A stretch of DNA of 64,000 bases. Origin: Bacteroidota bacterium. Lineage in GTDB: Bacteria > Bacteroidota > Bacteroidia > 2-12-FULL-35-15. The translations under genes were made by a program, and so were the position numbers. Every line of letters starts with the position of its first letter. Position 1 is the first letter of the stretch. The DNA lies in the NCBI GenBank assembly GCA_025963715.1, contig JAOQAG010000049.1, positions 62,001 through 126,000 on the forward strand, in the 5' to 3' direction. The notes under the pieces were generated by a model that did not search any database, was not told where the DNA came from, and worked only from the letters and a program-made list of their open reading frames with translations. Below, in pieces: positions 1-64,000 of this stretch.

Positions 1-1
1 T

Positions 2-142
2 ATTCTCGAACTGCTGCCTTATTGGTTTACTTATAAAATATACGGGGAGCTTATCGTCAGGGGAAATTCAGATAAAACCGATCATTTTTTTATTACCAAT
101 GCTCCAATCATTTCGGGGGAAAATGAAAATCCCGGGATGTAG
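2..142 (+). CDS. C-terminal end of an unknown protein (partial)
   Basis: An open frame enters from the left edge and stops at TAG 140-142, giving about 46 residues that end in ENENPGM. It includes an aromatic-rich start (LLPYWFTYKIYGELIV) and then a polar tail. There is too little to assign a family. It converges with the small gene on the minus strand, with 18 bases between the two stops. The frame could be chance, but it is the only open frame reaching the edge on this strand. Confidence 0.5.
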   Translation: MLELLPYWFTYKIYGELIVRGNSDKTDHFFITNAPIISGENENPGM

Positions 143-160
143 TTTTAATCATCGCAGCTA

Positions 161-457
161 TTATTTCCGGATCAATAATTCTGCATAAATTTCGAATGTA
201 AGCACATCGAGTTCCTCCTGCGATTGCGAAAAATTCAGTTCATTTACTTTTTCAACCATGGAGAGGTAATGTTCAAACACACTGTCCGATCGTTTATTGT
301 CTTCAAATCCCATCAACTCAAAAATAGTTTCGCTCAAATGCAGTGAATACAGGCTGGCATCCATTCCCAATGCATTGAGTCCACTCACCAGCTTGGTGTT
401 GATGAGATTATCCTTGATCAGGGATAAGATCAGTTTTTGTTTGTTTGGCTCTGTCAC
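161..457 (-). CDS. Small conserved-type hypothetical protein, 98 aa
   Basis: A 98-residue acidic, mostly helical protein of no family I recognise. It has no signal peptide, membrane segment or Cys cluster, so it is probably cytoplasmic. The start is GTG at 457; the first internal ATG (residue 31) would remove a third of the protein, so GTG is preferred. Leu/Glu/Ser content and codon use match neighbouring real genes. No partner gene is evident; the next gene upstream (aldo/keto reductase) lies beyond a repeat-filled gap. Confidence 0.65.
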   Translation of the reverse strand: MTEPNKQKLILSLIKDNLINTKLVSGLNALGMDASLYSLHLSETIFELMGFEDNKRSDSVFEHYLSMVEKVNELNFSQSQEELDVLTFEIYAELLIRK

Positions 458-771
458 AAGAAATTAAAGTAGAGGAAATTATTTTTATTAATAAAGCGAA
501 TGTAGACCAAAAAACAAAACACGGCATATTTTATTTATCCCCAATCTCCTGCGGAGCAGTTTTTTTGCCACGAAGACGCAAAGGCACGAAGAAAAAATTG
601 TTCTTATTGTTCTAATAAACTTTGGTAACACAAATTTATAATTTGAAATACAATTTTTATAATGTGCTGTCATCCCGGGCGCCGACCCGGGATCTCATGA
701 ATGTTAGCAGCGCCCACACAGCGCTACACAGCAAGCTTTGAACTTTCCAACTTTAAACTTTGAACTGTTTT
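458..771. repeat. Gene-free gap filled with intergenic repeat fragments
   Basis: No convincing gene. It holds a 'ccacgaagacgcaaaggcacgaag' type fragment (about 567-592), a half copy of the family A hairpin (TGTCATCCCGGGC..., 668-710), and an 'aactttccaactttaaactttgaac' run (about 737-766). All three types recur in other gaps of the window. A 61-codon frame here is made of these repeats and is not annotated. Confidence 0.7.
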
Positions 772-1758
<987 letters not shown>

Positions 1759-1823
1759 GATGCTGAAATTTTATTCAATGAATTTACTAAAAAGAGTTTG
1801 CATTTACTGTTAAATTAAAGGTC

Positions 1824-1948
1824 ATGTTGTAGAATAATGTTGCTAATGGAAACAAAAATACTCTCCAGACTTGTCATCCCGGGCGCCGACCCGGGATGAC
1901 AGTATTGTTTGTGAACATTGTAAAAACAATAACATTTTTCTACAACAT
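1824..1948. repeat. Family A element, 125 bp, with 18-bp inverted ends (MITE-like)
   Basis: The left end ATGTTGTAGAATAATGTT (1824-1841) and the right end AACATTTTTCTACAACAT (1931-1948) are inverted copies with one mismatch. Between them is a CG-rich hairpin starting TGTCATCCCGGG and ending CCCGGGATGACA. Related copies lie at about 15254, 23169 and 24552, in both orientations. No open frame inside. The structure is that of a small non-autonomous element; no target duplication is obvious. Confidence 0.7.
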
Positions 1949-1968
1949 AGCCAAATAAAATTATTTAC

Positions 1969-2000
1969 ATGTAAAATATACCGATTGGTATATTTTACAT
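1969..2000. promoter_or_regulatory. TetR operator, 32-bp palindrome before tetR
   Basis: Two 14-bp arms (1969-1982 and 1987-2000) are perfect inverted copies around a GATT centre, with only one unpaired position. The core TATACCGATTGGTATA matches the second site at 2641-2656 at 15 of 16 positions. The -7-like box TACATTTG (2000-2007) follows at once, so a bound repressor would block the promoter. This suggests autoregulation by the TetR protein. Confidence 0.75.
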
Positions 2001-2007
2001 ACATTTG
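2000..2007 (+). promoter_or_regulatory. Putative -7 box of the tetR promoter
   Basis: TACATTTG fits the Bacteroidota TAnnTTTG consensus and lies 18 bases before the ATG at 2026, adjoining the operator palindrome. No clear -33 TTTG was found, since that region is inside the palindrome. Confidence 0.45.
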
Positions 2008-2025
2008 TATAAGAATTCAAAGATC

Positions 2026-2622
2026 ATGATCTCAAAAGCAGAAAAAACCAGGACGTATATTATAGAAAAATCGGCACCGATTTTTAATAAAAAGGGATTT
2101 GCCGGAACTTCTTTAAATGATTTAATAGATGCAACAGGCCTTACTAAAGGCGCGATCTATGGCAATTTTGCTAATAAGGATGAAGTAGCGTTGGCGGTAT
2201 ACGATTATAATGTATCGCGGGTGATGAATGCTTTGAATGCCCGCATTACGGGACAGGAAAATGCCGCAGATAAATTATTTGCGATCACAGAATTTTACCG
2301 CAGCAATTACAAGCTTACGATTACCAATGGCGGTTGCCCGATACTGAACACGGCGATCGATGCTGATGATTGCCATCCGCTTTTAAGGCAAAAAGCAATG
2401 AACAGTATTAAGAGCTGGAGAAAAACCATTGAGTTGATCATTAAAAAAGGAATAGAACAGGGTGAGATCAAAGACAATGTGAATGCAGCTGAGTATGCAG
2501 TTATATTCATTTCCCTGATCGAAGGCGGATTAATGATGTCGAACATTGCGGATGACCGTAGCTTATTATTTACCTGTTTAACGCAAATTGAAAAAATGAT
2601 CAAAAAGAAATTAATTGCTTAA
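2026..2622 (+). CDS. TetR/AcrR family repressor of the lipid gene cluster
   Basis: A 198-residue transcriptional regulator. The N-terminal helix-turn-helix covers about residues 29-48 (TSLNDLIDATGLTKGAIYGN), the usual TetR position. The C-terminal ligand domain carries NGGCPILNTAIDADDC, with Cys104 and Cys116; a GCP-type Cys is common in a TetR subgroup that responds to lipids or electrophiles, but the ligand is unknown. The ATG at 2026 is chosen over an in-frame TTG at 2005, which falls in the -7 box. The palindrome before this gene recurs before the thiolase 48 bases downstream, so it most likely represses itself and the following operon. Confidence 0.92.
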   Translation: MISKAEKTRTYIIEKSAPIFNKKGFAGTSLNDLIDATGLTKGAIYGNFANKDEVALAVYDYNVSRVMNALNARITGQENAADKLFAITEFYRSNYKLTITNGGCPILNTAIDADDCHPLLRQKAMNSIKSWRKTIELIIKKGIEQGEIKDNVNAAEYAVIFISLIEGGLMMSNIADDRSLLFTCLTQIEKMIKKKLIA

Positions 2623-2640
2623 ATTTTTTTTAATCAAAAA

Positions 2641-2656
2641 TATACCGATCGGTATA
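2641..2656. promoter_or_regulatory. TetR operator, perfect 16-bp palindrome before thiolase
   Basis: TATACCGATCGGTATA is a perfect palindrome ending 14 bases before the thiolase ATG at 2671. It matches the core of the site before tetR at 15 of 16 positions. The pairing of two such sites around one TetR gene strongly suggests it is the operator for the 2671-6393 operon. Confidence 0.78.
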
Positions 2657-2670
2657 AAATATAAAACAAA

Positions 2671-3843
2671 ATGAAAGAAGTATTTATCGTATCCGCAAAA
2701 CGCACGCCGACAGGAGGCTTTTTAGGAAATCTATCGCATTTACAGGCAACCGAACTGGGTGCTATCGCCATTAAAGGAGCTTACCAAAGTGCAGGAGTTG
2801 AGCCGGATCAGATTGATTCTGTTTACATGGGAAATGTACTGAGCGCCAACCTGGGACAGTCACCGGCGCGGCAAGCAGCAAAATTTGCAGGCATTGCCGA
2901 CCACACGGATGCAACAACAATTAATAAAGTATGCGCTTCCGGGATGAAAGCAGCCATGATTGGCGCACAGCAAATACAACTGGGAAGAGAAAACCTGGTG
3001 ATCGCAGGCGGAATGGAAAGCATGAGCAATGCACCGCATTATACATTGCTGCGCAAGCCGCAAAAATTGGGGAATGAAACCCTTTTGGATGGCTTGTTGA
3101 AAGACGGATTAACGGATGCTTATAATCACCAGCACATGGGAAATGCAGCGGAGTTGTGTGCAAGAGAATACAAACTGAGCAGGGGGATGCAGGATGAATA
3201 TGCGATCCGTTCCTATAAAAAAGCAGCGGAAGCAACAGCGAACAACAAATTTAAGAACGAGATCATCCCGGTAACGGTGGAACAAAAAGGCGGCTCACAA
3301 ACCATTGGTACGGATGAAGATATTGATAAAGTGATCTTTGATAAAGTAGCGAAATTAAAACCTGTTTTTGAAAAAGACGGAACCGTTACCGCTGCTAATG
3401 CAAGTAACTTAAACGACGGTGCGGCGGCGTTAGTATTGGCTTCCAGGGAAGCGGTAGAAAAATATAATTTGAAACCGCTTGCAAAAATAATCGGCTTTGC
3501 TGATGCGGCACAGGCACCGGAATGGTTTACCACGGCGCCTTCCAAAGCAATTCCAAAAGCATTGAAAGATGCCAACCTTTCATTGAAAGATATTGATTTT
3601 TTTGAACTGAACGAAGCGTATGCGGCAGTGATCCTCGCGAATCAGCAAATCCTTTCGCTGGACATGGATAAAGTAAATGTATATGGCGGTGCCGTTGCAA
3701 TGGGCCATCCGTTGGGTGCTTCCGGAGCACGGATCTTATGCACGCTGATCTCCGTATTAAAACAGGAAGGCGGTAAATACGGGTTGGCTGCAGTTTGTAA
3801 TGGTGGCGGCGGCGCATCAGCCATGGTAATTGAAAATATATAA
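2671..3843 (+). CDS. Thiolase (acetyl-CoA C-acyltransferase)
   Basis: A 390-residue thiolase that condenses or cleaves acyl-CoA thioesters in the cytoplasm. The nucleophile Cys88 is in NKVCASGMKA, His346 in AMGHPLGASGAR, and the acid/base Cys376 in CNGGGGASAMVI. Length and motifs fit the AtoB/FadA group, but sequence alone does not separate biosynthetic from degradative use. It is the first gene of an operon followed by an SDR, a second thiolase and a hotdog thioesterase, and sits 14 bases after the TetR operator. Confidence 0.95.
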   Translation: MKEVFIVSAKRTPTGGFLGNLSHLQATELGAIAIKGAYQSAGVEPDQIDSVYMGNVLSANLGQSPARQAAKFAGIADHTDATTINKVCASGMKAAMIGAQQIQLGRENLVIAGGMESMSNAPHYTLLRKPQKLGNETLLDGLLKDGLTDAYNHQHMGNAAELCAREYKLSRGMQDEYAIRSYKKAAEATANNKFKNEIIPVTVEQKGGSQTIGTDEDIDKVIFDKVAKLKPVFEKDGTVTAANASNLNDGAAALVLASREAVEKYNLKPLAKIIGFADAAQAPEWFTTAPSKAIPKALKDANLSLKDIDFFELNEAYAAVILANQQILSLDMDKVNVYGGAVAMGHPLGASGARILCTLISVLKQEGGKYGLAAVCNGGGGASAMVIENI

Positions 3844-3877
3844 TATAACAGATTGATACATTTAAAAAAAATAAATT

Positions 3878-4621
3878 ATGAAAACAACATCTAAAAATAC
3901 CATCCTGATCACAGGAGGAAGTGCCGGAATTGGGTTTGAAACAGCAAAAGCTTTTTCAGAAAAAGGAAATACTGTCATCATTACCGGGCGTGATCCGGAG
4001 CGATTGAAAAACGCAGCTGCGAAACTAAAAAATGTAACCGCAATAGCCTGTGATGTGAGTAAGGACAGTGAAGTACGTGAACTGGTAAAACGCCTGAATA
4101 CTGAATTTCCGCAATTAAACATGGTGGTAAACAATGCCGGTCGCGCATTGTTTTATAATTTAGCAGAGGAAAATATAAATGGATTTGAAAAAGCAGGAGA
4201 AGAAATGCTGACGAATTATTTGTCGATTATCCGCCTGAATGAATTGCTGCTGCCTTTGTTGAAAAAACAAAAAGAAGCGGCGATCGTGAATGTATCTTCC
4301 GTTGTTGCATTTGTTCCTTCTGCACATCTGGCGACTTATGCAGGAAGCAAAGCTGCTTTACATTCTTACAGCTTATCCCTGCGGATTGCACTTGCAAAAG
4401 ACACAGCTATAAAAGTATTTGAATTAATGCCGCCATTGGTAAACACTGATTTTTCGCAGGAAATTGGCGGTGCGAACGGCATTGCACCATCCGTTGTTGC
4501 GGAAGCATTGCTGAATGCAATTGATAATAATGAATACGAGATTCGGGTGGGAAATACCGAAAATGTGTACAAGGCATTTTTGGCATCGCCGGAAGGAGCA
4601 TTGAAAATGATGAATGCATAA
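3878..4621 (+). CDS. Short-chain dehydrogenase/reductase (DltE-like)
   Basis: A 247-residue classical SDR, probably NADP-dependent. It has the nucleotide-binding TGGSAGIG (residues 12-19), NNAG (85-88), the active Ser140/141, and Tyr154-x3-Lys158 in YAGSK. Overall pattern resembles the DltE/YciK branch. In this operon it could reduce a beta-ketoacyl thioester made by one of the thiolases, standing in for a hydroxyacyl-CoA dehydrogenase. That role is inference from position. The gap to the thiolase is 34 bases and to the next gene 35, consistent with one transcript. Confidence 0.92.
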   Translation: MKTTSKNTILITGGSAGIGFETAKAFSEKGNTVIITGRDPERLKNAAAKLKNVTAIACDVSKDSEVRELVKRLNTEFPQLNMVVNNAGRALFYNLAEENINGFEKAGEEMLTNYLSIIRLNELLLPLLKKQKEAAIVNVSSVVAFVPSAHLATYAGSKAALHSYSLSLRIALAKDTAIKVFELMPPLVNTDFSQEIGGANGIAPSVVAEALLNAIDNNEYEIRVGNTENVYKAFLASPEGALKMMNA

Positions 4622-4656
4622 AATAAATTGCTGATCTTTCAATAAAAAATACAATC

Positions 4657-5937
4657 ATGGAAACACAAAAACAAGCCCGCAGAGTAGCGGTGATCGGTTA
4701 TAACCGGATTCCGTTTGCACGCCAGAATACAGCTTACGCGGAAGCCAGCAATAAAGACATGATGGTGGCAGCACTCAAAGGATTGATCGATCGTTATAAG
4801 CTGAAAGGCAAATTGCTGGGTGAAGTTGCCGGTGGCGCCGTGATCAAGCACAGCTGGGAATTTAACCTGATGCGTGAATCGGTGATGAGCACATCGCTGG
4901 ATCCGGGCACTCCTGCTTGTGACATTCAGCAAGCCTGCGATACAGGAATTGAAGCTGCTGTATACATTGCCAATAAAATTGCATTGGGACAGATCAATGT
5001 GGGCATTGCAGGTGGAGTGGATTCGTCGAGTAATGTTCCATTAGTGCTGGGTGAAAAGCTGCGGAAAATTTTGCTCTCCGTAAGGAGAAGTAAAACGACA
5101 GGCGAAAAATTAAAAAATATTTTTAAGATCCGTTTACGCGATCTTGCGCCGGTAGCGCCTATGAACAGCGAACCACGCACGGGCATGTCGATGGGGGATC
5201 ATACAGAAGTGACAGCAAAATACTATAACGTTTTACGTGCAGATCAGGATCAGTTTGCATTGGAAAGTCACCAGAAATTGGCAAAAGCCTATGAACGGGG
5301 CTTTTTCAAGGATATGATCACTCCGTATCTGGGATTGGAGCGCGATAATAACCTGCGGACAGATACGAGCATAGAAAAATTAGCGAAGCTGAAACCGGCG
5401 TTTGATAAAGCAAACGGATCGCTTACTGCAGGCAACTCATCGCCTCTGACTGATGGCGCCTCCTGCGTTTTGTTAGCGACTGAAGAATGGGCCGCCGAAA
5501 ATAATTTACCGGTATTGGCTTACATCACATTTGCAGAAATTGCTGCGATCGAATACATTGAAAATAAACACAACTTGCTGCTGGCTCCTGTTTATGCGTC
5601 TACGCGGATGCTGGAGAAAGCAAACATGAAGCTGCAGGATTTTGATTTTTACGAGATCCATGAAGCATTTACGGCACAGGTACTGGCAACATTGAAGATC
5701 TGGGAAAGCCCGGAGCTGACCAAACAATTTGGATTTGATAAGAACCTGGGTGCGATCGACCGCAGTAAATTAAATGTAAATGGAAGCAGCATTCCTGTCG
5801 GACATCCGTTTGCAGCTACAGGCGGACGGATCATTGCCACGATGGCAAAACTGCTGAATGAAAAAGGAAGCGGCAAAGGTTTTATATCGGTGTGTGCGGC
5901 AGGCGGACAAGGGATTACCATGATCATGGAAAAATAA
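4657..5937 (+). CDS. Second thiolase, FadI-like acetyl-CoA C-acetyltransferase
   Basis: A 426-residue thiolase, longer than the first and of the FadI type. Catalytic residues: Cys94 in QQACDTGIEA, His383 in GHPFAATGGR, and Cys413 in CAAGGQGITMIME. About 40 basic residues around 130-170 (LRKILLSVRRSKTTG...KNIFKIRLRDL) form an insertion like the membrane- or partner-binding loop of long-chain thiolases. Having two dissimilar thiolases in one operon suggests different chain-length roles. It is followed after 12 bases by the thioesterase. Confidence 0.93.
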   Translation: METQKQARRVAVIGYNRIPFARQNTAYAEASNKDMMVAALKGLIDRYKLKGKLLGEVAGGAVIKHSWEFNLMRESVMSTSLDPGTPACDIQQACDTGIEAAVYIANKIALGQINVGIAGGVDSSSNVPLVLGEKLRKILLSVRRSKTTGEKLKNIFKIRLRDLAPVAPMNSEPRTGMSMGDHTEVTAKYYNVLRADQDQFALESHQKLAKAYERGFFKDMITPYLGLERDNNLRTDTSIEKLAKLKPAFDKANGSLTAGNSSPLTDGASCVLLATEEWAAENNLPVLAYITFAEIAAIEYIENKHNLLLAPVYASTRMLEKANMKLQDFDFYEIHEAFTAQVLATLKIWESPELTKQFGFDKNLGAIDRSKLNVNGSSIPVGHPFAATGGRIIATMAKLLNEKGSGKGFISVCAAGGQGITMIMEK

Positions 5938-5949
5938 AATTTAATAAAA

Positions 5950-6393
5950 ATGGAAACGAACAATCATTTAAAAGCGATCCAACAATTTACCGGGAAAGAA
6001 TTTTCTGCAAGCCCATCTCCTTTTATGCTCTGGCTGAAACCTGTTGTATTAAAAGCAGAAGAAGGCAAGCTGAAATTTCAATACGTGGTGCGGAAAGAGA
6101 TGACGAACCCGATTGGGATCCTGCATGGCGGTGTTACGGCAGCAATCATTGATGATGTGATTGGTGCAACGATGTTTTCTTTTGGGGAAGAATATTTTTA
6201 TACAACGATCAATAATGTGATCGATTATTTCGCTTCCGCGAAAGTGGATGATGTGATCATCGCGGAAACGCTGGTAATTAAAAAAGGAAAACAATTTGTG
6301 AATGCACAATGCGAGATCTGGAATGCAGATAAAACACGGCTGATCGCAAAAGGCAATAGTAATTTATTTAAAACAGCGATGACGCGGAATTAA
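5950..6393 (+). CDS. PaaI-family hotdog thioesterase
   Basis: A 147-residue single hotdog domain of the PaaI/YdiI type, which hydrolyses acyl-CoA or acyl-ACP. The signature GILHGGVTAAIIDDVIG (residues 57-72) contains the HGG turn and the Asp68/69 region typical of the active site. The start is the ATG 12 bases after the thiolase stop. As the last gene of the TetR-controlled operon, it may release the final acid or recycle CoA. An overlapping frame at 5892-6152 is a shadow. Confidence 0.92.
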   Translation: METNNHLKAIQQFTGKEFSASPSPFMLWLKPVVLKAEEGKLKFQYVVRKEMTNPIGILHGGVTAAIIDDVIGATMFSFGEEYFYTTINNVIDYFASAKVDDVIIAETLVIKKGKQFVNAQCEIWNADKTRLIAKGNSNLFKTAMTRN

Positions 6394-6402
6394 GGAGCCA
6401 CA

Positions 6403-6422
6403 GTCCCGATAGCTATCGGGAC
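6403..6422. repeat. 20-bp perfect palindrome, also at 52365
   Basis: GTCCCGATAGCTATCGGGAC lies 9 bases after the thioesterase stop. An identical copy is at 52365-52384 and a variant core is at 52235-52252. It may act as a transcript end or be part of a repeat family; no T run follows. Confidence 0.6.
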
Positions 6423-6458
6423 ACGGATTTTTTGTGGAGATGTTGTATCGGATCTGGT

Positions 6459-6570
6459 AGGCGCGAGTGTCCCAACGTGCCATTTTATTCTTAGAGTGTC
6501 CCGCTCTTGTACTTTTAAATAATGGCAAGATGCCATAAAACAGGTTGGCACGAGTGGGACACTCGCGCCT
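6459..6570. repeat. Family B nested-hairpin element, 112 bp
   Basis: The ends (6459-6481 and 6547-6570) are inverted copies of AGGCGCGAGTGTCCCA...CGTGCC. Each end can also fold on itself. Inside are two more hairpins, TAGAGTGTCCCGCTCTT and ATGGCAAGATGCCAT. The same four-hairpin order occurs at 8108-8218, and reversed at 30067-30186. Confidence 0.72.
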
Positions 6571-6577
6571 GTGTGAG

Positions 6578-6637
6578 TAGGCGCTAGGCTCTGCCTGGTG
6601 ACAAATTGCAGGGTCACCAGGCAGAGCCTGGCGCCTA
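6578..6637. repeat. 25-bp-arm inverted repeat
   Basis: Arms 6578-6602 and 6613-6637 match at 24 of 25 positions around a 10-base loop. It directly follows the family B element. The rest of the 377-base gap 6394-6770 holds only an 'actttaaacttttgaac' run near 6727-6751 and no open gene. Confidence 0.7.
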
Positions 6638-6770
6638 CGAGTAACAGTACACAGGATCTGCGTAAAGCAAACCAATAAACTATTGAACAATTGAACCAAT
6701 GAACAAAGCATCTGCGCAAAGAAAAACTTTAAACTTTTGAACTTTAAACTTATAAAAAAACCAGAACGAG

Positions 6771-8033
6771 ATGAGAAGAGTTGTTATAACCGGGTTAGGG
6801 GCCATCACGCCTATTGGAAATACGGTAAATGAATTTTGGAAAAATATTCTTGCAGGTAAAAGCGGTGCGGGTCCGATCACAAAATTTGATACGTCCAAAT
6901 TTAAAACACATTTTGCCTGCGAAGTAAAAGGCTTCAACGGAGAAGCGCACATAGAGCGGAAAGAAATGCGCAAATATGATTTGTTTACACAGTATGCAGT
7001 GGTTGCTACCGATGAAGCGATCAAAGATTCGGGATTGAATTTTGAAAACATGACGGTGGACGAACGCGCTGAAGTAGGCGTGATCTGGGCATCCGGCAAC
7101 GGCGGCATTGGAACATTTGAAGAGCAGTTAAAAGAATTTCACATGGGCGATGGTACGCCGCGCTTCAATCCATTTTTTATTCCGAAGATCATTGTGGACA
7201 TTGCGGCGGGTGTTATTTCCATCCGCAATAAATTGCATGGTCCGAACTATTGTACGGTATCGGCATGTGCATCTTCCAACACTGCTATCATCGCAGCATT
7301 TGATACGATCCGTTTGAACAAGGCAGACATTATGATCGCGGGTGGCTCGGAAGCTGCGATCACGCCTTCGTCGCTGGGCGGCTTTGGTGCGGCGCAGGCA
7401 TTATCGAAACACAATGAGGCTCCTGAAAAAGCATCGCGTCCGTTTGACCGCGATCGCGATGGTTTTGTGATGGGCGAAGGCGCCGGTGCATTGATCCTGG
7501 AAGAGCTGGAACATGCGATTGCAAGAGGTGCAACTATTTATGCAGAAATTGTGGGTGGTGGAATGGCAGCGGATGCCTACCATTTAACCGGTACAGCGCC
7601 GGATGGTATTGGCGCGATCCTGGGCGTTAATAAAGCCCTGAAGGATGCCAACATTACTGCCGATAAAATTGATTACATCAACGCACATGCTACTTCCACT
7701 TCTGTTGGTGATACCAGCGAATTGATCGGGTTGCAAAAAGTATTTGGTGACCGGCCGGTTCCGATCAGCGCCACCAAGTCCATGACCGGGCATTTGCTGG
7801 GTGCTGCAGGTGCTATTGAAAGTATTATTTGTGTGCTGGCGGTTAAAAATAATATCATTCCGGCAACAATTAATTTAGAAAACATTGGTGATGATGTTCC
7901 TGCCGGGATGAATTTGATTGCCGGTAAAGCTGTGGAGCAGGAAGTGAATTATGCATTGAACAATACATTTGGATTTGGCGGGCATACGGCGAGCAGTATC
8001 TTCAAAAAGTACGTTGTTACGAATAACGAATAA
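6771..8033 (+). CDS. Beta-ketoacyl-ACP synthase II type ketosynthase
   Basis: A 420-residue FabF-type condensing enzyme that extends acyl thioesters with malonyl-ACP. The Cys-His-His triad is complete: Cys166 in TVSACASSN, His306 in NAHATST, His341 in KSMTGHLLGAAGA, with the conserved Lys336. The C-terminal GFGGHTAS is normal for the family. It is usually next to an acyl carrier protein gene; none is here. It follows the thiolase/SDR/thioesterase operon, but the 377-base repeat-filled gap makes co-transcription uncertain. It may be a specialised copy in addition to a housekeeping fabF elsewhere. Confidence 0.94.
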   Translation: MRRVVITGLGAITPIGNTVNEFWKNILAGKSGAGPITKFDTSKFKTHFACEVKGFNGEAHIERKEMRKYDLFTQYAVVATDEAIKDSGLNFENMTVDERAEVGVIWASGNGGIGTFEEQLKEFHMGDGTPRFNPFFIPKIIVDIAAGVISIRNKLHGPNYCTVSACASSNTAIIAAFDTIRLNKADIMIAGGSEAAITPSSLGGFGAAQALSKHNEAPEKASRPFDRDRDGFVMGEGAGALILEELEHAIARGATIYAEIVGGGMAADAYHLTGTAPDGIGAILGVNKALKDANITADKIDYINAHATSTSVGDTSELIGLQKVFGDRPVPISATKSMTGHLLGAAGAIESIICVLAVKNNIIPATINLENIGDDVPAGMNLIAGKAVEQEVNYALNNTFGFGGHTASSIFKKYVVTNNE

Positions 8034-8080
8034 AAAACGAAAAACGAATCTGTGGGTGAAACCGGGTGTATTTTGGGTAT

Positions 8081-8103
8081 AGCCCCTGTCAGGGCTTTTT
8101 TGT
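8081..8103 (+). terminator. Rho-independent terminator after ketosynthase
   Basis: A short stem AGCCC/GGGCT (8081-8095) is followed by six T. It lies about 50 bases after the ketosynthase stop. Confidence 0.6.
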
Positions 8104-8107
8104 GCGC

Positions 8108-8307
8108 AGGCGCGTTGTCCCAACGTGCCTTTTTATTTTTAGAGCGTCCCGCTCTTATGTATTTTAGTAATGGCAAGATGCCATGAAATAGTTTGGCACG
8201 AGTGGGACACTCGCGCCTCTTTATTTTTTAGAGCGTCCCGCTCTTGTATACTTTAAATAATGGCAAGATGCCATAAAATAGTCGGCACGAGTGGGACACT
8301 CGCGCCT
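8108..8307. repeat. Family B element plus an 89-bp tandem copy
   Basis: A full family B element (8108-8218) is followed immediately by a second copy of its last 89 bases (8219-8307), so the two internal hairpins and the right end occur twice in tandem. Differences are few. It fills most of the gap 8034-8399; the remainder is the ketosynthase terminator and the araC promoter. Confidence 0.72.
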
Positions 8308-8363
8308 GCATGTTTCCTCTATCATTGACAAAAGTCAACGATTACCGCTGCTTCGAAAAAAAT

Positions 8364-8395
8364 CTTGATAATGTTGTTTGAAATGAATAATTTTG
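8364..8395 (+). promoter_or_regulatory. araC promoter and shared 19-bp motif
   Basis: TTG (8364-8366) and TAATTTTG (8388-8395) form a Bacteroidota-like promoter ending 4 bases before the ATG. The 19-bp motif GTTTGAAATGAATAATTTT (8376-8394) overlaps it and recurs before tolC at 9361-9379 with one difference. It may be a binding site for the AraC protein or simply a conserved promoter core. The position very close to the ATG would give a near-leaderless transcript. Confidence 0.5.
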
Positions 8396-8399
8396 TGTT

Positions 8400-9317
8400 A
8401 TGAGTCAAACGATCACTTTACAACAGTTCTATAACGATTACCTTCCGGAAGGTGCCGCCGAGCAATGTAATTTACTGCCGCAAATGGGGCATTTTAATGT
8501 GTTTAAGCGCGGTGCTATTTGTAAACGCCTGACGCAGATCCACCGTGGAGATTTTTATAAAATTGCGTTGGTGATCGGTACCGGGATCTTGCATTTGGAG
8601 GATCGCAAAATAGAAGTGACCGGACGTGCATTGGTATTCTACAATCCAAATACACCGCACATGTGGGAATCGGTTTCGGAAAAACAGGATGGTTATTTTT
8701 GTTTGTTCAATGCACATTTTATCGCACCTTCCTTAACAGATAATAATTTCAGGAATTCTCCTTTATACGATACCAATTTAAGTCCGGTGTATCACCTTTC
8801 CAGGGAACAGGCGGACGACCTGCTTTTTATTTATGAAAAAATGATGAAAGAAGTAGAGTCGCAGTATGTGCAGAAATACGAATTATTACATCATTACCTG
8901 CACCTGATCATTCATGAAGCGCACAAGATGCAGCCGCTTAATTCCACTTCTGAAAAACACGGAAATGCATCAGCGCGGATCTCCACTTTGTTTATTGAAA
9001 TGCTGGAGCGTCAGTTCCCGGTAGATTCTACGGAGCAATCGCTGAAACTGAAAACGCCGCATGATTTTGCAGAAAAATTATCGGTGCATGTAAATCACCT
9101 AAACCGCTCGGTAAAAGAGATCACCGGAAAAAGTACTTCTGAGATCATCTCCGCAAGGATTGCGAATGAGGCAAAAGCGCTCCTGAAACATACAGACAAT
9201 ACAGTGGCGGAAATTGCTTACAGTCTTGGATTTGAGCATCCTTCCAACTTTAATATCTTCTTCAAAAAACACACGCAGAAAACACCAAAAATGGTGCGGA
9301 CAAAAGCCCAATCTTAA
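8400..9317 (+). CDS. AraC family transcriptional regulator of the efflux operon
   Basis: A 305-residue regulator with an N-terminal cupin-like sensing domain (about residues 20-110, with HMWESV... and YFCLFNAHF) and a C-terminal AraC DNA-binding domain. The two helix-turn-helix segments are DFAEKLSVHVNHLNRSVKEI and the family signature AEIAYSLGFEHPSNFNIFFK near residues 270-290. It lies 128 bases before tolC in the same direction. A 19-bp motif before its own gene recurs before tolC, so it probably controls both. The inducer is unknown. Confidence 0.92.
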   Translation: MSQTITLQQFYNDYLPEGAAEQCNLLPQMGHFNVFKRGAICKRLTQIHRGDFYKIALVIGTGILHLEDRKIEVTGRALVFYNPNTPHMWESVSEKQDGYFCLFNAHFIAPSLTDNNFRNSPLYDTNLSPVYHLSREQADDLLFIYEKMMKEVESQYVQKYELLHHYLHLIIHEAHKMQPLNSTSEKHGNASARISTLFIEMLERQFPVDSTEQSLKLKTPHDFAEKLSVHVNHLNRSVKEITGKSTSEIISARIANEAKALLKHTDNTVAEIAYSLGFEHPSNFNIFFKKHTQKTPKMVRTKAQS

Positions 9318-9339
9318 AAAATTGTTAAAATCTGATTTT

Positions 9340-9379
9340 GTTTGATTTGCATAGCTAATGGTTTGAAATGAATAGTTTT
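9340..9379 (+). promoter_or_regulatory. Putative AraC operator before tolC (21-bp-spaced direct repeat)
   Basis: GTTTGATTTGCATAG (9340-9354) and GTTTGAAATGAATAG (9361-9375) are direct repeats with 21-bp periodicity, two helical turns, as is usual for AraC-type half sites. The second copy extends to the 19-bp match with the araC upstream motif. Confidence 0.5.
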
Positions 9380-9445
9380 TAATTCGTGCGATGTTCCCAC
9401 CTTTGCATCGTAAAATTTACACACCATTTATTCAAATTTCCCTTA

Positions 9446-10849
9446 ATGATCAATATTGTAAAACCGCTGTCTTCGATCCTTGGTTTTTATTTTCTCCTTT
9501 TGAATGCAAATTTTTCTACTGCGCAAACACTCACACTGAAAGATGCCGTTAATAAAGGGCTTGCCAACTACGGAACTATAAAAGCGAAAGAAAATTATGT
9601 AAAAGCTTCCAGTGCTTCGCTGCAACAAAGCAAGCTTGATTATATCCCCAATGTGGTATTATCTGCACAACAGGATTATGGAACGATCAACGGGCAGAAC
9701 GGCGCTTTGTATGGTTTTGGCGGATTTAGCGCCGCTTCTTCGGGTGCAGCATTGCCGGAACAAAACTGGAATGCAGCCTTTGGCGCTTTATATTTGGCAA
9801 ACATCAACTGGGATTTTTTCACATTCGGGCGTACCCGCGAACGGATAAAAATTGTAGAAAAAGCAGTGGAGCGCGATCAGGATGATCTGGCGCAGGAACA
9901 ATTCCAGGACCAGGTCCGCATCGCAGCAGCGTATTTAAATTTACTGGCTGCACAACGCATTACGCACTCGCAGGAAAAAAATTTAGAGCGTGCATTGGTA
10001 TTTAAAACAAATACAGTAACGCGCGCAAAAAACGGTTTGATCGCCGGTGTGGATTCATCACTGGCAAATGCGGAAGTGTCTAACGCACGCATTGCATTAA
10101 CACGGGCGAAAGACCAGGAGCAGGAACAAGCCAGCAAACTGGCGGTATTGATGGGTGTTCCATACGGAGAATTTGTACTGGATACAACATTTGTAAGCAG
10201 GATCCCGAAAGCTATTTTAGAGGCTACTTCCATTAAAGAAAAATCGAATCCACTGTTAACGTATTACCAAAGCCGGATCGACATCAGCAACGAACAATTG
10301 AAATTTTACAAGCGTGCGTATTACCCGACGCTTTCGATGGCAGCGGTTTTTCAGCAGCGTGCATCCGGTTTTCAGTCGGGTTACACACAGGATCAAACGT
10401 TGTTCAGCACCGATTATGGAACAGGAATTTCGCCTACACGCGGTAATTATTTAATTGGCCTGGGTTTGAACTGGAACCTTACCACCATCGCGCGGAACAG
10501 CGCCCAGGTGAAATCACAGCGCTTTATTACAGATGCGTTGCAGAATGAATACGATCTGGTAAATCAACAAATAAAAGCACAATTGGATCTGGCAGATGCA
10601 AAAATTAAAAATGCGCTGGACAATTATAATGAAGCACCCATACAGGTGAAAGCCGCTACAGATGCGTATCAGCAAAAAACAATGTTGTATAAGAACGGGT
10701 TGACGACCATCACGGAAGTAACGCAAACATTGTATGCATTGAACCGCGCGGAAACCGACAGGGATATTGCTTACACCAATGTATGGCAGGCATTGCTGCT
10801 GAAAGTTGCAGCAGCAGGAGAGCTCACGCCTTTTATGAGTGAATTTTAA
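9446..10849 (+). CDS. TolC-family outer membrane efflux protein
   Basis: A 467-residue outer-membrane channel of the TolC/OEP family. It begins with a signal peptide (hydrophobic SSILGFYFLLLNANFSTAQ) and has the two repeated alpha-helical OEP domains, rich in Gln, Ala, Asn and Leu heptads. The ATG at 9446 is chosen because it starts the signal peptide; a GTG at 9386 would add 20 unlikely residues. It is the first gene of a three-gene tripartite efflux operon, followed by the RND permease after 67 bases and the adaptor. Confidence 0.93.
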   Translation: MINIVKPLSSILGFYFLLLNANFSTAQTLTLKDAVNKGLANYGTIKAKENYVKASSASLQQSKLDYIPNVVLSAQQDYGTINGQNGALYGFGGFSAASSGAALPEQNWNAAFGALYLANINWDFFTFGRTRERIKIVEKAVERDQDDLAQEQFQDQVRIAAAYLNLLAAQRITHSQEKNLERALVFKTNTVTRAKNGLIAGVDSSLANAEVSNARIALTRAKDQEQEQASKLAVLMGVPYGEFVLDTTFVSRIPKAILEATSIKEKSNPLLTYYQSRIDISNEQLKFYKRAYYPTLSMAAVFQQRASGFQSGYTQDQTLFSTDYGTGISPTRGNYLIGLGLNWNLTTIARNSAQVKSQRFITDALQNEYDLVNQQIKAQLDLADAKIKNALDNYNEAPIQVKAATDAYQQKTMLYKNGLTTITEVTQTLYALNRAETDRDIAYTNVWQALLLKVAAAGELTPFMSEF

Positions 10850-10916
10850 ACCGAATAATTAATGGATGTGATCGCGTTTGCAATCCATTCTCCATTTTAA
10901 TTTTTTAATACATCAA

Positions 10917-13900
10917 ATGAATTTAATACGCCTCGCACTTCGCAAACCCATTTCGATATTGGTACTGGTTGCCGGATTATTCTTTTTTGGAATTTCCGCC
11001 ATGCGCGATATCAAAGTGGATATTTTACCGAAAATGAATTTACCCGTGATCTACATTGCCCATCCTTTCGGCGGTTACACGCCAAACCAGATGGAAACGT
11101 ATTTTGGGAAACAATATGTAAATATTTTATTGTTTGCCAACGGTGTAAAAAGCATTGAAACAAAAAATATACAGGGCTTAACGCTGATGAAGCTGACGTA
11201 CTATGAAGGGACGAACATGGCGCAGGCGGCATCCGAACTCAGCGCTTTATCCAACCGGATCCAGGCGGCATTTCCTCCGGGTTCCAATCCGCCTTTTATT
11301 ATCCGGTTTGATGCATCCTCATTGCCGGTAGGGCAGTTGGTGTTAAGCAGTCCGATCCGTTCCAACAATGAATTGCAGGATCTTGCAAATGTATACGTCC
11401 GCGCTTCATTTACGTCGATCCCCGGATTGCTTGCACCGGCGCCTTTTGGCGGTAACGTAAGAACAGTTGAAATAAATGTGGATCCGGAATTATTGCGCTC
11501 ACATGGCATGACGCCCGACCAGGTAGTGGATGCGATCCGTTTGAACAACCAAACTGCGCCTTCCGGAAACGTGCGCATTGGCAACCAAAATTACATTACG
11601 CCTACAAATAACACGATCAAAGAAATTAAAGATTTTGAAAACATTCCTTTATTTAAAGGCGGTGCGCAAAATTTGTACCTGCGCGATGTAGCGGTGGTAA
11701 AGGATGGTGCCGATGTGGCTGCAGGTTATGCGCTGGTAAACGGCAGACGGTCGGTATACATTAGTATTGCAAAATCGGCGGATGCTTCCACCTGGGAAGT
11801 GGTAAATAATTTGAAAGCAAGCTTGCCTAAAATTCAAAGCACCCTTCCGGAGGATGTAACGCTGTCGTATGAATTTGATCAGAGTGTTTACGTAATTAAC
11901 GCCGTGAAAAGTCTGGTAAGTGAAGGCGTGATCGGTGCGGTATTAACAGGTTTGATGGTACTGTTGTTTTTGGGCGACAGAAGAGCGGCGCTGATTGTGA
12001 TCATCACGATCCCAACGTCGATCATCTCCGGCGTGTTGTTTTTAAAGTTGTTCGGACAAACAATCAACATCATGTCGCTCAGCGGATTGGCTTTAGCGAT
12101 TGGGATTTTAGTGGATGAGAGTACAGTTACGATCGAAAATATTCACCAGCATCTCGACATGGGAAAACCAAAAGCGCTTGCAATTTGGGATGCCTGTAAA
12201 GAAATTGCCTTCCCGAAATTACTCATCCTGTTTTGTATCCTCGCGGTATTTGCTCCCGCATTTACAATGGTGGGAATTCCCGGCGCTTTGTTTTTACCAT
12301 TAGCAATGGCGATCGGTTTTTCGATGGTGTTCTCCTTTTTATTATCACAAACATTTGTTCCGGTGCTGGCCAACTGGATGATGAAAGAACACAAAAAAGA
12401 ACACGCACCGAATACGCCGGATGCATTTGAAGCAGCGGATAATACCATTGATCAGAAAAAAATAACTGCCGACAGGGCAGACATGGATAATAATGGAAAG
12501 ATCGGAAAGTTTGAAAAATTCCGCTTACGTTTTTTACGGTTGATCGATCGGATGATGCCAAAACGAAAAGCGATCGGGATCATTTATTTATTGGTTATTT
12601 CCGGAGCAGCTATTTTAATATTGAATAATATTGGGCGTGATGTATTGCCAAAAGTAAATTCCAGCCAGTTTCAATTGCGCTTGCGTGCGCCGGACGGAAC
12701 ACGTGTGGAACGCACGGAAGAAAAATCCATTACTGTTTTACACGAGCTGGAAAAAATGGTGGGGAAAGAACACATTTCTATTACATCGGTTTACGTAGGA
12801 CAACATCCTTCTTTATTTTCTGTGAACCCAATCTATTTATTTATGGCCGGTCCGCACGAAGCAGTGTTCCAGGTAGCTTTCAAGGATTATCATCCGGATA
12901 TGGATGAGTTCAAAGATAAATTCCGCAAGCGCATCAACCAGGTATTGCCGGATGTAAAATTATCGTTCGAGCCGATCGAGCTGATCGATAAAGTATTGAG
13001 TCAGGGCTCGCCAACGCCCATAGAAGTGAGGATTGCAGGTAAAAGCAAAAAAGTAAATGAAGAATATGCAACTAAAATTGTTGCGAAATTAAAACAGATC
13101 AGCTACCTGCGCGATGTGCAAATTGCACAACCGATCAAATATCCATCCATGAACATTAATATTGATAGAGTGCGTGCGGCGCAGCTGGGTGTGGACATGA
13201 ACGATATTTCGCGCTCGCTGATCGCATCCACATCCTCCTCCCGTTACACAGAAAAAAATATCTGGATCGATGAAAAAGCCGGACTTTCGTACAACGTGCA
13301 GGTACAAGTGCCGTTAAATCAAATGCAAAGCGAAAGCGACATCAATGAAATTCCGTTATTAAAAAATGCGATTCGCCCCGTATTGGGCGATGTGGCAACG
13401 ATCACGCCGGATACAACGTATGGCGAAAATGATGACCTGGGTGCTATGCCGTATTTATCGGTAACGGCGAACATCAGCGATAAAGATTTGGGGACGGCAT
13501 CCAAAGATGTGGAAAGTGTAATCGCATCCTTAGGTAAATTGCCGCGCGGTTTGTTCATCGAACCAATTGGTTTGAGCAAAGTTTTATCGGAAACATTAAG
13601 CAGTTTGCAATCCGGATTATTGGTAGCTATTGTGGTGATCTTCCTGATGCTGGCAGCTAATTTCCAATCGTTCCGCGTTTCTCTTATTGTATTGGCAACC
13701 GTTCCGGCGGTAGTGCTCGGTGCTTTACTGTTTTTAACGTTTACCGGATCAACATTAAATTTACAATCCTACATGGGAATCATTATGTCGGTGGGCGTTT
13801 CCATTGCCAACGCGGTGCTGCTCATTACCAATGCGGAGCAGCTGCGGAAAAAATCGGGTGATGCCGTTGCTGCTGCAAAAGAAGCAATTGCTTTGCGTTT

Positions 13901-14165
13901 GCGCCCGATCATTATGACCAGCGTGGCAATGATCGCGGGAATGCTTCCGATGGCAATTGGTGAAGGAGAAGGCGGCGACCAGGTTTCGCCATTAGGCAGG
14001 GCAGTGATCGGCGGATTGTTATTTTCCACTTTTGCCGTACTGGTGATTTTACCGCTGATCTTTGCGTGGGTGCAGGGCAAAACATCCACCCAGTCATTAT
14101 CGCTTGATCCAACAGACTTAGAAAGTAAACATTATATATTAACACATGAAAATGAAAACGAATAA
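10917..14165 (+). CDS. RND efflux permease with an EF-hand-like loop
   Basis: A 1082-residue inner-membrane RND pump. TM1 is near the N terminus (ISILVLVAGLFFFGISA), two large periplasmic domains follow, and the TM4 proton-relay motif reads GILVDESTVTIENI. The loop between TM6 and TM7 contains DMDNNGKIGKFE (residues 522-533), an exact EF-hand calcium-loop pattern (Asp1, Asp3, Asn5, Gly6, Ile8, Glu12); this is unusual for RND proteins. The ATG at 10917 starts the family-typical MNLIRLALRKP; a TTG 39 bases earlier is rejected. The last 20 bases overlap the adaptor gene, showing translational coupling. Substrate not predictable; closer to the CzcA/HAE-like group. Confidence 0.94.
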   Translation: MNLIRLALRKPISILVLVAGLFFFGISAMRDIKVDILPKMNLPVIYIAHPFGGYTPNQMETYFGKQYVNILLFANGVKSIETKNIQGLTLMKLTYYEGTNMAQAASELSALSNRIQAAFPPGSNPPFIIRFDASSLPVGQLVLSSPIRSNNELQDLANVYVRASFTSIPGLLAPAPFGGNVRTVEINVDPELLRSHGMTPDQVVDAIRLNNQTAPSGNVRIGNQNYITPTNNTIKEIKDFENIPLFKGGAQNLYLRDVAVVKDGADVAAGYALVNGRRSVYISIAKSADASTWEVVNNLKASLPKIQSTLPEDVTLSYEFDQSVYVINAVKSLVSEGVIGAVLTGLMVLLFLGDRRAALIVIITIPTSIISGVLFLKLFGQTINIMSLSGLALAIGILVDESTVTIENIHQHLDMGKPKALAIWDACKEIAFPKLLILFCILAVFAPAFTMVGIPGALFLPLAMAIGFSMVFSFLLSQTFVPVLANWMMKEHKKEHAPNTPDAFEAADNTIDQKKITADRADMDNNGKIGKFEKFRLRFLRLIDRMMPKRKAIGIIYLLVISGAAILILNNIGRDVLPKVNSSQFQLRLRAPDGTRVERTEEKSITVLHELEKMVGKEHISITSVYVGQHPSLFSVNPIYLFMAGPHEAVFQVAFKDYHPDMDEFKDKFRKRINQVLPDVKLSFEPIELIDKVLSQGSPTPIEVRIAGKSKKVNEEYATKIVAKLKQISYLRDVQIAQPIKYPSMNINIDRVRAAQLGVDMNDISRSLIASTSSSRYTEKNIWIDEKAGLSYNVQVQVPLNQMQSESDINEIPLLKNAIRPVLGDVATITPDTTYGENDDLGAMPYLSVTANISDKDLGTASKDVESVIASLGKLPRGLFIEPIGLSKVLSETLSSLQSGLLVAIVVIFLMLAANFQSFRVSLIVLATVPAVVLGALLFLTFTGSTLNLQSYMGIIMSVGVSIANAVLLITNAEQLRKKSGDAVAAAKEAIALRLRPIIMTSVAMIAGMLPMAIGEGEGGDQVSPLGRAVIGGLLFSTFAVLVILPLIFAWVQGKTSTQSLSLDPTDLESKHYILTHENENE

Positions 14166-15252
14166 ATATTTTTTAATTGCATTGCCCGGATTTTTTATCG
14201 CTACGGTTTTGAGCAGCTGCAGCACGTCCGAATCAAAGGAAGTAAACGCAGATGAAAACAAACCGGCATCAACACAAACATTTTTGCTGCACAAGGATAA
14301 ATTTTCCACCACGCTGCAATTGCCTGGTGAGCTGATCGCTTTTCAGCAAGTAGACCTGTATGCGAAAGTAACCGGTTTTGTAAAAGATCTGAAAGCGGAT
14401 ATTGGTTCGGAAGTAACGGAAGGACAATTGCTGATCACACTGGAAGCGCCGGAAGTAGCATCGCAGCTGAATGCAGCAGAATCGCGGTTAAAATCGCAGG
14501 AAGCAATTTATACCGCCAGCAATGCCAATTACAACCGTTTGCTGGAAACAAGCAAAACGCCGGGAACTGTTTCGCAGAATGATCTGGACCAGGCGATCGC
14601 GAAAAAAAATTCGGATGCGGCTAATCTTGAAGCAGCAAAAGCAGCGTATAAAGAAGTAAGTGTAACGCAGGGTTATCTGGAGATCCGCGCACCGTTCAGC
14701 GGAATTATTACTTCCCGGAATGTGAATGTGGGAGCGTATGTTGGGCCTGCAGGAAAAGGATCGGAGTTTCCATTGTTTACTTTGCAGGAACAAAAACAAT
14801 TGCGCCTGGCGGTTTCTATTCCGGAAGCATACACCGGTTATTTGAAAAGTGAAGAGGCGGTAAAATTTAAAGTGCGGTCTTTTCCGGGAGAAACGTTCAA
14901 TGCAAATATAAAACGGATGGCCGGAGCGCTAGATTTGAAGCTGCGTTCGGAGCGTGTGGAAATGGATGTGCTGAATGAAAATAAAAAATTATTACCGGGC
15001 ATGATCGCGGAAGTGAGCATAACACTTGCCGGTAACGACAGTACTTTTGTGGTTCCGAAAACTGCATTGGTGAGCTCGAATGAAGGTTTATATGTAATAA
15101 AAATAACGGATAATAAAACGCAACGTGTGATGGTAAAAAAAGGACGCGAGATGAACGACCAGGTAGAAGTTTTCGGTGACCTGAAATTGAATGAGCAGCT
15201 GATTACCAAAGCCACGGAAGAGATCCGCGATGGCAGTGTAATTAACAAATAA
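14146..15252 (+). CDS. RND efflux periplasmic adaptor (membrane fusion) lipoprotein
   Basis: A 368-residue adaptor linking the RND pump to TolC. A lipobox VLSSC places the lipid-modified Cys at residue 25, so it is anchored in a membrane. It then shows the barrel-sandwich lipoyl half (LYAKVTGFVKDLKADIGSEV), a coiled-coil hairpin with Ala/Asn repeats, the second lipoyl half (YLEIRAPFSGIITSRNVNVG), and the C-terminal beta-barrel domains. It starts inside the RND gene. The order TolC-RND-adaptor differs from the second efflux operon at 44502. Confidence 0.93.
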   Translation: MKMKTNKYFLIALPGFFIATVLSSCSTSESKEVNADENKPASTQTFLLHKDKFSTTLQLPGELIAFQQVDLYAKVTGFVKDLKADIGSEVTEGQLLITLEAPEVASQLNAAESRLKSQEAIYTASNANYNRLLETSKTPGTVSQNDLDQAIAKKNSDAANLEAAKAAYKEVSVTQGYLEIRAPFSGIITSRNVNVGAYVGPAGKGSEFPLFTLQEQKQLRLAVSIPEAYTGYLKSEEAVKFKVRSFPGETFNANIKRMAGALDLKLRSERVEMDVLNENKKLLPGMIAEVSITLAGNDSTFVVPKTALVSSNEGLYVIKITDNKTQRVMVKKGREMNDQVEVFGDLKLNEQLITKATEEIRDGSVINK

Positions 15253-15253
15253 T

Positions 15254-15428
15254 GGTTACATTGTAATAAAATTTTGTTTTTACGATACTCATAAACAATA
15301 CTGTCATCCCGCAATGTTGCGGGATCTCATAAATGTTTGCAGTACTTAATTAACCGATCCCGCAACGCGTGCGGGATGACAGTTCTGGAGAGTATTTCTG
15401 TTTCTATAGCAACATTGTTTTACACCAT
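15254..15428. repeat. Family A element, about 175 bp
   Basis: Contains CTGTCATCCCGCAATGTTGCG... and the matching CGGGATGACAG arm, linked by an ATCTCATAAATGTTTGCAGTA spacer. Outer flanks match those of the copies at 23169 and 24552. It lies between the adaptor stop and the DinB gene, so it also forms the leader of the latter. Confidence 0.65.
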
Positions 15429-15456
15429 ACCTAAATAATTAAACTAACAAAAAGAA

Positions 15457-15942
15457 ATGGAAAACCAACAAAAAGTATTTGTTCACATGGCAATGAATGC
15501 CTGGAACAGTCATGTAAAAAGAGCGGATGGATTATTCAGTACGCTTACAGATGCGCAATTGATGGAAGAAGTAGCGCCGGGGAAAAATCGCGGTGTGTAC
15601 CTTGTCGGACATCTTGCTGCGGTGCACGATCGTATGTTTTCACTTTTAGGAATTGGCGAGCGTCAGTATGAAAGAATGGATGATGCATTTATTTCCAACC
15701 CGGATAAAAAAGGTATTGAATTGATGCCTGTCACGGAAGTAAGAAAAGCATGGGAAAGCACCAATCAAAAATTAGCAGATGCGTTCACTAAAATGCAGCC
15801 GGAAGAATGGTTTATGAAACATACACAAATGACAGATGAAGATCTTGCAAAAGAACCGCATCGCAATCGTTTAAGTGTTTTGATCAGTCGTACCGACCAT
15901 TTAGCGTATCATTTAGGGCAAGTGGCTTTGATAAAAAAGTAA
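15457..15942 (+). CDS. DinB family protein
   Basis: A 161-residue four-helix DinB/YfiT-like protein, cytoplasmic. Candidate metal-binding His residues are in GHLAAVHDRM (about 52 and 57) and near the C terminus in DHLAYHLGQVAL, which is the usual three-His arrangement. Family members include thiol transferases and stress-linked proteins; the reaction is unknown here. A second DinB gene lies at 20814 but is not closely similar. Its upstream region is a family A repeat. Confidence 0.88.
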   Translation: MENQQKVFVHMAMNAWNSHVKRADGLFSTLTDAQLMEEVAPGKNRGVYLVGHLAAVHDRMFSLLGIGERQYERMDDAFISNPDKKGIELMPVTEVRKAWESTNQKLADAFTKMQPEEWFMKHTQMTDEDLAKEPHRNRLSVLISRTDHLAYHLGQVALIKK

Positions 15943-15981
15943 TAATTAGCAATTAAATGTTTTGGTTTGTTTACGTTTGGG

Positions 15982-16016
15982 TCCCTCCGGTTATTGTTTG
16001 CCGGGGGGATTTTTTT
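15982..16016 (+). terminator. Rho-independent terminator after dinB
   Basis: Stem TCCCTCCGG (15982-15990) pairs with CCGGGGGGA (16001-16009) and is followed by TTTTTTT. It may act also for the convergent sigma gene, though A runs on its other side are short. Confidence 0.65.
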
Positions 16017-16169
16017 AGTTCATTGGTTCAATCGTTTATCGGTTCATTAGTGTGTTGTGTGTGAGTTACCCGTGATGTGTAAATCCCCAACTGCGAACTC
16101 TGCACTTCCTCCGCGTTCTTTGCGGTTAAACATACACAGCACAGGAAACACCACCAATAAACAAGTGAA

Positions 16170-17447
16170 CTATTGAACCAATGAACTAATTTTATTCTGC
16201 AACAACCGTTGTTCCGTTTTCGATTGCGTTAACGCAGCAGCTTTTTCAAAATGTTTTTTTGCTATTGCCGGATCATTTAATTTCAGATAAATTTCGCCAA
16301 GCAAGCTATAATACAAATAATACGATTCCAGTTTATTTTTATTTTCAATAGCTTCCAATTCCTTCAAAGCAACTGCTGCACCCTGCAACTGAAAAACAAT
16401 AATAATCCTGTTTAATTCCGTTACGGGTGTGGATGCAATCCTGCACAGCCATTGATAATAAGACAATATTTTGTGCCAGTTGGTTTTTTCAAAACTTGGT
16501 GCAATGCAATGCTCAAAGGCAATGCCTGCCTGCAGGTGATACGTGCTGATCGCGTTGCCGAATGCCGCTTTGTCCATAAAATTACTTCCCTCCGTGATCA
16601 GCGCGCGGTTCCACTTATTGCGGTCCTGCATTGGGAGTAAAATAATTTCTCCTTCGTCGTTTAGGCGGCTTTCACTGCGGGATGCATGAAAACACATCAG
16701 CGCCATCAATGCAAATACTTCCGGTAATTGTGTGTGCTCATTATCGGCTAATAGTTTGCAAAGGATCACCGATTCTTCGATCACATCTTTCCGGATCAGC
16801 TCTTCCGAATTAGTGGAATTGTAACCTTCGTTAAAAATCAGGTAGATCGAATTCAGCACCGCGTTCGTTCGCTTTTTTATTTCATCCACATTCGGGATCG
16901 TCAGTTGGATCTTATTTTCCCGAAAAAATTCTTTGGTACGGTATAAACGTTTCGAAACAGTATCCTCCGAAGTCAGGAATGCTTTTGCAATTTCCGCCGT
17001 GCTGAATCCGCAAAGCGTTTTTAAAATAAGTGTGATCTGGTTTTCTTCCGAAAGCTCCGGATGGCAGCAGGCAAACATCATCCGCAACTGATCGTCTTTG
17101 ATCAGGTTTTCTTCAAACAGTTGATTTACGGTAGTTTCTACGGTGTAACCCGATTGCAGTAAAGGTTGTGTGATTTCATCACCGAACAGCACATTGCTTT
17201 TTTGCTTTTTGATCAGGTTGAGCGCCTTATTTTTGGCAACAATGAACAACCATGCTTCGGCATCTTTGGGTATGCCTTTTAATTTCCATTGTTCGAGAGC
17301 GGTCAGCAGCGTGTCCTGCACCACATCTTCGGCCAGCGCAATGTTATGCGATCCGAAGATCCGCGTAAGAACAGCCACCATCTTTCCCGCCTGGTGACGG
17401 AAAAGATGGCTGACTGTATTTTCTATTTCAGGGTTTTGATCCGGCAT
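16170..17447 (-). CDS. ECF sigma factor with C-terminal TPR-like extension (ECF42/SigI type)
   Basis: A 425-residue sigma factor, far longer than a plain ECF. Sigma region 2 is at about residues 20-80 (ALAEDVVQDTLLTALEQW), region 4 at about 120-170 (GFSTAEIAKAFLTSEDTVSKRLYRTKE split across), then a roughly 230-residue helical DUF6596/TPR-like extension. This layout defines the ECF42-type group, which is genetically linked to DGPF/YCII proteins, and such a gene sits two genes upstream (17953) in the same direction. Only 18 bases separate it from the VOC gene. A repeated block upstream of VOC and YCII may be its target promoter. Confidence 0.92.
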   Translation of the reverse strand: MPDQNPEIENTVSHLFRHQAGKMVAVLTRIFGSHNIALAEDVVQDTLLTALEQWKLKGIPKDAEAWLFIVAKNKALNLIKKQKSNVLFGDEITQPLLQSGYTVETTVNQLFEENLIKDDQLRMMFACCHPELSEENQITLILKTLCGFSTAEIAKAFLTSEDTVSKRLYRTKEFFRENKIQLTIPNVDEIKKRTNAVLNSIYLIFNEGYNSTNSEELIRKDVIEESVILCKLLADNEHTQLPEVFALMALMCFHASRSESRLNDEGEIILLPMQDRNKWNRALITEGSNFMDKAAFGNAISTYHLQAGIAFEHCIAPSFEKTNWHKILSYYQWLCRIASTPVTELNRIIIVFQLQGAAVALKELEAIENKNKLESYYLYYSLLGEIYLKLNDPAIAKKHFEKAAALTQSKTEQRLLQNKISSLVQ

Positions 17448-17465
17448 TTGATAATGCCAAATTAC

Positions 17466-17846
17466 TTATTTATTGGAATGCATCCCCACTTTGTTCCCTT
17501 CACTGTCAATAAAAAATCCCATGTAACCGGTTTCGTCATTGATGTGCATTTTCGGCATGGCTACTTTTCCGCCAGCTTTTTCTACGTTACCCAATGCAAC
17601 GGATAGATCCGGATTTGCGTTCAGATAGATCACAGCACCTTCTACACTTGGTTTGTGCATGTTGCTTTGTACAAGTGCGCCACCTACTTTGCTGCTCATA
17701 TCTGCAGGGAAAAATGCCATGTGCATGCCCATCATTTCCTGTACTTCCATTTTAATTCCGAATACTTCTTCGTAGAATTTTTTTGCTCTGTTAATGTCGC
17801 TTACTGCGATCTCAAACCAGTTTAATGCGTTTACTTTGTCGTTCAT
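17466..17846 (-). CDS. VOC family (glyoxalase-like) protein
   Basis: A 126-residue vicinal oxygen chelate fold protein with two beta-alpha-beta-beta-beta modules: WFEIAVSDINRAKKFYEEVFG at the start and GYMGFFIDSEGNKVGMHS at the end. Possible metal ligands are Glu and His residues in these modules. Function may be in glyoxalase-type or antibiotic-binding chemistry; not assignable. It is between the YCII gene and the sigma gene, with which it likely shares a transcript. Confidence 0.9.
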   Translation of the reverse strand: MNDKVNALNWFEIAVSDINRAKKFYEEVFGIKMEVQEMMGMHMAFFPADMSSKVGGALVQSNMHKPSVEGAVIYLNANPDLSVALGNVEKAGGKVAMPKMHINDETGYMGFFIDSEGNKVGMHSNK

Positions 17847-17895
17847 GATGTTTTTGTTTTAGAATTTGTTTAACAATTTATTTTAAGGTTCTTTT

Positions 17896-17929
17896 ACTAA
17901 AGACAATCGGGTTTCCCGGATTTGGACAA
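17896..17929 (-). promoter_or_regulatory. 34-bp block before VOC gene, copy 1 of a putative ECF promoter
   Basis: Read on the minus strand it begins TTGTCCAAATCCGGGAAA and continues to GATTGTCTTTAGT. It matches 18334-18367 at 32 of 34 positions. Its position 50 bases before the VOC ATG and the second copy 25 bases before YCII suggest a shared promoter, perhaps read by the neighbouring ECF sigma factor. Confidence 0.55.
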
Positions 17930-17952
17930 TTTTTTTAAATTTATTTTAAAAA

Positions 17953-18309
17953 TTAGTAATGATCGTCCATTACGCCGGTTTCACGCACTTCTACAGTGCC
18001 GCTTTCCAGCTCCAGGTTAGGGCAGGCTTCGGAGATTTTTACGGCTGCGTCAAAATTTGCAGCTTTTACCAACACATAGCCGCCCAAAATTTCTTTGCCT
18101 TCTATGAACGGGCCGTCGGTTAATTTTTTAGATGTACCGCTTAGCACACGGCCTTCATTGGTAAGTGGCTGTGCCCCAACTAAATTACCGCTTTGCGCGA
18201 TGCCGCCAATCCACTCTGTCCAGCGTTTCATGTGCGCTTCAATTTGTTGCGGCGAAAATTGTTTGCGCTCCGCATCGCCGCCGCGGAATAATAATAAATA
18301 CTCTTTCAT
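17953..18309 (-). CDS. YCII/DGPF-domain protein
   Basis: A 118-residue ferredoxin-like-fold YCII-related protein. The family-naming DGPF motif is present at residues 65-68 in KKLTDGPFIEGKE. The start is MKEYLLLFRGG, typical of this family. The molecular activity of DGPF proteins is not settled; they are genomic partners of ECF42-type sigma factors, as here. The ATG at 18309 lies 25 bases downstream of a 34-bp block shared with the VOC gene. Confidence 0.92.
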   Translation of the reverse strand: MKEYLLLFRGGDAERKQFSPQQIEAHMKRWTEWIGGIAQSGNLVGAQPLTNEGRVLSGTSKKLTDGPFIEGKEILGGYVLVKAANFDAAVKISEACPNLELESGTVEVRETGVMDDHY

Positions 18310-18333
18310 AATGATGGTTTTTAAGGTTTATGT

Positions 18334-18367
18334 ACTAAAGACAATCTGATTTCCCGGATTTGGACAA
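18334..18367 (-). promoter_or_regulatory. 34-bp block before YCII gene, copy 2 of a putative ECF promoter
   Basis: Differs from the copy at 17896-17929 at two positions only. The TTGTCC and TTGTC elements on the minus strand could serve as -35 and -10 parts. It is independent of the intergenic repeat families, since it is seen only at these two places. Confidence 0.55.
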
Positions 18368-18659
18368 AAGATAAAACTAATTTTTAACGTGTAGGTTTTC
18401 ATAATGTTAAAAAAGGATTTTACCGCAAAGAACGCGGAGGAAGCGCAGAGTTCGCAGAGAAGAATTACGAAATTAGGATAATCATATCAGGAAATCGTCA
18501 CCCCATCCGCCGCGGGGCGCGGGATGACAACTTTAAATGGATGAGAATAGTTTTTATGAAGATCCGCTTAATGCAGCTCATGCCACATTTATCCAGTATG
18601 GGTAGCTCACACACAGTAAACGAATGAACCAATAAACCGCTGAACCAATGACCAAAACA

Positions 18660-18693
18660 AAAAAACCGCCGGATAAATTTCTGGCGGTTTTTT
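18660..18693 (-). terminator. Terminator of fasciclin gene
   Basis: AAAAAACCGCC (18660-18670) pairs with GGCGGTTTTTT (18683-18693), giving a perfect 11-bp stem with a T run on the minus strand, 15 bases after the fasciclin stop. Confidence 0.8.
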
Positions 18694-18707
18694 GTTTTGT
18701 TCATTGG

Positions 18708-19277
18708 TTATTTAGGCATCAATACAGTGTCAACCACATGGATCACACCATTGCTCTGATACACATCTTTGATCGTGATAGAAGACATTCCGCCTTTTTC
18801 ATCTTTGATCATGATCTTGTTTCCACTCATTGTGAATGTTAACATTCCACCGTTTACTGTTTTCATTTCTGCTTTACCATTTCCTTTTTTGATCATGTCC
18901 ATGATCATTTTAGAATCAATTTTTCCGGAAACAACATGGTACGTTAAAATGCCGCTTAACATTGCTTTGTTTTCCGGTTTCAATAATGTTTCAACAGTTC
19001 CTTTTGGTAATTTATTAAATGCTTCATTAGTTGGGGCAAATACCGTGAATGGGCCTGCACCTTGCAATGTTTCTACCAAGCCAGCTGCTTTAACTGCTGC
19101 AACCAAAGTTGTATGATCTTTTGAGTTCATTGCATTTTCAATGATGTTTTTTGAAGGATACATTGCTGCGCCACCTACAGTAACTGTTTTTTCTTTTGAT
19201 TCCATGTTTTGTGCAGATGCACTTTGTGCAAAAAATGCGATGCATATTACTAATGCTGTTTTTATTATCGTTTTCAT
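18708..19277 (-). CDS. Secreted fasciclin-domain protein
   Basis: A 189-residue exported protein. Residues 1-22 are a signal peptide ending in QSASA-QN. The rest is one FAS1 (fasciclin) domain with the H1 motif TVFAPTNEAFNKLP and the H2 motif VIHVVDTVLMP at the C terminus. FAS1 domains mediate adhesion. Unusually rich in Met and Lys. It has its own terminator and a 248-base gap upstream shared with the divergent WYL regulator; no other partner is evident. Confidence 0.93.
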   Translation of the reverse strand: MKTIIKTALVICIAFFAQSASAQNMESKEKTVTVGGAAMYPSKNIIENAMNSKDHTTLVAAVKAAGLVETLQGAGPFTVFAPTNEAFNKLPKGTVETLLKPENKAMLSGILTYHVVSGKIDSKMIMDMIKKGNGKAEMKTVNGGMLTFTMSGNKIMIKDEKGGMSSITIKDVYQSNGVIHVVDTVLMPK

Positions 19278-19525
19278 GATGTTTTAGGTTTAAGTTATTT
19301 TTAAGTTTTTTAATTTTGATTTGAAAAGATTAACGTAATGATTTTCATTTCGGATTTTGCAGCTGTAAATTATTTTTATAAATTTTCTTTTAATTATATT
19401 TTAAAAACGCTGTACTTGCTTTAAATAAAGCTTTTCCAGCATTCAAAAAATAATCCGCCTTCATGTTTATTTAACACGTCTGGTTTTTTAATTAAATTTA
19501 CGCAGCACTATACAGTATAAAAATC

Positions 19526-20467
19526 ATGAACCGGATCGATCGCGTAACCGCAATTTTAATTCACCTGCAATCACGAAGAGTAGTAAAAGCGCAGGACATT
19601 GCCGAAAGGTTTGAGGTCAGCCTGCGTACCGTGTACCGCGATATCAGAACACTGGAAGAAGCCGGAATCCCATTGGTAGGCGAGGCAGGCGTGGGTTATT
19701 CCATTATGGATGGTTATCGCTTACCGCCGGTAATGTTTACAAAAGAAGAAGCGGTTGCATTTTTAACAGCCGAAAAACTTGTAGAAAAATTTACCGATGT
19801 ATCTACCAAAGAAAGCTATTCTTCCGCGATGTATAAAATAAAATCGGTGTTACGCTCCAGCGAAAAAGAATACCTCGAAACCATGGACGATCACATCCAG
19901 GTGATCGGCAACGAATATTTGCCACTTGATAAAAATACTTCCAATCCTTTGCAAAGTATTTTAAAAAGCATTTCTGAAAAAAAAGTGCTCAGCATCGATT
20001 ATTTTGCAAACCACAGCCAGGAAAAAACAAAACGCAACATCGAGCCGGTAGGTATTTTTTATTTGGGAAATTACTGGCACCTCATTGCATTTTGTCAGCT
20101 GCGTAACGATTACCGCGATTTCCGTACCGATCGTATTTCGAAGATCGCTCCCACAGAGCTGCCGTTCCGGAAAGATCATCCATCTTTAAAAACGTATTTA
20201 AAACAGATCTCCAAAGAAAAAGAATTGCAAACGGTGATCATGACCGTCAATAAAAAAGTAATCCAGTACATCGGCGACCAGCGCTTTTACAATGGTTTTG
20301 TATCGGAGCGCGAATTGAAAGACACTATTGAAATGACTTTTTTAACTTCCTCCCTCGAAGGATTTGCACGCTGGTACCTCATGTTCGGTGATCAGGCCGA
20401 TATTGTCAGTCCCGAGATTCTCAAAAAACGGATCAGGGAGATTGCAACGCTTGTTGCTAAAAAGTAG
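19526..20467 (+). CDS. YafY-type regulator with HTH and WYL domains
   Basis: A 313-residue transcription factor. N-terminal DeoR-like winged helix-turn-helix at about residues 5-60 (VKAQDIAERFEVSLRTVYRD). The WYL ligand-binding domain is around 150-220, including EPVGIFYLGNYWHLIAFC and RDFRTDRIS. The WCX extension forms the C terminus. Ligands of this group in chromosomes are mostly unknown. It is divergent from fasciclin and precedes a DinB gene by 346 bases of repeats, so the target may be either or neither. Confidence 0.93.
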   Translation: MNRIDRVTAILIHLQSRRVVKAQDIAERFEVSLRTVYRDIRTLEEAGIPLVGEAGVGYSIMDGYRLPPVMFTKEEAVAFLTAEKLVEKFTDVSTKESYSSAMYKIKSVLRSSEKEYLETMDDHIQVIGNEYLPLDKNTSNPLQSILKSISEKKVLSIDYFANHSQEKTKRNIEPVGIFYLGNYWHLIAFCQLRNDYRDFRTDRISKIAPTELPFRKDHPSLKTYLKQISKEKELQTVIMTVNKKVIQYIGDQRFYNGFVSERELKDTIEMTFLTSSLEGFARWYLMFGDQADIVSPEILKKRIREIATLVAKK

Positions 20468-20813
20468 TTCAAAGTTTAATTTGGAAAGTTTAAAGTTTGC
20501 TGTACGGATAACGCCCGCCTGAACGATTCGGGCAGGAACAGGAACGAATATTGCGAATCTGTGTAGATGCTGTGCATGAATTGCCCGTGCCAGCTTATAT
20601 TTCCACTTCCTCTGCGTACTTTGCGCCTTCTCCGCGTTCTCTGCGGTTAGATCCATACAGAATGGTTTTCTCACACACAACAAACTTTGAACTTTCTAAC
20701 TTTAAACTTTAAACTTTTTTTCCCCCTGCTGACATACTGTTGTCACTCCGGGGTTGTTAGTTTGTATCAGATTTTAAAAACAAGCAAATTATAAACCCTA
20801 AATCTTTAAAACA
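20468..20813. repeat. Repeat-filled gap before dinB
   Basis: Contains 'aagtttaatttggaaagtttaaagtttg' (20470-20500), a family D run including GCCCGCCTGAACGATTCGGGC (a hairpin, about 20511-20531) and GAACAGGAACGAATATTGCG, a 'tctgcgtactttgcgccttctccgcg' fragment, and a second 'actttaaacttt' run near 20690-20717. No gene. Confidence 0.65.
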
Positions 20814-21311
20814 ATGACAATGATCGACACATTCCTGAAAGAAATGGAAGCAGAAGCACAAACCACCCGCAAAATGTTAGCACTTGTACCGGATGATAAA
20901 TTCGGCTGGAAACCGCACGAAAAAAGCATGGCCATAGAGCGCCTTGCAACACACATTGCCGAATTGCCAACCTGGGTAACCATGACGGTAAATACCAATG
21001 AGCTCGATTTTAATTCAAATGCATACGTTCCAAAAATTGTAAAAAACAACAAAGAGCTGATGCAGTTTTTTGAAGAATCACTGGCGGATGGAATTGCAAC
21101 ACTGAAAAAAACAAAAGATGATATTTTATCCGATCAATGGGTGCTGCGTAATGGCGATACCATTATAAGCAAACGCACAAAAGCAGAAGTTTTCCGTATG
21201 GCTTATTCGCAGATCATCCATCACCGTGCGCAAATGGGCGTTTTCCTGCGCCTGCTGAATGTTCCCATCCCGGGGAGTTACGGGCCGAGTGCAGATGACA
21301 TGGCATTTTAA
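20814..21311 (+). CDS. DinB family protein
   Basis: A 165-residue DinB-fold protein with the helix bundle pattern and candidate metal His in THIAELPTW (about residue 44) and IIHHRAQMGVFLRLL (about 130). The start MTMIDTFLKEMEAEA could also be the Met at 20820. C terminus GSYGPSADDM is common in this subgroup. No partner gene; reaction unknown. Confidence 0.88.
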   Translation: MTMIDTFLKEMEAEAQTTRKMLALVPDDKFGWKPHEKSMAIERLATHIAELPTWVTMTVNTNELDFNSNAYVPKIVKNNKELMQFFEESLADGIATLKKTKDDILSDQWVLRNGDTIISKRTKAEVFRMAYSQIIHHRAQMGVFLRLLNVPIPGSYGPSADDMAF

Positions 21312-21350
21312 CACGTAGCTCAAAACTACCATGCAGTATTTTTATTCCAC

Positions 21351-21387
21351 CTCTGTCAGGGTTTCAAACCCTGACTGGGGTTTTCTT
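21351..21387 (+). terminator. Terminator after dinB
   Basis: GTCAGGGTTTCAAACCCTGAC (21355-21375; 10-bp arms around one base) followed by GGGG and a T-rich tail. Placed 44 bases after the dinB stop. Confidence 0.6.
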
Positions 21388-21405
21388 TTTCCTGCATTTA
21401 TTGTT

Positions 21406-21516
21406 GCCACAGATTCACGGATTAAAAAAATTAATTGGAATTGCACAAAATTGTAAAATCGCATAGCGATTTTATCTGTGTAATATAATTCCCGTTAAAA
21501 TCTGTGAATCTGTGGC
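21406..21516. repeat. Family E element, 111 bp, with 18-bp inverted ends
   Basis: GCCACAGATTCACGGATT (21406-21423) and AATCTGTGAATCTGTGGC (21499-21516) are inverted copies with one mismatch. A central hairpin AAATCGCATAGCGATTT is inside. A closely related copy is at 30192-30314. Together with a family D run (about 21540-21622) it fills the gap 21312-21676. Confidence 0.7.
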
Positions 21517-21644
21517 TTTTTATTTTACATGAAACAAACACACAGATTAGTTAGATTACACACAGATTCGTAATATTCGCTTCTGTTCCTGCCCGAATCG
21601 TTCAGGCGGGCGTTATCTGTACCAACAGTTATCCGTAAAATCTC

Positions 21645-21652
21645 TAACTTTG
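21645..21652 (+). promoter_or_regulatory. Putative -7 box before doxX
   Basis: TAACTTTG fits TAnnTTTG and lies 24 bases before the ATG. No good -33 element visible. Confidence 0.4.
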
Positions 21653-21676
21653 TAATTCACAAAAAAACTCAAAACA

Positions 21677-22030
21677 ATGAATATATTTCTCTGGATCTTA
21701 CAAGGATTGCTTGGCGCAATGTTCATCATGGCCGGGATCATGAAATCCACACAGCCAAAAGAAAAATTAGCAAAAATGACCTGGACTGCACGTTATTCGC
21801 CCGGCATGATCAAATTTATCGGGGGCTCCGAATTGCTTGCCGGGCTTGGGTTGATCCTTCCCTGGGCAACGGGTGTTGCGATCATCCTCACACCGGTAGC
21901 AGCCGGTGCATTGGCATTGATCATGATCCTGGCAGCGCTCGATCATTTAAAAAATGACGAAAAGAAAGAAGTAATGGTCAACGTGATCATTTTTGTACTG
22001 GCGGTAATTGTTGCTTTCGGCAGATTTTAA
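21677..22030 (+). CDS. DoxX family membrane protein
   Basis: A 117-residue integral membrane protein with four predicted helices (LGAMFIMAGIMKS, GGSELLAGLGLILPWA, ILTPVAAGALALIMILAAL, VNVIIFVLAVIVAFGRF). This is the DoxX/DoxD-like fold, a family linked to thiol and oxidative stress or quinone metabolism. It is upstream of OsmC and DsbA-like genes in the same direction, with 59 bases to OsmC, so a shared redox role is plausible but inferred. Confidence 0.9.
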   Translation: MNIFLWILQGLLGAMFIMAGIMKSTQPKEKLAKMTWTARYSPGMIKFIGGSELLAGLGLILPWATGVAIILTPVAAGALALIMILAALDHLKNDEKKEVMVNVIIFVLAVIVAFGRF

Positions 22031-22089
22031 TTCTACTTTTATAATTCGAAGATCAACACTAAATTATTCACTAAATAAAATAAAAAAAT

Positions 22090-22506
22090 ATGAAAAGATC
22101 AGCAACAGCCAACTGGCAGGGAAGCGGTAAAGAAGGCAAAGGAACCTTAAGCACACAAAGCACCGTATTGAACAAAGCACAATATTCTTTTAACACCCGT
22201 TTTGCGGATGGGATCGGGACTAACCCCGAAGAATTAGCAGCAGCAGCGCATGCAGGATGTTTTACCATGAAGCTTAGTTTTAACTTAACCGGTGCCGGTT
22301 TTGTGCCTGACAATATTGATACAACGTGTGAGATCACACTGGATCCTGCAAAAGGCGAGATCACCGAATCAAAACTTACTGTAAATGCAAAAGTACCGGG
22401 CATCAGCAAAGAAAAATTTGATGAGCTGGTTGCAGATGCAAAAGCAAACTGCCCGATCTCCAAATTGTACAACACCACTATTGAATATACAGCAACATTA
22501 GATTAA
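22090..22506 (+). CDS. OsmC family peroxiredoxin
   Basis: A 138-residue OsmC/Ohr-like thiol peroxidase that reduces organic hydroperoxides. The two redox Cys are Cys57 in AHAGCFTMKLSF and Cys121 in ANCPISKLYN, with the typical Glu47/48 in NPEELAAAAH. Length matches OsmC. It is followed by the DsbA-like gene after 6 bases, so the two are co-transcribed and may share thiol chemistry. Confidence 0.94.
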   Translation: MKRSATANWQGSGKEGKGTLSTQSTVLNKAQYSFNTRFADGIGTNPEELAAAAHAGCFTMKLSFNLTGAGFVPDNIDTTCEITLDPAKGEITESKLTVNAKVPGISKEKFDELVADAKANCPISKLYNTTIEYTATLD

Positions 22507-22512
22507 TCAGTT

Positions 22513-23157
22513 ATGAAAATAGAGATCTGGTCGGATGTGATGTGCCCGTTTTGCTACATTGGCAAACGGAAATTTGAAAATGCACTGGCTCAATTCGAAC
22601 ACAAAGAAGAGGTAGAAATTGTTTGGAAAAGCTTTCAGCTGAATCCCGATCAGCAAACCGTTCCCGGTAAAAATATCAATCAATATCTTGCCGAGATAAA
22701 AGGCTGGTCGCTGGAGCAGGCCAAAAGTATGAACGATCGGGTAACCGCCATGGCAAAGGAAGTAGGGTTGGAGTACGATTTCGATAAAGCGGTGATCGCC
22801 AATTCTTTTGATGCACACCGGTTGATCCAGCTGGCGAAAAAATCCGGAAAAGGAGATGCAGCCGAAGAACGTTTATTTAAAGCATATTTCACGGAAGGAA
22901 AAAATACCGCCGACCGGGAAGTGTTGGTTCAGTTGGGTTCCGACATCGGGCTTGACCCAACGCAGGTAAAAGAAATGCTGGAAAGCAACGCGTATGCCGA
23001 AGACGTACACAAAGATGTGTATGAAGCGCAGCAGGTAGGTGTTACCGGCGTTCCGTTTTTTGTGCTGGGAAGCAAATATGCCGTTTCCGGAGCACAGGAA
23101 AGTGCTACTTTTTTACAGGCGCTAAAAACTACCTGGAGCGAAACGCATACTGCGTAG
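22513..23157 (+). CDS. DsbA/FrnE-family thiol oxidoreductase
   Basis: A 214-residue thioredoxin-fold protein with an inserted helical domain, FrnE-like. The active site is Cys11-Pro-Phe-Cys14 in SDVMCPFCYIGKRK, and the cis-Pro loop is GVTGVPFFVLG. There is no signal peptide, so it acts in the cytoplasm, as other FrnE proteins. It overlaps no gene but starts 6 bases after OsmC. FrnE relatives handle disulfides during oxidative stress. Confidence 0.93.
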   Translation: MKIEIWSDVMCPFCYIGKRKFENALAQFEHKEEVEIVWKSFQLNPDQQTVPGKNINQYLAEIKGWSLEQAKSMNDRVTAMAKEVGLEYDFDKAVIANSFDAHRLIQLAKKSGKGDAAEERLFKAYFTEGKNTADREVLVQLGSDIGLDPTQVKEMLESNAYAEDVHKDVYEAQQVGVTGVPFFVLGSKYAVSGAQESATFLQALKTTWSETHTA

Positions 23158-23168
23158 CATATTTGATT

Positions 23169-23330
23169 ATGCTAATGTTCCTATAAAAGCAGGAATACTC
23201 TTCTAAGCTGTCATCCCGCACCTGTTGCGGAATCTCATAAATGTTTGCAGTATTTAATTAACCGATCCAGCAACGAGTGCAGGATGACAGTATTGTTCAT
23301 GAGTATCGTAAAAACAAAACTCTGTACATT
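23169..23330. repeat. Family A element, inverted copy
   Basis: Arranged opposite to the copy at 15254: its right flank (AGTATTGTTCATGAGTATCG, then TAAAAACAAAA) is the reverse complement of that copy's left flank. Holds GCTGTCATCCCGCACC... and a matching but partly decayed right arm GCAGGATGACAG. Confidence 0.62.
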
Positions 23331-23391
23331 AAAGTCGATGCCTTTTTTGAATCCGAAATTCATTAACTTAGCCAGCATAAATGATCTGTGA

Positions 23392-23934
23392 ATGGGTTTG
23401 ACCGTTAAAGAAATACATGCAATGGATGCCGAACAGCTGCTGATCGAACAGATCGGGCAGGGAAACAAACAGGCATTTTCCAGGCTATATGACATATACG
23501 CGCCCGCACTGCTGGGAATGATCTCCCGGATGGGAAACGACGAACAAAAAGCAGAGCAGATCCTGCAGGCCACTTTCCTGAAAATAATAGGCTCGCTTAC
23601 AAAATATAATCCCACCGGCGAGCGTTTATTTACCCGGATGCTAAAAATAGCAAGAGTTTTGGCGGCAGGACCCGGTATGATTTCAGAGAATAAAGCAGTT
23701 CCGGAAATCCAACAGGTTGAACATCTCGTAAATGAAGCAGCTGAGGGACATTACTCATTGGAAAAGCAGCAAAAATCAGCTTCTTTTCCGGAACCGCATC
23801 AGCCATCAAACGCTTTGGACCTGGTTTATTTTAATGGTTATAGTTATGCCGCAACTGCGCAGCAATTAGGCATTTCAATGGCAGAATTAAAAATAAAGAT
23901 CAGGAAAGAGCTGAAACAAAGAAGAACACTATAA
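23392..23934 (+). CDS. Divergent ECF-type RNA polymerase sigma factor
   Basis: A 180-residue sigma-70-like protein. Region 2 resembles AFSRLYDIYAPALLGMISRM followed by AEQILQATFLKIIGSL, where the usual DVFQETF helix is altered. A linker with Gln/Glu-rich sequence follows, then region 4 with a helix-turn-helix YSYAATAQQLGISMAELKIK. The conserved region 2 residues are weak, so promoter recognition may be unusual. It is followed after 2 bases by an anti-sigma/cupin gene, the expected partner. An internal Met at 23422 is an alternative start. Confidence 0.82.
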   Translation: MGLTVKEIHAMDAEQLLIEQIGQGNKQAFSRLYDIYAPALLGMISRMGNDEQKAEQILQATFLKIIGSLTKYNPTGERLFTRMLKIARVLAAGPGMISENKAVPEIQQVEHLVNEAAEGHYSLEKQQKSASFPEPHQPSNALDLVYFNGYSYAATAQQLGISMAELKIKIRKELKQRRTL

Positions 23935-23936
23935 AA

Positions 23937-24545
23937 ATGAACATACAGGAATACATAGCTTCTGGAATACTGGAAATGTACGTATTGGGCGACGTGACAC
24001 CGGAAGAGGCTATGGAGGTTGAAAAATTAGCATCCGTCCACGAAGAGATCCGCACCGAAATTGACGAGATCAGCAATGCGCTGCAGCAATACGCCGCAGC
24101 GCAAACCGCTGCCCCACACCCGGCGATCAAGCCATTTTTGATCGCTACCATCGATTACATGGAACGCATGCAAAATGGCGAACAACCGGCATTTCCACCG
24201 GTGCTGAACACGGATTCGAAAATGGAGAATTACAGTCAATGGATTAACCGTCCGGACATGGTTATAGGTAGCGATTTTCAAGAAATGAAAGCAAAAATAA
24301 TCGGGTATACGCCGGAAGTGATAACAGCCATTGTTTGGATCAAAACCATGGCGCCGCATGAAGTACACGACAATGAATTTGAGAAATTTTTGATCCTGGA
24401 AGGCACTTGCGATATTATTTTCGGAGACAAAAAACATTCACTCAAAGCAGGCGATTATTTCAGCATTCCGCTGCACACCGAACATCATTTAATCGTCACT
24501 TCAAGCATTCCCTGCAAAGCAATTTTGCAACGGATCGCGGCGTAA
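23937..24545 (+). CDS. Anti-sigma factor with C-terminal cupin (ChrR-like)
   Basis: A 202-residue protein. Residues 1-75 form an anti-sigma-like helical domain (YIASGILEMYVLGDVTPEEA, then VHEEIRTEIDEI), lacking the Cys of zinc-type anti-sigma factors. Residues 105-202 are a cupin with candidate metal ligands in APHEVHDNEFEKFLILEG and PLHTEHH. This is the domain order of ChrR, which senses singlet oxygen through two metals. It starts 2 bases after the sigma stop. The stimulus here is unknown; loss of the N-terminal zinc site is the notable point. Confidence 0.88.
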   Translation: MNIQEYIASGILEMYVLGDVTPEEAMEVEKLASVHEEIRTEIDEISNALQQYAAAQTAAPHPAIKPFLIATIDYMERMQNGEQPAFPPVLNTDSKMENYSQWINRPDMVIGSDFQEMKAKIIGYTPEVITAIVWIKTMAPHEVHDNEFEKFLILEGTCDIIFGDKKHSLKAGDYFSIPLHTEHHLIVTSSIPCKAILQRIAA

Positions 24546-24551
24546 AAATAA

Positions 24552-24730
24552 ATGTTGTTGTTGTAGGAAAATGTTGTTTTTTACAATATTCACAAACAAT
24601 ACTGTCATCCCGGGCTTGACCCGGGATCTCATAAATGGTAGTAGTATTTAATTGACAGATCCCGGGTCAAGCCCGGGATGACAGCTTAAGAAAGTATATC
24701 TGTTTCCATAGTAAGATGTTCTACAACATA
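24552..24730. repeat. Family A element with perfect 28-bp internal inverted arms
   Basis: The internal arms 24602-24629 and 24657-24684 are perfect inverted copies starting CTGTCATCCCGGGCTTGACC, each also self-complementary through CCCGGG, giving a possible cruciform of three stems. Outer ends again read TGTTGTAGG...AATGTTG and ...TTCTACAACAT, as in the 1824 copy. Confidence 0.72.
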
Positions 24731-24753
24731 ACCAAATAAATTAAAAAACACAA

Positions 24754-24788
24754 AAAACGCCGCATTTCAATTTGAAATGCGGCGTTTT
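24754..24788. terminator. Bidirectional terminator
   Basis: AAAACGCCGCATTTCAA (24754-24770) pairs perfectly with TTGAAATGCGGCGTTTT (24772-24788). It stands between convergent genes ending at 24545 and 24801 and serves both strands. Confidence 0.85.
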
Positions 24789-24800
24789 CATTTAACAAAT

Positions 24801-25346
24801 CTATTTCAAAACATATCTGAAACTAACTGCAGCTTCAGCCCAACTGTCGCCCGGGTAAAACACGTCAAAGTAGGGTTTAACGTCGGCGCCGATGGTAAAC
24901 GGAGCTCTTGGAAATTTATACTCCAGCCCGAAAATCCCATCCACTCCCGCGCTGGGAGCAGGTTCGTAAGTTCTGTAATAATGATCTTCACCATCATAAT
25001 AATTGTGGTGGTAATAGGCTACATCTCCCCAGCTTCCGAAATGCCCGCCGCCTCCAAAAAATAAATCAAAGCCCGGCGTATAAAAAAGCTCATAATGTTT
25101 TTCAAATAATGCAGTGGCAACAAGTGCCCTGTAGCCGGTAGTTACAGTTCCCTCAAATGCCCAGGTAGGCCTGTAAAAATGTTTGAAGGTAACGCCCAGT
25201 TCGGTTCCCGCCCGTACACCAATACTATTTGTATAAGCGCTGTTGCTGTATTTGCTGTTTTTTACATACCCATTTTCAGTTTGGGCTTTTACAGTAAATG
25301 CTGTGAAAGAAAGTACTGCAAAAATTAGTGTGACGATCTTTTTCAT
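24801..25346 (-). CDS. Secreted outer-membrane beta-barrel-like protein
   Basis: A 181-residue protein with a signal peptide (MKKIVTLIFAVLSFTAF...KAQ) and alternating beta-strand sequence ending in an aromatic-rich strand (AAVSFRYVLK), as expected of a small outer-membrane barrel. A Tyr/His/Asp-rich loop (YYHHNYYDGEDHYYRTY) near residues 112-130 is notable and may bind metal or sit at the surface. Family not recognised beyond barrel. Confidence 0.8.
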   Translation of the reverse strand: MKKIVTLIFAVLSFTAFTVKAQTENGYVKNSKYSNSAYTNSIGVRAGTELGVTFKHFYRPTWAFEGTVTTGYRALVATALFEKHYELFYTPGFDLFFGGGGHFGSWGDVAYYHHNYYDGEDHYYRTYEPAPSAGVDGIFGLEYKFPRAPFTIGADVKPYFDVFYPGDSWAEAAVSFRYVLK

Positions 25347-25494
25347 TGTTGTTATAGTTTTCTGTTATTTTCTGAGAGTAAAATTAAATGCCATTTGCCC
25401 GGGCAATATTGATTTTTCGATAGCTGGTAATTCCCCTTCGATACTTTGAAATAAATCGGTTATATTTACATACACTTTTCTCCAGGCTGTTTTT

Positions 25495-26187
25495 ATGAAT
25501 TGTATTATCGTTGATGATGATGAAATGATGCGCATTGATCTTGAGAACAAGATCAACCAAACTACGCTGCTCAACCTTGTTGGATCCTGCTCCAGCGCTA
25601 TAGAAGCTTCCAACCTGGTAATGACAGGCAGCGTCGATCTTATTTTTCTGGATGTGATGATGCCGGAAATGACCGGTATGGATTTTATGAAAACACTGGA
25701 TGTTTCGCGTCCTGAAGTGGTAATTATTACATCCAATAAAGAGTTTGCGGTGGAAGCCTTTGAATACGATGTAACCGATTTTTTAATAAAACCCATTGCA
25801 TACGAACGCTTTTTAAAAGCCGTTACAAAATCAAAACGCAATTTTGATAAAAAAGGAACGACGATCAATACCGTCGACAATCATATTTTTATAAAAGTAT
25901 CATCGCGCTTTATTAAACTGGATCTCAAAACCATTCAGTACATTGAAGCACTAGCCGATTATGTGACCATTCATACCTTAACGGATAAATTTACCATCCA
26001 TTCCACCATGAAAGGTATTGAACATACATTACCGGCAAATGATTTTGCAAGGGTTCACAATTCGTTCATTGTGCGTTTGGATAAGATCTCGGCGATCGAA
26101 GACAACTGTATTTCCGTAAATAAAGTAACCATTCCGGTCAGCCGCAATAAGTTCAAACCGCTGATCCAGCGCTTAAAACTGATCTGA
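25495..26187 (+). CDS. LytTR-type response regulator
   Basis: A 230-residue two-component regulator. The receiver domain (1-118) has acidic Asp7-9, phospho-acceptor Asp53 in IFLDVMMPEM, and the conserved Lys in FLIKPI. The C-terminal LytTR DNA-binding domain (about 130-230) has KTIQYIEALADYVTIHT and ARVHNSFIVRLDKI. It precedes an Hpt protein, a hybrid kinase and a single-domain regulator in one direction, so it is a likely output of that relay. Confidence 0.94.
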   Translation: MNCIIVDDDEMMRIDLENKINQTTLLNLVGSCSSAIEASNLVMTGSVDLIFLDVMMPEMTGMDFMKTLDVSRPEVVIITSNKEFAVEAFEYDVTDFLIKPIAYERFLKAVTKSKRNFDKKGTTINTVDNHIFIKVSSRFIKLDLKTIQYIEALADYVTIHTLTDKFTIHSTMKGIEHTLPANDFARVHNSFIVRLDKISAIEDNCISVNKVTIPVSRNKFKPLIQRLKLI

Positions 26188-26291
26188 TTTACAAACCATC
26201 GAAATTTTAAAGCCAGCCATCGAAAAAAGCAGTTGTTAGGTCCGTTATTGGAAGTAATTTTGTAGGGAACATGTAAACAATTTTCAAACAA

Positions 26292-26672
26292 ATGGATTTA
26301 ACTAACAAAAAAAAGTATACCAACCTTTCCTACCTCAAAACCATATCGAAAGGAAATACTGCTTTTGAACAAAAAATGCTGAGTGCTTTTGTAGAGCAAT
26401 CGGCAGTGGATGTGCAGCGTTTAAAAAATGCACTTTTAGTAAAAGATTGGGATACCATTTACCTGATTGCTCATAAAATGAAGCCTTCCCTGCAATTTGT
26501 AGGTTTAACCGTATTGCAGGACGATATCTTATCGCTCGAAATTTCTTCCAAACAAAAAATACACATTGATAAAGTGGCGGAATTAATTTCCACAGTATCC
26601 ACCATCATCGCGCTTGCCATAGAGGAAATAAAAGAGGAGCTGGCCGTTTTAAACAACGATCCACATCCATAA
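26292..26672 (+). CDS. Hpt phosphotransfer protein
   Basis: A 126-residue helical protein with a histidine phosphotransfer domain. The phospho-accepting His is His61 in YLIAHKMKPSLQFVGL, the standard HxxKxxxxxxG pattern. It lies 7 bases before the hybrid kinase, so it probably moves phosphate from the kinase's own receiver to a regulator such as the LytTR or single-domain protein. Confidence 0.93.
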   Translation: MDLTNKKKYTNLSYLKTISKGNTAFEQKMLSAFVEQSAVDVQRLKNALLVKDWDTIYLIAHKMKPSLQFVGLTVLQDDILSLEISSKQKIHIDKVAELISTVSTIIALAIEEIKEELAVLNNDPHP

Positions 26673-26679
26673 AAAACGT

Positions 26680-28851
26680 ATGAAAAATTACAAAACAATA
26701 TTCTGGAAAGTAATGCTTGGTTTTGGCCTGGTGGCTTGCCTGCTGGCTACAACCTACTGGATCACCTATAAAAACCTTGGAATATTAAAGAAGAATATCA
26801 ATGCGTATGCGGGGCTTAGCCCAAAGAATGTGTACCGCAAAAAAATATCACACGAGGTATACGACATAGATTTTTATATCAAACAATATTCGGTTACCAA
26901 AAAGGATTCTTTGTTGCTGAAGTACGACAGTAGTGTGGTGCTGGTGGGGCAATACATGGACGACCTGAGTAAAATTGCGCTCGATAACGAGGAATATTAC
27001 CGCAACCTCGAAAAGCTGGGGTATTACATCAATAACAAATTGGAGATCTGCCGCGAGCGTATTCGCCTTGCGGATAGCTACAATACACAGTCCGGTTTGC
27101 CCGAAATTATTTCAAAGATCTCCGAATCGCAAAAGCAAACCTTGTCGGTAACCTCCGATGCCGACCAGGTTACGGCGCCGGTAGAAGATAAAGATCAACC
27201 GCAAAATCAAAAAGAGGCCCCGAAAGAAGAACGCAGTAATTTTTTCTCACGTTTATTTTCAGGTAAAAAAAATAAAGAAAAACCGGAAGAGCAGATCAGC
27301 ACCTTGCCATCGCCATCGCTTTCCACATCCGCTATAGCGTCCATCCAGCCGCCTGTGGTTACTACCGACGTGGTTTCTGCGAGCTCTGTAAAAGATATGC
27401 TGGAAAAGGCAGAAAAAAAAGGCAATGTAAAATCAACCAATTTTTTCAAGCAAACCCTGCAGCTGATCGAAAAAGACGATTATGCGCAGGATAGCATCCG
27501 CGCTGTTTTTACCAATCTCGAAAAATTAGAGCTGATCGAATCAAAAGCCGGGCTCAATAAATTAACGGATGATACGGCCAGCAATACCAGTAACATTTTA
27601 ACCAGCCTGGTTGCTTCCGGGATCCTCATCATGCTGGTGTTTTTAGTGATCGTGTACCGCGAGGTAAAACACAACAACCGCCTGAGAAAAGAATTGCTGC
27701 GTGAGAAAAAAAGCACCGAAAAGCTCGCGAAAGCCAAAGAGGAATTTTTAGCGAACATGAGCCACGAGATCCGCACGCCAATGAATGTGATCGTAGGATT
27801 TTCCGAACAATTGTTAAAAACCGGGCTGGCAAACGAACAGCAAAAATTATTGTTCAATATCAAACGTTCCTCCAACCACCTGATCACCATCATCAATGAA
27901 ATCCTGGATTATTCAAAAATGGAATCCGGTGGCATTGTACTCGAAAATATTGCCTTTGATGTGGAGGAAGTATTGGAAGAGGTGTACGAATCGTTTAAAA
28001 ATGCGGCAGAAAAAAAAGGATTGGAATTGAGCTATAACATCGATGAACAGGTTTCAAAAACAATTGTCGGCGATTCCGTTCGCTTAAAGCAGATCCTGCT
28101 TAACCTGGTTGCCAATGCGGTAAAATTTACCGAAAAAGGAATGATCCGGATAACGTGTAAAGTAGCACATGCAGAAAGCGGCTCACAAACATTGTTGTTT
28201 GAAGTTTCGGATACCGGGATTGGGATCGGGGCGGAAAATCAACTCACTATTTTCGAACAATTCACGCAGGCAGATTCAAGTGTTACCCGGAAATACGGAG
28301 GAACAGGGCTGGGATTGACCATCTCCAAAAAACTGGTGGAACTGCAGCAGGGAAGTATTGCTGTGAAAAGCGAAACAGGAAAAGGCTCGGTTTTTTATTT
28401 TACCATTCCGTATAATTTACCTGTGGATGAACACATGCTGGCACAACAGAATGCGATTGATCCAACCACCGGCAAGGAAAAATTAGCGGGTAAAAAAGTA
28501 CTGATCGTGGATGATGATGAAATGAACAAACTGCTGGCCTGCCATATTTTAGAAAGCTATGAAATGAAAATTGATGTGGCGGACAATGGCGCACTGGCGC
28601 TGGAAAAATTAATAAAAAAACAATACGACATCATTCTGATGGATTTACACATGCCGGAAATGGGCGGTTTGGAAGCCATTGCAAAGATCCGGAAAAAAGG
28701 AATTCAAACACCGGTAATTGCTGTTACCGGGAACGTGCTCAAAGGCGAGCGCGATAAATGCCTGGCTGCTGGCATGAACGAATACATTTCCAAGCCGTAT
28801 CACGAAGCGGAGCTGATGCAGAAAATCATTCAACTTCTTCCAACCGTCTGA
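26680..28851 (+). CDS. Hybrid sensor histidine kinase with receiver domain
   Basis: A 723-residue membrane sensor. TM1 is at about 12-29 and TM2 at about 305-330, enclosing an extracytoplasmic region of about 275 residues. That region holds an odd, charged Pro/Glu/Lys/Ser-rich stretch (about 165-235) with FFSRLFSGKKNKEK. Then come HisKA with His362 in NMSHEIRTPMN, HATPase with DTGIGI and GGTGLGLTI, and a C-terminal receiver with Asp655 in IILMDLHMPEMGG. No PAS or HAMP domain is clear. It sits between Hpt and a single-domain regulator, forming a full phosphorelay. Confidence 0.95.
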   Translation: MKNYKTIFWKVMLGFGLVACLLATTYWITYKNLGILKKNINAYAGLSPKNVYRKKISHEVYDIDFYIKQYSVTKKDSLLLKYDSSVVLVGQYMDDLSKIALDNEEYYRNLEKLGYYINNKLEICRERIRLADSYNTQSGLPEIISKISESQKQTLSVTSDADQVTAPVEDKDQPQNQKEAPKEERSNFFSRLFSGKKNKEKPEEQISTLPSPSLSTSAIASIQPPVVTTDVVSASSVKDMLEKAEKKGNVKSTNFFKQTLQLIEKDDYAQDSIRAVFTNLEKLELIESKAGLNKLTDDTASNTSNILTSLVASGILIMLVFLVIVYREVKHNNRLRKELLREKKSTEKLAKAKEEFLANMSHEIRTPMNVIVGFSEQLLKTGLANEQQKLLFNIKRSSNHLITIINEILDYSKMESGGIVLENIAFDVEEVLEEVYESFKNAAEKKGLELSYNIDEQVSKTIVGDSVRLKQILLNLVANAVKFTEKGMIRITCKVAHAESGSQTLLFEVSDTGIGIGAENQLTIFEQFTQADSSVTRKYGGTGLGLTISKKLVELQQGSIAVKSETGKGSVFYFTIPYNLPVDEHMLAQQNAIDPTTGKEKLAGKKVLIVDDDEMNKLLACHILESYEMKIDVADNGALALEKLIKKQYDIILMDLHMPEMGGLEAIAKIRKKGIQTPVIAVTGNVLKGERDKCLAAGMNEYISKPYHEAELMQKIIQLLPTV

Positions 28852-28932
28852 CCGGATCTGCCGGGCATCGAAATTGTATAACATCTTCGGAAATGGTACG
28901 TTAAATTTACATGAACATAAAAGCAAAAAATT

Positions 28933-29322
28933 ATGAAACGGATTTTGGTAATAGACGACGATAAGCTTTTTCAACGCGCCATCGCTTTCAGATTAAAAGA
29001 AACAGGTTATGATGTGATCACTGCAGATGATGCTTTCCAGGCGCTGGAACTCATCGATAAATATAAAATAGACGGGGTGGTTAGTGATATTATGATGCCG
29101 GATATTTCCGGGCTGAGCTTGTTATCACTGCTCAAGAAATTTTATTACAACCGGATCCCGGTCATCATTATTTCTTCACTCGGACAGGAAAAAGCAGAGG
29201 CCATTTCCCTCAACCTGGGCGCCTATGCATTTATTCCTAAGCCCATTGATTTTGATGACCTTACTGCACAGGTAAACGACATGATCCGCAATGCGCAGGA
29301 AAAAGTGGATGAGAAACAATGA
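28933..29322 (+). CDS. Single-domain response regulator
   Basis: A 129-residue receiver domain with no output domain. It has Asp8-10, phospho-acceptor Asp52 in GVVSDIMMPDISG, Thr/Ser switch in VIIISSLG, and Lys in FIPKPIDF. It probably acts as a phosphate intermediate or by protein contact in the relay with the hybrid kinase and Hpt protein upstream (82-base gap). Confidence 0.93.
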   Translation: MKRILVIDDDKLFQRAIAFRLKETGYDVITADDAFQALELIDKYKIDGVVSDIMMPDISGLSLLSLLKKFYYNRIPVIIISSLGQEKAEAISLNLGAYAFIPKPIDFDDLTAQVNDMIRNAQEKVDEKQ

Positions 29323-29344
29323 CGTAGTAAAAAAGATAAAATGT

Positions 29345-29352
29345 TATATTTG
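29345..29352 (+). promoter_or_regulatory. Putative -7 box
   Basis: TATATTTG fits TAnnTTTG and lies 19 bases before the ATG of the barrel protein at 29372, suggesting that gene has its own promoter. Confidence 0.45.
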
Positions 29353-29371
29353 CGTATAATTTAAATACAAG

Positions 29372-30058
29372 ATGCACTTGCGTTATTTTATACAGAATTT
29401 CTTTTTACCCATCATTTTTTTCGCTGCAACCGTCAGCGCATCTGCTCAAACGCAGGAGGAGCCGCAACCAAAAAAAATTGCAGATGCAAAGGACCGCATC
29501 ATTGTGGATTTTGATTACGATGGTTTCCTGAATTTACCGGCGGGCATCAAACAAAAACCATATTCATTGGGTGGTAATGCTTATTTCATGTGGGATTATC
29601 CTTTCGGATACGGTCCGTTCAGCGTGGCTTTCGGCGGTGGTTTCAGCACACACGACATGCACAGCAACGGACGCATTACGTATACCATCGACGGAAAATA
29701 TACCACCCTGGAACCGCTTACCACCAAATACAAACGCAATAAATTATCCTGCAATTATGTGGAGATCCCTGTGGAGCTGCGCATCCGCACACGCGGACAA
29801 CACAGCTTTAAATTTTCGGTAGGAGCAAAGATCGGTTATGCGTATAATGTGCATACCAAAATAATTGACGACGACGGCAAACGCAAGATCTATGATATCA
29901 AAAACATCAATCCATGGCGCTACGGTGTTACCATGCGTATTGGTTATAATAAATTTGTACTGCAGGGATTTTATGCGTTCTCCGATCTTTTCCTGAAAGG
30001 CAGGGGAGAACCCAACATGGTGCCTTTTTCTGTTGGTGTGGGATTGCTGCTGTATTAG
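29372..30058 (+). CDS. PorT-like outer-membrane beta-barrel protein
   Basis: A 228-residue exported protein. Signal peptide MHLRYFIQNFFLPIIFFAATVSA is split by a cleavage near SAQ. Barrel strands alternate through the rest, with a final VPFSVGVGLLLY. It resembles the porin-like PorT/OMP_b-brl_2 group. Function unknown; it follows the phosphorelay but has its own promoter-like box. Confidence 0.82.
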   Translation: MHLRYFIQNFFLPIIFFAATVSASAQTQEEPQPKKIADAKDRIIVDFDYDGFLNLPAGIKQKPYSLGGNAYFMWDYPFGYGPFSVAFGGGFSTHDMHSNGRITYTIDGKYTTLEPLTTKYKRNKLSCNYVEIPVELRIRTRGQHSFKFSVGAKIGYAYNVHTKIIDDDGKRKIYDIKNINPWRYGVTMRIGYNKFVLQGFYAFSDLFLKGRGEPNMVPFSVGVGLLLY

Positions 30059-30066
30059 CATTCTTA

Positions 30067-30186
30067 CGCTGGCGCGAGTGTCCCACTCGTGCCTTTTATT
30101 TTATGGCATCTTGCCATTATTATAAATGAATATAAGAGCGGGACGCTCTAAGAATAAGAGTCACGAGTGGGACACTCGCGCCAGCG
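30067..30186. repeat. Family B element, 120 bp, with perfect 25-bp inverted ends
   Basis: Ends 30067-30091 and 30162-30186 are perfect inverted copies beginning CGCTGGCGCGAGTG. Each end is itself a hairpin around CGAGTGTCCCACTCG. Internal hairpins ATGGCATCTTGCCAT and AGAGCGGGACGCTCT stand in the reverse order to those at 6459 and 8108, so this copy is inverted. Confidence 0.75.
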
Positions 30187-30191
30187 ATGTT

Positions 30192-30314
30192 AAGCCACAG
30201 ATTCACAGATTAAAAAAATTAATAAAAAATTACATGGATTCTTTCAAAATCGCAAAGCGATTTTATCATCTGTGCAATATATTTTACATAAAAAAATCTG
30301 TGAATCTGTGGCTT
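30192..30314. repeat. Family E element, 123 bp, with perfect 20-bp inverted ends
   Basis: AAGCCACAGATTCACAGATT (30192-30211) and its exact inverted copy (30295-30314) flank a central AAAATCGCAAAGCGATTTT hairpin (about 30246-30264). Same plan as 21406-21516. Confidence 0.75.
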
Positions 30315-30483
30315 ACTTAATCACGTTGGGAGAACGCGCTTTAGCTATCCGTTTTAATCCGTACAAACCCCCAACATCTGCGTTCTAACGACATAACTCA
30401 CACACAGATTGGTATATTCGTATTAATTGGTATTTAGTAGATCCACAAATTCGTAACATTCGTTCCTGTTCGCTATTTGTACC

Positions 30484-31107
30484 CTAAAACTTAACGAAGA
30501 TCATCAACAGAAACTCCACCAAAAAACCAAGCAGCAATCCCGCATACACTTGTGCAGGTTCATGGGCTTTCAGCTTTAAACGTGCAAACCCGATCAGTCC
30601 GGCACACAGGAGAAGCAGGAGTAAAATAGCTTTGAAATCAACCAGCAAACGCAGGGAAATACCCATCACACCACCGATCAGGCCGCCAATGCCAACAGCA
30701 TGTGCGCTTATTTTCCATTTAAAATTAATGAAGAACGTTAGTAAAATGGAAATGCCTGCACCAGCAATCATCAGCACGATCACCATCGGGAAACCGCGGG
30801 TGTAAAACATATACAACAGCGCGAAATAATACATCGCCGTGCTCAGATAAGGGATTACCCGCTCACGCGTGGTTTCCATTTCCATGCTGCGGATGCGCCC
30901 CATCTTCAACAATATAAATGCATTGAGCGCAGGTAAAACAAATGTGAAGAAAAAAGTAACGATCAGGATCTTCACTTTAAATTCGGGAGGGGTAAACGTG
31001 GAAATGTAATTGTGTGTGAAAAATATCAATGCAAAGCCGTAGGTTGGCATCAGCAATGGATGCAACAGGTGCGAAATTATTTTTGCGAAGCGTGTTTCAG
31101 TAGTCAA
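30484..31107 (-). CDS. PAP2-like integral membrane protein
   Basis: A 207-residue protein with five or six hydrophobic helices. The KISAHAVGIGGLIGGVMG segment and the C-terminal RLKLKAHEPAQVYAGLLLG resemble the histidine motifs of PAP2-type phosphatases (SxxxH and RxxxxxHxxxD-like), although the Asp is replaced by Gln-Val here. It could be a lipid phosphatase or a non-catalytic relative. It begins with TTG at 31107, needed for the family-like N terminus. Located 42 bases after the RpoN stop, likely in one transcript. Confidence 0.78.
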   Translation of the reverse strand: MTTETRFAKIISHLLHPLLMPTYGFALIFFTHNYISTFTPPEFKVKILIVTFFFTFVLPALNAFILLKMGRIRSMEMETTRERVIPYLSTAMYYFALLYMFYTRGFPMVIVLMIAGAGISILLTFFINFKWKISAHAVGIGGLIGGVMGISLRLLVDFKAILLLLLLCAGLIGFARLKLKAHEPAQVYAGLLLGFLVEFLLMIFVKF

Positions 31108-31149
31108 AACAAAAAAAATTAAATTGGTTTACAAAATAAGAAAAGGAAA

Positions 31150-32607
31150 TTACAGTTCCTTTCTTAATCGTGCTACCGGAATGTCAAGCTGTTCGCGGTA
31201 TTTAGCGATTGTTCTCCTGGCAATGTTGTATCCTTTTTCTTTCAGGATCTTCGCCAGCTTATCATCGGTCAGTGGTTTCTTTTTACTTTCTGCGCCAATG
31301 CAGTCTTCCAGGATCTTTTTCACTTCACGTGTGGATACTTCCTCTCCGCTATCGGTAGAAAGCGATTCGCTGAAAAATGTTTTCAGTAAAAACGTCCCGA
31401 AAGGTGTTTGTACATATTTGCTGTTGGCAACGCGGGAAATAGTGGAAATATCCAGCAATACTTTTTCTGCAATGTCTTTCAGGATCATTGGTTTCAGCTG
31501 CGTTTCATCCCCCGTTAAAAAATAATCGCGTTGATATTCCATGATTGCATTCATAGTAAACAACAAAGTTTGGTTCCGCTGCTGGATCGCATCAATGAAC
31601 CAGCGTGCACCGTCCAGTTTTTGTTTGATGAACATGGACGCTTCCTTATTGGCTTTGTCCTTTGTTTTGGAATATTCTTCAAACATTTTATTGTATTCCG
31701 CACTCACCTTTAGATCCGGTGCATTGCGGGAATTTAATCCCAGCAATAATTCGCCGTCGTCATTCGTGATCGTAAAATCAGGGATTACCTGCTGATAGCT
31801 TTTTTGTCCGTCGGCCATGGAATTACCCGGGCGCGGATTTAATTTTAAAATTTCCTGGATCACTTCTTTCAACAGCTCATCATCGATCTCCAGTTTTTTC
31901 GAAATTTTATCATAATGCTTTTTCGAAAATTCATCCATTTGCTTTTCCACCACTTCGGTAGCAAGCTCCACTATCTGTGTTTGAACTTCCTTTCTGCGCA
32001 GCTGGATCAGCAGGCATTCCTGCAGATCACGCGCACCCACACCGGCCGGGTCAAAATCCTGGATCACTTTTAATAATTCCAGCAGCTCTTCTTCCGTTGT
32101 AGTAATGTTTTGTGAAAAGGCAATGTCATCAACAATAGAACCCAGGTCCCTGCGTAAATAACCATCATCATCCAAATTTCCGATCAGGTAATTGGCGATC
32201 TGGTATTCGCGGTCATCCAGCGCTTTCATACCCAGCTGACTTTCCAGCATATCCTGGAAAGTAAGTCCAACGGAAAAAGGAATTTCCTTGCGCTCTTCAT
32301 CCGGACTGATATTGTTTGCTTTTAATTTATAAGAAGCGCCCTCATCGTCATCCATGTAATCCGTCAATGCAAAATCATCGCGGTTGTGTTCTTCATCCTG
32401 CGGCGCATCCTCAAACTCCTCATTCTCAAACTCATCTTTCGGTTCGTCGTCGGTTTCTGCCCCTTCTTCCAGTGCTGGATTTATCTCCATCTCTTCTTTG
32501 ATGCGTTGTTCCAATGCAATCGTAGGTAATTGCAGCAATTTCATTAACTGAATTTGCTGTGGAGATAATTTTTGTAATAATTTTTGTGTCTGTACCTGCC
32601 TTAACAT
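31150..32607 (-). CDS. rpoN: RNA polymerase sigma-54 factor
   Basis: A 485-residue sigma-54. The Gln-rich activator-interacting region I is at the start (LLQKLSPQQIQLMKLLQLP). An acidic region II (about 45-95) follows. The core-binding region contains FDPAGVGARDLQECLLIQL, and the DNA-binding domain ends in the RpoN box ARRTIAKYRE (463-472). It directs transcription at -24/-12 promoters with AAA+ activators, none of which is seen in the window. Length is normal. Confidence 0.97.
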   Translation of the reverse strand: MLRQVQTQKLLQKLSPQQIQLMKLLQLPTIALEQRIKEEMEINPALEEGAETDDEPKDEFENEEFEDAPQDEEHNRDDFALTDYMDDDEGASYKLKANNISPDEERKEIPFSVGLTFQDMLESQLGMKALDDREYQIANYLIGNLDDDGYLRRDLGSIVDDIAFSQNITTTEEELLELLKVIQDFDPAGVGARDLQECLLIQLRRKEVQTQIVELATEVVEKQMDEFSKKHYDKISKKLEIDDELLKEVIQEILKLNPRPGNSMADGQKSYQQVIPDFTITNDDGELLLGLNSRNAPDLKVSAEYNKMFEEYSKTKDKANKEASMFIKQKLDGARWFIDAIQQRNQTLLFTMNAIMEYQRDYFLTGDETQLKPMILKDIAEKVLLDISTISRVANSKYVQTPFGTFLLKTFFSESLSTDSGEEVSTREVKKILEDCIGAESKKKPLTDDKLAKILKEKGYNIARRTIAKYREQLDIPVARLRKEL

Positions 32608-32757
32608 AAAGCTTTCTGCGCTAGTTCCTATTATTACAAAAGTAACAAATATTTAGCCAAAAACAGTAAGGATTTTAACACAGGGGCTACGGAGTTTACA
32701 GAGGTTCACAGAGTTCTCTGTGTAGCTCTGTTTTCTCTTATTTCTCTGTGTTGAAGA

Positions 32758-35700
32758 TTAGATCCTGAAGCCGATTACGAGCACGTCATCGATCTGCTCA
32801 AGCTCCCCTTTCCAGCTTTGAAAAGCCTGTACCAGCAGCTGTTCCTGTTCTTTTACAGGTTTGGTATAAATCTCGGCAATCAGTTTTTGCATATTGCCAA
32901 CCATAAATTTTTTACCGCGTTCGCCACCAAACTGATCGGCATAACCATCCGAAAATACATAGATCATATCTCCCTTCTCAACAGGGATCTCATGATTGGT
33001 AAATTTGCGTTTTTCGTTTTCTTCCAGCTCCATTCCACCGATCGGAAATTTATTTGCTTTGATCATCTCGAACACTTCTTCGCCGGTTTTATTTTTACGG
33101 AAGATCCACAACGGCCGGTTGGCACCTGAATACTCTAATATCGTTCCTGCTTCATTCAATGAACAAAGCGCAATGTCCATTCCATCGCGGCGCTCATTTT
33201 CACTTTCACTTTGTTTCAATGCTGTTTTTACACCGTGATGCAATTCATTTAAAATTTCAGCCGGTTGTGTAATGTTTTTATCCGTCACAATCTCATTCAG
33301 CAATGTATTGCCGATGATGCTCATGAAAGCACCCGGAACGCCGTGACCGGTACAATCCACAGAAGCTACAAAACGTTTATTATTGCGTTTTGCAAACCAG
33401 TAAAAATCCCCGCTCACAATATCTTTCGGCTGGTACAGCACAAATGCTTCTTTCATTTCTGCATGTAAATTCTGCAGCGGCGGCAACAGCGCTTCCTGTA
33501 TGTTTTTCGCATACTTGATACTGTCCGTGATGTCGTGATTTTTTGCTTCAATGATCGCTTTTTGTTCACTCACTTCCTTGTTGATCACTTCCACTTTTTC
33601 TTTTTCCTGGCGCAGCTGGTACGTACGCAGCTCTACTTCCTGCTCCAATTCTATTTTTGCTTTTTGCAGATTGCGTGTGCGCACCACAATAAATAAATAC
33701 ACACAGGCAAAAGCAAAAAGTGTTACCAGCGTGTAAAACCACCAGGTTTTGTACCATGGCGGAAGGATCGTGAATTTAAACGTCACATCTTTTGCATTCC
33801 ATAAGCCATCGTTATTCATTGCTTTTAAATGGAACACATAATCGCCGGGAGGCAATGACGAATACGTTGCCTCCGTTTTTGATGTCGGTGGAAACCAATC
33901 GGCATCAGCGCCTTCCAGCCTGAACTGGTATTTTACTTTGTTAGGATTGGTGATACACACACCTATAAAATCAAACGTAATGTGATTTTTATCGTATGGC
34001 AAAACAAGGTTGTGCGGCAAGTGTGAAATGCTGTCGGTCCCCGCCGAATATTTATTCAGGTCGGCTTCTGCACTCTGGAAAAATAAGCGGATCCCGGTGA
34101 TCCTTGTCAGCGCTTCCTCGCGGTTGATCTTGTCGTAATGCGGATTAAAAACCGTTGCACCTTTAATTGTTCCGAACCATAAATTTCCGTCGGCATCGCG
34201 CATCTGCGAATTGGAATTGCATTCAACGCCTTTTAATCCTTCTTCTTTTCCGTAATGTTTCAGCTCTATTTTATTGGAAGAGCGCAGCACTGCCAGGTTG
34301 ATCTTATCAATTCCTTTGTTGGTCCCCACCCATAAAAAATCATTATCGAGCAACATCAAATATACTTTGTTGGAAGCAAGGCCGCGGCTCTCATTGATAT
34401 TGTCAAACGCTGTGTAATCGTAGCTGTAAATGCCTTCATCGGTACCAAACCACAAATGCCCCATTTTGTCCTGCAGGATGGTGCTCACACGCTTATCGGT
34501 AAAACCGGATGCCCTGTTGAATTTTTGTACAGCGCTTCCGTTATATTCTACAACGCCGCTTTGTGTAGCCAGCCATAACGATTGATTGCGGTCTTCGAAA
34601 ATGGAATACACCGGGATATTATCCTTGTACGTATTATTTACAATGGCAACGGGCTCAAATACGTTGTTCTTAAAACCAAACAATCCAAACGGCGTTCCGA
34701 TCCACATCTGGCCGTTGTGGCCTTTCAGGATCGACAATACATTCTCATCCGGCAACCCGTCTTTTTTCGAATAATTATGAAAATTTTTTCCATCGAAAAC
34801 ACTCAGTCCCGCTTTTGTACCAAAGTACATATTACCCTGTGGATCTTCCGCAATCACCTGTACATCGTTATCGGCAATAGAATTTTTTACATCCTTTACA
34901 TTTACTTTATAGGTAGTGACCACACCGTCTTTCAATGAAACCACGCCATAATCTTTCACTGCGATCCAGACGTTTTTTTTCGAATCCTGGAAAATATATT
35001 TGATGTAATCGCCCGGCAGCAGATCTTTTGAACTGTAGGAAAGAAAAGCTTCACCGGTAAATTTTGTGGCGCCAAAACCATCGGTCCCAAACCAGAAATT
35101 TCCTTCCCGGTCCTGGAAGCCGCACATTAATTTACTGCTTGCCAAGCCGTTTTTCTCTGTGTATTTGCGGGATACAAAACCATTGAATTTGTAAACGCCT
35201 TCACTTGTCGCCAGCCATAAATTATTTTTATTATCAGGAATGATCGCTGTAAAGCCAATGTTTTCCTGGCCCGGAATGTTTACTTTTTCCAGCTTTCCTT
35301 CCGGCGTGATCCTGCAAATCCCCGTGACTGTTCCGATGTACACATTGCCTTGTAAATCTTCATTGATAGCGCGTACAAAAGTGGAAGGCATTCCTTCTTT
35401 TGTGCCGTAATAATTAAATTTTTTGGTGTTGAGATTATACCTGATCACACCGTATTCGATCGTTCCAAACCAGATGTTATTGGCCTTATCGGCATACATC
35501 GTAAAAATTTTCGATCTACTCAGCAGCGTATCTTCTGTAAATGGAATAAGTTTATCGCCGTTCAGCTGGCATACGCCTTTTGCCGTACCGATCCAGATAG
35601 TGCCGTTATTGTCCTGTATGGTTTTAAAAACGCGGTTGTGCGGTAAGCCCGTTGAATCGGTCAGGTTCCGGAATTTTTTTCCGGTTAAGATGCTAAGTCC

Positions 35701-36003
35701 GCCGTTGGTTCCAAACAGCATCCGGCCGTCTTTTATTTCTTCGATCGAAAAAACAACGTTGTTGATCAGGCTGTCATTCTCCGTATAATTAATGAATTTA
35801 TTTCCGTCGTATTTACTCACGCCGCCATTGTTGGTACCAAACCAAATGTTGCCGTTGTTGTCCTGGCAAATAGATAAGATCTGCGATTGTACCAAACCGT
35901 CCTCCACATTAAAATTCCGGAAATCATACGTTTGTGCAACAACGCAAATGCTGCTGCAAAGCAGAAAGAGGAAAAGAATGCTTATTTTTTTCAAATGCGT
36001 CAA
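32758..36003 (-). CDS. Two-component propeller / SpoIIE phosphatase sensor
   Basis: A 1081-residue membrane protein. Signal peptide (about 1-23), then about 14 beta-propeller repeats with the pattern GNIWFGT..GVSKYDG (25-650), a Y_Y_Y domain (about 690-755, ending GDYVFHLKAMN), a TM helix (WWFYTLVTLFAFACVYLFIV), a coiled coil, and a C-terminal PP2C/SpoIIE domain with SGDFYWFAKR and DCTGHGVPGAFMS motifs. It likely senses an external signal and dephosphorylates a partner-switch protein. It starts with TTG at 36003; a TTG three codons later is the alternative. No anti-sigma partner is adjacent. Confidence 0.93.
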   Translation of the reverse strand: MTHLKKISILFLFLLCSSICVVAQTYDFRNFNVEDGLVQSQILSICQDNNGNIWFGTNNGGVSKYDGNKFINYTENDSLINNVVFSIEEIKDGRMLFGTNGGLSILTGKKFRNLTDSTGLPHNRVFKTIQDNNGTIWIGTAKGVCQLNGDKLIPFTEDTLLSRSKIFTMYADKANNIWFGTIEYGVIRYNLNTKKFNYYGTKEGMPSTFVRAINEDLQGNVYIGTVTGICRITPEGKLEKVNIPGQENIGFTAIIPDNKNNLWLATSEGVYKFNGFVSRKYTEKNGLASSKLMCGFQDREGNFWFGTDGFGATKFTGEAFLSYSSKDLLPGDYIKYIFQDSKKNVWIAVKDYGVVSLKDGVVTTYKVNVKDVKNSIADNDVQVIAEDPQGNMYFGTKAGLSVFDGKNFHNYSKKDGLPDENVLSILKGHNGQMWIGTPFGLFGFKNNVFEPVAIVNNTYKDNIPVYSIFEDRNQSLWLATQSGVVEYNGSAVQKFNRASGFTDKRVSTILQDKMGHLWFGTDEGIYSYDYTAFDNINESRGLASNKVYLMLLDNDFLWVGTNKGIDKINLAVLRSSNKIELKHYGKEEGLKGVECNSNSQMRDADGNLWFGTIKGATVFNPHYDKINREEALTRITGIRLFFQSAEADLNKYSAGTDSISHLPHNLVLPYDKNHITFDFIGVCITNPNKVKYQFRLEGADADWFPPTSKTEATYSSLPPGDYVFHLKAMNNDGLWNAKDVTFKFTILPPWYKTWWFYTLVTLFAFACVYLFIVVRTRNLQKAKIELEQEVELRTYQLRQEKEKVEVINKEVSEQKAIIEAKNHDITDSIKYAKNIQEALLPPLQNLHAEMKEAFVLYQPKDIVSGDFYWFAKRNNKRFVASVDCTGHGVPGAFMSIIGNTLLNEIVTDKNITQPAEILNELHHGVKTALKQSESENERRDGMDIALCSLNEAGTILEYSGANRPLWIFRKNKTGEEVFEMIKANKFPIGGMELEENEKRKFTNHEIPVEKGDMIYVFSDGYADQFGGERGKKFMVGNMQKLIAEIYTKPVKEQEQLLVQAFQSWKGELEQIDDVLVIGFRI

Positions 36004-36430
36004 GCGGAGATTTTATTGGCTGAATAAAGATATATAAATAAGTTCAAAGTTTAAAGTTTGAAAGTTCAAAGTTCGGGTACGGATAACGCCCGCCTGAACG
36101 ATTCGGGCAGGAACAGGAACGAATATTACGAATCTGCGGGTCTACTAAATACCAATTTTTACTAATGTACCAATCTGTGTGATACGGATAGCGAATAGGA
36201 ACAAAACTTCGAATCTGTGAATCTGCTAAATATCAATTTTTACTAAAGTACTAATCTGTGGCTATGGTTTTCGCAGGCGCGAGCGTCCCGCTCGTGCCAT
36301 TTTATTATATGGCGTCCCGCCATAGTAGTATCAATAAAAAAGCCTTTGCTATTACACAAAGGCTTTTCTTTTACACGCTACGTCTAATATCCAGCATCTA
36401 ATAATCCAACATCTGTTTTCCAACATCTGT
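36004..36430. repeat. Repeat-rich gap with asnS terminator
   Basis: Holds an 'agttcaaagtttaaagtttgaaagttcaaagttc' run (36040-36073), two family D units (about 36075-36240, with GCCCGCCTGAACGATTCGGGC hairpin), a half family B element (36275-36324) and the terminator at 36339. No gene. Confidence 0.68.
36339..36368 (-). terminator. asnS terminator
   Basis: AAAAGCCTTTG (36339-36349) pairs with CAAAGGCTTTT (36358-36368), a perfect 11-bp stem with a T tail on the minus strand after the asnS stop. Confidence 0.82.
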
Positions 36431-37873
36431 TTAAAACTCTGCAGTTTTTGGTGCTCTCGGGAACGGGATCACATCACGAATATTCGTCATGCCGGTTACA
36501 AACAATACCAAACGTTCAAAACCCAATCCAAATCCGGCATGTGGCGCTGTGCCAAATTTACGGGTGTCCAGGTACCAGTATAATTCCTCTGCGGGGATAT
36601 GCATTTCTGCCATGCGTTTTTCCAACAGATCCAAACGTTCTTCACGTTGCGATCCGCCAATGATCTCGCCAATGCCCGGGAATAAAATATCCATGGCGCG
36701 CACGGTTTTTCCATCCTCGTTCTGGCGCATGTAAAACGCTTTGATATCTTTCGGATAATCCGTTAAGATCACCGGTTTTTTGAAATGCTTTTCTACCAAA
36801 TAACGTTCGTGCTCACTTTGCAGATCGGCACCCCAGTTTTCAATTAAATATTTGAATTTTTTCTTTTTATTCGGTGTCGAGTTTTTCAGGATCTCGATCG
36901 CTTCCGTATACGTTAAACGCTCAAAGTTGTTATCCAGGCAGAAATTTAATTTCGCCAGCAGGTCATGCTCCGAACGCTCATCCTGCGGTTTCATTTTTTC
37001 TTCTTCCAGTAAACGGGTTTTCAAAAATTCAAGCTCATCCGCGCAAGTCGTGATTGCATGTTTGATGCAATATTTCAATAAATCTTCCGCCAGTTGCATG
37101 TTATCGTTCAGATCTGCGAAAGCAACTTCCGGCTCTATCATCCAGAACTCCGCAAGGTGACGTGTGGTATTTGAATTTTCTGCACGGAAAGTCGGGCCGA
37201 AAGTATAAATCTCGCCCAGGGCCATTGCTGCCAGCTCGCCTTCCAATTGCCCGGAAACAGTAAGGTTTGTGGATTTCCCGAAAAAGTCCTGTTTAAAATC
37301 CACTTTGCCGTCTTCGGTACGCGGCGGGTTATCAAAATCAAGCGACGTTACACGGAACATTTCGCCTGCGCCTTCTGCATCCGAAGCGGTAATAATCGGC
37401 GTATGCAGATACACAAATCCACGATCGTTAAAAAACTGGTGAACGGCAAATGCAAGCGCGTGGCGCACTTTAAATACAGCATTAAATGTATTGGTGCGGA
37501 AACGCAAATGTGCGATCTCACGTAAAAATTCCAGGCTGTGTTTTTTGGGTTGCAATGGAAATTTTTCCGCATCGCTGTCGCCTAAAATCTCCAGCTGTTT
37601 TACTTTCACTTCCACTTTTTGTCCTTTACCCAGAGATTCGATCAGCTCACCGGTAACGCTAATGGCAGCACCTGTAGTCAGGCGTTTGAGCAATGTTTCA
37701 TCCGTATTTGCAAAATCAACAACCAGCTGAATATTATTTATGGTAGAGCCATCGTTCAATGCAATAAACTGGTTGTTACGAAACGTACGCACCCAGCCTT
37801 TTACGGTTACTTCACTTCCGAATGCCGTTGAATTCAACAGCTCTTTTACTTTTGTTCTCTTTCCGGTTTCCAT
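36431..37873 (-). CDS. asnS: Asparaginyl-tRNA synthetase
   Basis: A 480-residue class IIb aminoacyl-tRNA synthetase charging tRNA-Asn. N-terminal OB-fold anticodon domain (about 15-105, [20 protein letters not shown]), then the catalytic core with motif 2 ([21 protein letters not shown] region) and motif 3 ([13 protein letters not shown]) near the C terminus. The full length and the NT-type specificity match AsnS rather than AspS. It stands alone with a strong terminator. Confidence 0.97.
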
Positions 37874-37961
37874 ACTTGGTTATTTTTATATTGATTTTCC
37901 CGCATTAAAACGGGACTGCAAAAAAACGAAAAATTTAGCGGATGGCAATGTATTAAAATCA

Positions 37962-37993
37962 AAAAGCCACCCGGCATGTGTCGGATGGCTTTT
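37962..37993 (-). terminator. Terminator after T9SS protein at 38009
   Basis: AAAAGCCA (37962-37969) pairs with TGGCTTTT (37986-37993), with a CCCG/CGGA extension; T run on the minus strand. Confidence 0.75.
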
Positions 37994-38008
37994 CGCTTTT
38001 TTAATTTA

Positions 38009-39997
38009 TTATTCAGTGATCACCAACCGCTGAATGTTTGCTTTGCCATCCGTGATCAGGGTGATGAAATAAATTCCTGATCTCAGATTATAATTTTTCG
38101 CATTAAAAATGTATTTGTAATTTCCTGCAGCCTGCTCTGTATTGGCCAGTTCCGCCACTTTTACACCTAACACATTGTATACACCTAATGATACATTTGC
38201 GTGATCCGCGATGGAATATTCAATAGTTGTATTGGAATTTGACGGGTTTGGATAAACATTCATAGCGCTTGTAAGTGCTTTGTGCGCTGCAATCCCGGTG
38301 GTTACATCAACATAATATATAGAATTTGTATCTGCCACATAATTTTGATTTATAAAATCAGTATGTGTTGCATCGATTGTTACATCGCGTGTTGAATCTC
38401 TTACCAATCCCGGAATATCTACATAAATAGTATAATGTTCACCTGCAGTATTTAAAGGAACATTTGTAAACGTATAGGTTCCTGCCGGATCCGATGTAGT
38501 AGTACTTGCTACCATTTGTCCGCCCGGATTGCGTCCGAGCTTCACGTCAATTCCCGGGATCGGTTCGCCCGGTACACGTAAAAAGCCATGGCCTTCCGTG
38601 ATTAGTCCTGAGATGGTTCCCGGCCCGCTGGTTGGAGGTACCTCCACCATATTCACGTTAACGTCATCGCCACCTGCCGCACAGCCATGGCTTAATACCG
38701 TTGCAGAATCCCACAGGTATTGGTCTCCGTAATAGGTTGGGACCAGCGTTGGATAAATAGCATTATCCGGATAAATTTCTATCAGGTAATTATTATGATT
38801 AACAGCAAAAAAATGGAAATCGCCGCCTGTACCTATTGTTGAGAACTGTACTGTATCAAACGTCATGTTAATGGGTTCGTATCTGTACAAAACGGCTGTG
38901 TTGATTCCGCTTGTCAGCAATCCGCCGGAATATACCGCCTGTCCGGAAATATCCGTACTGGCAGTAACGGACACGCCGGTTGAATTACCTGCACCACAGC
39001 CGTTGGCATCCACCACCGAAACAGTATATGAAGTCCCCGTTACCGGTGCAAAATGCATGGTATCCGTTCCCGGGATGGATGTTGATCCGTCGTTCCAGGT
39101 AAAGGTAAACGGAGGAACACCGCCGCTAGTCACATTGGCGTATACCATTGCCGTATCTCCATAGCAGATGGATTGAAACGGGCCTGCTGTAAGTGTGATG
39201 AATGAAGGGGAATTAACAGATGCGCTTACAACAGCTGAACAGCCGAAAGAGTTACTGATAGAAACCGAATAGGTTCCTGCACAAAGGCCGCTTGCCACAT
39301 TAGTAGTGCTGCTGGCGCCAAACCAGGTATACGTATACGGGCCCGTTGGTGATAGTGTAACCGAACCATTGCAGGAGCCTGCGCAGCTAGGGTTATTGCT
39401 TGTTGGTGTAATGGTTGGTACTCCTGGATTTACAGTGATTACAGCTGCATCAGTTGCAGTACAGCCAGCGGCAGTTCCGGTTATCGTTACGGTAAATGTT
39501 CCGGGTGCGCTGAAAACATGCCCTGTGCTTGCTAATGTGTCGGTATTTCCATCGCCAAAGTTCCAGGTATAGGAAGCGCCGCTTGTGGTTGGAGTGGAAA
39601 AGGTAGTATATGAATTCTGGCAAACAGCCTCGTCCATCCCAGCATTTGCAGTTGGAAGCGCGTTTACCGTCACCACCACCACATCGGTAGCTGTGTTTGA
39701 TAAGTTATCGGTAACACTCACCGTGTAAGTAGTGGTGCTTCCCGGACTAGCCAAAGGATTTGCTGCAGATGGATCACTTAATCCCGTTATAGGCGACCAT
39801 GTATAAGTATAGGTACCGCCTCCGAAAGTAGCAGTTGGCGAACCGCCAATAACACTGCTGTTACCGGCACAAATGGTTACATCAAATCCTGCATCTGCTG
39901 CTAAAGGCTGTGCAAGTGCATGAAGACCTGCGGTCATCAATCCAAAGAACACGAGTAATGCTTTGGATTTTTTGATCCGGTTATAATAGTTTGTCAT
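38009..39997 (-). CDS. T9SS-secreted PKD/SprB-repeat surface protein
   Basis: A 662-residue secreted protein. Signal peptide KALLVFFGLMTAGLHALAQ. It has Ig-like and PKD repeats (YTWNFGDGNTDT) and a SprB-type repeat (SNNPSCAGSCNGSVTLS). The C-terminal half, from ASTDISGQAVY to the end, is shared with the gene at 40035, including GEPIPGIDVKLGRNPGGQM. It ends in a type A T9SS domain (YPNPSNSN..., SGIYFITLITDGK). Start at the ATG 39997, giving the signal peptide; an in-frame extension to 40075 would overlap the upstream gene. Probably an adhesin or matrix protein. Confidence 0.9.
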   Translation of the reverse strand: MTNYYNRIKKSKALLVFFGLMTAGLHALAQPLAADAGFDVTICAGNSSVIGGSPTATFGGGTYTYTWSPITGLSDPSAANPLASPGSTTTYTVSVTDNLSNTATDVVVVTVNALPTANAGMDEAVCQNSYTTFSTPTTSGASYTWNFGDGNTDTLASTGHVFSAPGTFTVTITGTAAGCTATDAAVITVNPGVPTITPTSNNPSCAGSCNGSVTLSPTGPYTYTWFGASSTTNVASGLCAGTYSVSISNSFGCSAVVSASVNSPSFITLTAGPFQSICYGDTAMVYANVTSGGVPPFTFTWNDGSTSIPGTDTMHFAPVTGTSYTVSVVDANGCGAGNSTGVSVTASTDISGQAVYSGGLLTSGINTAVLYRYEPINMTFDTVQFSTIGTGGDFHFFAVNHNNYLIEIYPDNAIYPTLVPTYYGDQYLWDSATVLSHGCAAGGDDVNVNMVEVPPTSGPGTISGLITEGHGFLRVPGEPIPGIDVKLGRNPGGQMVASTTTSDPAGTYTFTNVPLNTAGEHYTIYVDIPGLVRDSTRDVTIDATHTDFINQNYVADTNSIYYVDVTTGIAAHKALTSAMNVYPNPSNSNTTIEYSIADHANVSLGVYNVLGVKVAELANTEQAAGNYKYIFNAKNYNLRSGIYFITLITDGKANIQRLVITE

Positions 39998-40034
39998 TTG
40001 TAGAGTATAAATAGTGTTTAGTTTATCCTGCTTT

Positions 40035-43000
40035 TTATTCCGTGACAACAATCCGGCGAATGCTTGTTTTGCCATTCACGATCAGTGTTACAAAATACAC
40101 CCCGGAATTTAATCCGGCGTTTTTGTCGCTGATATTATATTTATACGTTCCCGCCTGCTGATGTGTATTTGCCAGTTCTGTAACTTTTATACCCAGTACA
40201 TTGTAAATACCCAACGATACTTCCGCATCTTTATCAATGCTGTATTCAACCGTTGCATCTCCTTTTGAAGGGTTTGGATACACATTCAGTTTGTTATCGT
40301 TTTTAGTAAGTGATTGCACGCCTACGCCCGCATCCGGTACATAATGAACAGTGGTGGAATCAACAACATAATTCAGGTAATTGTAATAAAAATCAGCAGA
40401 GTCAACCGTAAACGTGTACGATGAATCTCTTCCTAATCCCGGAACATCGGCATACACGGTATAATTTCCGTAAGCAACATTCGCAAAGGAATATTCACCC
40501 GTACCGTTAGTAGTAGTGCTTGTTACCATTTGTCCGCCCGGGTTACGTCCCAGCTTCACATCAATTCCCGGGATCGGTTCCCCGCGCTCATGTGAGCCGC
40601 CCATGGTTGGATAACCCGGATGCGAATCATATCCCGGCCCTTTTATAATTTGTCCGTGAAGATATCCCGGACCAGTTCCAAAACTTACCTGTTCGGTAGC
40701 AGCAATGTTAAAGGTATCTGCCATCATACAATCGTGCGTTACAATGGTTGCCGAATCCCACAAAAAGCTGTTGCCGTAATATGTTGGAACAAGCGTAGAG
40801 AAAGCAGCAGCAGGGAACACTTCGATCAGGTATGTAAAATGATCGATTGCGGTGAAATGATAATTTCCTGCACCGTCAGTGGTAGAAACCTGCACCGTAT
40901 CAAAGTGTACAAGAAACGGCTCGTATTTATAGATCACCACATTGCTTCCGCTGACGTTTCCGCCGGTGTAGGAAATATGTCCGTAAATATCCGTGCTTGC
41001 ATTTACATTGATGTTGGTATTGTTTGTTTTAGAACAGCCGAATGCATCCGATACCGTTAATCCATAATTGGTAGTAGTTGCAGGACTTACCGTTTCAGAT
41101 AAGCTGCTCGCCCCGTTTGTCCATAAATAGCTGAACGGAGCTGTTCCACCCGTTACAATTCCGGCAATGGTTGCCGAGTCGCCATGACAAATAGTTTGAT
41201 CCGCTCCGGCATTTACCATCAGTGCAGCGTCCATGTAAATGGTAACCGAATCCTGTGTGTAGCATCCGGAAACGCTATCGTTTACAGAATAAACAGTAGT
41301 TGCAGCCGGGAATGCAGTTACGCTAAAACCGCTGGTGCTGCTTAATGCAGCAGCCGGTGACCAGGTTGGATTAACCGCTCCTGTTACGTTTAAAGCAGCA
41401 GTACCGCCTGCACAAAGTGAATCGGAACTTGCGGTAATATGGATCGATGGAACTACAATTGTATCATTGATTTGTGAAGAGCAGCCTGCATTATTAGTTG
41501 CCATTAATGTATAGATCGTGGTGCCGGATGAAGGTATTACTTCCGGGCTTGCAATAGTAGAAGAAGAAAGCCCTGTGGATGGTGTCCAGGATAATGTTAA
41601 GATCGTATCGGCAACAGAAAGCTGCATACTCCAGCCTTTGATAATTCCCTGATCGCCAGCGGCATAATCGCTCACAGCCAGGATCCAGTTACCATCGGCC
41701 GGACCGGAAAAACTGTTGAATCCGCCCTGTGGTGCATACGTGCCTGTGAAAGGTGCAGTGGATGCTGTAATATCGTTGAGGCTGGCTGCAGCAAAAACGG
41801 TTCCGATGTAATTATCCCCGCTGTCGCCATTACGATATGATAATTGTGTATAAGAACCGTCCGGCGCATATACGCCAAGCTCGATATCTCCGTCATACGT
41901 ATGATACAAACTATCGATCGTTACCGAAACGATGGCTGCAGCTGCAAGATCATTGATGCCCGAAACGGCAATTGTATCATAAGAACTTTGGCTGTCAAAA
42001 ATACTGTCGCTTGCCGTTTTATGTATCGGTGCTTGATTTACGCGATAATTGGAAGCAACCTGGTTGAGCAGCGAAGTGCTGTCGCCTAAACAAATTATTG
42101 CGTGTTGCGTATATGGTGTTACCACACCAATGGTAGGAACATTGTTTGCTGTTACTTTAACTGTATCGGAATTGGTACATCCACTCGCATCTGTAACGAA
42201 ACAATAATAGAGTATTCCTATTGGCGAACCATTAACATTGGTTGTTTGTGTAGTATCGCCGTTGCTCCAGCTGAACGCTGTTCCCGGGCCTGCATTTAAT
42301 AGTACAGATTGGTTGGAACAGATCGTTTGGTCTGATCCAAGATCGATTACCGGTGGTGTACCCAGGCAGGTTCTCCAGATTTCGCCGCCGTTGGAAGTGG
42401 GAGGTGAGCCACCGCGGAGAGTCGCTTTTTCGGCGAGGGTATTGGGGTGTGTTGCAAGTAGTGTTACGCCCCCTTGTAGCTGGTTTTGGGTGGAAGCATA
42501 CATGTTATTACCAAATGCGGTAAGCTGTGCATATTGTCCGTCGTCGCCGAGGGAACCAAAGCCATTGGTTTCAGAGCTTGTGAATGCTAAGCCATCTGCG
42601 CTTTTGTACACAGCACCCATGTAACCATCACCATTATTCATGGCTACCCATAAATTAGTGTTTTCCACTGTAAAAGAGGTAATGCGTTGGTAACCCATAA
42701 ATTGTGATACCATTGTCCATGTACTGTCGTCATTGGAGCGCCAGATCTGCGGGCCTGTAGTATAGTTGTAAGATGACACATACAAATAGCCGTTATAATC
42801 CGCCATGGCAGTCAGTTCCTGGTTTCCATTATCACTAAAACCCAGGCCTACATGCATATTCTGAGCCCAGTTTCTCCCATCAGTACTGCTGTATAAGGCA
42901 TTACTTGTGGTTGTGAAATAAAATTTGTTATTATAAACCCATGTAGCATTAATGCTTTGATACGTATTGTATAAATCCAGCACAGTATCCCAGGTGCCCG

Positions 43001-43523
43001 AAAGATTTTGCGGATCATTGCTGTCATACGCTGCGCGCATGATCCTGTCGCCGTAATAATCTTTTTCAACCACATAAATACTATCAACCGTACCTGATCC
43101 CTTAAAGGCAGTCAGGTTGGTAAGCTCGCCGGAATAGCCATCGTAGATATCGGTCCATGTATTTCCATCAAACGAACGGTACACTTGTGCAGGTGTAATT
43201 CCGGACGAATAGGTAGAAGCATAGATATAGCCGCCACCTTCTGCAGTAGTTGCAAAGCTGCGCATTCCAAAAATGGATGGCGAAGAAAATTTACGCTGCC
43301 AGGAGCCGTAATTTCCGGTTGCTGAACTGTAGATCGCTGCTGTATCATCACCGCAACCTGCATACAGGTTGCCTTTAAATACATGGAGGGATTGAATACT
43401 ACTGTTGTTGGCATCGCCAAATCCGCCTTTAAGGGATGGTGTCCAAAGATCTTGTGCAAACATAGCATTTGCAGAAAGCACAAATAAAATTGCGCTTACA
43501 CATTTTAGTAAAGTTGTTTTCAT
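40035..43523 (-). CDS. Large T9SS-secreted protein with P-domain
   Basis: A 1162-residue secreted protein. Signal peptide MKTTLLKCVSAILFVLSANA. Residues 30-400 carry repeats resembling a beta-propeller (SSTDGRNW, YRSFDGNTW, KSADGLAF). A proprotein-convertase P-domain follows (about 510-660; SGPADGNWILAVSDYAAGDQ). Then Ig-like repeats and the module shared with the gene at 38009, and a T9SS type A domain (YPNPSKGD, SGVYFVTLIVNGK). ATG 43523 is chosen since 30 upstream residues would precede the signal peptide. The two genes are tandem relatives, 37 bases apart. Confidence 0.9.
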   Translation of the reverse strand: MKTTLLKCVSAILFVLSANAMFAQDLWTPSLKGGFGDANNSSIQSLHVFKGNLYAGCGDDTAAIYSSATGNYGSWQRKFSSPSIFGMRSFATTAEGGGYIYASTYSSGITPAQVYRSFDGNTWTDIYDGYSGELTNLTAFKGSGTVDSIYVVEKDYYGDRIMRAAYDSNDPQNLSGTWDTVLDLYNTYQSINATWVYNNKFYFTTTSNALYSSTDGRNWAQNMHVGLGFSDNGNQELTAMADYNGYLYVSSYNYTTGPQIWRSNDDSTWTMVSQFMGYQRITSFTVENTNLWVAMNNGDGYMGAVYKSADGLAFTSSETNGFGSLGDDGQYAQLTAFGNNMYASTQNQLQGGVTLLATHPNTLAEKATLRGGSPPTSNGGEIWRTCLGTPPVIDLGSDQTICSNQSVLLNAGPGTAFSWSNGDTTQTTNVNGSPIGILYYCFVTDASGCTNSDTVKVTANNVPTIGVVTPYTQHAIICLGDSTSLLNQVASNYRVNQAPIHKTASDSIFDSQSSYDTIAVSGINDLAAAAIVSVTIDSLYHTYDGDIELGVYAPDGSYTQLSYRNGDSGDNYIGTVFAAASLNDITASTAPFTGTYAPQGGFNSFSGPADGNWILAVSDYAAGDQGIIKGWSMQLSVADTILTLSWTPSTGLSSSTIASPEVIPSSGTTIYTLMATNNAGCSSQINDTIVVPSIHITASSDSLCAGGTAALNVTGAVNPTWSPAAALSSTSGFSVTAFPAATTVYSVNDSVSGCYTQDSVTIYMDAALMVNAGADQTICHGDSATIAGIVTGGTAPFSYLWTNGASSLSETVSPATTTNYGLTVSDAFGCSKTNNTNINVNASTDIYGHISYTGGNVSGSNVVIYKYEPFLVHFDTVQVSTTDGAGNYHFTAIDHFTYLIEVFPAAAFSTLVPTYYGNSFLWDSATIVTHDCMMADTFNIAATEQVSFGTGPGYLHGQIIKGPGYDSHPGYPTMGGSHERGEPIPGIDVKLGRNPGGQMVTSTTTNGTGEYSFANVAYGNYTVYADVPGLGRDSSYTFTVDSADFYYNYLNYVVDSTTVHYVPDAGVGVQSLTKNDNKLNVYPNPSKGDATVEYSIDKDAEVSLGIYNVLGIKVTELANTHQQAGTYKYNISDKNAGLNSGVYFVTLIVNGKTSIRRIVVTE

Positions 43524-43658
43524 TTTTTCCAAAAAATTTGTCGCTAAAATAATCCTTTTTGACGAATAAAATGCAAAAGCAAAGGGAGAAAATCGAATAT
43601 TTTGTGAGTTCATTTTATGTTAAATAGCGGAAACTTTTTTGTGAAAATGCACTTGCCG

Positions 43659-43684
43659 GAAACGTTGAAAACAAAAAACGTTTC
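43659..43684. promoter_or_regulatory. Inverted motif before tetR, copy 1
   Basis: GAAACGTT (43659-43666) and AACGTTTC (43677-43684) are perfect inverted arms, 26 bp overall. The same arrangement, also 26 bp, recurs 81 bp downstream at 43740-43765, a repeated operator candidate for the TetR protein at 43800. Confidence 0.55.
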
Positions 43685-43739
43685 TTTTTTGTTACTGTAA
43701 ATCAAATAGTTATGATTTTTGTCTAAAAATAATTGAATG

Positions 43740-43765
43740 GAAACGTTGGAAATAAAAAATGTTTC
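43740..43765. promoter_or_regulatory. Inverted motif before tetR, copy 2
   Basis: GAAACGTT and AATGTTTC, within a longer TGGAAAC...GTTTCCA pair (43738-43767). Same arm spacing and A-rich spacer as copy 1, 35 bases before the ATG at 43800. Confidence 0.55.
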
Positions 43766-43799
43766 CATAGTTTTGCGGCGAAATTTTTTAGACTACTCA

Positions 43800-44414
43800 A
43801 TGGAAACAAAAGACAGAATTTTAAAAGGCGCCGAAGAGCTGTTTTTTAAATATGGGATCAAAAGCGTGACAATGGATGATATTGCCAGGCACCTGGCAAT
43901 TTCCAAAAAAACCATTTATCAGTATTTCGAAGATAAAAATGAAATGGTGGAAACGCTCATGACCATCAGCTTAAAAAAGGATGAATGTGAATTTAAACAA
44001 ATTCAGCAGGAATCGGAAAACGTGATCGTGGAGGTGTTCAATATGATGAAACACATGGGAATGATGTTTTCGAAAGTAAATCCCAATATTTTTTACGACC
44101 TGCAGAAATATCATCCCAATGCATGGAAACAGTTTACAGCATTCAAGCACGATTGCATGGCCAAAATGGTGGAAGATTCCATTGAACGCGGCATTAAGGA
44201 AGGTTTGGTGCGTACCGATCTGAATGGCAGGGTGCTGGCGCGTTTGCGGATAGAGGAAGTGGAGCTGGGATTGAACTCGCAGATCTTTCCGCCGGATCAG
44301 TTTAAGATACTGGATGTACAAATGGCCATGATCGATCATTTTTTACACGGTATCTGCACGTTGAAAGGCCACCGGATGATCAACAAATACAAACAACTGA
44401 CAGAAGAAGAATAA
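43800..44414 (+). CDS. TetR/AcrR family regulator of the second efflux operon
   Basis: A 204-residue regulator with the TetR helix-turn-helix at about residues 24-45 (TMDDIARHLAISKKTIYQYF). The ligand-binding part is helical with no recognisable motif. The ATG at 43800 gives METKDRILKGAEELF, a classic TetR start; an ATG at 43737 would add 21 residues and lies inside a putative operator. It precedes the TolC/adaptor/RND genes by 87 bases in the same direction and probably represses itself and them. Confidence 0.92.
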   Translation: METKDRILKGAEELFFKYGIKSVTMDDIARHLAISKKTIYQYFEDKNEMVETLMTISLKKDECEFKQIQQESENVIVEVFNMMKHMGMMFSKVNPNIFYDLQKYHPNAWKQFTAFKHDCMAKMVEDSIERGIKEGLVRTDLNGRVLARLRIEEVELGLNSQIFPPDQFKILDVQMAMIDHFLHGICTLKGHRMINKYKQLTEEE

Positions 44415-44501
44415 CCTTCCTGCTCCGCCTGGGCGGATTCGGAGGATAAAACAAAAAATAACACAACAAACTAAACAAACAACAAACATATTTATAACAG
44501 T
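44415..44501 (+). repeat. Leader motif shared by two efflux genes, copy 1
   Basis: After a small hairpin TCCGCCTGGGCGGA (44424-44437), the run GGAGGATAAAACAAA is followed by an A/C-rich stretch ACAAACTAAACAAACAACAA. The same order is found at 45852-45924 before the adaptor gene. Confidence 0.55.
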
Positions 44502-45851
44502 ATGAAAAAAATAGTGATAGTAATTGGGTTGGGAATGGCTGCACTTCAAACTTTTGCGCAGGCAAAGGATAGTGCGGCATATTCCTTTTCATTACAGCAG
44601 TCCATTGATTTCGCGATGCAGAACCAGTCCAGCGTAAAAAATGCTGTGATTGATGAACAGCTCTCACACCAAAAAGTGAATGAGCTGTTGGGAGCCGGAC
44701 TTCCACAAATTAATTCGAGTTTCGATTTTAAAGATTTCCTGGAAATTCCGACATCGTTTATTCCGGCTGAAATTTTCGGAGGTCCTCCGGGAACATTTGC
44801 TGCGGTTAAATTCGGAACACAATACCAGGCAACTGCCGGACTGGATGCTTCGCAGTTGATTTTCAGCGGCGATTATTTTTTAGGATTAAAAGCTTCCAAA
44901 GTATTGGTAGAACTGAGCCAGAAAGGTACGCAGCGTACAAAAATTGAAGTAGCAACCGCTGTAAGCAAAGCGTATTACAATGTGCTGATCGGTAATGAGC
45001 GCATGAAATTAATGGATGCAAACATTGCGCGTTTGAAAAAAGCGATGGACGATACCAAAGCATTGTTTGATAACGGCTTTGCAGAGAAAATCGATTTCGA
45101 CCGCTTAACAGTTACTTACAATAACTTATTGGTGGAGCAGGAAAAAGTGCGCCGCTTACTGGCGATTGGCACTTATCTGCTGAAATACCAAATGGGAATG
45201 CCAATGAGTTCGCAGCTTACATTAACCGACAAGCTGGAAGATGTAAAGTTTGATGCAACGAGTAATGTATCCGCACAAAAATTTGATTACAACAAACGTG
45301 TGGAATATAATTTATACGATGTGCAGTTCCGGTTGGCAAAACTGGATCTGAAACGCCAGAAATATGCATATCTGCCAACAGCAGCAGCGTATGCCAGCTT
45401 AAGCGGATCGGCACAGCGCATAGACTTTGATGTGTATGATATGCACAGGCCCTGGTACCCAACCGCATTGGTTGGTGCAACCGTGAAGATGCCGATTTTT
45501 ACCGGGATGGCACGGAGCGCCCGCACACAACAGGCGAAACTATCGGTAATGAAAGCCGAAAATAATTTGGAATTCATCAAACAATCCATTGATCTGGAAT
45601 TAGCTTCTTCTTCAACAGGTTTGGAAAATGCAGCGGCATCGCTGGAGATCCAAAAGAAAAATATTGAGATCGCGGAAGATGTGTACCGCGTATCAAAAAT
45701 AAAATTTGAACAAGGGGTTGGTTCCAACCTGGAAATGGTAACTGCCGAAACAACATTAAAAGAAGCACAAACCAATTATTACAATGCACTGTTTGATGCG
45801 ATCGTGTCTAAAATAGATTTTGACAAAGCAAACGGAACGCTCATAAAATAA
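44502..45851 (+). CDS. TolC-family outer membrane efflux protein
   Basis: A 449-residue TolC/OEP channel with signal peptide MKKIVIVIGLGMAALQTFAQ and the two helical OEP repeats. The C-terminal signature KIKFEQGVGSNLEMVTAETT is typical of the family. It is the first structural gene of the second tripartite pump and differs in length and sequence from the TolC at 9446. It follows a TetR gene and precedes the adaptor by 73 bases. Confidence 0.94.
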   Translation: MKKIVIVIGLGMAALQTFAQAKDSAAYSFSLQQSIDFAMQNQSSVKNAVIDEQLSHQKVNELLGAGLPQINSSFDFKDFLEIPTSFIPAEIFGGPPGTFAAVKFGTQYQATAGLDASQLIFSGDYFLGLKASKVLVELSQKGTQRTKIEVATAVSKAYYNVLIGNERMKLMDANIARLKKAMDDTKALFDNGFAEKIDFDRLTVTYNNLLVEQEKVRRLLAIGTYLLKYQMGMPMSSQLTLTDKLEDVKFDATSNVSAQKFDYNKRVEYNLYDVQFRLAKLDLKRQKYAYLPTAAAYASLSGSAQRIDFDVYDMHRPWYPTALVGATVKMPIFTGMARSARTQQAKLSVMKAENNLEFIKQSIDLELASSSTGLENAAASLEIQKKNIEIAEDVYRVSKIKFEQGVGSNLEMVTAETTLKEAQTNYYNALFDAIVSKIDFDKANGTLIK

Positions 45852-45924
45852 AACCCTGCGGAATCTTAACGCAGGAGGATAAAACAAACAACAAACTAAA
45901 CAACAACAGCAAACATATAAGGAG
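45852..45924 (+). repeat. Leader motif shared by two efflux genes, copy 2
   Basis: A hairpin CCTGCG...CGCAGG (about 45855-45876) runs into GGAGGATAAAACAAACAACA, then an A/C-rich stretch with AACTAAACAACAACAG. This matches the region before tolC at 44415-44501, though the hairpin bases differ. Confidence 0.55.
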
Positions 45925-47055
45925 ATGAAAAAAATAGTTATTCTAATACCCGTATTAACACTTTCAATCATAGCTTGTCATCCGGAAGATAAAAAAGCAA
46001 AGCTGGAAGCACTGAAAAAAGAGGAAGGCGATATCCGGACGAAGATCCAGGGTTTGCAAACGAACCTTGACAGCTTGCAGGCGCAGGAAAAACGCCTGGG
46101 TGGCGATTCTGTACAAAAAGCATTACCGGTTGCGATCGTGAGCCTGAAACCGGAAACGTTTAAAAACTTTATTGATATCCAGGGACGTGTGGATGCAGAT
46201 GAGAATGTGAGCTTAAGCACTGAGATGCCGGGAACGGTTACAAAAATAAATGTGAAAGTGGGAGATGAAGTATCTGTAGGAGAAGTATTGGCAGAAACAG
46301 ATGCACGCGCCATCAATCAGCAGATCTCTGATTTGCAGACGAACACCGAGCTGATAAACCAGATCTATGACAAGCAAAAAAATCTGTGGGATCAGAAGAT
46401 CGGAACAGAGATCCAGTACCTGCAGGCGAAAACAAACAAAGAAAGCATGAACAAAAAAATGGCAGCGCTGCAGGAACAATTACGCATGAGCAAAATCATT
46501 TCGCCGATCAGCGGAAATGTGGATGCTGTGGATCTGAAGCTCGGACAAACAGTTTCTCCGGGATATCCTGTGATCCGCGTGATCAATTATTCCAACTTAA
46601 AAGTGAAAGCGGATGTAGCGGAAAGCTATGCATCAAAAATCATGAAAGGAACGGATGTAATTGTTCGTTTTCCTGATACAAATGATTCCGTTCTGGCAAA
46701 AGTAAATTTTGTGTCGCGCGCTATCAATAGCAGCAGCCGTACATTCAATGTGGAAGTATTGCTGGATAATAAAACGCAATATCATCCGAACATGATCGCA
46801 CGTTTAAGCATCAACGATTACCAATCGGCAACACCTGCAATTGTGGTTCCGATCAATGTAATACAGAAAGATGAGAACGGCGCATCCTACGTATTTGTAG
46901 CGAATGGCACGGTTGCTAAAAAAGTGATCGTTAAAGTGGGCAGACAATACAATGGTAAATCCGAAGTCATATCAGGATTAAAAGAAGGCGATCAGCTGAT
47001 CGTAAGCGGATACGATCTTGTAAACGAAGGCGATCCTGTTTCTTTCACAAAATAA
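45925..47055 (+). CDS. RND efflux adaptor lipoprotein
   Basis: A 376-residue membrane fusion protein. A lipobox SIIAC places the lipid Cys at residue 18. It has a Lys/Glu-rich coiled coil immediately after (KLEALKKEEGDIRTK, then LQAQEKRLG), the lipoyl halves around 85-110 (MPGTVTKINVKVGDEVSVGE) and 185-215, and a C-terminal beta-barrel with IVSGYDLVNEGDPV. It precedes the RND permease by 92 bases. The extra N-terminal coiled coil before the first lipoyl half is a Bacteroidota feature. Confidence 0.94.
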   Translation: MKKIVILIPVLTLSIIACHPEDKKAKLEALKKEEGDIRTKIQGLQTNLDSLQAQEKRLGGDSVQKALPVAIVSLKPETFKNFIDIQGRVDADENVSLSTEMPGTVTKINVKVGDEVSVGEVLAETDARAINQQISDLQTNTELINQIYDKQKNLWDQKIGTEIQYLQAKTNKESMNKKMAALQEQLRMSKIISPISGNVDAVDLKLGQTVSPGYPVIRVINYSNLKVKADVAESYASKIMKGTDVIVRFPDTNDSVLAKVNFVSRAINSSSRTFNVEVLLDNKTQYHPNMIARLSINDYQSATPAIVVPINVIQKDENGASYVFVANGTVAKKVIVKVGRQYNGKSEVISGLKEGDQLIVSGYDLVNEGDPVSFTK

Positions 47056-47147
47056 ATTTCTGGCAACAGAAATTTTTGAAAACAATTGATTTAACTGATA
47101 TCACTAATCGGTGCTTTGCGCCATTGTGCTGAAAAAATAAAACAACT

Positions 47148-50100
47148 ATGAACTTTAAACAATTTAAACCATCCAGCTGGGCGATCGATAATAAGATAAG
47201 CATTTACGTGCTTACTTTTTTCCTGGTCGTTTTTGGGATCAAATCCTACAACAGCTTACCGAAAGAAAACTTTCCGGATATTGTTGTGCCTACCATTTAT
47301 ATCAATACCGTATATTATGGTAACTCGCCTACCAATATTGAAAATCTGGTAACAAAACCGATCGAAAAACAATTGAAAGGGATTGCAGGCGTAAAAAAAT
47401 TAAATTCCACTTCGTTGCAGGATGTGTCGGTTATTCTTGTTGAATTTAATACCAACGTGAATGTGGCCGAAGCAAAACAAAAAGTAAAAGATGCGGTGGA
47501 CAAAGCGCAAACCGATTTGCCGAAAGATCTTACTGCACAGCCAAATGTAATGGACGTTGCATTTTCCGATCTGCCGATCATGTATGTGAACATGGCTGGT
47601 TCAATGGATCTTAATAAATTAAAAAAATATGCGGACGATCTGAAAGATAAGATCGAAGGATTAAAACAAATTTCGCGCGTGGTGATGGTGGGTGATCTTG
47701 AAAGAGAGATCCAGATCAATGTGGATATGTACAAGCTGCAGGCTGCAAACCTAAGTCTGGGAGATATTCAGCGTGTGTTGCAATCGGAGAACTTAAATGC
47801 TTCCGGCGGTTTGGTACCGATGGAAGGCATGAAACGTAATCTTTCCATTAAAGGAGAATTTAAAACCGTTGCCGAGATCGGCGACCTGGTAGTGAATTCA
47901 CCAACCGGCGCAAAATTATATTTAAAAGATTTAGCGGAGATCAAAGACGGAAATCACGAACAGGAAAGTTATGCCCGTTTGGAAGGAAAAAATGTAATCA
48001 CGCTGAACGTGGTAAAACGCCAGGGAGAAAATTTAATTGAAGCGTCCGACAGGATCAACGAGATCGTGGAAGACATGAAGAAAAATAATTTCCCGAAAGA
48101 TATGAAGATCAGCATCACCGGCGACCAGTCGGAGAAAACCCGCAGCACGCTGCACGATCTGATCAATACCATCATCATCGGATTTATCCTGGTAACATTT
48201 ATTTTAATGTTCTTCATGGGTGTGACCAATGCTATTTTCGTAGCGGCATCGGTACCTTTATCCATGTTCATCGCGTTCATCTTTATGCCAACCATCGGCT
48301 TTACGCTCAACATGATCGTGTTGTTTGCCTTCCTGCTCGCATTGGGTATTGTGGTGGATGATGCCATTGTGGTGATCGAGAACACGCACCGGCTTTTTGA
48401 TAACGGTAAGCGCGAAATAAAAGTGGCAGCGAAAATGGCTGCAGGAGAAATCTTCCTCCCGGTACTGAGCGGAACATTAACCACGCTGGCACCGTTTATT
48501 CCATTAGCATTCTGGAGCGGGATCATCGGTAAGTTCATGTTCTTTTTACCGATCACGCTGATCGTTACATTGCTTGCATCCCTGCTTGTTGCATACATTA
48601 TCAACCCTGTATTTGCAGTTGATTTTATGAAAACGCACGACGAGGAAAAAGCAAAATACGGCAGACTTACCAGGCTTGCAAAAGTACAGTTGAGCCTGTA
48701 TGTTCTTGCAGCTGTATTGGCCCATTTAAGCGGACATCCGGCATTTGGTAACCTGGTTTTATTCTTTGCTGCATTTATGTTATTGCACCGTTTCTGGTTG
48801 CACAAAATAATTGAAGGTTTCCAAACCAAAGCATGGCCGTCGTTTCAACGCGGTTATGCAAAAGTATTGCTGGTGTTCCTTAAAAATCCGTGGAAAGCAT
48901 TGCTTGGAACCCTGGCATTGTTTGTTCTTGCAGTGATGTTTTTTGCTGCACGCAGCCCTAAAGTTGTGTTCTTCCCGCAAGGCGATCCTAACTTTGTGTA
49001 TGTGTATGTGAAACTACCTACAGGTACGGATCCTGCGATCACCAACAAAGTGATGCTGAAAGTGGAACAAAAAGTAAACGGTGTATTGGGCGATTCAAAT
49101 AAAATTGTAAAATCAATCATTACAAACGTTACCAAACAAACCACCGATCCTGCAGATCAGGATCAGAGCGAACACCAGAACCAGGGAAAAATTGCCATTT
49201 CGTTTGTTGATTTTGACAAACGCGAAGGACAATCCACGGCAAAAATCCTGGAAACGCTTCAAAAATTCGACTGGAATATTCCAGGAGCGGAAATCAACGT
49301 TACGAAAGAGCAATCGGGACCACCGGTTTCTAAACCGATCAACATTGAAGTGCGCGGAGATGATTTTGATGAGCTGGTGAAAAATGCAAGCGCATTAAAA
49401 TTATACATTGAAAATCAGAAAGTGGCCGGAGTGGAAAAATTGAAATCCGATTTTGAAAGCAACAAACCGGAGATCGTGTTCAATATCGACCGTGAGCGCG
49501 CTAACCGCGAAGGAATATCGACCCAAACGATCGTGTTGGAAATCCGTAATGCAGTTTTCGGGATCGACCGTCCGTCCAAATTCCGCGATGCGAATGATGA
49601 ATACCCGATCCAGATCCGTTACCAGTACGATCAGCGCAACAACATTGAAGCGCTGCGCAACTTAAAAATTACGTTCCGTGATATGAACATGGGCGGCATC
49701 ATCCGTAACGTTCCGTTGTCGTCGTTCTGCGATATCCAATACAGCAATACCTACGATGGGATCAAACGTAAAATGCAAAAACGTGTGATCACGCTTTCGT
49801 CCAACGTAATTGCAGGTTTCAACGAAAATGAAGTAGCAGCAAATGTGGAAAAAGCAATGAAAGGTTATGTGCCAACAGGTAAAGTGGAGGTGAAAATGAC
49901 CGGTCAGGCCGAAGAACAGGCAGAAACAGGTGCATTCCTTGGTAATGCCATGTTATTATCCTTAGGATTGATCCTGTTGATTTTGGTAACACAATTCAAC
50001 TCCATCGGCAAGCCCTTCATTATTTTATCGGAGATCTTTTTCAGTATCATCGGTGTATTGATCGGTACGGCGCTATTTAAAATGGACATGAGTATTGTAA

Positions 50101-50609
50101 TGACCGGAGTGGGAATCATTGCCCTTGCGGGAATTGTGGTACGGAATGGTATTTTATTATTAGAGTTTGCAGAGAAAGAACGTGAAGAAGGAAAAAGATT
50201 GTGGGATGCAGCAGCCGATGCTGGTCGTACCCGTATGACACCGGTAATTCTTACCGCTACTGCCGCAATCCTTGGATTGATCCCATTAGCAGTTGGATTG
50301 AACATCGATTTCGAATCGTTGTTATCAACCGGAAATCCGCACTTGTATTTTGGCGGCGACAGCGTTGTGTTCTGGGGTCCATTAGCGTGGACGATGATCT
50401 TCGGATTGGGTTTCGCAACATTCCTTACACTGTTGCTGGTACCGGCAATGTACCTGATCGCAGAACGCTTAAAACGCAAATCAGAGATCATCTTAAAACA
50501 TCTGGGTTTACCACCGGTGGTGATGTACATCCCGTTCTTTATCCTGATCACACGGTTTGTGCTTTATATAAGAAAAGTAAAATTAGAGTACGGTGATTTA
50601 GATTATTAA
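47148..50609 (+). CDS. RND efflux permease
   Basis: A 1153-residue RND pump. TM1 is KISIYVLTFFLVVFGIKSYN; TM4 carries the proton-relay GIVVDDAIVVIENTHR; the TM8-TM12 half is also complete. A hydrophobic insertion around residues 505-555 (LYVLAAVLAHLSG, then LVLFFAAFMLLHRFWLHK) lies in the loop after TM6, adding length over a standard 1030-1050 residue pump. It completes the second tripartite system. Substrate not predictable. Confidence 0.95.
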   Translation: MNFKQFKPSSWAIDNKISIYVLTFFLVVFGIKSYNSLPKENFPDIVVPTIYINTVYYGNSPTNIENLVTKPIEKQLKGIAGVKKLNSTSLQDVSVILVEFNTNVNVAEAKQKVKDAVDKAQTDLPKDLTAQPNVMDVAFSDLPIMYVNMAGSMDLNKLKKYADDLKDKIEGLKQISRVVMVGDLEREIQINVDMYKLQAANLSLGDIQRVLQSENLNASGGLVPMEGMKRNLSIKGEFKTVAEIGDLVVNSPTGAKLYLKDLAEIKDGNHEQESYARLEGKNVITLNVVKRQGENLIEASDRINEIVEDMKKNNFPKDMKISITGDQSEKTRSTLHDLINTIIIGFILVTFILMFFMGVTNAIFVAASVPLSMFIAFIFMPTIGFTLNMIVLFAFLLALGIVVDDAIVVIENTHRLFDNGKREIKVAAKMAAGEIFLPVLSGTLTTLAPFIPLAFWSGIIGKFMFFLPITLIVTLLASLLVAYIINPVFAVDFMKTHDEEKAKYGRLTRLAKVQLSLYVLAAVLAHLSGHPAFGNLVLFFAAFMLLHRFWLHKIIEGFQTKAWPSFQRGYAKVLLVFLKNPWKALLGTLALFVLAVMFFAARSPKVVFFPQGDPNFVYVYVKLPTGTDPAITNKVMLKVEQKVNGVLGDSNKIVKSIITNVTKQTTDPADQDQSEHQNQGKIAISFVDFDKREGQSTAKILETLQKFDWNIPGAEINVTKEQSGPPVSKPINIEVRGDDFDELVKNASALKLYIENQKVAGVEKLKSDFESNKPEIVFNIDRERANREGISTQTIVLEIRNAVFGIDRPSKFRDANDEYPIQIRYQYDQRNNIEALRNLKITFRDMNMGGIIRNVPLSSFCDIQYSNTYDGIKRKMQKRVITLSSNVIAGFNENEVAANVEKAMKGYVPTGKVEVKMTGQAEEQAETGAFLGNAMLLSLGLILLILVTQFNSIGKPFIILSEIFFSIIGVLIGTALFKMDMSIVMTGVGIIALAGIVVRNGILLLEFAEKEREEGKRLWDAAADAGRTRMTPVILTATAAILGLIPLAVGLNIDFESLLSTGNPHLYFGGDSVVFWGPLAWTMIFGLGFATFLTLLLVPAMYLIAERLKRKSEIILKHLGLPPVVMYIPFFILITRFVLYIRKVKLEYGDLDY

Positions 50610-50614
50610 AATTT

Positions 50615-50652
50615 AAAAAAAAGCTTCGCAGATTTTGCGGAGCCTTTTTTTT
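50615..50652 (+). terminator. Terminator of second efflux operon
   Basis: GCTTCGCA pairs with TGCGGAGC (one wobble) around ATTT, flanked by A and T runs, just after the RND stop. Confidence 0.82.
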
Positions 50653-51006
50653 AAGTTTAAAGTTCAAGGTTGGAAAGTTTAAAGTTTGCTGTGTGCAGAT
50701 GCTATGTGTACTTAACCGCAGAGAACGCAAAGGAGGCGCAAAGAAAAAGGGAGTGCTGTGTATGATAAGTGTATTTTTACCACTAAGGCACTAAGAAAAA
50801 GAAAGGCAAAAGAGGGAAAGTTAAAATTCAAAAGAACGGAAAAAAGAGCAAATCCGCTTCATCCGCAAGATCCGCATTCCATCACACACAGCAAAATCCT
50901 AAATCCCAATTCCTAAATCCTACTTCTTCTTCTTCACCTTCTTCTTCATCCGCAAGATCCGCATTCCATCACACACAGCAAAATCCTAAATCCCAATTCC
51001 TAAATC
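50653..51006. repeat. Gap with an 87-bp tandem duplication reaching into a gene
   Basis: Begins with an 'agtttaaagttcaaggttggaaag' run and a 'ccgcagagaacgcaaaggaggcgcaaag' fragment (about 50708-50735). From 50858 a block TTCATCCGCAAGATCCGC... ends in TACTTCTTCTTC..., then is repeated from 50945 at 87-base period, and the second copy covers the 3' end of the gene at 51007. A related block is at about 60904-60975. Confidence 0.7.
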
Positions 51007-52077
51007 CTACTTCTTCTTCACCTTCTTCTTTTTCGCAGCAGCTTTTTCCGCTTCTTTCTGCCGTTTTGCATCCGCTTTTAATTGTCCTTTTGATTTGGTG
51101 TATTTTACCGCGCGGAACCCCAGGAAAACACCGTACGAGTAAATCATTTGTTGTGTTTTAATGGCGCGGATAGAAGATTGGCTCACATCCACATTTGCAT
51201 AGATCCCGGTAAATAAAAATTTGCCGTTATATCCCGCACTCGCTTTTCCGCGGCCTACCAGCGGGAATGCGATCTTATAAAATTTACCCATTGGGAAACT
51301 ATACGTTTGGTTCTGGATTCCCGCACCGGCCGCTACCAATCCCGAAAAATAAAAACTTTTTTTCGTCAGATCGAAAGAATATCCCAATTGCATTTGATAG
51401 GAGTAATTCCGGTTACGCTGCAGTTCCGTATAACTCCCGAAATAGTTTTTCACACTATCCGGGATCAGGTTATCCGCCTTAAGCTCATTAAATTTTAAAG
51501 ACATCATGAGGAGCATGGAACCGGCACTTTTTTTCTGCAGCACCGTTTGATTAAATGCTGCGTTGTACGAGAATTTTTGCCCGTTAAAGATCATGATCGC
51601 ATTTGCGCCAAACTGGTAGGCGCGAATGTCGCTGTTATAATTTTTCACAAGCTCTTCATCGCCTTTGTAATGGTAATAAAAGCGCTGGTAATCCTGGTAA
51701 TAGGCTTCAAATCCAAACTTGGTCCCGTAAATGTTCATCTGAAATTGTTTGAAAGCAGATGTTGCCCTGCCCATTGTATCCAGGAAATCGTTTTTGAGTT
51801 TAAACGTATAGGAAGCCCCAATTCCGTAAATATTCAGCGAAACACCCATTGTAGGCGGAATGTAGGGGTTGAAGATCACTTCTGCGTCCTTCAGTTGCTG
51901 TTTGGTAAATGCACTGTTGTGCTGCGGCGTGATGGCATAAGTAAAATTGTTTTGATTTAAAAATACCTTGGCCGCAAATATGTTTTTGAACCGTTGCACG
52001 TAGTTGGTATCCGTATCGCCAGCATAAGCTGCGGCAGAGATCAGGAAAAAGAGAAAGAAGATCCGGAAATGTTTCAA
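51007..52077 (-). CDS. DUF4421 outer-membrane-like protein
   Basis: A 356-residue exported protein with a signal peptide (RIFFLFFLISAAAYA) and beta-barrel-like alternation. The YVQRFKNIFAAKVFLNQNN and GVSLNIYGIGASYTFKLK segments fit the DUF4421 family, common in Bacteroidota and of unknown role. It starts with TTG at 52077. The last 40 residues are Lys/Ala-rich (KQKEAEKAAAKKKKVKKK) and the end of the gene lies inside a duplicated intergenic repeat, so the tail may have been acquired from that repeat. Confidence 0.85.
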   Translation of the reverse strand: MKHFRIFFLFFLISAAAYAGDTDTNYVQRFKNIFAAKVFLNQNNFTYAITPQHNSAFTKQQLKDAEVIFNPYIPPTMGVSLNIYGIGASYTFKLKNDFLDTMGRATSAFKQFQMNIYGTKFGFEAYYQDYQRFYYHYKGDEELVKNYNSDIRAYQFGANAIMIFNGQKFSYNAAFNQTVLQKKSAGSMLLMMSLKFNELKADNLIPDSVKNYFGSYTELQRNRNYSYQMQLGYSFDLTKKSFYFSGLVAAGAGIQNQTYSFPMGKFYKIAFPLVGRGKASAGYNGKFLFTGIYANVDVSQSSIRAIKTQQMIYSYGVFLGFRAVKYTKSKGQLKADAKRQKEAEKAAAKKKKVKKK

Positions 52078-52458
52078 GCGTTTTTTTGCGCTAATTTAGA
52101 TGTTAAAAAAATACAAAACCTACCTGCTGTAAAACAAAAAATAAACAATCCCGTTGTTGGAAAGTGGTTTTGCTGGAAAAAATTTTAAAAAGTACGTTCA
52201 CGCTATGAATTTACTTACTCAAACTGATTTCCCGTTCCGATAGCTATCGGAATGGTTCCAAATGGTTATATGTATGTCATTTCGGGCGGAGTCGGGAAAT
52301 AAACTGCCTTCATAAGCTCGGGGGAGCCGGAAAACCGACGATTTTAATACTCAGTATACACATAGTCCCGATAGCTATCGGGACGTAATATTCGCTCCTG
52401 TTCGTTATCTGTACAAATTGTATTATCTTTGTGTTTGTATTTAATGCTACCTTAATTG
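52078..52458. repeat. Gap before dxs with two palindromes
   Basis: TTCCGATAGCTATCGGAA (52235-52252) and GTCCCGATAGCTATCGGGAC (52365-52384; identical to 6403-6422), then a family D fragment GTAATATTCGCTCCTGTTCG. The dxs -7 box TATCTTTG is at 52424-52431. No gene. Confidence 0.65.
52424..52431 (+). promoter_or_regulatory. Putative -7 box of dxs
   Basis: TATCTTTG matches TAnnTTTG and is 27 bases before the ATG at 52459. Confidence 0.5.
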
Positions 52459-54399
52459 ATGGAATTTAAAGCCGGAAAACTGCTCGATCAAATTGAATAC
52501 CCGAGCGACCTCAGAAAATTTAAATTAGAAGATCTCCCGGAGATCAGCGACGAATTACGCCAGTATATTATTGACGTGGTCTCTCAAAAAGGAGGGCACT
52601 TCGGCGCCAGCCTCGGCGTGGTAGAACTTACCGTAGCATTGCATTATGTTTTTAATACGCCTTATGATCAGCTGGTTTGGGATGTAGGTCACCAGGCTTA
52701 CGGACATAAGATCCTCACCGGCCGCCGCAAAAATTTTGATACCAACCGCGTTTACAAAGGCATCAGCGGTTTCCCGAAACGTTCTGAAAGCGAATACGAT
52801 ACATTTGGCGTGGGTCACTCATCCACTTCCATTGGTGCAGCGCTTGGAATGGCGGTTGCATCGGCTTACAAAGGCGAAAAAGAGCGCCAGCACATTGCCG
52901 TGATCGGCGATGGTGCCATGACCGCCGGAATGGCGTTTGAAGCACTGAACCATGCCGGGATCACCAACTCTAATTTACTGGTGGTGTTGAATGATAATTG
53001 TATGAGCATCGACCCGAACGTGGGTGCTTTAAAAGAATACCTGACGGATATTACCACTTCCCATACTTACAATAAAGTAAAAGATGAGATCTGGAATTTG
53101 CTGGGTAAGATCAGCAAATTCGGCCCGAACGCACAGGAAATTGCTTCCAAAATAGAGAACGGTGTAAAAACCTCCCTGCTGAAACAAAGCAACATGTTCG
53201 AATCCCTGAAATTCAGGTATTTCGGTCCGGTTGACGGGCATGATGTGGAACGTTTAACAAAAGTATTACAGGATCTGAAAGACATTCCCGGGCCAAAAAT
53301 TTTGCATTGCCTTACCATGAAAGGCAAAGGTTACAAGTATTCCGAGCAGGGAAATCAAACTGTTTGGCATTCCCCGGGTTTGTTCAATAAAGATACCGGC
53401 GAGATCATCAAGATCGTTCCGAAAGAGCCGCAACCGCCCAAATACCAGGATGTGTTCGGTTATACGATCGTGGAGCTGGCCGAAAAAAATTCAAAAATAA
53501 TGGGCATCACACCGGCTATGCCAAGTGGTTGCTCTTTAAATATTATGATGAAAGCAATGCCCGATCGTGCATTTGACGTGGGAATTGCCGAGCAGCATGC
53601 GGTTACTTTTTCTGCCGGATTAGCAACGCAGGGATTGGTGCCGTTCTGTAATATTTATTCCTCTTTTATGCAGCGCGCCTACGACCAGGTGATCCACGAT
53701 GTGGCGCTGCAAAATCTACATGTGGTATTGTGTCTGGATAGAGGCGGATTGGCCGGTGCCGACGGGCCAACGCATCACGGTGCATACGATCTGGCGTATT
53801 TCCGCTGCATTCCCAACATGGTGGTTTCTGCACCAATGAACGAAGAAGAGTTACGTAACTTAATGTATACGGCGCAATTGCCGGAAAATGCAGGCCCATT
53901 CTCCATCCGTTATCCGCGTGGAAATGGGGTAATGATCGATTGGAAAAAACCATTCCGCAAGCTTACCATTGGAAAAGGTCAACGCATCCAGAATGGTGAT
54001 GACATTGCCATTTTAACCATTGGTCACATCGGAAATCAAGCTGTGAAAGCCTGCAAAATGCTGGAAGAAAAAGGCATTAAAGCAGCGCATTATGATATGC
54101 GATTTGTAAAACCGATCGATGAGGAATTGTTGCATGAAGTATTTACAAAACACAGCAAGGTAATTACCGTGGAAGATGGCTGTATCATGGGTGGAATGGG
54201 AAGTGCAGTGCTGGAATTTATGGCAGATAATAATTACAGTGCGCAGGTAAAACGCCTTGGCATTCCTGATAAATATATTGAGCACGGTGAGCAGCCGGAA
54301 CTATACCGTGAGTGTGGCTTTGATGCCGATAGCATCGCAAAAAGCGTCATCGAAATGGTAGGCGTAAGCTTTGGCAAAAATAACACCATGGCAGGTTAA
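52459..54399 (+). CDS. dxs: 1-deoxy-D-xylulose-5-phosphate synthase
   Basis: A 646-residue thiamine-diphosphate enzyme that joins pyruvate and glyceraldehyde-3-phosphate in the first step of the MEP isoprenoid pathway. The ThDP motif begins at GDGAMTAG and ends at NDNCMSI; the substrate region has WDVGHQAYGHKILTGR. The transketolase-type middle domain has GIAEQHAVTFSAGLA and DRGGLAGADGPTHHG. Length is normal. The ATG at 52459 is used; a TTG codon directly before it is not needed. It stands alone. Confidence 0.97.
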   Translation: MEFKAGKLLDQIEYPSDLRKFKLEDLPEISDELRQYIIDVVSQKGGHFGASLGVVELTVALHYVFNTPYDQLVWDVGHQAYGHKILTGRRKNFDTNRVYKGISGFPKRSESEYDTFGVGHSSTSIGAALGMAVASAYKGEKERQHIAVIGDGAMTAGMAFEALNHAGITNSNLLVVLNDNCMSIDPNVGALKEYLTDITTSHTYNKVKDEIWNLLGKISKFGPNAQEIASKIENGVKTSLLKQSNMFESLKFRYFGPVDGHDVERLTKVLQDLKDIPGPKILHCLTMKGKGYKYSEQGNQTVWHSPGLFNKDTGEIIKIVPKEPQPPKYQDVFGYTIVELAEKNSKIMGITPAMPSGCSLNIMMKAMPDRAFDVGIAEQHAVTFSAGLATQGLVPFCNIYSSFMQRAYDQVIHDVALQNLHVVLCLDRGGLAGADGPTHHGAYDLAYFRCIPNMVVSAPMNEEELRNLMYTAQLPENAGPFSIRYPRGNGVMIDWKKPFRKLTIGKGQRIQNGDDIAILTIGHIGNQAVKACKMLEEKGIKAAHYDMRFVKPIDEELLHEVFTKHSKVITVEDGCIMGGMGSAVLEFMADNNYSAQVKRLGIPDKYIEHGEQPELYRECGFDADSIAKSVIEMVGVSFGKNNTMAG

Positions 54400-54795
54400 G
54401 GTTGATTACTGATTTCTGATGTGCAGATTACTGATTTGCTGTGCGCAGAAAAATTTCTATTTATAAACGGCTGTTTCAGAAGCCCGTTTCCGGTTTTTTC
54501 ACTTACAGGAATTACACACCCCTGGCTCCTCTAAAGAGGGGAATAGATCCTACCAGTATTTATCATCACACACAGATTCCTAATTTCGTTTCAATTCGTT
54601 ATCCGTACCACACACAGATTGGTATATTAGTAATAATTGGTATTTAGTAGATCACATCGTAGATCACACAGATTTGTAAATTTGTATTCATCCGTAATTT
54701 GTAACCACCCCGATTCGTAGTTTCGTTCCTGTTCGTTATCTGTACTTTGCAATCTCAAATAAAATTGTATATTTGATTATTAAAAAATTTTAGCT
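54400..54795. repeat. Gap with family D runs and a full promoter
   Basis: Family D type sequence fills about 54566-54750 (CACACAGATTCCTAATTTCG, TTGGTATTTAGTAGATCACA, GTTCCTGTTCGTTATCTGTAC). The promoter at 54746 follows. No gene seen. Confidence 0.65.
54746..54775 (+). promoter_or_regulatory. Promoter of the 54796 operon
   Basis: TTTG (54746-54749) and TATATTTG (54768-54775) with 18 bases between is a full match to the Bacteroidota -33/-7 promoter. It is 20 bases before the ATG and overlaps the end of a family D repeat. Confidence 0.65.
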
Positions 54796-55695
54796 ATGAA
54801 CTATAACTCCACTATCCGGTACTCCATTCTAATAGCACTTGCTGCAACTGTTTCTTCCTGCGGCTCTACTGCATCCGATAACGAAAATGTTGCCGGTACA
54901 GATACTGCTGCAAATGTGAATTCCGGAAAAGATACCAAAGCACAAAATGTGTTTTATTCCATTCCTTCACCAATCGAAACAACCTCGCTTTTAAAAGCTG
55001 CAGGTGCAAAATACAATGCAAGTTATTTGAACCCGATCGAGAATGTTTCCAAATATTCTACTGCGGCTTCCAGGGCATTGAATTTAGGGATTTACGGATC
55101 GGATCTGAGCTTTACAAGTATTTTTGATCAAACACAGGAATCCATGCTGTACCTGCGTTGTACAAATAAACTGGCAACCAGCCTGGGCATCAGCGGAGCG
55201 TTTGATGAATCCACCACTTCCCGCATCGAATCCAACCTGGAAAACAGGGATTCATTATTAACGATCATTTCTGATTCGTACTGGAATGCTGATTCATATT
55301 TAAAAGAAAACGGACAACCGGGTGTTTCTGCATTGATCATTGCAGGCGGCTGGATCGAAGGTTTATACATTGCTACAAAAATTGCGGGGGATACAAAAAA
55401 TGCAGACATCGTTACACGCATTGGGGAGCAAAAATTATCGCTTGATAATTTAGTGGCATTACTGGAAAGCTACAAATCATCCAACGATGGTGTGAATGAC
55501 ATGTACAACCAGTTTTCGGAATTAAAAAAGATCTACGACACCATTCCTGCTAAACCTTCCGAAACAACAACATCAACGGATAAAAAATCGGGTGTGACCA
55601 CAATCGGAAACAATAGCAGCTACATACTTACACCGGAGCAATTAAAAGCAATTACCGACAAAGCAAACCAGATCAGGAATAAGATCATTCAATAA
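54796..55695 (+). CDS. Unknown lipoprotein
   Basis: A 299-residue predicted lipoprotein. A hydrophobic start (YSILIALAATVSSC) puts a lipobox Cys at residue 22, followed by a Ser/Thr/Asn/Asp-rich linker. The body is mostly helical, with no family I recognise. Near 240-280 is a Ser/Thr-rich stretch (PSETTTSTDKKSGVTTIGNN) before a helical C terminus. It is followed after 11 bases by a small secreted protein in the same operon, and it has a complete promoter upstream. Confidence 0.82.
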   Translation: MNYNSTIRYSILIALAATVSSCGSTASDNENVAGTDTAANVNSGKDTKAQNVFYSIPSPIETTSLLKAAGAKYNASYLNPIENVSKYSTAASRALNLGIYGSDLSFTSIFDQTQESMLYLRCTNKLATSLGISGAFDESTTSRIESNLENRDSLLTIISDSYWNADSYLKENGQPGVSALIIAGGWIEGLYIATKIAGDTKNADIVTRIGEQKLSLDNLVALLESYKSSNDGVNDMYNQFSELKKIYDTIPAKPSETTTSTDKKSGVTTIGNNSSYILTPEQLKAITDKANQIRNKIIQ

Positions 55696-55706
55696 ATCCA
55701 TCACTG

Positions 55707-56156
55707 ATGAAACAGATCCACTTCTCTAAAACTGTTACCTGTGCGTTGATCGCCATGTTTTCAGTTACTGCAGCAAGCGCACAACAATGCAAGGATTATG
55801 TGAAAAAGAAGTGCATGCCTAAGATCTCGCCGTTTACTCAAAACGGACAAATGAATACAGCCACACTTGCGGCCGGACAAAATACAGACATGAACCTTAC
55901 GTTTTATGCCGGGCAGGATTACCGGATCCTGGTGTGTGCCGAAGAAATTTTAGGTGATGTTACGTTCCAGGTAATGGACATGTCGCACAAAGTGGTATTT
56001 GATAGCAAAGACAATAATTTCCCTGATTTTTGGGATTTCAAAGTAAAAAACACACAACAGTTTATTGTACATGTTACTGTTCCGGTATCCAGCTCTTCCG
56101 CTTCTGTTCCGCCAAGCGGCTGCGTTTCGGTAATGGTCGGCTTTAAGAAGGATTAA
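55707..56156 (+). CDS. Small secreted protein of unknown function
   Basis: A 149-residue protein with signal peptide TCALIAMFSVTAASA. The mature part begins QQCKDYVKKKCMPKISPF, with Cys residues spaced like a disulfide pair, and continues in beta-strand pattern (NLTFYAGQDYRILVCAEE). The sequence resembles small beta-sandwich domains in secreted Bacteroidota proteins but I cannot name it. It lies 11 bases after the lipoprotein gene, so a joint envelope role is likely. Confidence 0.8.
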   Translation: MKQIHFSKTVTCALIAMFSVTAASAQQCKDYVKKKCMPKISPFTQNGQMNTATLAAGQNTDMNLTFYAGQDYRILVCAEEILGDVTFQVMDMSHKVVFDSKDNNFPDFWDFKVKNTQQFIVHVTVPVSSSSASVPPSGCVSVMVGFKKD

Positions 56157-56490
56157 TACTTGGTTCATTCGTTACACTGGTTCATCAGTTCATTGGTGTG
56201 CTATGCGCAAAGCTTTGTTCATTAGTTTATTAGTTTATTGGTTCATTAGTATGCTATATGCAGGTTGGTATGTAATGATTACTGATGCACTAACTCTTTA
56301 AAAACAAACACAGCACTCTCTTTTTTTCTTTGCGCCTCCTTTGCGCTCTCCGCGGTAAACACAGTAAACATACAGCATCTACACTTAGCAAACTTTGAAC
56401 TTTAAACTTTGAACCTTGAACTGAAATTTAAAAAGCCCCGCAGATAAATTATCCACAGGGCTTTTTAAATATGAAAATGTTTCTTCGAAA
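56157..56490. repeat. Gap with repeat fragments
   Basis: Short 'ggttcattagtatgc' type runs (56165-56255), a 'tttgcgcctcctttgcgctctccgcgg' fragment (about 56330-56357), an 'actttgaactttaaactttgaac' run (56392-56415), and the terminator at 56430. No gene. Confidence 0.62.
56430..56466 (-). terminator. Terminator of M43 protease gene
   Basis: AAAAAGCCC (56430-56438) pairs with GGGCTTTTT (56458-56466); T run on the minus strand, 25 bases after the stop. Confidence 0.75.
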
Positions 56491-58608
56491 CTATCTCACG
56501 ATCATTTTTTTAGTAAATGATTTATCACCATCCACAGTTACTTTCACGAAGTAAATACCAGCGCTCAATTTAGCGTTGTTTCCAACTGCAAACTGGTGTG
56601 CGCCTTCATTTAAATTTCCGTTGAAAACAGTTGTAATTTCTCTTCCCAATACATCAATTACTTTAATGTTGATGTTTTGTTTTTGCATCAGGTTAAATGC
56701 AATTACCGAATTTTCATCAACCGGGTTCGGATAAATGTTAAAGTCGATGTTGTTTGATACCTCATCAATTCCCGCAGAAACAGTTCCGCTGATATTGATA
56801 TCATCCAGGTAAATGTTGTTACCGCCATCGCTGGTAAAGCGGAACATGTAATACAAATTGGTTTGTCCTGCATATCCCGCAAGACTGGCCGTTTGTACTA
56901 TCCAATCAGCAGCAGCCGGTACGTAGTTGCTGGTAGTTGTTCCGGCAGTAGCCAATGCTGCGCCGGTAATGTTTTTACGCAATGTCCACGACAATCCGCA
57001 ATTGGTGGAAACATACAATTGCAATTTATCCACGTTGGTGGAAAGGCGGTGTGCCGATGCAATTTTAAAGGTCATTTGAGGTGCCGTTCCTGCAATAGCG
57101 CTCATGTCGATGGATGGCCCGATCAGCTCATCCACGTAAGTAGCGGAGGTGCTCAGGTTGGTGATCATTACCGATTTAGAACCGGTTGCAGCAGCTGCAG
57201 TAGTTGTTACCCAGGTGTTTCCACCCGGTGATTGATTGCGCACCATCCAGTTGGTAGTAGGAATAGCAGCACCTTCAAATCCTTCCGTGTAAATAATTCC
57301 GCTGAAAGATGCCGTGTTTGAATTGACAGTAATATACCCCAGCTTTGTAGCGCTCACAGAACCCGAAGCATTTGTTACGGTTAAAGATGCATCGTAAATA
57401 CCCGGTGTGTTGTATTGGATTACCGGTACCGAATCCGTAGAAGTGGATGGTGTTCCTCCGGGGAATGTCCAGCTCCAGGCTGTAGGATTTCCGTTCCAGG
57501 CAATGTCCGTAAAGGTTAAGCTGGCACCCTGGCAAACCGAGTTGGTCGCATTATCCGTCATAAAATCTGCATTACACAGTACAGAAGGAGTGCTTACACC
57601 GGTAGCCGTTAAGTTGGAAGTGGTCCACAGGCTGTTGCGCTGGCCGGTTGAACTGGTAAGCGCATTGCGCATCCGTGTTTTTTGTCCGGCAGTAAACATG
57701 TTGGAGCAATAAGCATATTCCATGTAATTCTGAACGTTTTCAATGATTCCGGATGTACAGGTAGCATCGCTTAACGAGCAGGCAGTGTGCCCTTTTGTAA
57801 CAGGCGTATCAGTCACACCATCGTCACCGCAGGCAACGCCCGGGTTGTTGGTATTACCCCATGTATGCTGTAAATTTAAAAAGTGGCCGATCTCATGCGT
57901 TAATGCACGCGATGTGGAAACGTGACCCGTTCCGATGCTTCCGATGTAATCCGATAAGATCAACACACCATCAGTGGTAGAAGGAAAAGCAGTTCCCGGT
58001 AAATATGCATATCCGGCAACACCTGCAGTACCGATCGTTTTAACGCTCCATACATTCAGGTATTTGTTTCTTGGCCACGGATTTAATTTTGAACCATCGT
58101 CTGCCGAATTGGTCAGGGAAGAAAAAATACGATCGATCCCGTTGGTACAATTTCCGTTCGGATCTTTTTGCGCCAGGCGGAACTCGATTTCGCAATCAGC
58201 AGTAGTGCCTGTAAAAGCAGCAACCACAGCAGTAATGTCCGGGTTTAATTTACGGTAATCTTCATTCAGGATCCGTACCTCATCCTTGATCTGAGCATCC
58301 GAAATGTTTTCCGTACCGTTTTGGTGGAGCACGTGAAATACAATTGGAATGATGTATACCGGCAGCATTGCTTTTTCATCTTTGCTGTCTTTGTACTGTG
58401 TTCTTGCCGCTTGCTGATCAAGCGTTTCGAGGCGGTTTTGTTCAGCAAGATAATCTGCTTTTAATTGCGGGTTTGCATCTAACGAGCGTCGTACCATTTC
58501 ATCGGTATAACAGTAATTCGTGTTTTGTGCAAGCAAACTTCCTGTCATTAAAACAGCAATTAAGGCGGCACCAGCTGATCGGGTAAACTTTTTCATGGGT
58601 TGTAGCAT
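56491..58608 (-). CDS. T9SS-secreted M43 (pappalysin-type) metalloprotease
   Basis: A 705-residue secreted zinc protease. A signal peptide is followed by a short propeptide; the catalytic zinc motif HEIGHFLNLQH is near residue 240, with the Met-turn QNYMEYAYCSNMFTAGQ about 60 residues later, as in the M43B family. A PKD domain (SWTFPGGTPSTST), a MAM-like or choice-of-anchor beta domain with a GLSWTLRK segment, and a T9SS type A C-terminal domain (YPNPVDENS, SAGIYFVKVTVDG) follow. The start may be the Met at 58596 (MKKFTR) instead. Confidence 0.94.
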   Translation of the reverse strand: MLQPMKKFTRSAGAALIAVLMTGSLLAQNTNYCYTDEMVRRSLDANPQLKADYLAEQNRLETLDQQAARTQYKDSKDEKAMLPVYIIPIVFHVLHQNGTENISDAQIKDEVRILNEDYRKLNPDITAVVAAFTGTTADCEIEFRLAQKDPNGNCTNGIDRIFSSLTNSADDGSKLNPWPRNKYLNVWSVKTIGTAGVAGYAYLPGTAFPSTTDGVLILSDYIGSIGTGHVSTSRALTHEIGHFLNLQHTWGNTNNPGVACGDDGVTDTPVTKGHTACSLSDATCTSGIIENVQNYMEYAYCSNMFTAGQKTRMRNALTSSTGQRNSLWTTSNLTATGVSTPSVLCNADFMTDNATNSVCQGASLTFTDIAWNGNPTAWSWTFPGGTPSTSTDSVPVIQYNTPGIYDASLTVTNASGSVSATKLGYITVNSNTASFSGIIYTEGFEGAAIPTTNWMVRNQSPGGNTWVTTTAAAATGSKSVMITNLSTSATYVDELIGPSIDMSAIAGTAPQMTFKIASAHRLSTNVDKLQLYVSTNCGLSWTLRKNITGAALATAGTTTSNYVPAAADWIVQTASLAGYAGQTNLYYMFRFTSDGGNNIYLDDINISGTVSAGIDEVSNNIDFNIYPNPVDENSVIAFNLMQKQNINIKVIDVLGREITTVFNGNLNEGAHQFAVGNNAKLSAGIYFVKVTVDGDKSFTKKMIVR

Positions 58609-58647
58609 TAAATTAAATTTACATTTGTTTAGAGAGAATTAAAAATC

Positions 58648-59391
58648 TTAATCATAATCTTTAATGGAAGAGAGAACATGTTTTATGCTACTCAAATTAT
58701 TTAACAATTTTATATATTTTTCGGAAACGGTCTTAGGATCCGAAAGCTGCTGATTCACTTTGTAAGCAATAAAATCATCGAGGCGGCTGAAATCCTCTTT
58801 TTTTGCCGCTCTGATGCCTTCCTGCATTTCGGTATCCACCACGCCCGGTGCGATCGAAAAGATCTTAAACCCTTTGTGGATGCTATCCAGCGGATGTTCT
58901 GCCCGTACCTGCTGCTCCATATCCACCACACGGCTTACCATGTCCAGTCCGGCCTTTGATGCACAGTATACGGACCAGCCGTCGATCGGATTTTTTCCGG
59001 CACCGGAACTGATGTTCACGATCACTTTTTCGGCATCCGTAGAATCATAACACTCGATAAAAGCATTGATCAGCACGCTTGGCGCGATCAAGTTGAGCGT
59101 ATAATTCTTGATGATCGTATCCGCATCCTTTTGCCCCATTGGTTTAATAAAGCCCAATGCGCCCGCATTATTGATCAGATATATTTTTTGCGCATTTGCA
59201 TGCAGCTCAAATTTAAAATCAGCCAGCAGCGTTACATCTGTCAGGTCCAGGTGAAAATGCCTGTAATTGGCATGTTCAATCGTTTTATTTCTCGAGATCC
59301 CGATCACAATATTGGAAGGGTTCTCCAGTAAATGTTCTGCAAATGCTTTTCCGATTCCCCTGCTCGTGCCGGTTATATAATAGTAATTCAC
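58648..59391 (-). CDS. Short-chain dehydrogenase (sepiapterin reductase-like)
   Basis: A 247-residue SDR beginning with GTG at 59391. It has TGTSRGIGKAF (residues 8-18), NNAGALG in the middle, and the catalytic SSG...YCASKAG with Tyr and Lys. The TDxTxxxDF pattern and C-terminal length resemble sepiapterin reductase and benzil reductase. Substrate unknown. It lies between the M43 protease and the trans-sulfuration enzyme with no operon link evident. Confidence 0.88.
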   Translation of the reverse strand: MNYYYITGTSRGIGKAFAEHLLENPSNIVIGISRNKTIEHANYRHFHLDLTDVTLLADFKFELHANAQKIYLINNAGALGFIKPMGQKDADTIIKNYTLNLIAPSVLINAFIECYDSTDAEKVIVNISSGAGKNPIDGWSVYCASKAGLDMVSRVVDMEQQVRAEHPLDSIHKGFKIFSIAPGVVDTEMQEGIRAAKKEDFSRLDDFIAYKVNQQLSDPKTVSEKYIKLLNNLSSIKHVLSSIKDYD

Positions 59392-59439
59392 ACTGTATCA
59401 ATTTAAAAGGAAGATAAAGCTACTTATTTAAAAACAAAA

Positions 59440-59466
59440 AAGCAAGAGTTTTTTACGCTCTTGCTT
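59440..59466 (-). terminator. Terminator after trans-sulfuration gene
   Basis: AAGCAAGAG (59440-59448) pairs with CTCTTGCTT (59458-59466), a perfect 9-bp stem with A-rich/T-rich flanks, 61 bases after the stop at 59528. Confidence 0.7.
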
Positions 59467-59527
59467 CTTATTATATCAGCCCTTCCGGATCACCCGAAAG
59501 GGAATTTGCACCTGTTTTACTATAAAC

Positions 59528-60685
59528 CTATGCCAGTGCTTGTTTTAAGTCGGCGATCAGGTCCTCAATGTCTTCAATTCCCACGCTCAAACGCAGTAAT
59601 GATTCCACCACACCGGCCTTGTCACGCTCCTCTTTCGGGATAGAAGCATGGGTCATGGTTGCAGGGTGGTTGATCAGCGATTCCACGCCACCCAGCGATT
59701 CCGCCAGCGAAAACACCTTCATGCTGGAAGCGATCTTAAAGGCATCTTCCTGTTTGTTTCCTTTTAATGAAAAGGAGATCATACCGCCAAAATCACGCAT
59801 TTGCTTTTTGGCAATGTCGTGGTTATGACTGTCGGGAAAGCCCGGCCAATATAATTTATCGATTTTCGGATGTGTTTTTAAAAACTCGGCCACTTTGCGC
59901 CCGTTATAACAATGGCGCTCCATGCGGATGTGCAGCGTTTTGATCCCGCGCAATACCAAAAAACTGTCCTGCGGCCCCGGTGTTGCACCGCAGCTGTTGT
60001 GGATGAATGCTAATTGTGTGTACAGGTTTTCGTCGCTCAGGCACAAAGCACCCATGATCACATCGCTATGGCCACCTAAATATTTTGTTACCGAATGCAT
60101 CACAATATCCGCTCCAAGCGCCAGCGGATTTTGCAAATAAGGCGATGCAAATGTATTATCCACAGCACAAATTAATTTATGCTCTTTTGCAATTTTTGCA
60201 CAGGCTTCAATATCAATGATCTGCATGGTAGGATTGGTAGGGGTTTCCAGCCAGATCATTTTTGTATGCTCATTGATGTATTTTCTCACGTTGTTGGCAT
60301 CCTTCATATCAATGAAATGAAATTTGATGCCAAAATTGGCAAATACTTTTGTGAACATGCGGTATGTTCCGCCATACAGATCATCACCGGTGATCACTTC
60401 ATCGCCGGGACGCAATAATTTTGCAACGGCATCAATAGCGCCCATTCCGGAGGAAAAACACAAGCCGTATTTAGCGCCTTCCAGTGCTGCAATGCATTTT
60501 TCGAGCGCAGTACGCGTTGGGTTTTTACCGCGTGCATACGCGTAACCTTTGTGGTTACCCGGACTTTCCTGGGTGTATGTAGAAGTTTGATAGATCGGGG
60601 TCATGATCGCTCCCGTTGTTGGATCAGGCTCTTGCCCTGCATGGATTGCTTTGGTTCCAAAGCCTGTATTTTTAAAGTCTGCCAT
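59528..60685 (-). CDS. Trans-sulfuration PLP enzyme (cystathionine gamma-synthase/lyase type)
   Basis: A 385-residue fold-type I PLP enzyme of the Cys/Met metabolism family. The Schiff-base Lys is Lys201 in HSVTKYLGGHSD; the ring Asp is Asp176 in AVDNTFASP. Substrate-loop YAYARGKNPTRTALEKC is present near 48-64. Sequence does not cleanly separate cystathionine gamma-synthase from gamma-lyase or methionine gamma-lyase. It is a stand-alone gene with no obvious SAM riboswitch in its leader. Confidence 0.94.
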   Translation of the reverse strand: MADFKNTGFGTKAIHAGQEPDPTTGAIMTPIYQTSTYTQESPGNHKGYAYARGKNPTRTALEKCIAALEGAKYGLCFSSGMGAIDAVAKLLRPGDEVITGDDLYGGTYRMFTKVFANFGIKFHFIDMKDANNVRKYINEHTKMIWLETPTNPTMQIIDIEACAKIAKEHKLICAVDNTFASPYLQNPLALGADIVMHSVTKYLGGHSDVIMGALCLSDENLYTQLAFIHNSCGATPGPQDSFLVLRGIKTLHIRMERHCYNGRKVAEFLKTHPKIDKLYWPGFPDSHNHDIAKKQMRDFGGMISFSLKGNKQEDAFKIASSMKVFSLAESLGGVESLINHPATMTHASIPKEERDKAGVVESLLRLSVGIEDIEDLIADLKQALA

Positions 60686-60979
60686 TGTTTTAAAATTTGA
60701 ATGCCAAAGGTAATAAATTAGTAATTAGTCCTGAGTAATTAGTCGTTAGATTGGGTGGAAAAAAGAAGTAGGATTTAGGAATTGGGATTTAGGATTTTGC
60801 TGTGTATTTTTACCACTAAGGCAAAAGAAAAAAGAAGTAGACAAGGAAAAAGAAGTAGACAAGGAAAAAAAATAGACAATAGACAAAAAAGGAAGAAAAT
60901 AAATCCGCTTCATCCGCAAGATCCGTGTTCCATCACACAGCACATTCCTAATTCCTTAATCCCAATTCCTGAATAATCA

Positions 60980-61013
60980 TTAGTACATAAATAGATTTAG
61001 TACATAAATAGAT
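60980..61013. repeat. Perfect 17-bp tandem duplication
   Basis: TTAGTACATAAATAGAT occurs twice head to tail (60980-60996, 60997-61013), 37 bases before the -7 box of the next operon. It may be a regulator site or a simple slippage duplication. Confidence 0.6.
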
Positions 61014-61049
61014 TAACGTTTTTTAATATTTCCATAAATCCCTTTTCTG

Positions 61050-61057
61050 TATCTTTG
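61050..61057 (+). promoter_or_regulatory. Putative -7 box of the metal operon
   Basis: TATCTTTG matches TAnnTTTG, 8 bases before the ATG at 61066. Confidence 0.5.
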
Positions 61058-61065
61058 TATTCTCA

Positions 61066-61467
61066 ATGAAAACGATCCAAAAAATAACATCCATTTTTTT
61101 AGCGGCACTTTTTTTAGTGTCCAGTCTTGGCTTTACCGCCAATAGGATGATGTGCATGAAAAGCGGCCGGATCAAATTTTCATTGGTGCATGAGAAAGAA
61201 TGCTGCCCTGAAACAAAATCAGGCATCCCGGTTGTAAAAGAAAAATGCTGCGAAGTATTGAACAGCGATTTTCATTTGCCCGACTTTCAAAACACACAAA
61301 AATCAACGATCGGGCAACCGCTGGATTTTGTTTTTCTTTTTATTCATTCCGGTTTTTCATACCGTGCAGTTGCATCGTCGCAACCATTGGCAATTTCATT
61401 TGCCGATCTTCCTCCGCCTGTATCCGGGCGCACATTGCTCACATTTATTTCCACATTTCTCATTTGA
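61066..61467 (+). CDS. HYC_CC_PP family small exported protein
   Basis: A 133-residue protein with a signal-anchor start (TSIFLAALFLVSSLGF) and the Cys pattern that marks this group: CMKSGRI, KECCPE, KEKCCEV, ending near a DLPPPVSGR 'PP' segment. The paired Cys suggest metal or redox binding, probably in the periplasm or outer membrane. Such proteins stand beside TonB receptors and heavy-metal-associated proteins, as here (57 bases to the end of this gene's downstream frame). Function is not proven. Confidence 0.85.
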   Translation: MKTIQKITSIFLAALFLVSSLGFTANRMMCMKSGRIKFSLVHEKECCPETKSGIPVVKEKCCEVLNSDFHLPDFQNTQKSTIGQPLDFVFLFIHSGFSYRAVASSQPLAISFADLPPPVSGRTLLTFISTFLI

Positions 61468-61548
61468 TTTTTTGATTCATTACGATCAAACGCAACAGGC
61501 TGTGTAGCTTGTTGAAATGATGTTTTGTTAATTATCAAAAAAAATAAA

Positions 61549-63768
61549 ATGAACCGGATATTCCATATACTGATCCTGTTCCTGTTTGTTTCACCGGCAT
61601 TCGCGCAACAAATCAATGGCGTAGTTTCTGGTACAAACGAGAAAGGAATAACAGAAGCCTTACCAGGCGCAAACGTCTATTGGCAGGGAACAACCGTTGG
61701 TGCGGCTACCGATGCCAACGGACTTTTTAACCTTCCGCCTCCGCAAAATCTTCCTGCAAAACTCATCATCAGCATGGTGGGTTATACCAGCGATACAATG
61801 CTTGTATCAGCAATCGCGCAAAGCGATTTTAAAATTATTTTAAAAAATAGTGTGATGCTCAACACTGTTAACATCGTTGAAAAACAAAACACAAGCATGT
61901 ATTCCACGATGAAACCGATCGGAACAGAAATGATCAGCGGAAAAGAATTACTGAAAGCGGCCTGTTGTAATTTATCGGAAAGTTTCAGCACCAATGCATC
62001 GGTGGATGTGGCATTTACGGATGCTGTTTCCGGTGCAAAAAAAATCCAGATGCTTGGTTTGGATGGAGTGTATACGCAAATCCTTTCGGAGAATATGCCT
62101 ATGCTGCGTGGGCTTTCAGCTGCTTACGGATTAAATTACATTCCGGGTACCTGGATCGAAAGCATGATGGTAACAAAAGGAACGGGTTCTGTTGTGAACG
62201 GTTATGAAAGCATTTCGGGACAGATCAACCTGGAGTTTTTAAAACCCGAGAAACAAAAAGAACGCTTTTTTATTAACCTGTATGGCAATTTGAACGGTAG
62301 GGCCGAAGCGAATGTACACGCAGCAAAAAAACTGAACGAAAAATGGAGCACGCTTTTATTTACACATTCCAGCTCTAATTTTTTAAAGCAGGATCTGAAC
62401 AAGGATGGTTTCCTGGATATGCCGCTCACGCAGCAATACAATGTATTTAACCGCTGGGATTATCACAATCAGAAAAATTTTGAAGCGCAGTTTGGAGTAA
62501 AAGCATTGTATGATAATCGCCAGGGCGGACAAACAAATTTTGATCCGCGCACCGATCGTGGAACTACCAAGGCCTACGGAATTGGTGTTACCACAAGGCA
62601 GGCGGAGTATTTTACCAAAACCGGATTTATGTTTCCTTCCACGCCTTACAAAAGTATTGGGATTCAAACGTCCGGGAAATGGACGCAGCAGGACATGTAT
62701 TTCGGTTTGAGAAAATACACAGGCGAGCAAAAAAATTTCTACCTGAATGCGATCTATGCAAATATCATTCACACCACCGATCACAAGTACAAAGTGGGTG
62801 TAAGTTATTTGCTGGATGATTATAAGGAGCGTTTCAACGATTCGGCTTTTGCCCGTACGGAAAGCGTTCCCGGAGTTTTTGCAGAATACACTTACACGCA
62901 CGCGGAGAATTTTTCGCTGGTGGCGGGTGCGCGTGCGGATTATCATAATCTGTACGGGATGTTTTACACACCGCGATTGCACCTGCGTTACAACGTAACC
63001 AAAAAAACAACGCTGCGTTTATCGGGCGGCAGAGGATTCCGCACCGGTAATGTATTTGTGGAAAATCAATCGGTGTTTGCCAGCTCGCGCGAAGTGGTGA
63101 TCAAAGAAAAATTAAAGCCGGAGATCGCCTGGAATTATGGGATCAGCGCCAACCAGGCATTTAAATTGTTTGGCAACGATGCGTTTGTAAATGTGGATTT
63201 TTTCAGAACGGATTTTCAGAACCAGATCATTGTGGATCTTGATCAGGATGTGCACAAAGTGGTTTTTTATAATCTGGATGGCAAATCATATTCGCATAGT
63301 TTGCAGGTGGATGTAGGCATGGAGCCGCTGGAAGAATTTGCGGTAAAGCTTGCGTATAAATGGTACGATGTAAAAACCACGTATGATCACCAGCTGCTGG
63401 ATAAGCCATACGGTCCGCAACACCGCGTGATGCTTAATCTTTCGTATGCTACCTACATGGAGATCTGGCGGTTTGATTTTACGACTAACTGGTTTGGCTC
63501 CAGCCGGATCCCTTCCACAGTGGGGAACTCCGAAGAATTCCGTTTGCCAACGCGATCGAAAAGTTATTTTTTAGTACAGGCACAGATCACAAAAAAATTC
63601 AGGAAACTGGAAACGTATGTGGGTTGTGAGAACATTCTCAATTTTACACAACCTCATCCGGTGATGGCTGCCAATGATCCGTTCGGAAAAAATTTCGATG
63701 CCTCGATGGTGTATGCGCCGATAGAAGGGCGGGTGGTTTATTTTGGCGTACGAATGAATATTAAATAG
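61549..63768 (+). CDS. TonB-dependent receptor, probably for a metal
   Basis: A 739-residue outer-membrane receptor. Signal peptide MNRIFHILILFLFVSPAFA. An N-terminal carboxypeptidase-like regulatory domain (about 20-105) precedes the plug, whose start carries KELLKAACCNLSESFSTNA with a Cys pair. The barrel follows to YFGVRMNIK, with final aromatic signature. The ATG at 61549 is preferred over a TTG at 61525. The gene is behind an HYC_CC_PP protein and before a third exported protein, so copper or another heavy metal is the likely substrate; this is inference from neighbours. Confidence 0.93.
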   Translation: MNRIFHILILFLFVSPAFAQQINGVVSGTNEKGITEALPGANVYWQGTTVGAATDANGLFNLPPPQNLPAKLIISMVGYTSDTMLVSAIAQSDFKIILKNSVMLNTVNIVEKQNTSMYSTMKPIGTEMISGKELLKAACCNLSESFSTNASVDVAFTDAVSGAKKIQMLGLDGVYTQILSENMPMLRGLSAAYGLNYIPGTWIESMMVTKGTGSVVNGYESISGQINLEFLKPEKQKERFFINLYGNLNGRAEANVHAAKKLNEKWSTLLFTHSSSNFLKQDLNKDGFLDMPLTQQYNVFNRWDYHNQKNFEAQFGVKALYDNRQGGQTNFDPRTDRGTTKAYGIGVTTRQAEYFTKTGFMFPSTPYKSIGIQTSGKWTQQDMYFGLRKYTGEQKNFYLNAIYANIIHTTDHKYKVGVSYLLDDYKERFNDSAFARTESVPGVFAEYTYTHAENFSLVAGARADYHNLYGMFYTPRLHLRYNVTKKTTLRLSGGRGFRTGNVFVENQSVFASSREVVIKEKLKPEIAWNYGISANQAFKLFGNDAFVNVDFFRTDFQNQIIVDLDQDVHKVVFYNLDGKSYSHSLQVDVGMEPLEEFAVKLAYKWYDVKTTYDHQLLDKPYGPQHRVMLNLSYATYMEIWRFDFTTNWFGSSRIPSTVGNSEEFRLPTRSKSYFLVQAQITKKFRKLETYVGCENILNFTQPHPVMAANDPFGKNFDASMVYAPIEGRVVYFGVRMNIK

Positions 63769-63938
63769 TACAGATAGCGAACAGGAACGCCCTTCGACAG
63801 GCTCAGGATGACAACGAATCTATGTGGTTACAAATTACGAATCAATACAAATTTACAAATCTGTGTGTTTATTGTGTTGAAATGCGATTGTAAAGAATTT
63901 ATAAAATAATTAAATCCAAATTTTAAAAAATAGAAATC
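63769..63938. repeat. Family D run between receptor and last gene
   Basis: A family D unit (ACAGATAGCGAACAGGAACG, then AACGAATCTATGTGG) starts directly after the receptor stop and includes a 'ccttcgacaggctcagg' insert. It would break the operon or be read through. Length only 170 bases. Confidence 0.55.
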
Positions 63939-64000
63939 ATGAAAAATAAAAGATCAATTTTAGCAGCAGTAGTCATGTTTGTATTGTTTGCAGCATCTGC
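63939..64000 (+). CDS. Exported protein, N-terminal signal peptide only (partial)
   Basis: The gene begins ATG 63939 and runs off the right edge after about 20 residues (MKNKRSILAAVVMFVLFAAS). This is a signal peptide. In similar operons the next gene often encodes a heavy-metal-associated domain protein; this cannot be tested from the window. Confidence 0.7.
   Translation, partial: MKNKRSILAAVVMFVLFAAS

Follow-up and report, generated by a model that had tools for sequence, protein, structure and literature searches.

Tandem blocks before the YCII and VOC genes of an ECF42-type cluster in Bacteroidota: candidate promoters of the cluster's own sigma factor

Two genes of a three-gene cluster in a Bacteroidota genome are preceded by nearly the same stretch of DNA, and the question raised by this locus is what reads the two copies. 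The cluster lies in a 64,000-nucleotide stretch of one contig, analysed as a whole and called the window. It is encoded on the minus strand in the order YCII, VOC, sigma: a YCII-domain protein of 118 aa (17953..18309; PF03795, E 2.3e-11), a VOC/glyoxalase-fold protein of 126 aa (17466..17846; PF00903, E 1.9e-08) and an ECF42-type sigma factor of 425 aa (16170..17447), whose gene begins 18 bases after VOC. The YCII (DGPF) gene is near the sigma gene, but the VOC gene sits between the two. YCII homologues (phmmer, E up to 1e-3) are present in 76 of 81 loci and VOC homologues in 15 of the 81. The sigma factor carries region 2 (PF04542) and region 4 (PF08281), both above cut-off, with no other sigma region, region 3 included, among the four families listed for it. 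It also contains DUF6596 (PF20239), at 109.6 bits against a cut-off of 27, and a weak TPR_2 match of 21.5 bits, below its cut-off of 27; it is the only PF20239 match in its own genome. The same features are given for ECF42 in excerpts of two papers (PMC8999054, PMC6180224). A sequence-only reading of this DNA had named the VOC, YCII and ECF domains, and the names agree with the Pfam matches. Its ECF42 label appears sound in view of the domains, the YCII neighbour and the comparative evidence described below, the assignment being one of domain content and gene context rather than a formal ECF group score.

Candidate promoter P1 (18333..18367, minus strand; TTGTCCAAATCCGGGAAATCAGATTGTCTTTAGTA) stands before YCII, and candidate promoter P2 (17895..17929, minus strand; TTGTCCAAATCCGGGAAACCCGATTGTCTTTAGTA) before VOC. 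P1 has a putative -35 element TTGTCC at 18362-18367 and a putative -10 element TTGTC at 18340-18344; in P2 the same elements lie at 17924-17929 and 17902-17906, and in both the gap between TGTC and GTC is 20 nt. Transcripts would start near 18331 and 17893, respectively, positions placed by the published sigmaH numbering in an excerpt of PMC6411747. The likeness of the two copies stretches over 49 nt at 90%. The 35-nt pattern (one N), with up to three mismatches, finds only P1 (0 mismatches) and P2 (1 mismatch) in the window, and nothing in 100 shuffles of it. A 28-nt core with up to three mismatches likewise finds only these two in the 4,911,018 bases (51 contigs) of the genome, the reversed control giving 0. 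A two-mismatch pattern matches 20 places in the genome vs 32 in the reversed control, which is background. The sequence-only reading had proposed a search for the block before other genes and took its presence before many unrelated genes as a counter-sign. No such spread is seen: the two perfect sites in the genome are both at the sigma cluster, and the sigma factor looks local and self-regulating. The sole one-mismatch match (L086), 92 bases before a 100-aa frame, was taken as chance. A looser third site (L240) is probably chance as well (reversed control 1); it falls within a frame of the opposite strand that was read as a response regulator. Elsewhere between genes, look-alike stretches at 16104-16131, 18420-18460 and 20607-20650 are, by eye, variants of CCGCAAAGAACGCGGAGGAAGCGCAGAG and may belong to a dispersed intergenic repeat family.

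The two copies in the window are unusually alike: 15 of the 17 spacer bases agree, and in the six relatives that share the two-site arrangement only 6-8 do. This would suit a chance or mobile repeat without function, recently copied. The relatives decide otherwise. The window and loci L004, L005, L006, L040, L072 and L109 form one clade (SH-aLRT 100), and all seven members have two promoter-like sites, one before YCII and one before VOC, with T before GTC. Because both sites are present in all seven while the spacers have diverged in six, the pair must be old and the near-identity of the spacers apparently recent, and a functionless repeat is extremely improbable. The long near-identical block, spacer included, seems peculiar to the window's genome and points to recent homogenisation, perhaps by gene conversion. 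The match of 32 in 34 bases and the position before the VOC and YCII genes, both claimed earlier, are borne out by the sequence, the coordinates and the Pfam matches. The 34-bp block as a unit is not: what is conserved is a pair of short half-sites with a constant 20 nt between them.

Within the genus, PF20239 occurs in 6 of 36 genomes, own included. A clade pattern matches one of the 36, the window's own, and misses the same-genus locus L109 (GTGTCC). The congeners L110-L113 carry a different ECF42-type subgroup, and one of them, L111, has by eye a site whose gap is 19 nt, with CGTT. Across the phylum a tight pattern matches three of 395 genomes (own, G054 and G371) and its reversed control 4, so that these matches are no better than background; G054 and G371 are not among the 63 genomes with PF20239, and the other 62 PF20239 genomes have no match.

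The half-sites and their spacing recur far more widely. The scan covered as much as 3.5 kb ahead of the sigma gene in 86 loci: the window, five loci from congeners, and the best 80 among 181 confirmed relatives. TGTCC...[C/T]GTC, its TGTC and GTC separated by exactly 20 nt, is found in 57 of them, vs a single locus when the reverse strand is read and 1.4 on average in shuffles. Other gaps (10 to 31) give 0-6 loci, the highest value, 6, being that of gap 21 (five Chitinophaga loci and L021). Gap 20 or 21 is present in 63 of the 86; in the other 23, among them the four congeners L110-L113, no strict site at either gap was found. A second sample, 60 of the 74 non-own PF20239 matches, was picked through the Pfam family, without regard to resemblance to the window, and its proteins have a best identity of 74.8% to any first-sample protein. 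Here the 20-nt gap occurs in 15 of 60 loci (other gaps 0-3, reverse strand 1), the strict site at that gap being absent in 45. A third sample of 60 loci omitted G708 and G642 (near a contig end), G739, three loci below cut-off and genomes already used; 14 of its loci duplicated an earlier protein at 95% identity or more and were dropped, and 46 were kept. The first two samples were unthinned, the first holding two pairs at least 95% identical and the second none.

Looser patterns recovered many loci that lack the strict site. At gaps 19-21 the looser pattern finds no site in 9 of 27 loci with Asp and 3 of 26 with Asn at sigma position 77 in the second sample, and in 4 of 25 and 7 of 13, respectively, in the third. 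Among 134 gap-20 sites, a flanking T, the third -10 base and a T two bases after it are kept (0.9-1.7 bits), and the spacer reaches at most 1.0 bit, at its A/T-rich start, and is mostly below 0.6; TGTCC, GT and the preceding base are fixed by site selection in this set and so are not informative there. A gap of 19 between TGTC and GT was seen in L136, L157 and L168, and a gap of 21 in L133, L159, L177, L191, L203, L211, L216, L218, L230, L233 and L235.

This distribution bears on whether another sigma factor, either the housekeeping one or a second ECF factor encoded in the window at 23392-23934, reads the blocks. Such a gene is at hand, but across three samples the motif goes with ECF42-type loci, and the start of the -35 and the spacing agree with the ECF42 promoter motifs printed in an excerpt of PMC6180224. 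An E. coli-type sigma-70 scan, which covers that promoter type, gives 6 sites in the window vs 6.1 in shuffles, none within the blocks. Recognition by another sigma factor is very unlikely. Downstream of the second ECF gene comes one that matches an anti-sigma factor weakly, below the curated cut-off (23392-24545 for the two).

A further link to the cluster's own factor comes from one base. The window has TTGTC at its -10, not the commoner CGTC type (TCGTC), a change from C to T before GT. In the clade, residue 77 of the sigma factor, in region 2.4 (codon 17217..17219, minus strand), is Asn in 7 of 7, vs Asp in 55 of 55 aligned C-type loci; residue 80 is Lys in 7 of 7 vs Arg in 55 of 55. In the second sample, T-type loci have Asn (4/4) and aligned C-type loci Asp (10/10). 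A relaxed scan of 146 loci, in which the -10 was X-GT-N at 35-130 nt before an open frame, placed gap-20 sites in 103. Scored as residue 77 and base, these are 81 D-C, 34 N-T, one D-A and no D-T or N-C, with four further sites at another residue or an alignment gap. Gaps outside 19-21 give 2 to 33 loci and no residue pattern; most are at 27-29 (13, 14 and 33 loci), which probably stems from GT bases that follow the -10. The D-A site (L026; TGTCCGTCATTAGGG) is probably misread, its supposed -35 holding an apparent CGTCAT -10 element.

The D-C and N-T prediction was set down before the third sample was taken, and it held in the loci there that have sites, 7 of the 13 Asn loci having none. Gap-20 sites, found in 19 of the 46 loci, are 12 D-C, 7 N-T, one T-G (a Thr77 locus with G) and one unaligned-C, with no D-T or N-C among them. 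Gap 21 gives 8 D-C, and gap 19 gives 3 D-C, one D-T and one T-T. The D-T exception precedes the sigma gene of L229 by 2.9 kb, and that locus has a D-C site at gap 20 too. Among single sites as far as 1-3 kb from their sigma gene some may be chance, both those that fit the pairing and those that do not. Altogether 122 loci show a single gap-20 base: 82 D-C, 33 N-T, one D-A and six with another residue or an alignment gap. In the 116 with Asp or Asn, position 77 is the best predictor of the base (normalised information 1.00; next column 0.72; columns with more than 60 rows). No sigma column explains the third -10 base, GTC vs GTT, nearly as well (best 0.47). GTT replaces GTC in about half of the Asn77 loci (15 of 27).

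Shared descent limits how far this goes. The tree needs six changes for the residue and six for the base, L111 being left out of the two larger trees because of its truncated frame. Independent pairs number four on supported branches (six on all branches), and the four are concordant, with a sign test p of 0.125 that is not significant alone. With just four supported independent switches, it is likely that this one residue sets the base upstream of the -10 GT, Asp77 going with C and Asn77 with T, and that sigma factor and promoters have changed in step on several occasions inside a single ECF group.

The tracking of a sigma residue by a promoter base also bears on the reading of the blocks as an operator of a classical repressor or activator, such as the nearby WYL-domain regulator. 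Duplicated intergenic blocks before co-oriented genes are also typical of operators. Here, however, the half-sites have the same orientation and a rigid 20-nt gap, and they accompany the sigma factor in distant loci; the DinB-family neighbour of the WYL gene has beside it a different sequence, an inverted repeat. An operator in place of a sigma promoter is highly improbable. The inverted repeat, TGACATACTGTTGTCA at 20730-20745, lies after the WYL-domain regulator gene (19526-20467) and before the DinB-family gene (20814-21311), and is a candidate operator of the WYL regulator. Its spaced pattern also turns up in 10 of 100 shuffled sequences, but the genome has no second copy of the full 16-mer even when one mismatch is allowed, and of 240 loci one (L134) has it.

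We therefore return to the cluster's own factor, and consider it very probable, from sequence comparison, that both blocks are ECF-type promoters, arranged in tandem and read in a feedback loop by the sigma factor which their own cluster encodes. Sigma region 4 would read TGTCC at the -35, and region 2 TTGT(C) at the -10, at a fixed spacing from it. P1 would drive YCII-VOC-sigma and P2 VOC-sigma, so that the sigma factor would feed back positively on its own cluster. The loop may be gated by the C-terminal DUF6596/TPR extension, possibly via the YCII protein; gating by this extension has been proposed for ECF42 (excerpt of PMC8999054). The change of Asp77 to Asn in region 2.4 goes with that of C to T in the -10. 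Both main proposals of the sequence-only reading, an ECF promoter with TTGTCC and TTGTC at a promoter-like spacing and a sigma factor acting on its own cluster, gain support from the comparative evidence, and both probably hold.

Known structures suggest how residue 77 could act. It aligns with Asp79 of M. tuberculosis sigmaL and Asn84 of E. coli sigmaE (phmmer alignment, positions counted by hand). In sigmaH, Asn92 bonds the template C of an adjacent G:C pair (Li et al. 2019, excerpt of PMC6411747), and by our reading this is probably the same motif position. An Asp accepting a bond from cytosine, and an Asn pairing with the adenine opposite thymine, would fit the C/T rule. The rule may hold in the ECF42 setting only, since sigmaE and sigmaH carry Asn there. 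If true, it would account for the C in the C-G preference that precedes many ECF -10 elements (Lin et al.). The general problem of how the base just before the -10 GT is recognised by ECF factors then becomes a one-residue, one-base question with natural examples on both sides, and ECF42-type sigma factors of Bacteroidota and relatives gain a concrete candidate promoter.

Much of the setting is already known. Earlier work describes ECF42 factors, the YCII gene beside them and TGTC/GTC promoters (excerpts of PMC8999054 and PMC6180224). No title or abstract among those listed in a literature search deals with ECF42 promoters in Bacteroidota; the most relevant papers (Casas-Pastor 2021, Todor 2020, Liu 2018 and Wu 2019) may already describe the motif. 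The ECF42 factors of Streptomyces venezuelae, in a different phylum from the window's, reportedly have the motif TGTCGA and CGA/TC. Like the window's factor, they have a C-terminal TPR extension and a YCII neighbour (Liu 2018, via an excerpt of PMC8999054). Todor 2020 studied 91,552 potential ECF promoters and found a few amino acid-base pairs; in that general specificity code, as proposed here, amino acid-base pairs determine promoter specificity, and its list may already contain the pair of Asp/Asn with C/T (via an excerpt of PMC11588781). The closest comparison is with RpoE10, an ECF42 factor of Sinorhizobium meliloti, as given in an excerpt of PMC6180224. Its own YCII gene was not raised on RpoE10 overexpression, which counts against the autoregulation reading; the motif at that gene overlaps the transcript start, and one target operon is on another replicon. 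The three printed motifs, TGTCGG...CGTC, continue the -35 with GG and have CGTC at the -10, whereas the window has TGTCC and TTGTC. As in the window, all three have TGTC at the -35, GTC at the -10 and, counted by eye, a 20-nt gap; a YCII gene lies upstream of the sigma gene, and glyoxalase-like proteins are among the targets.
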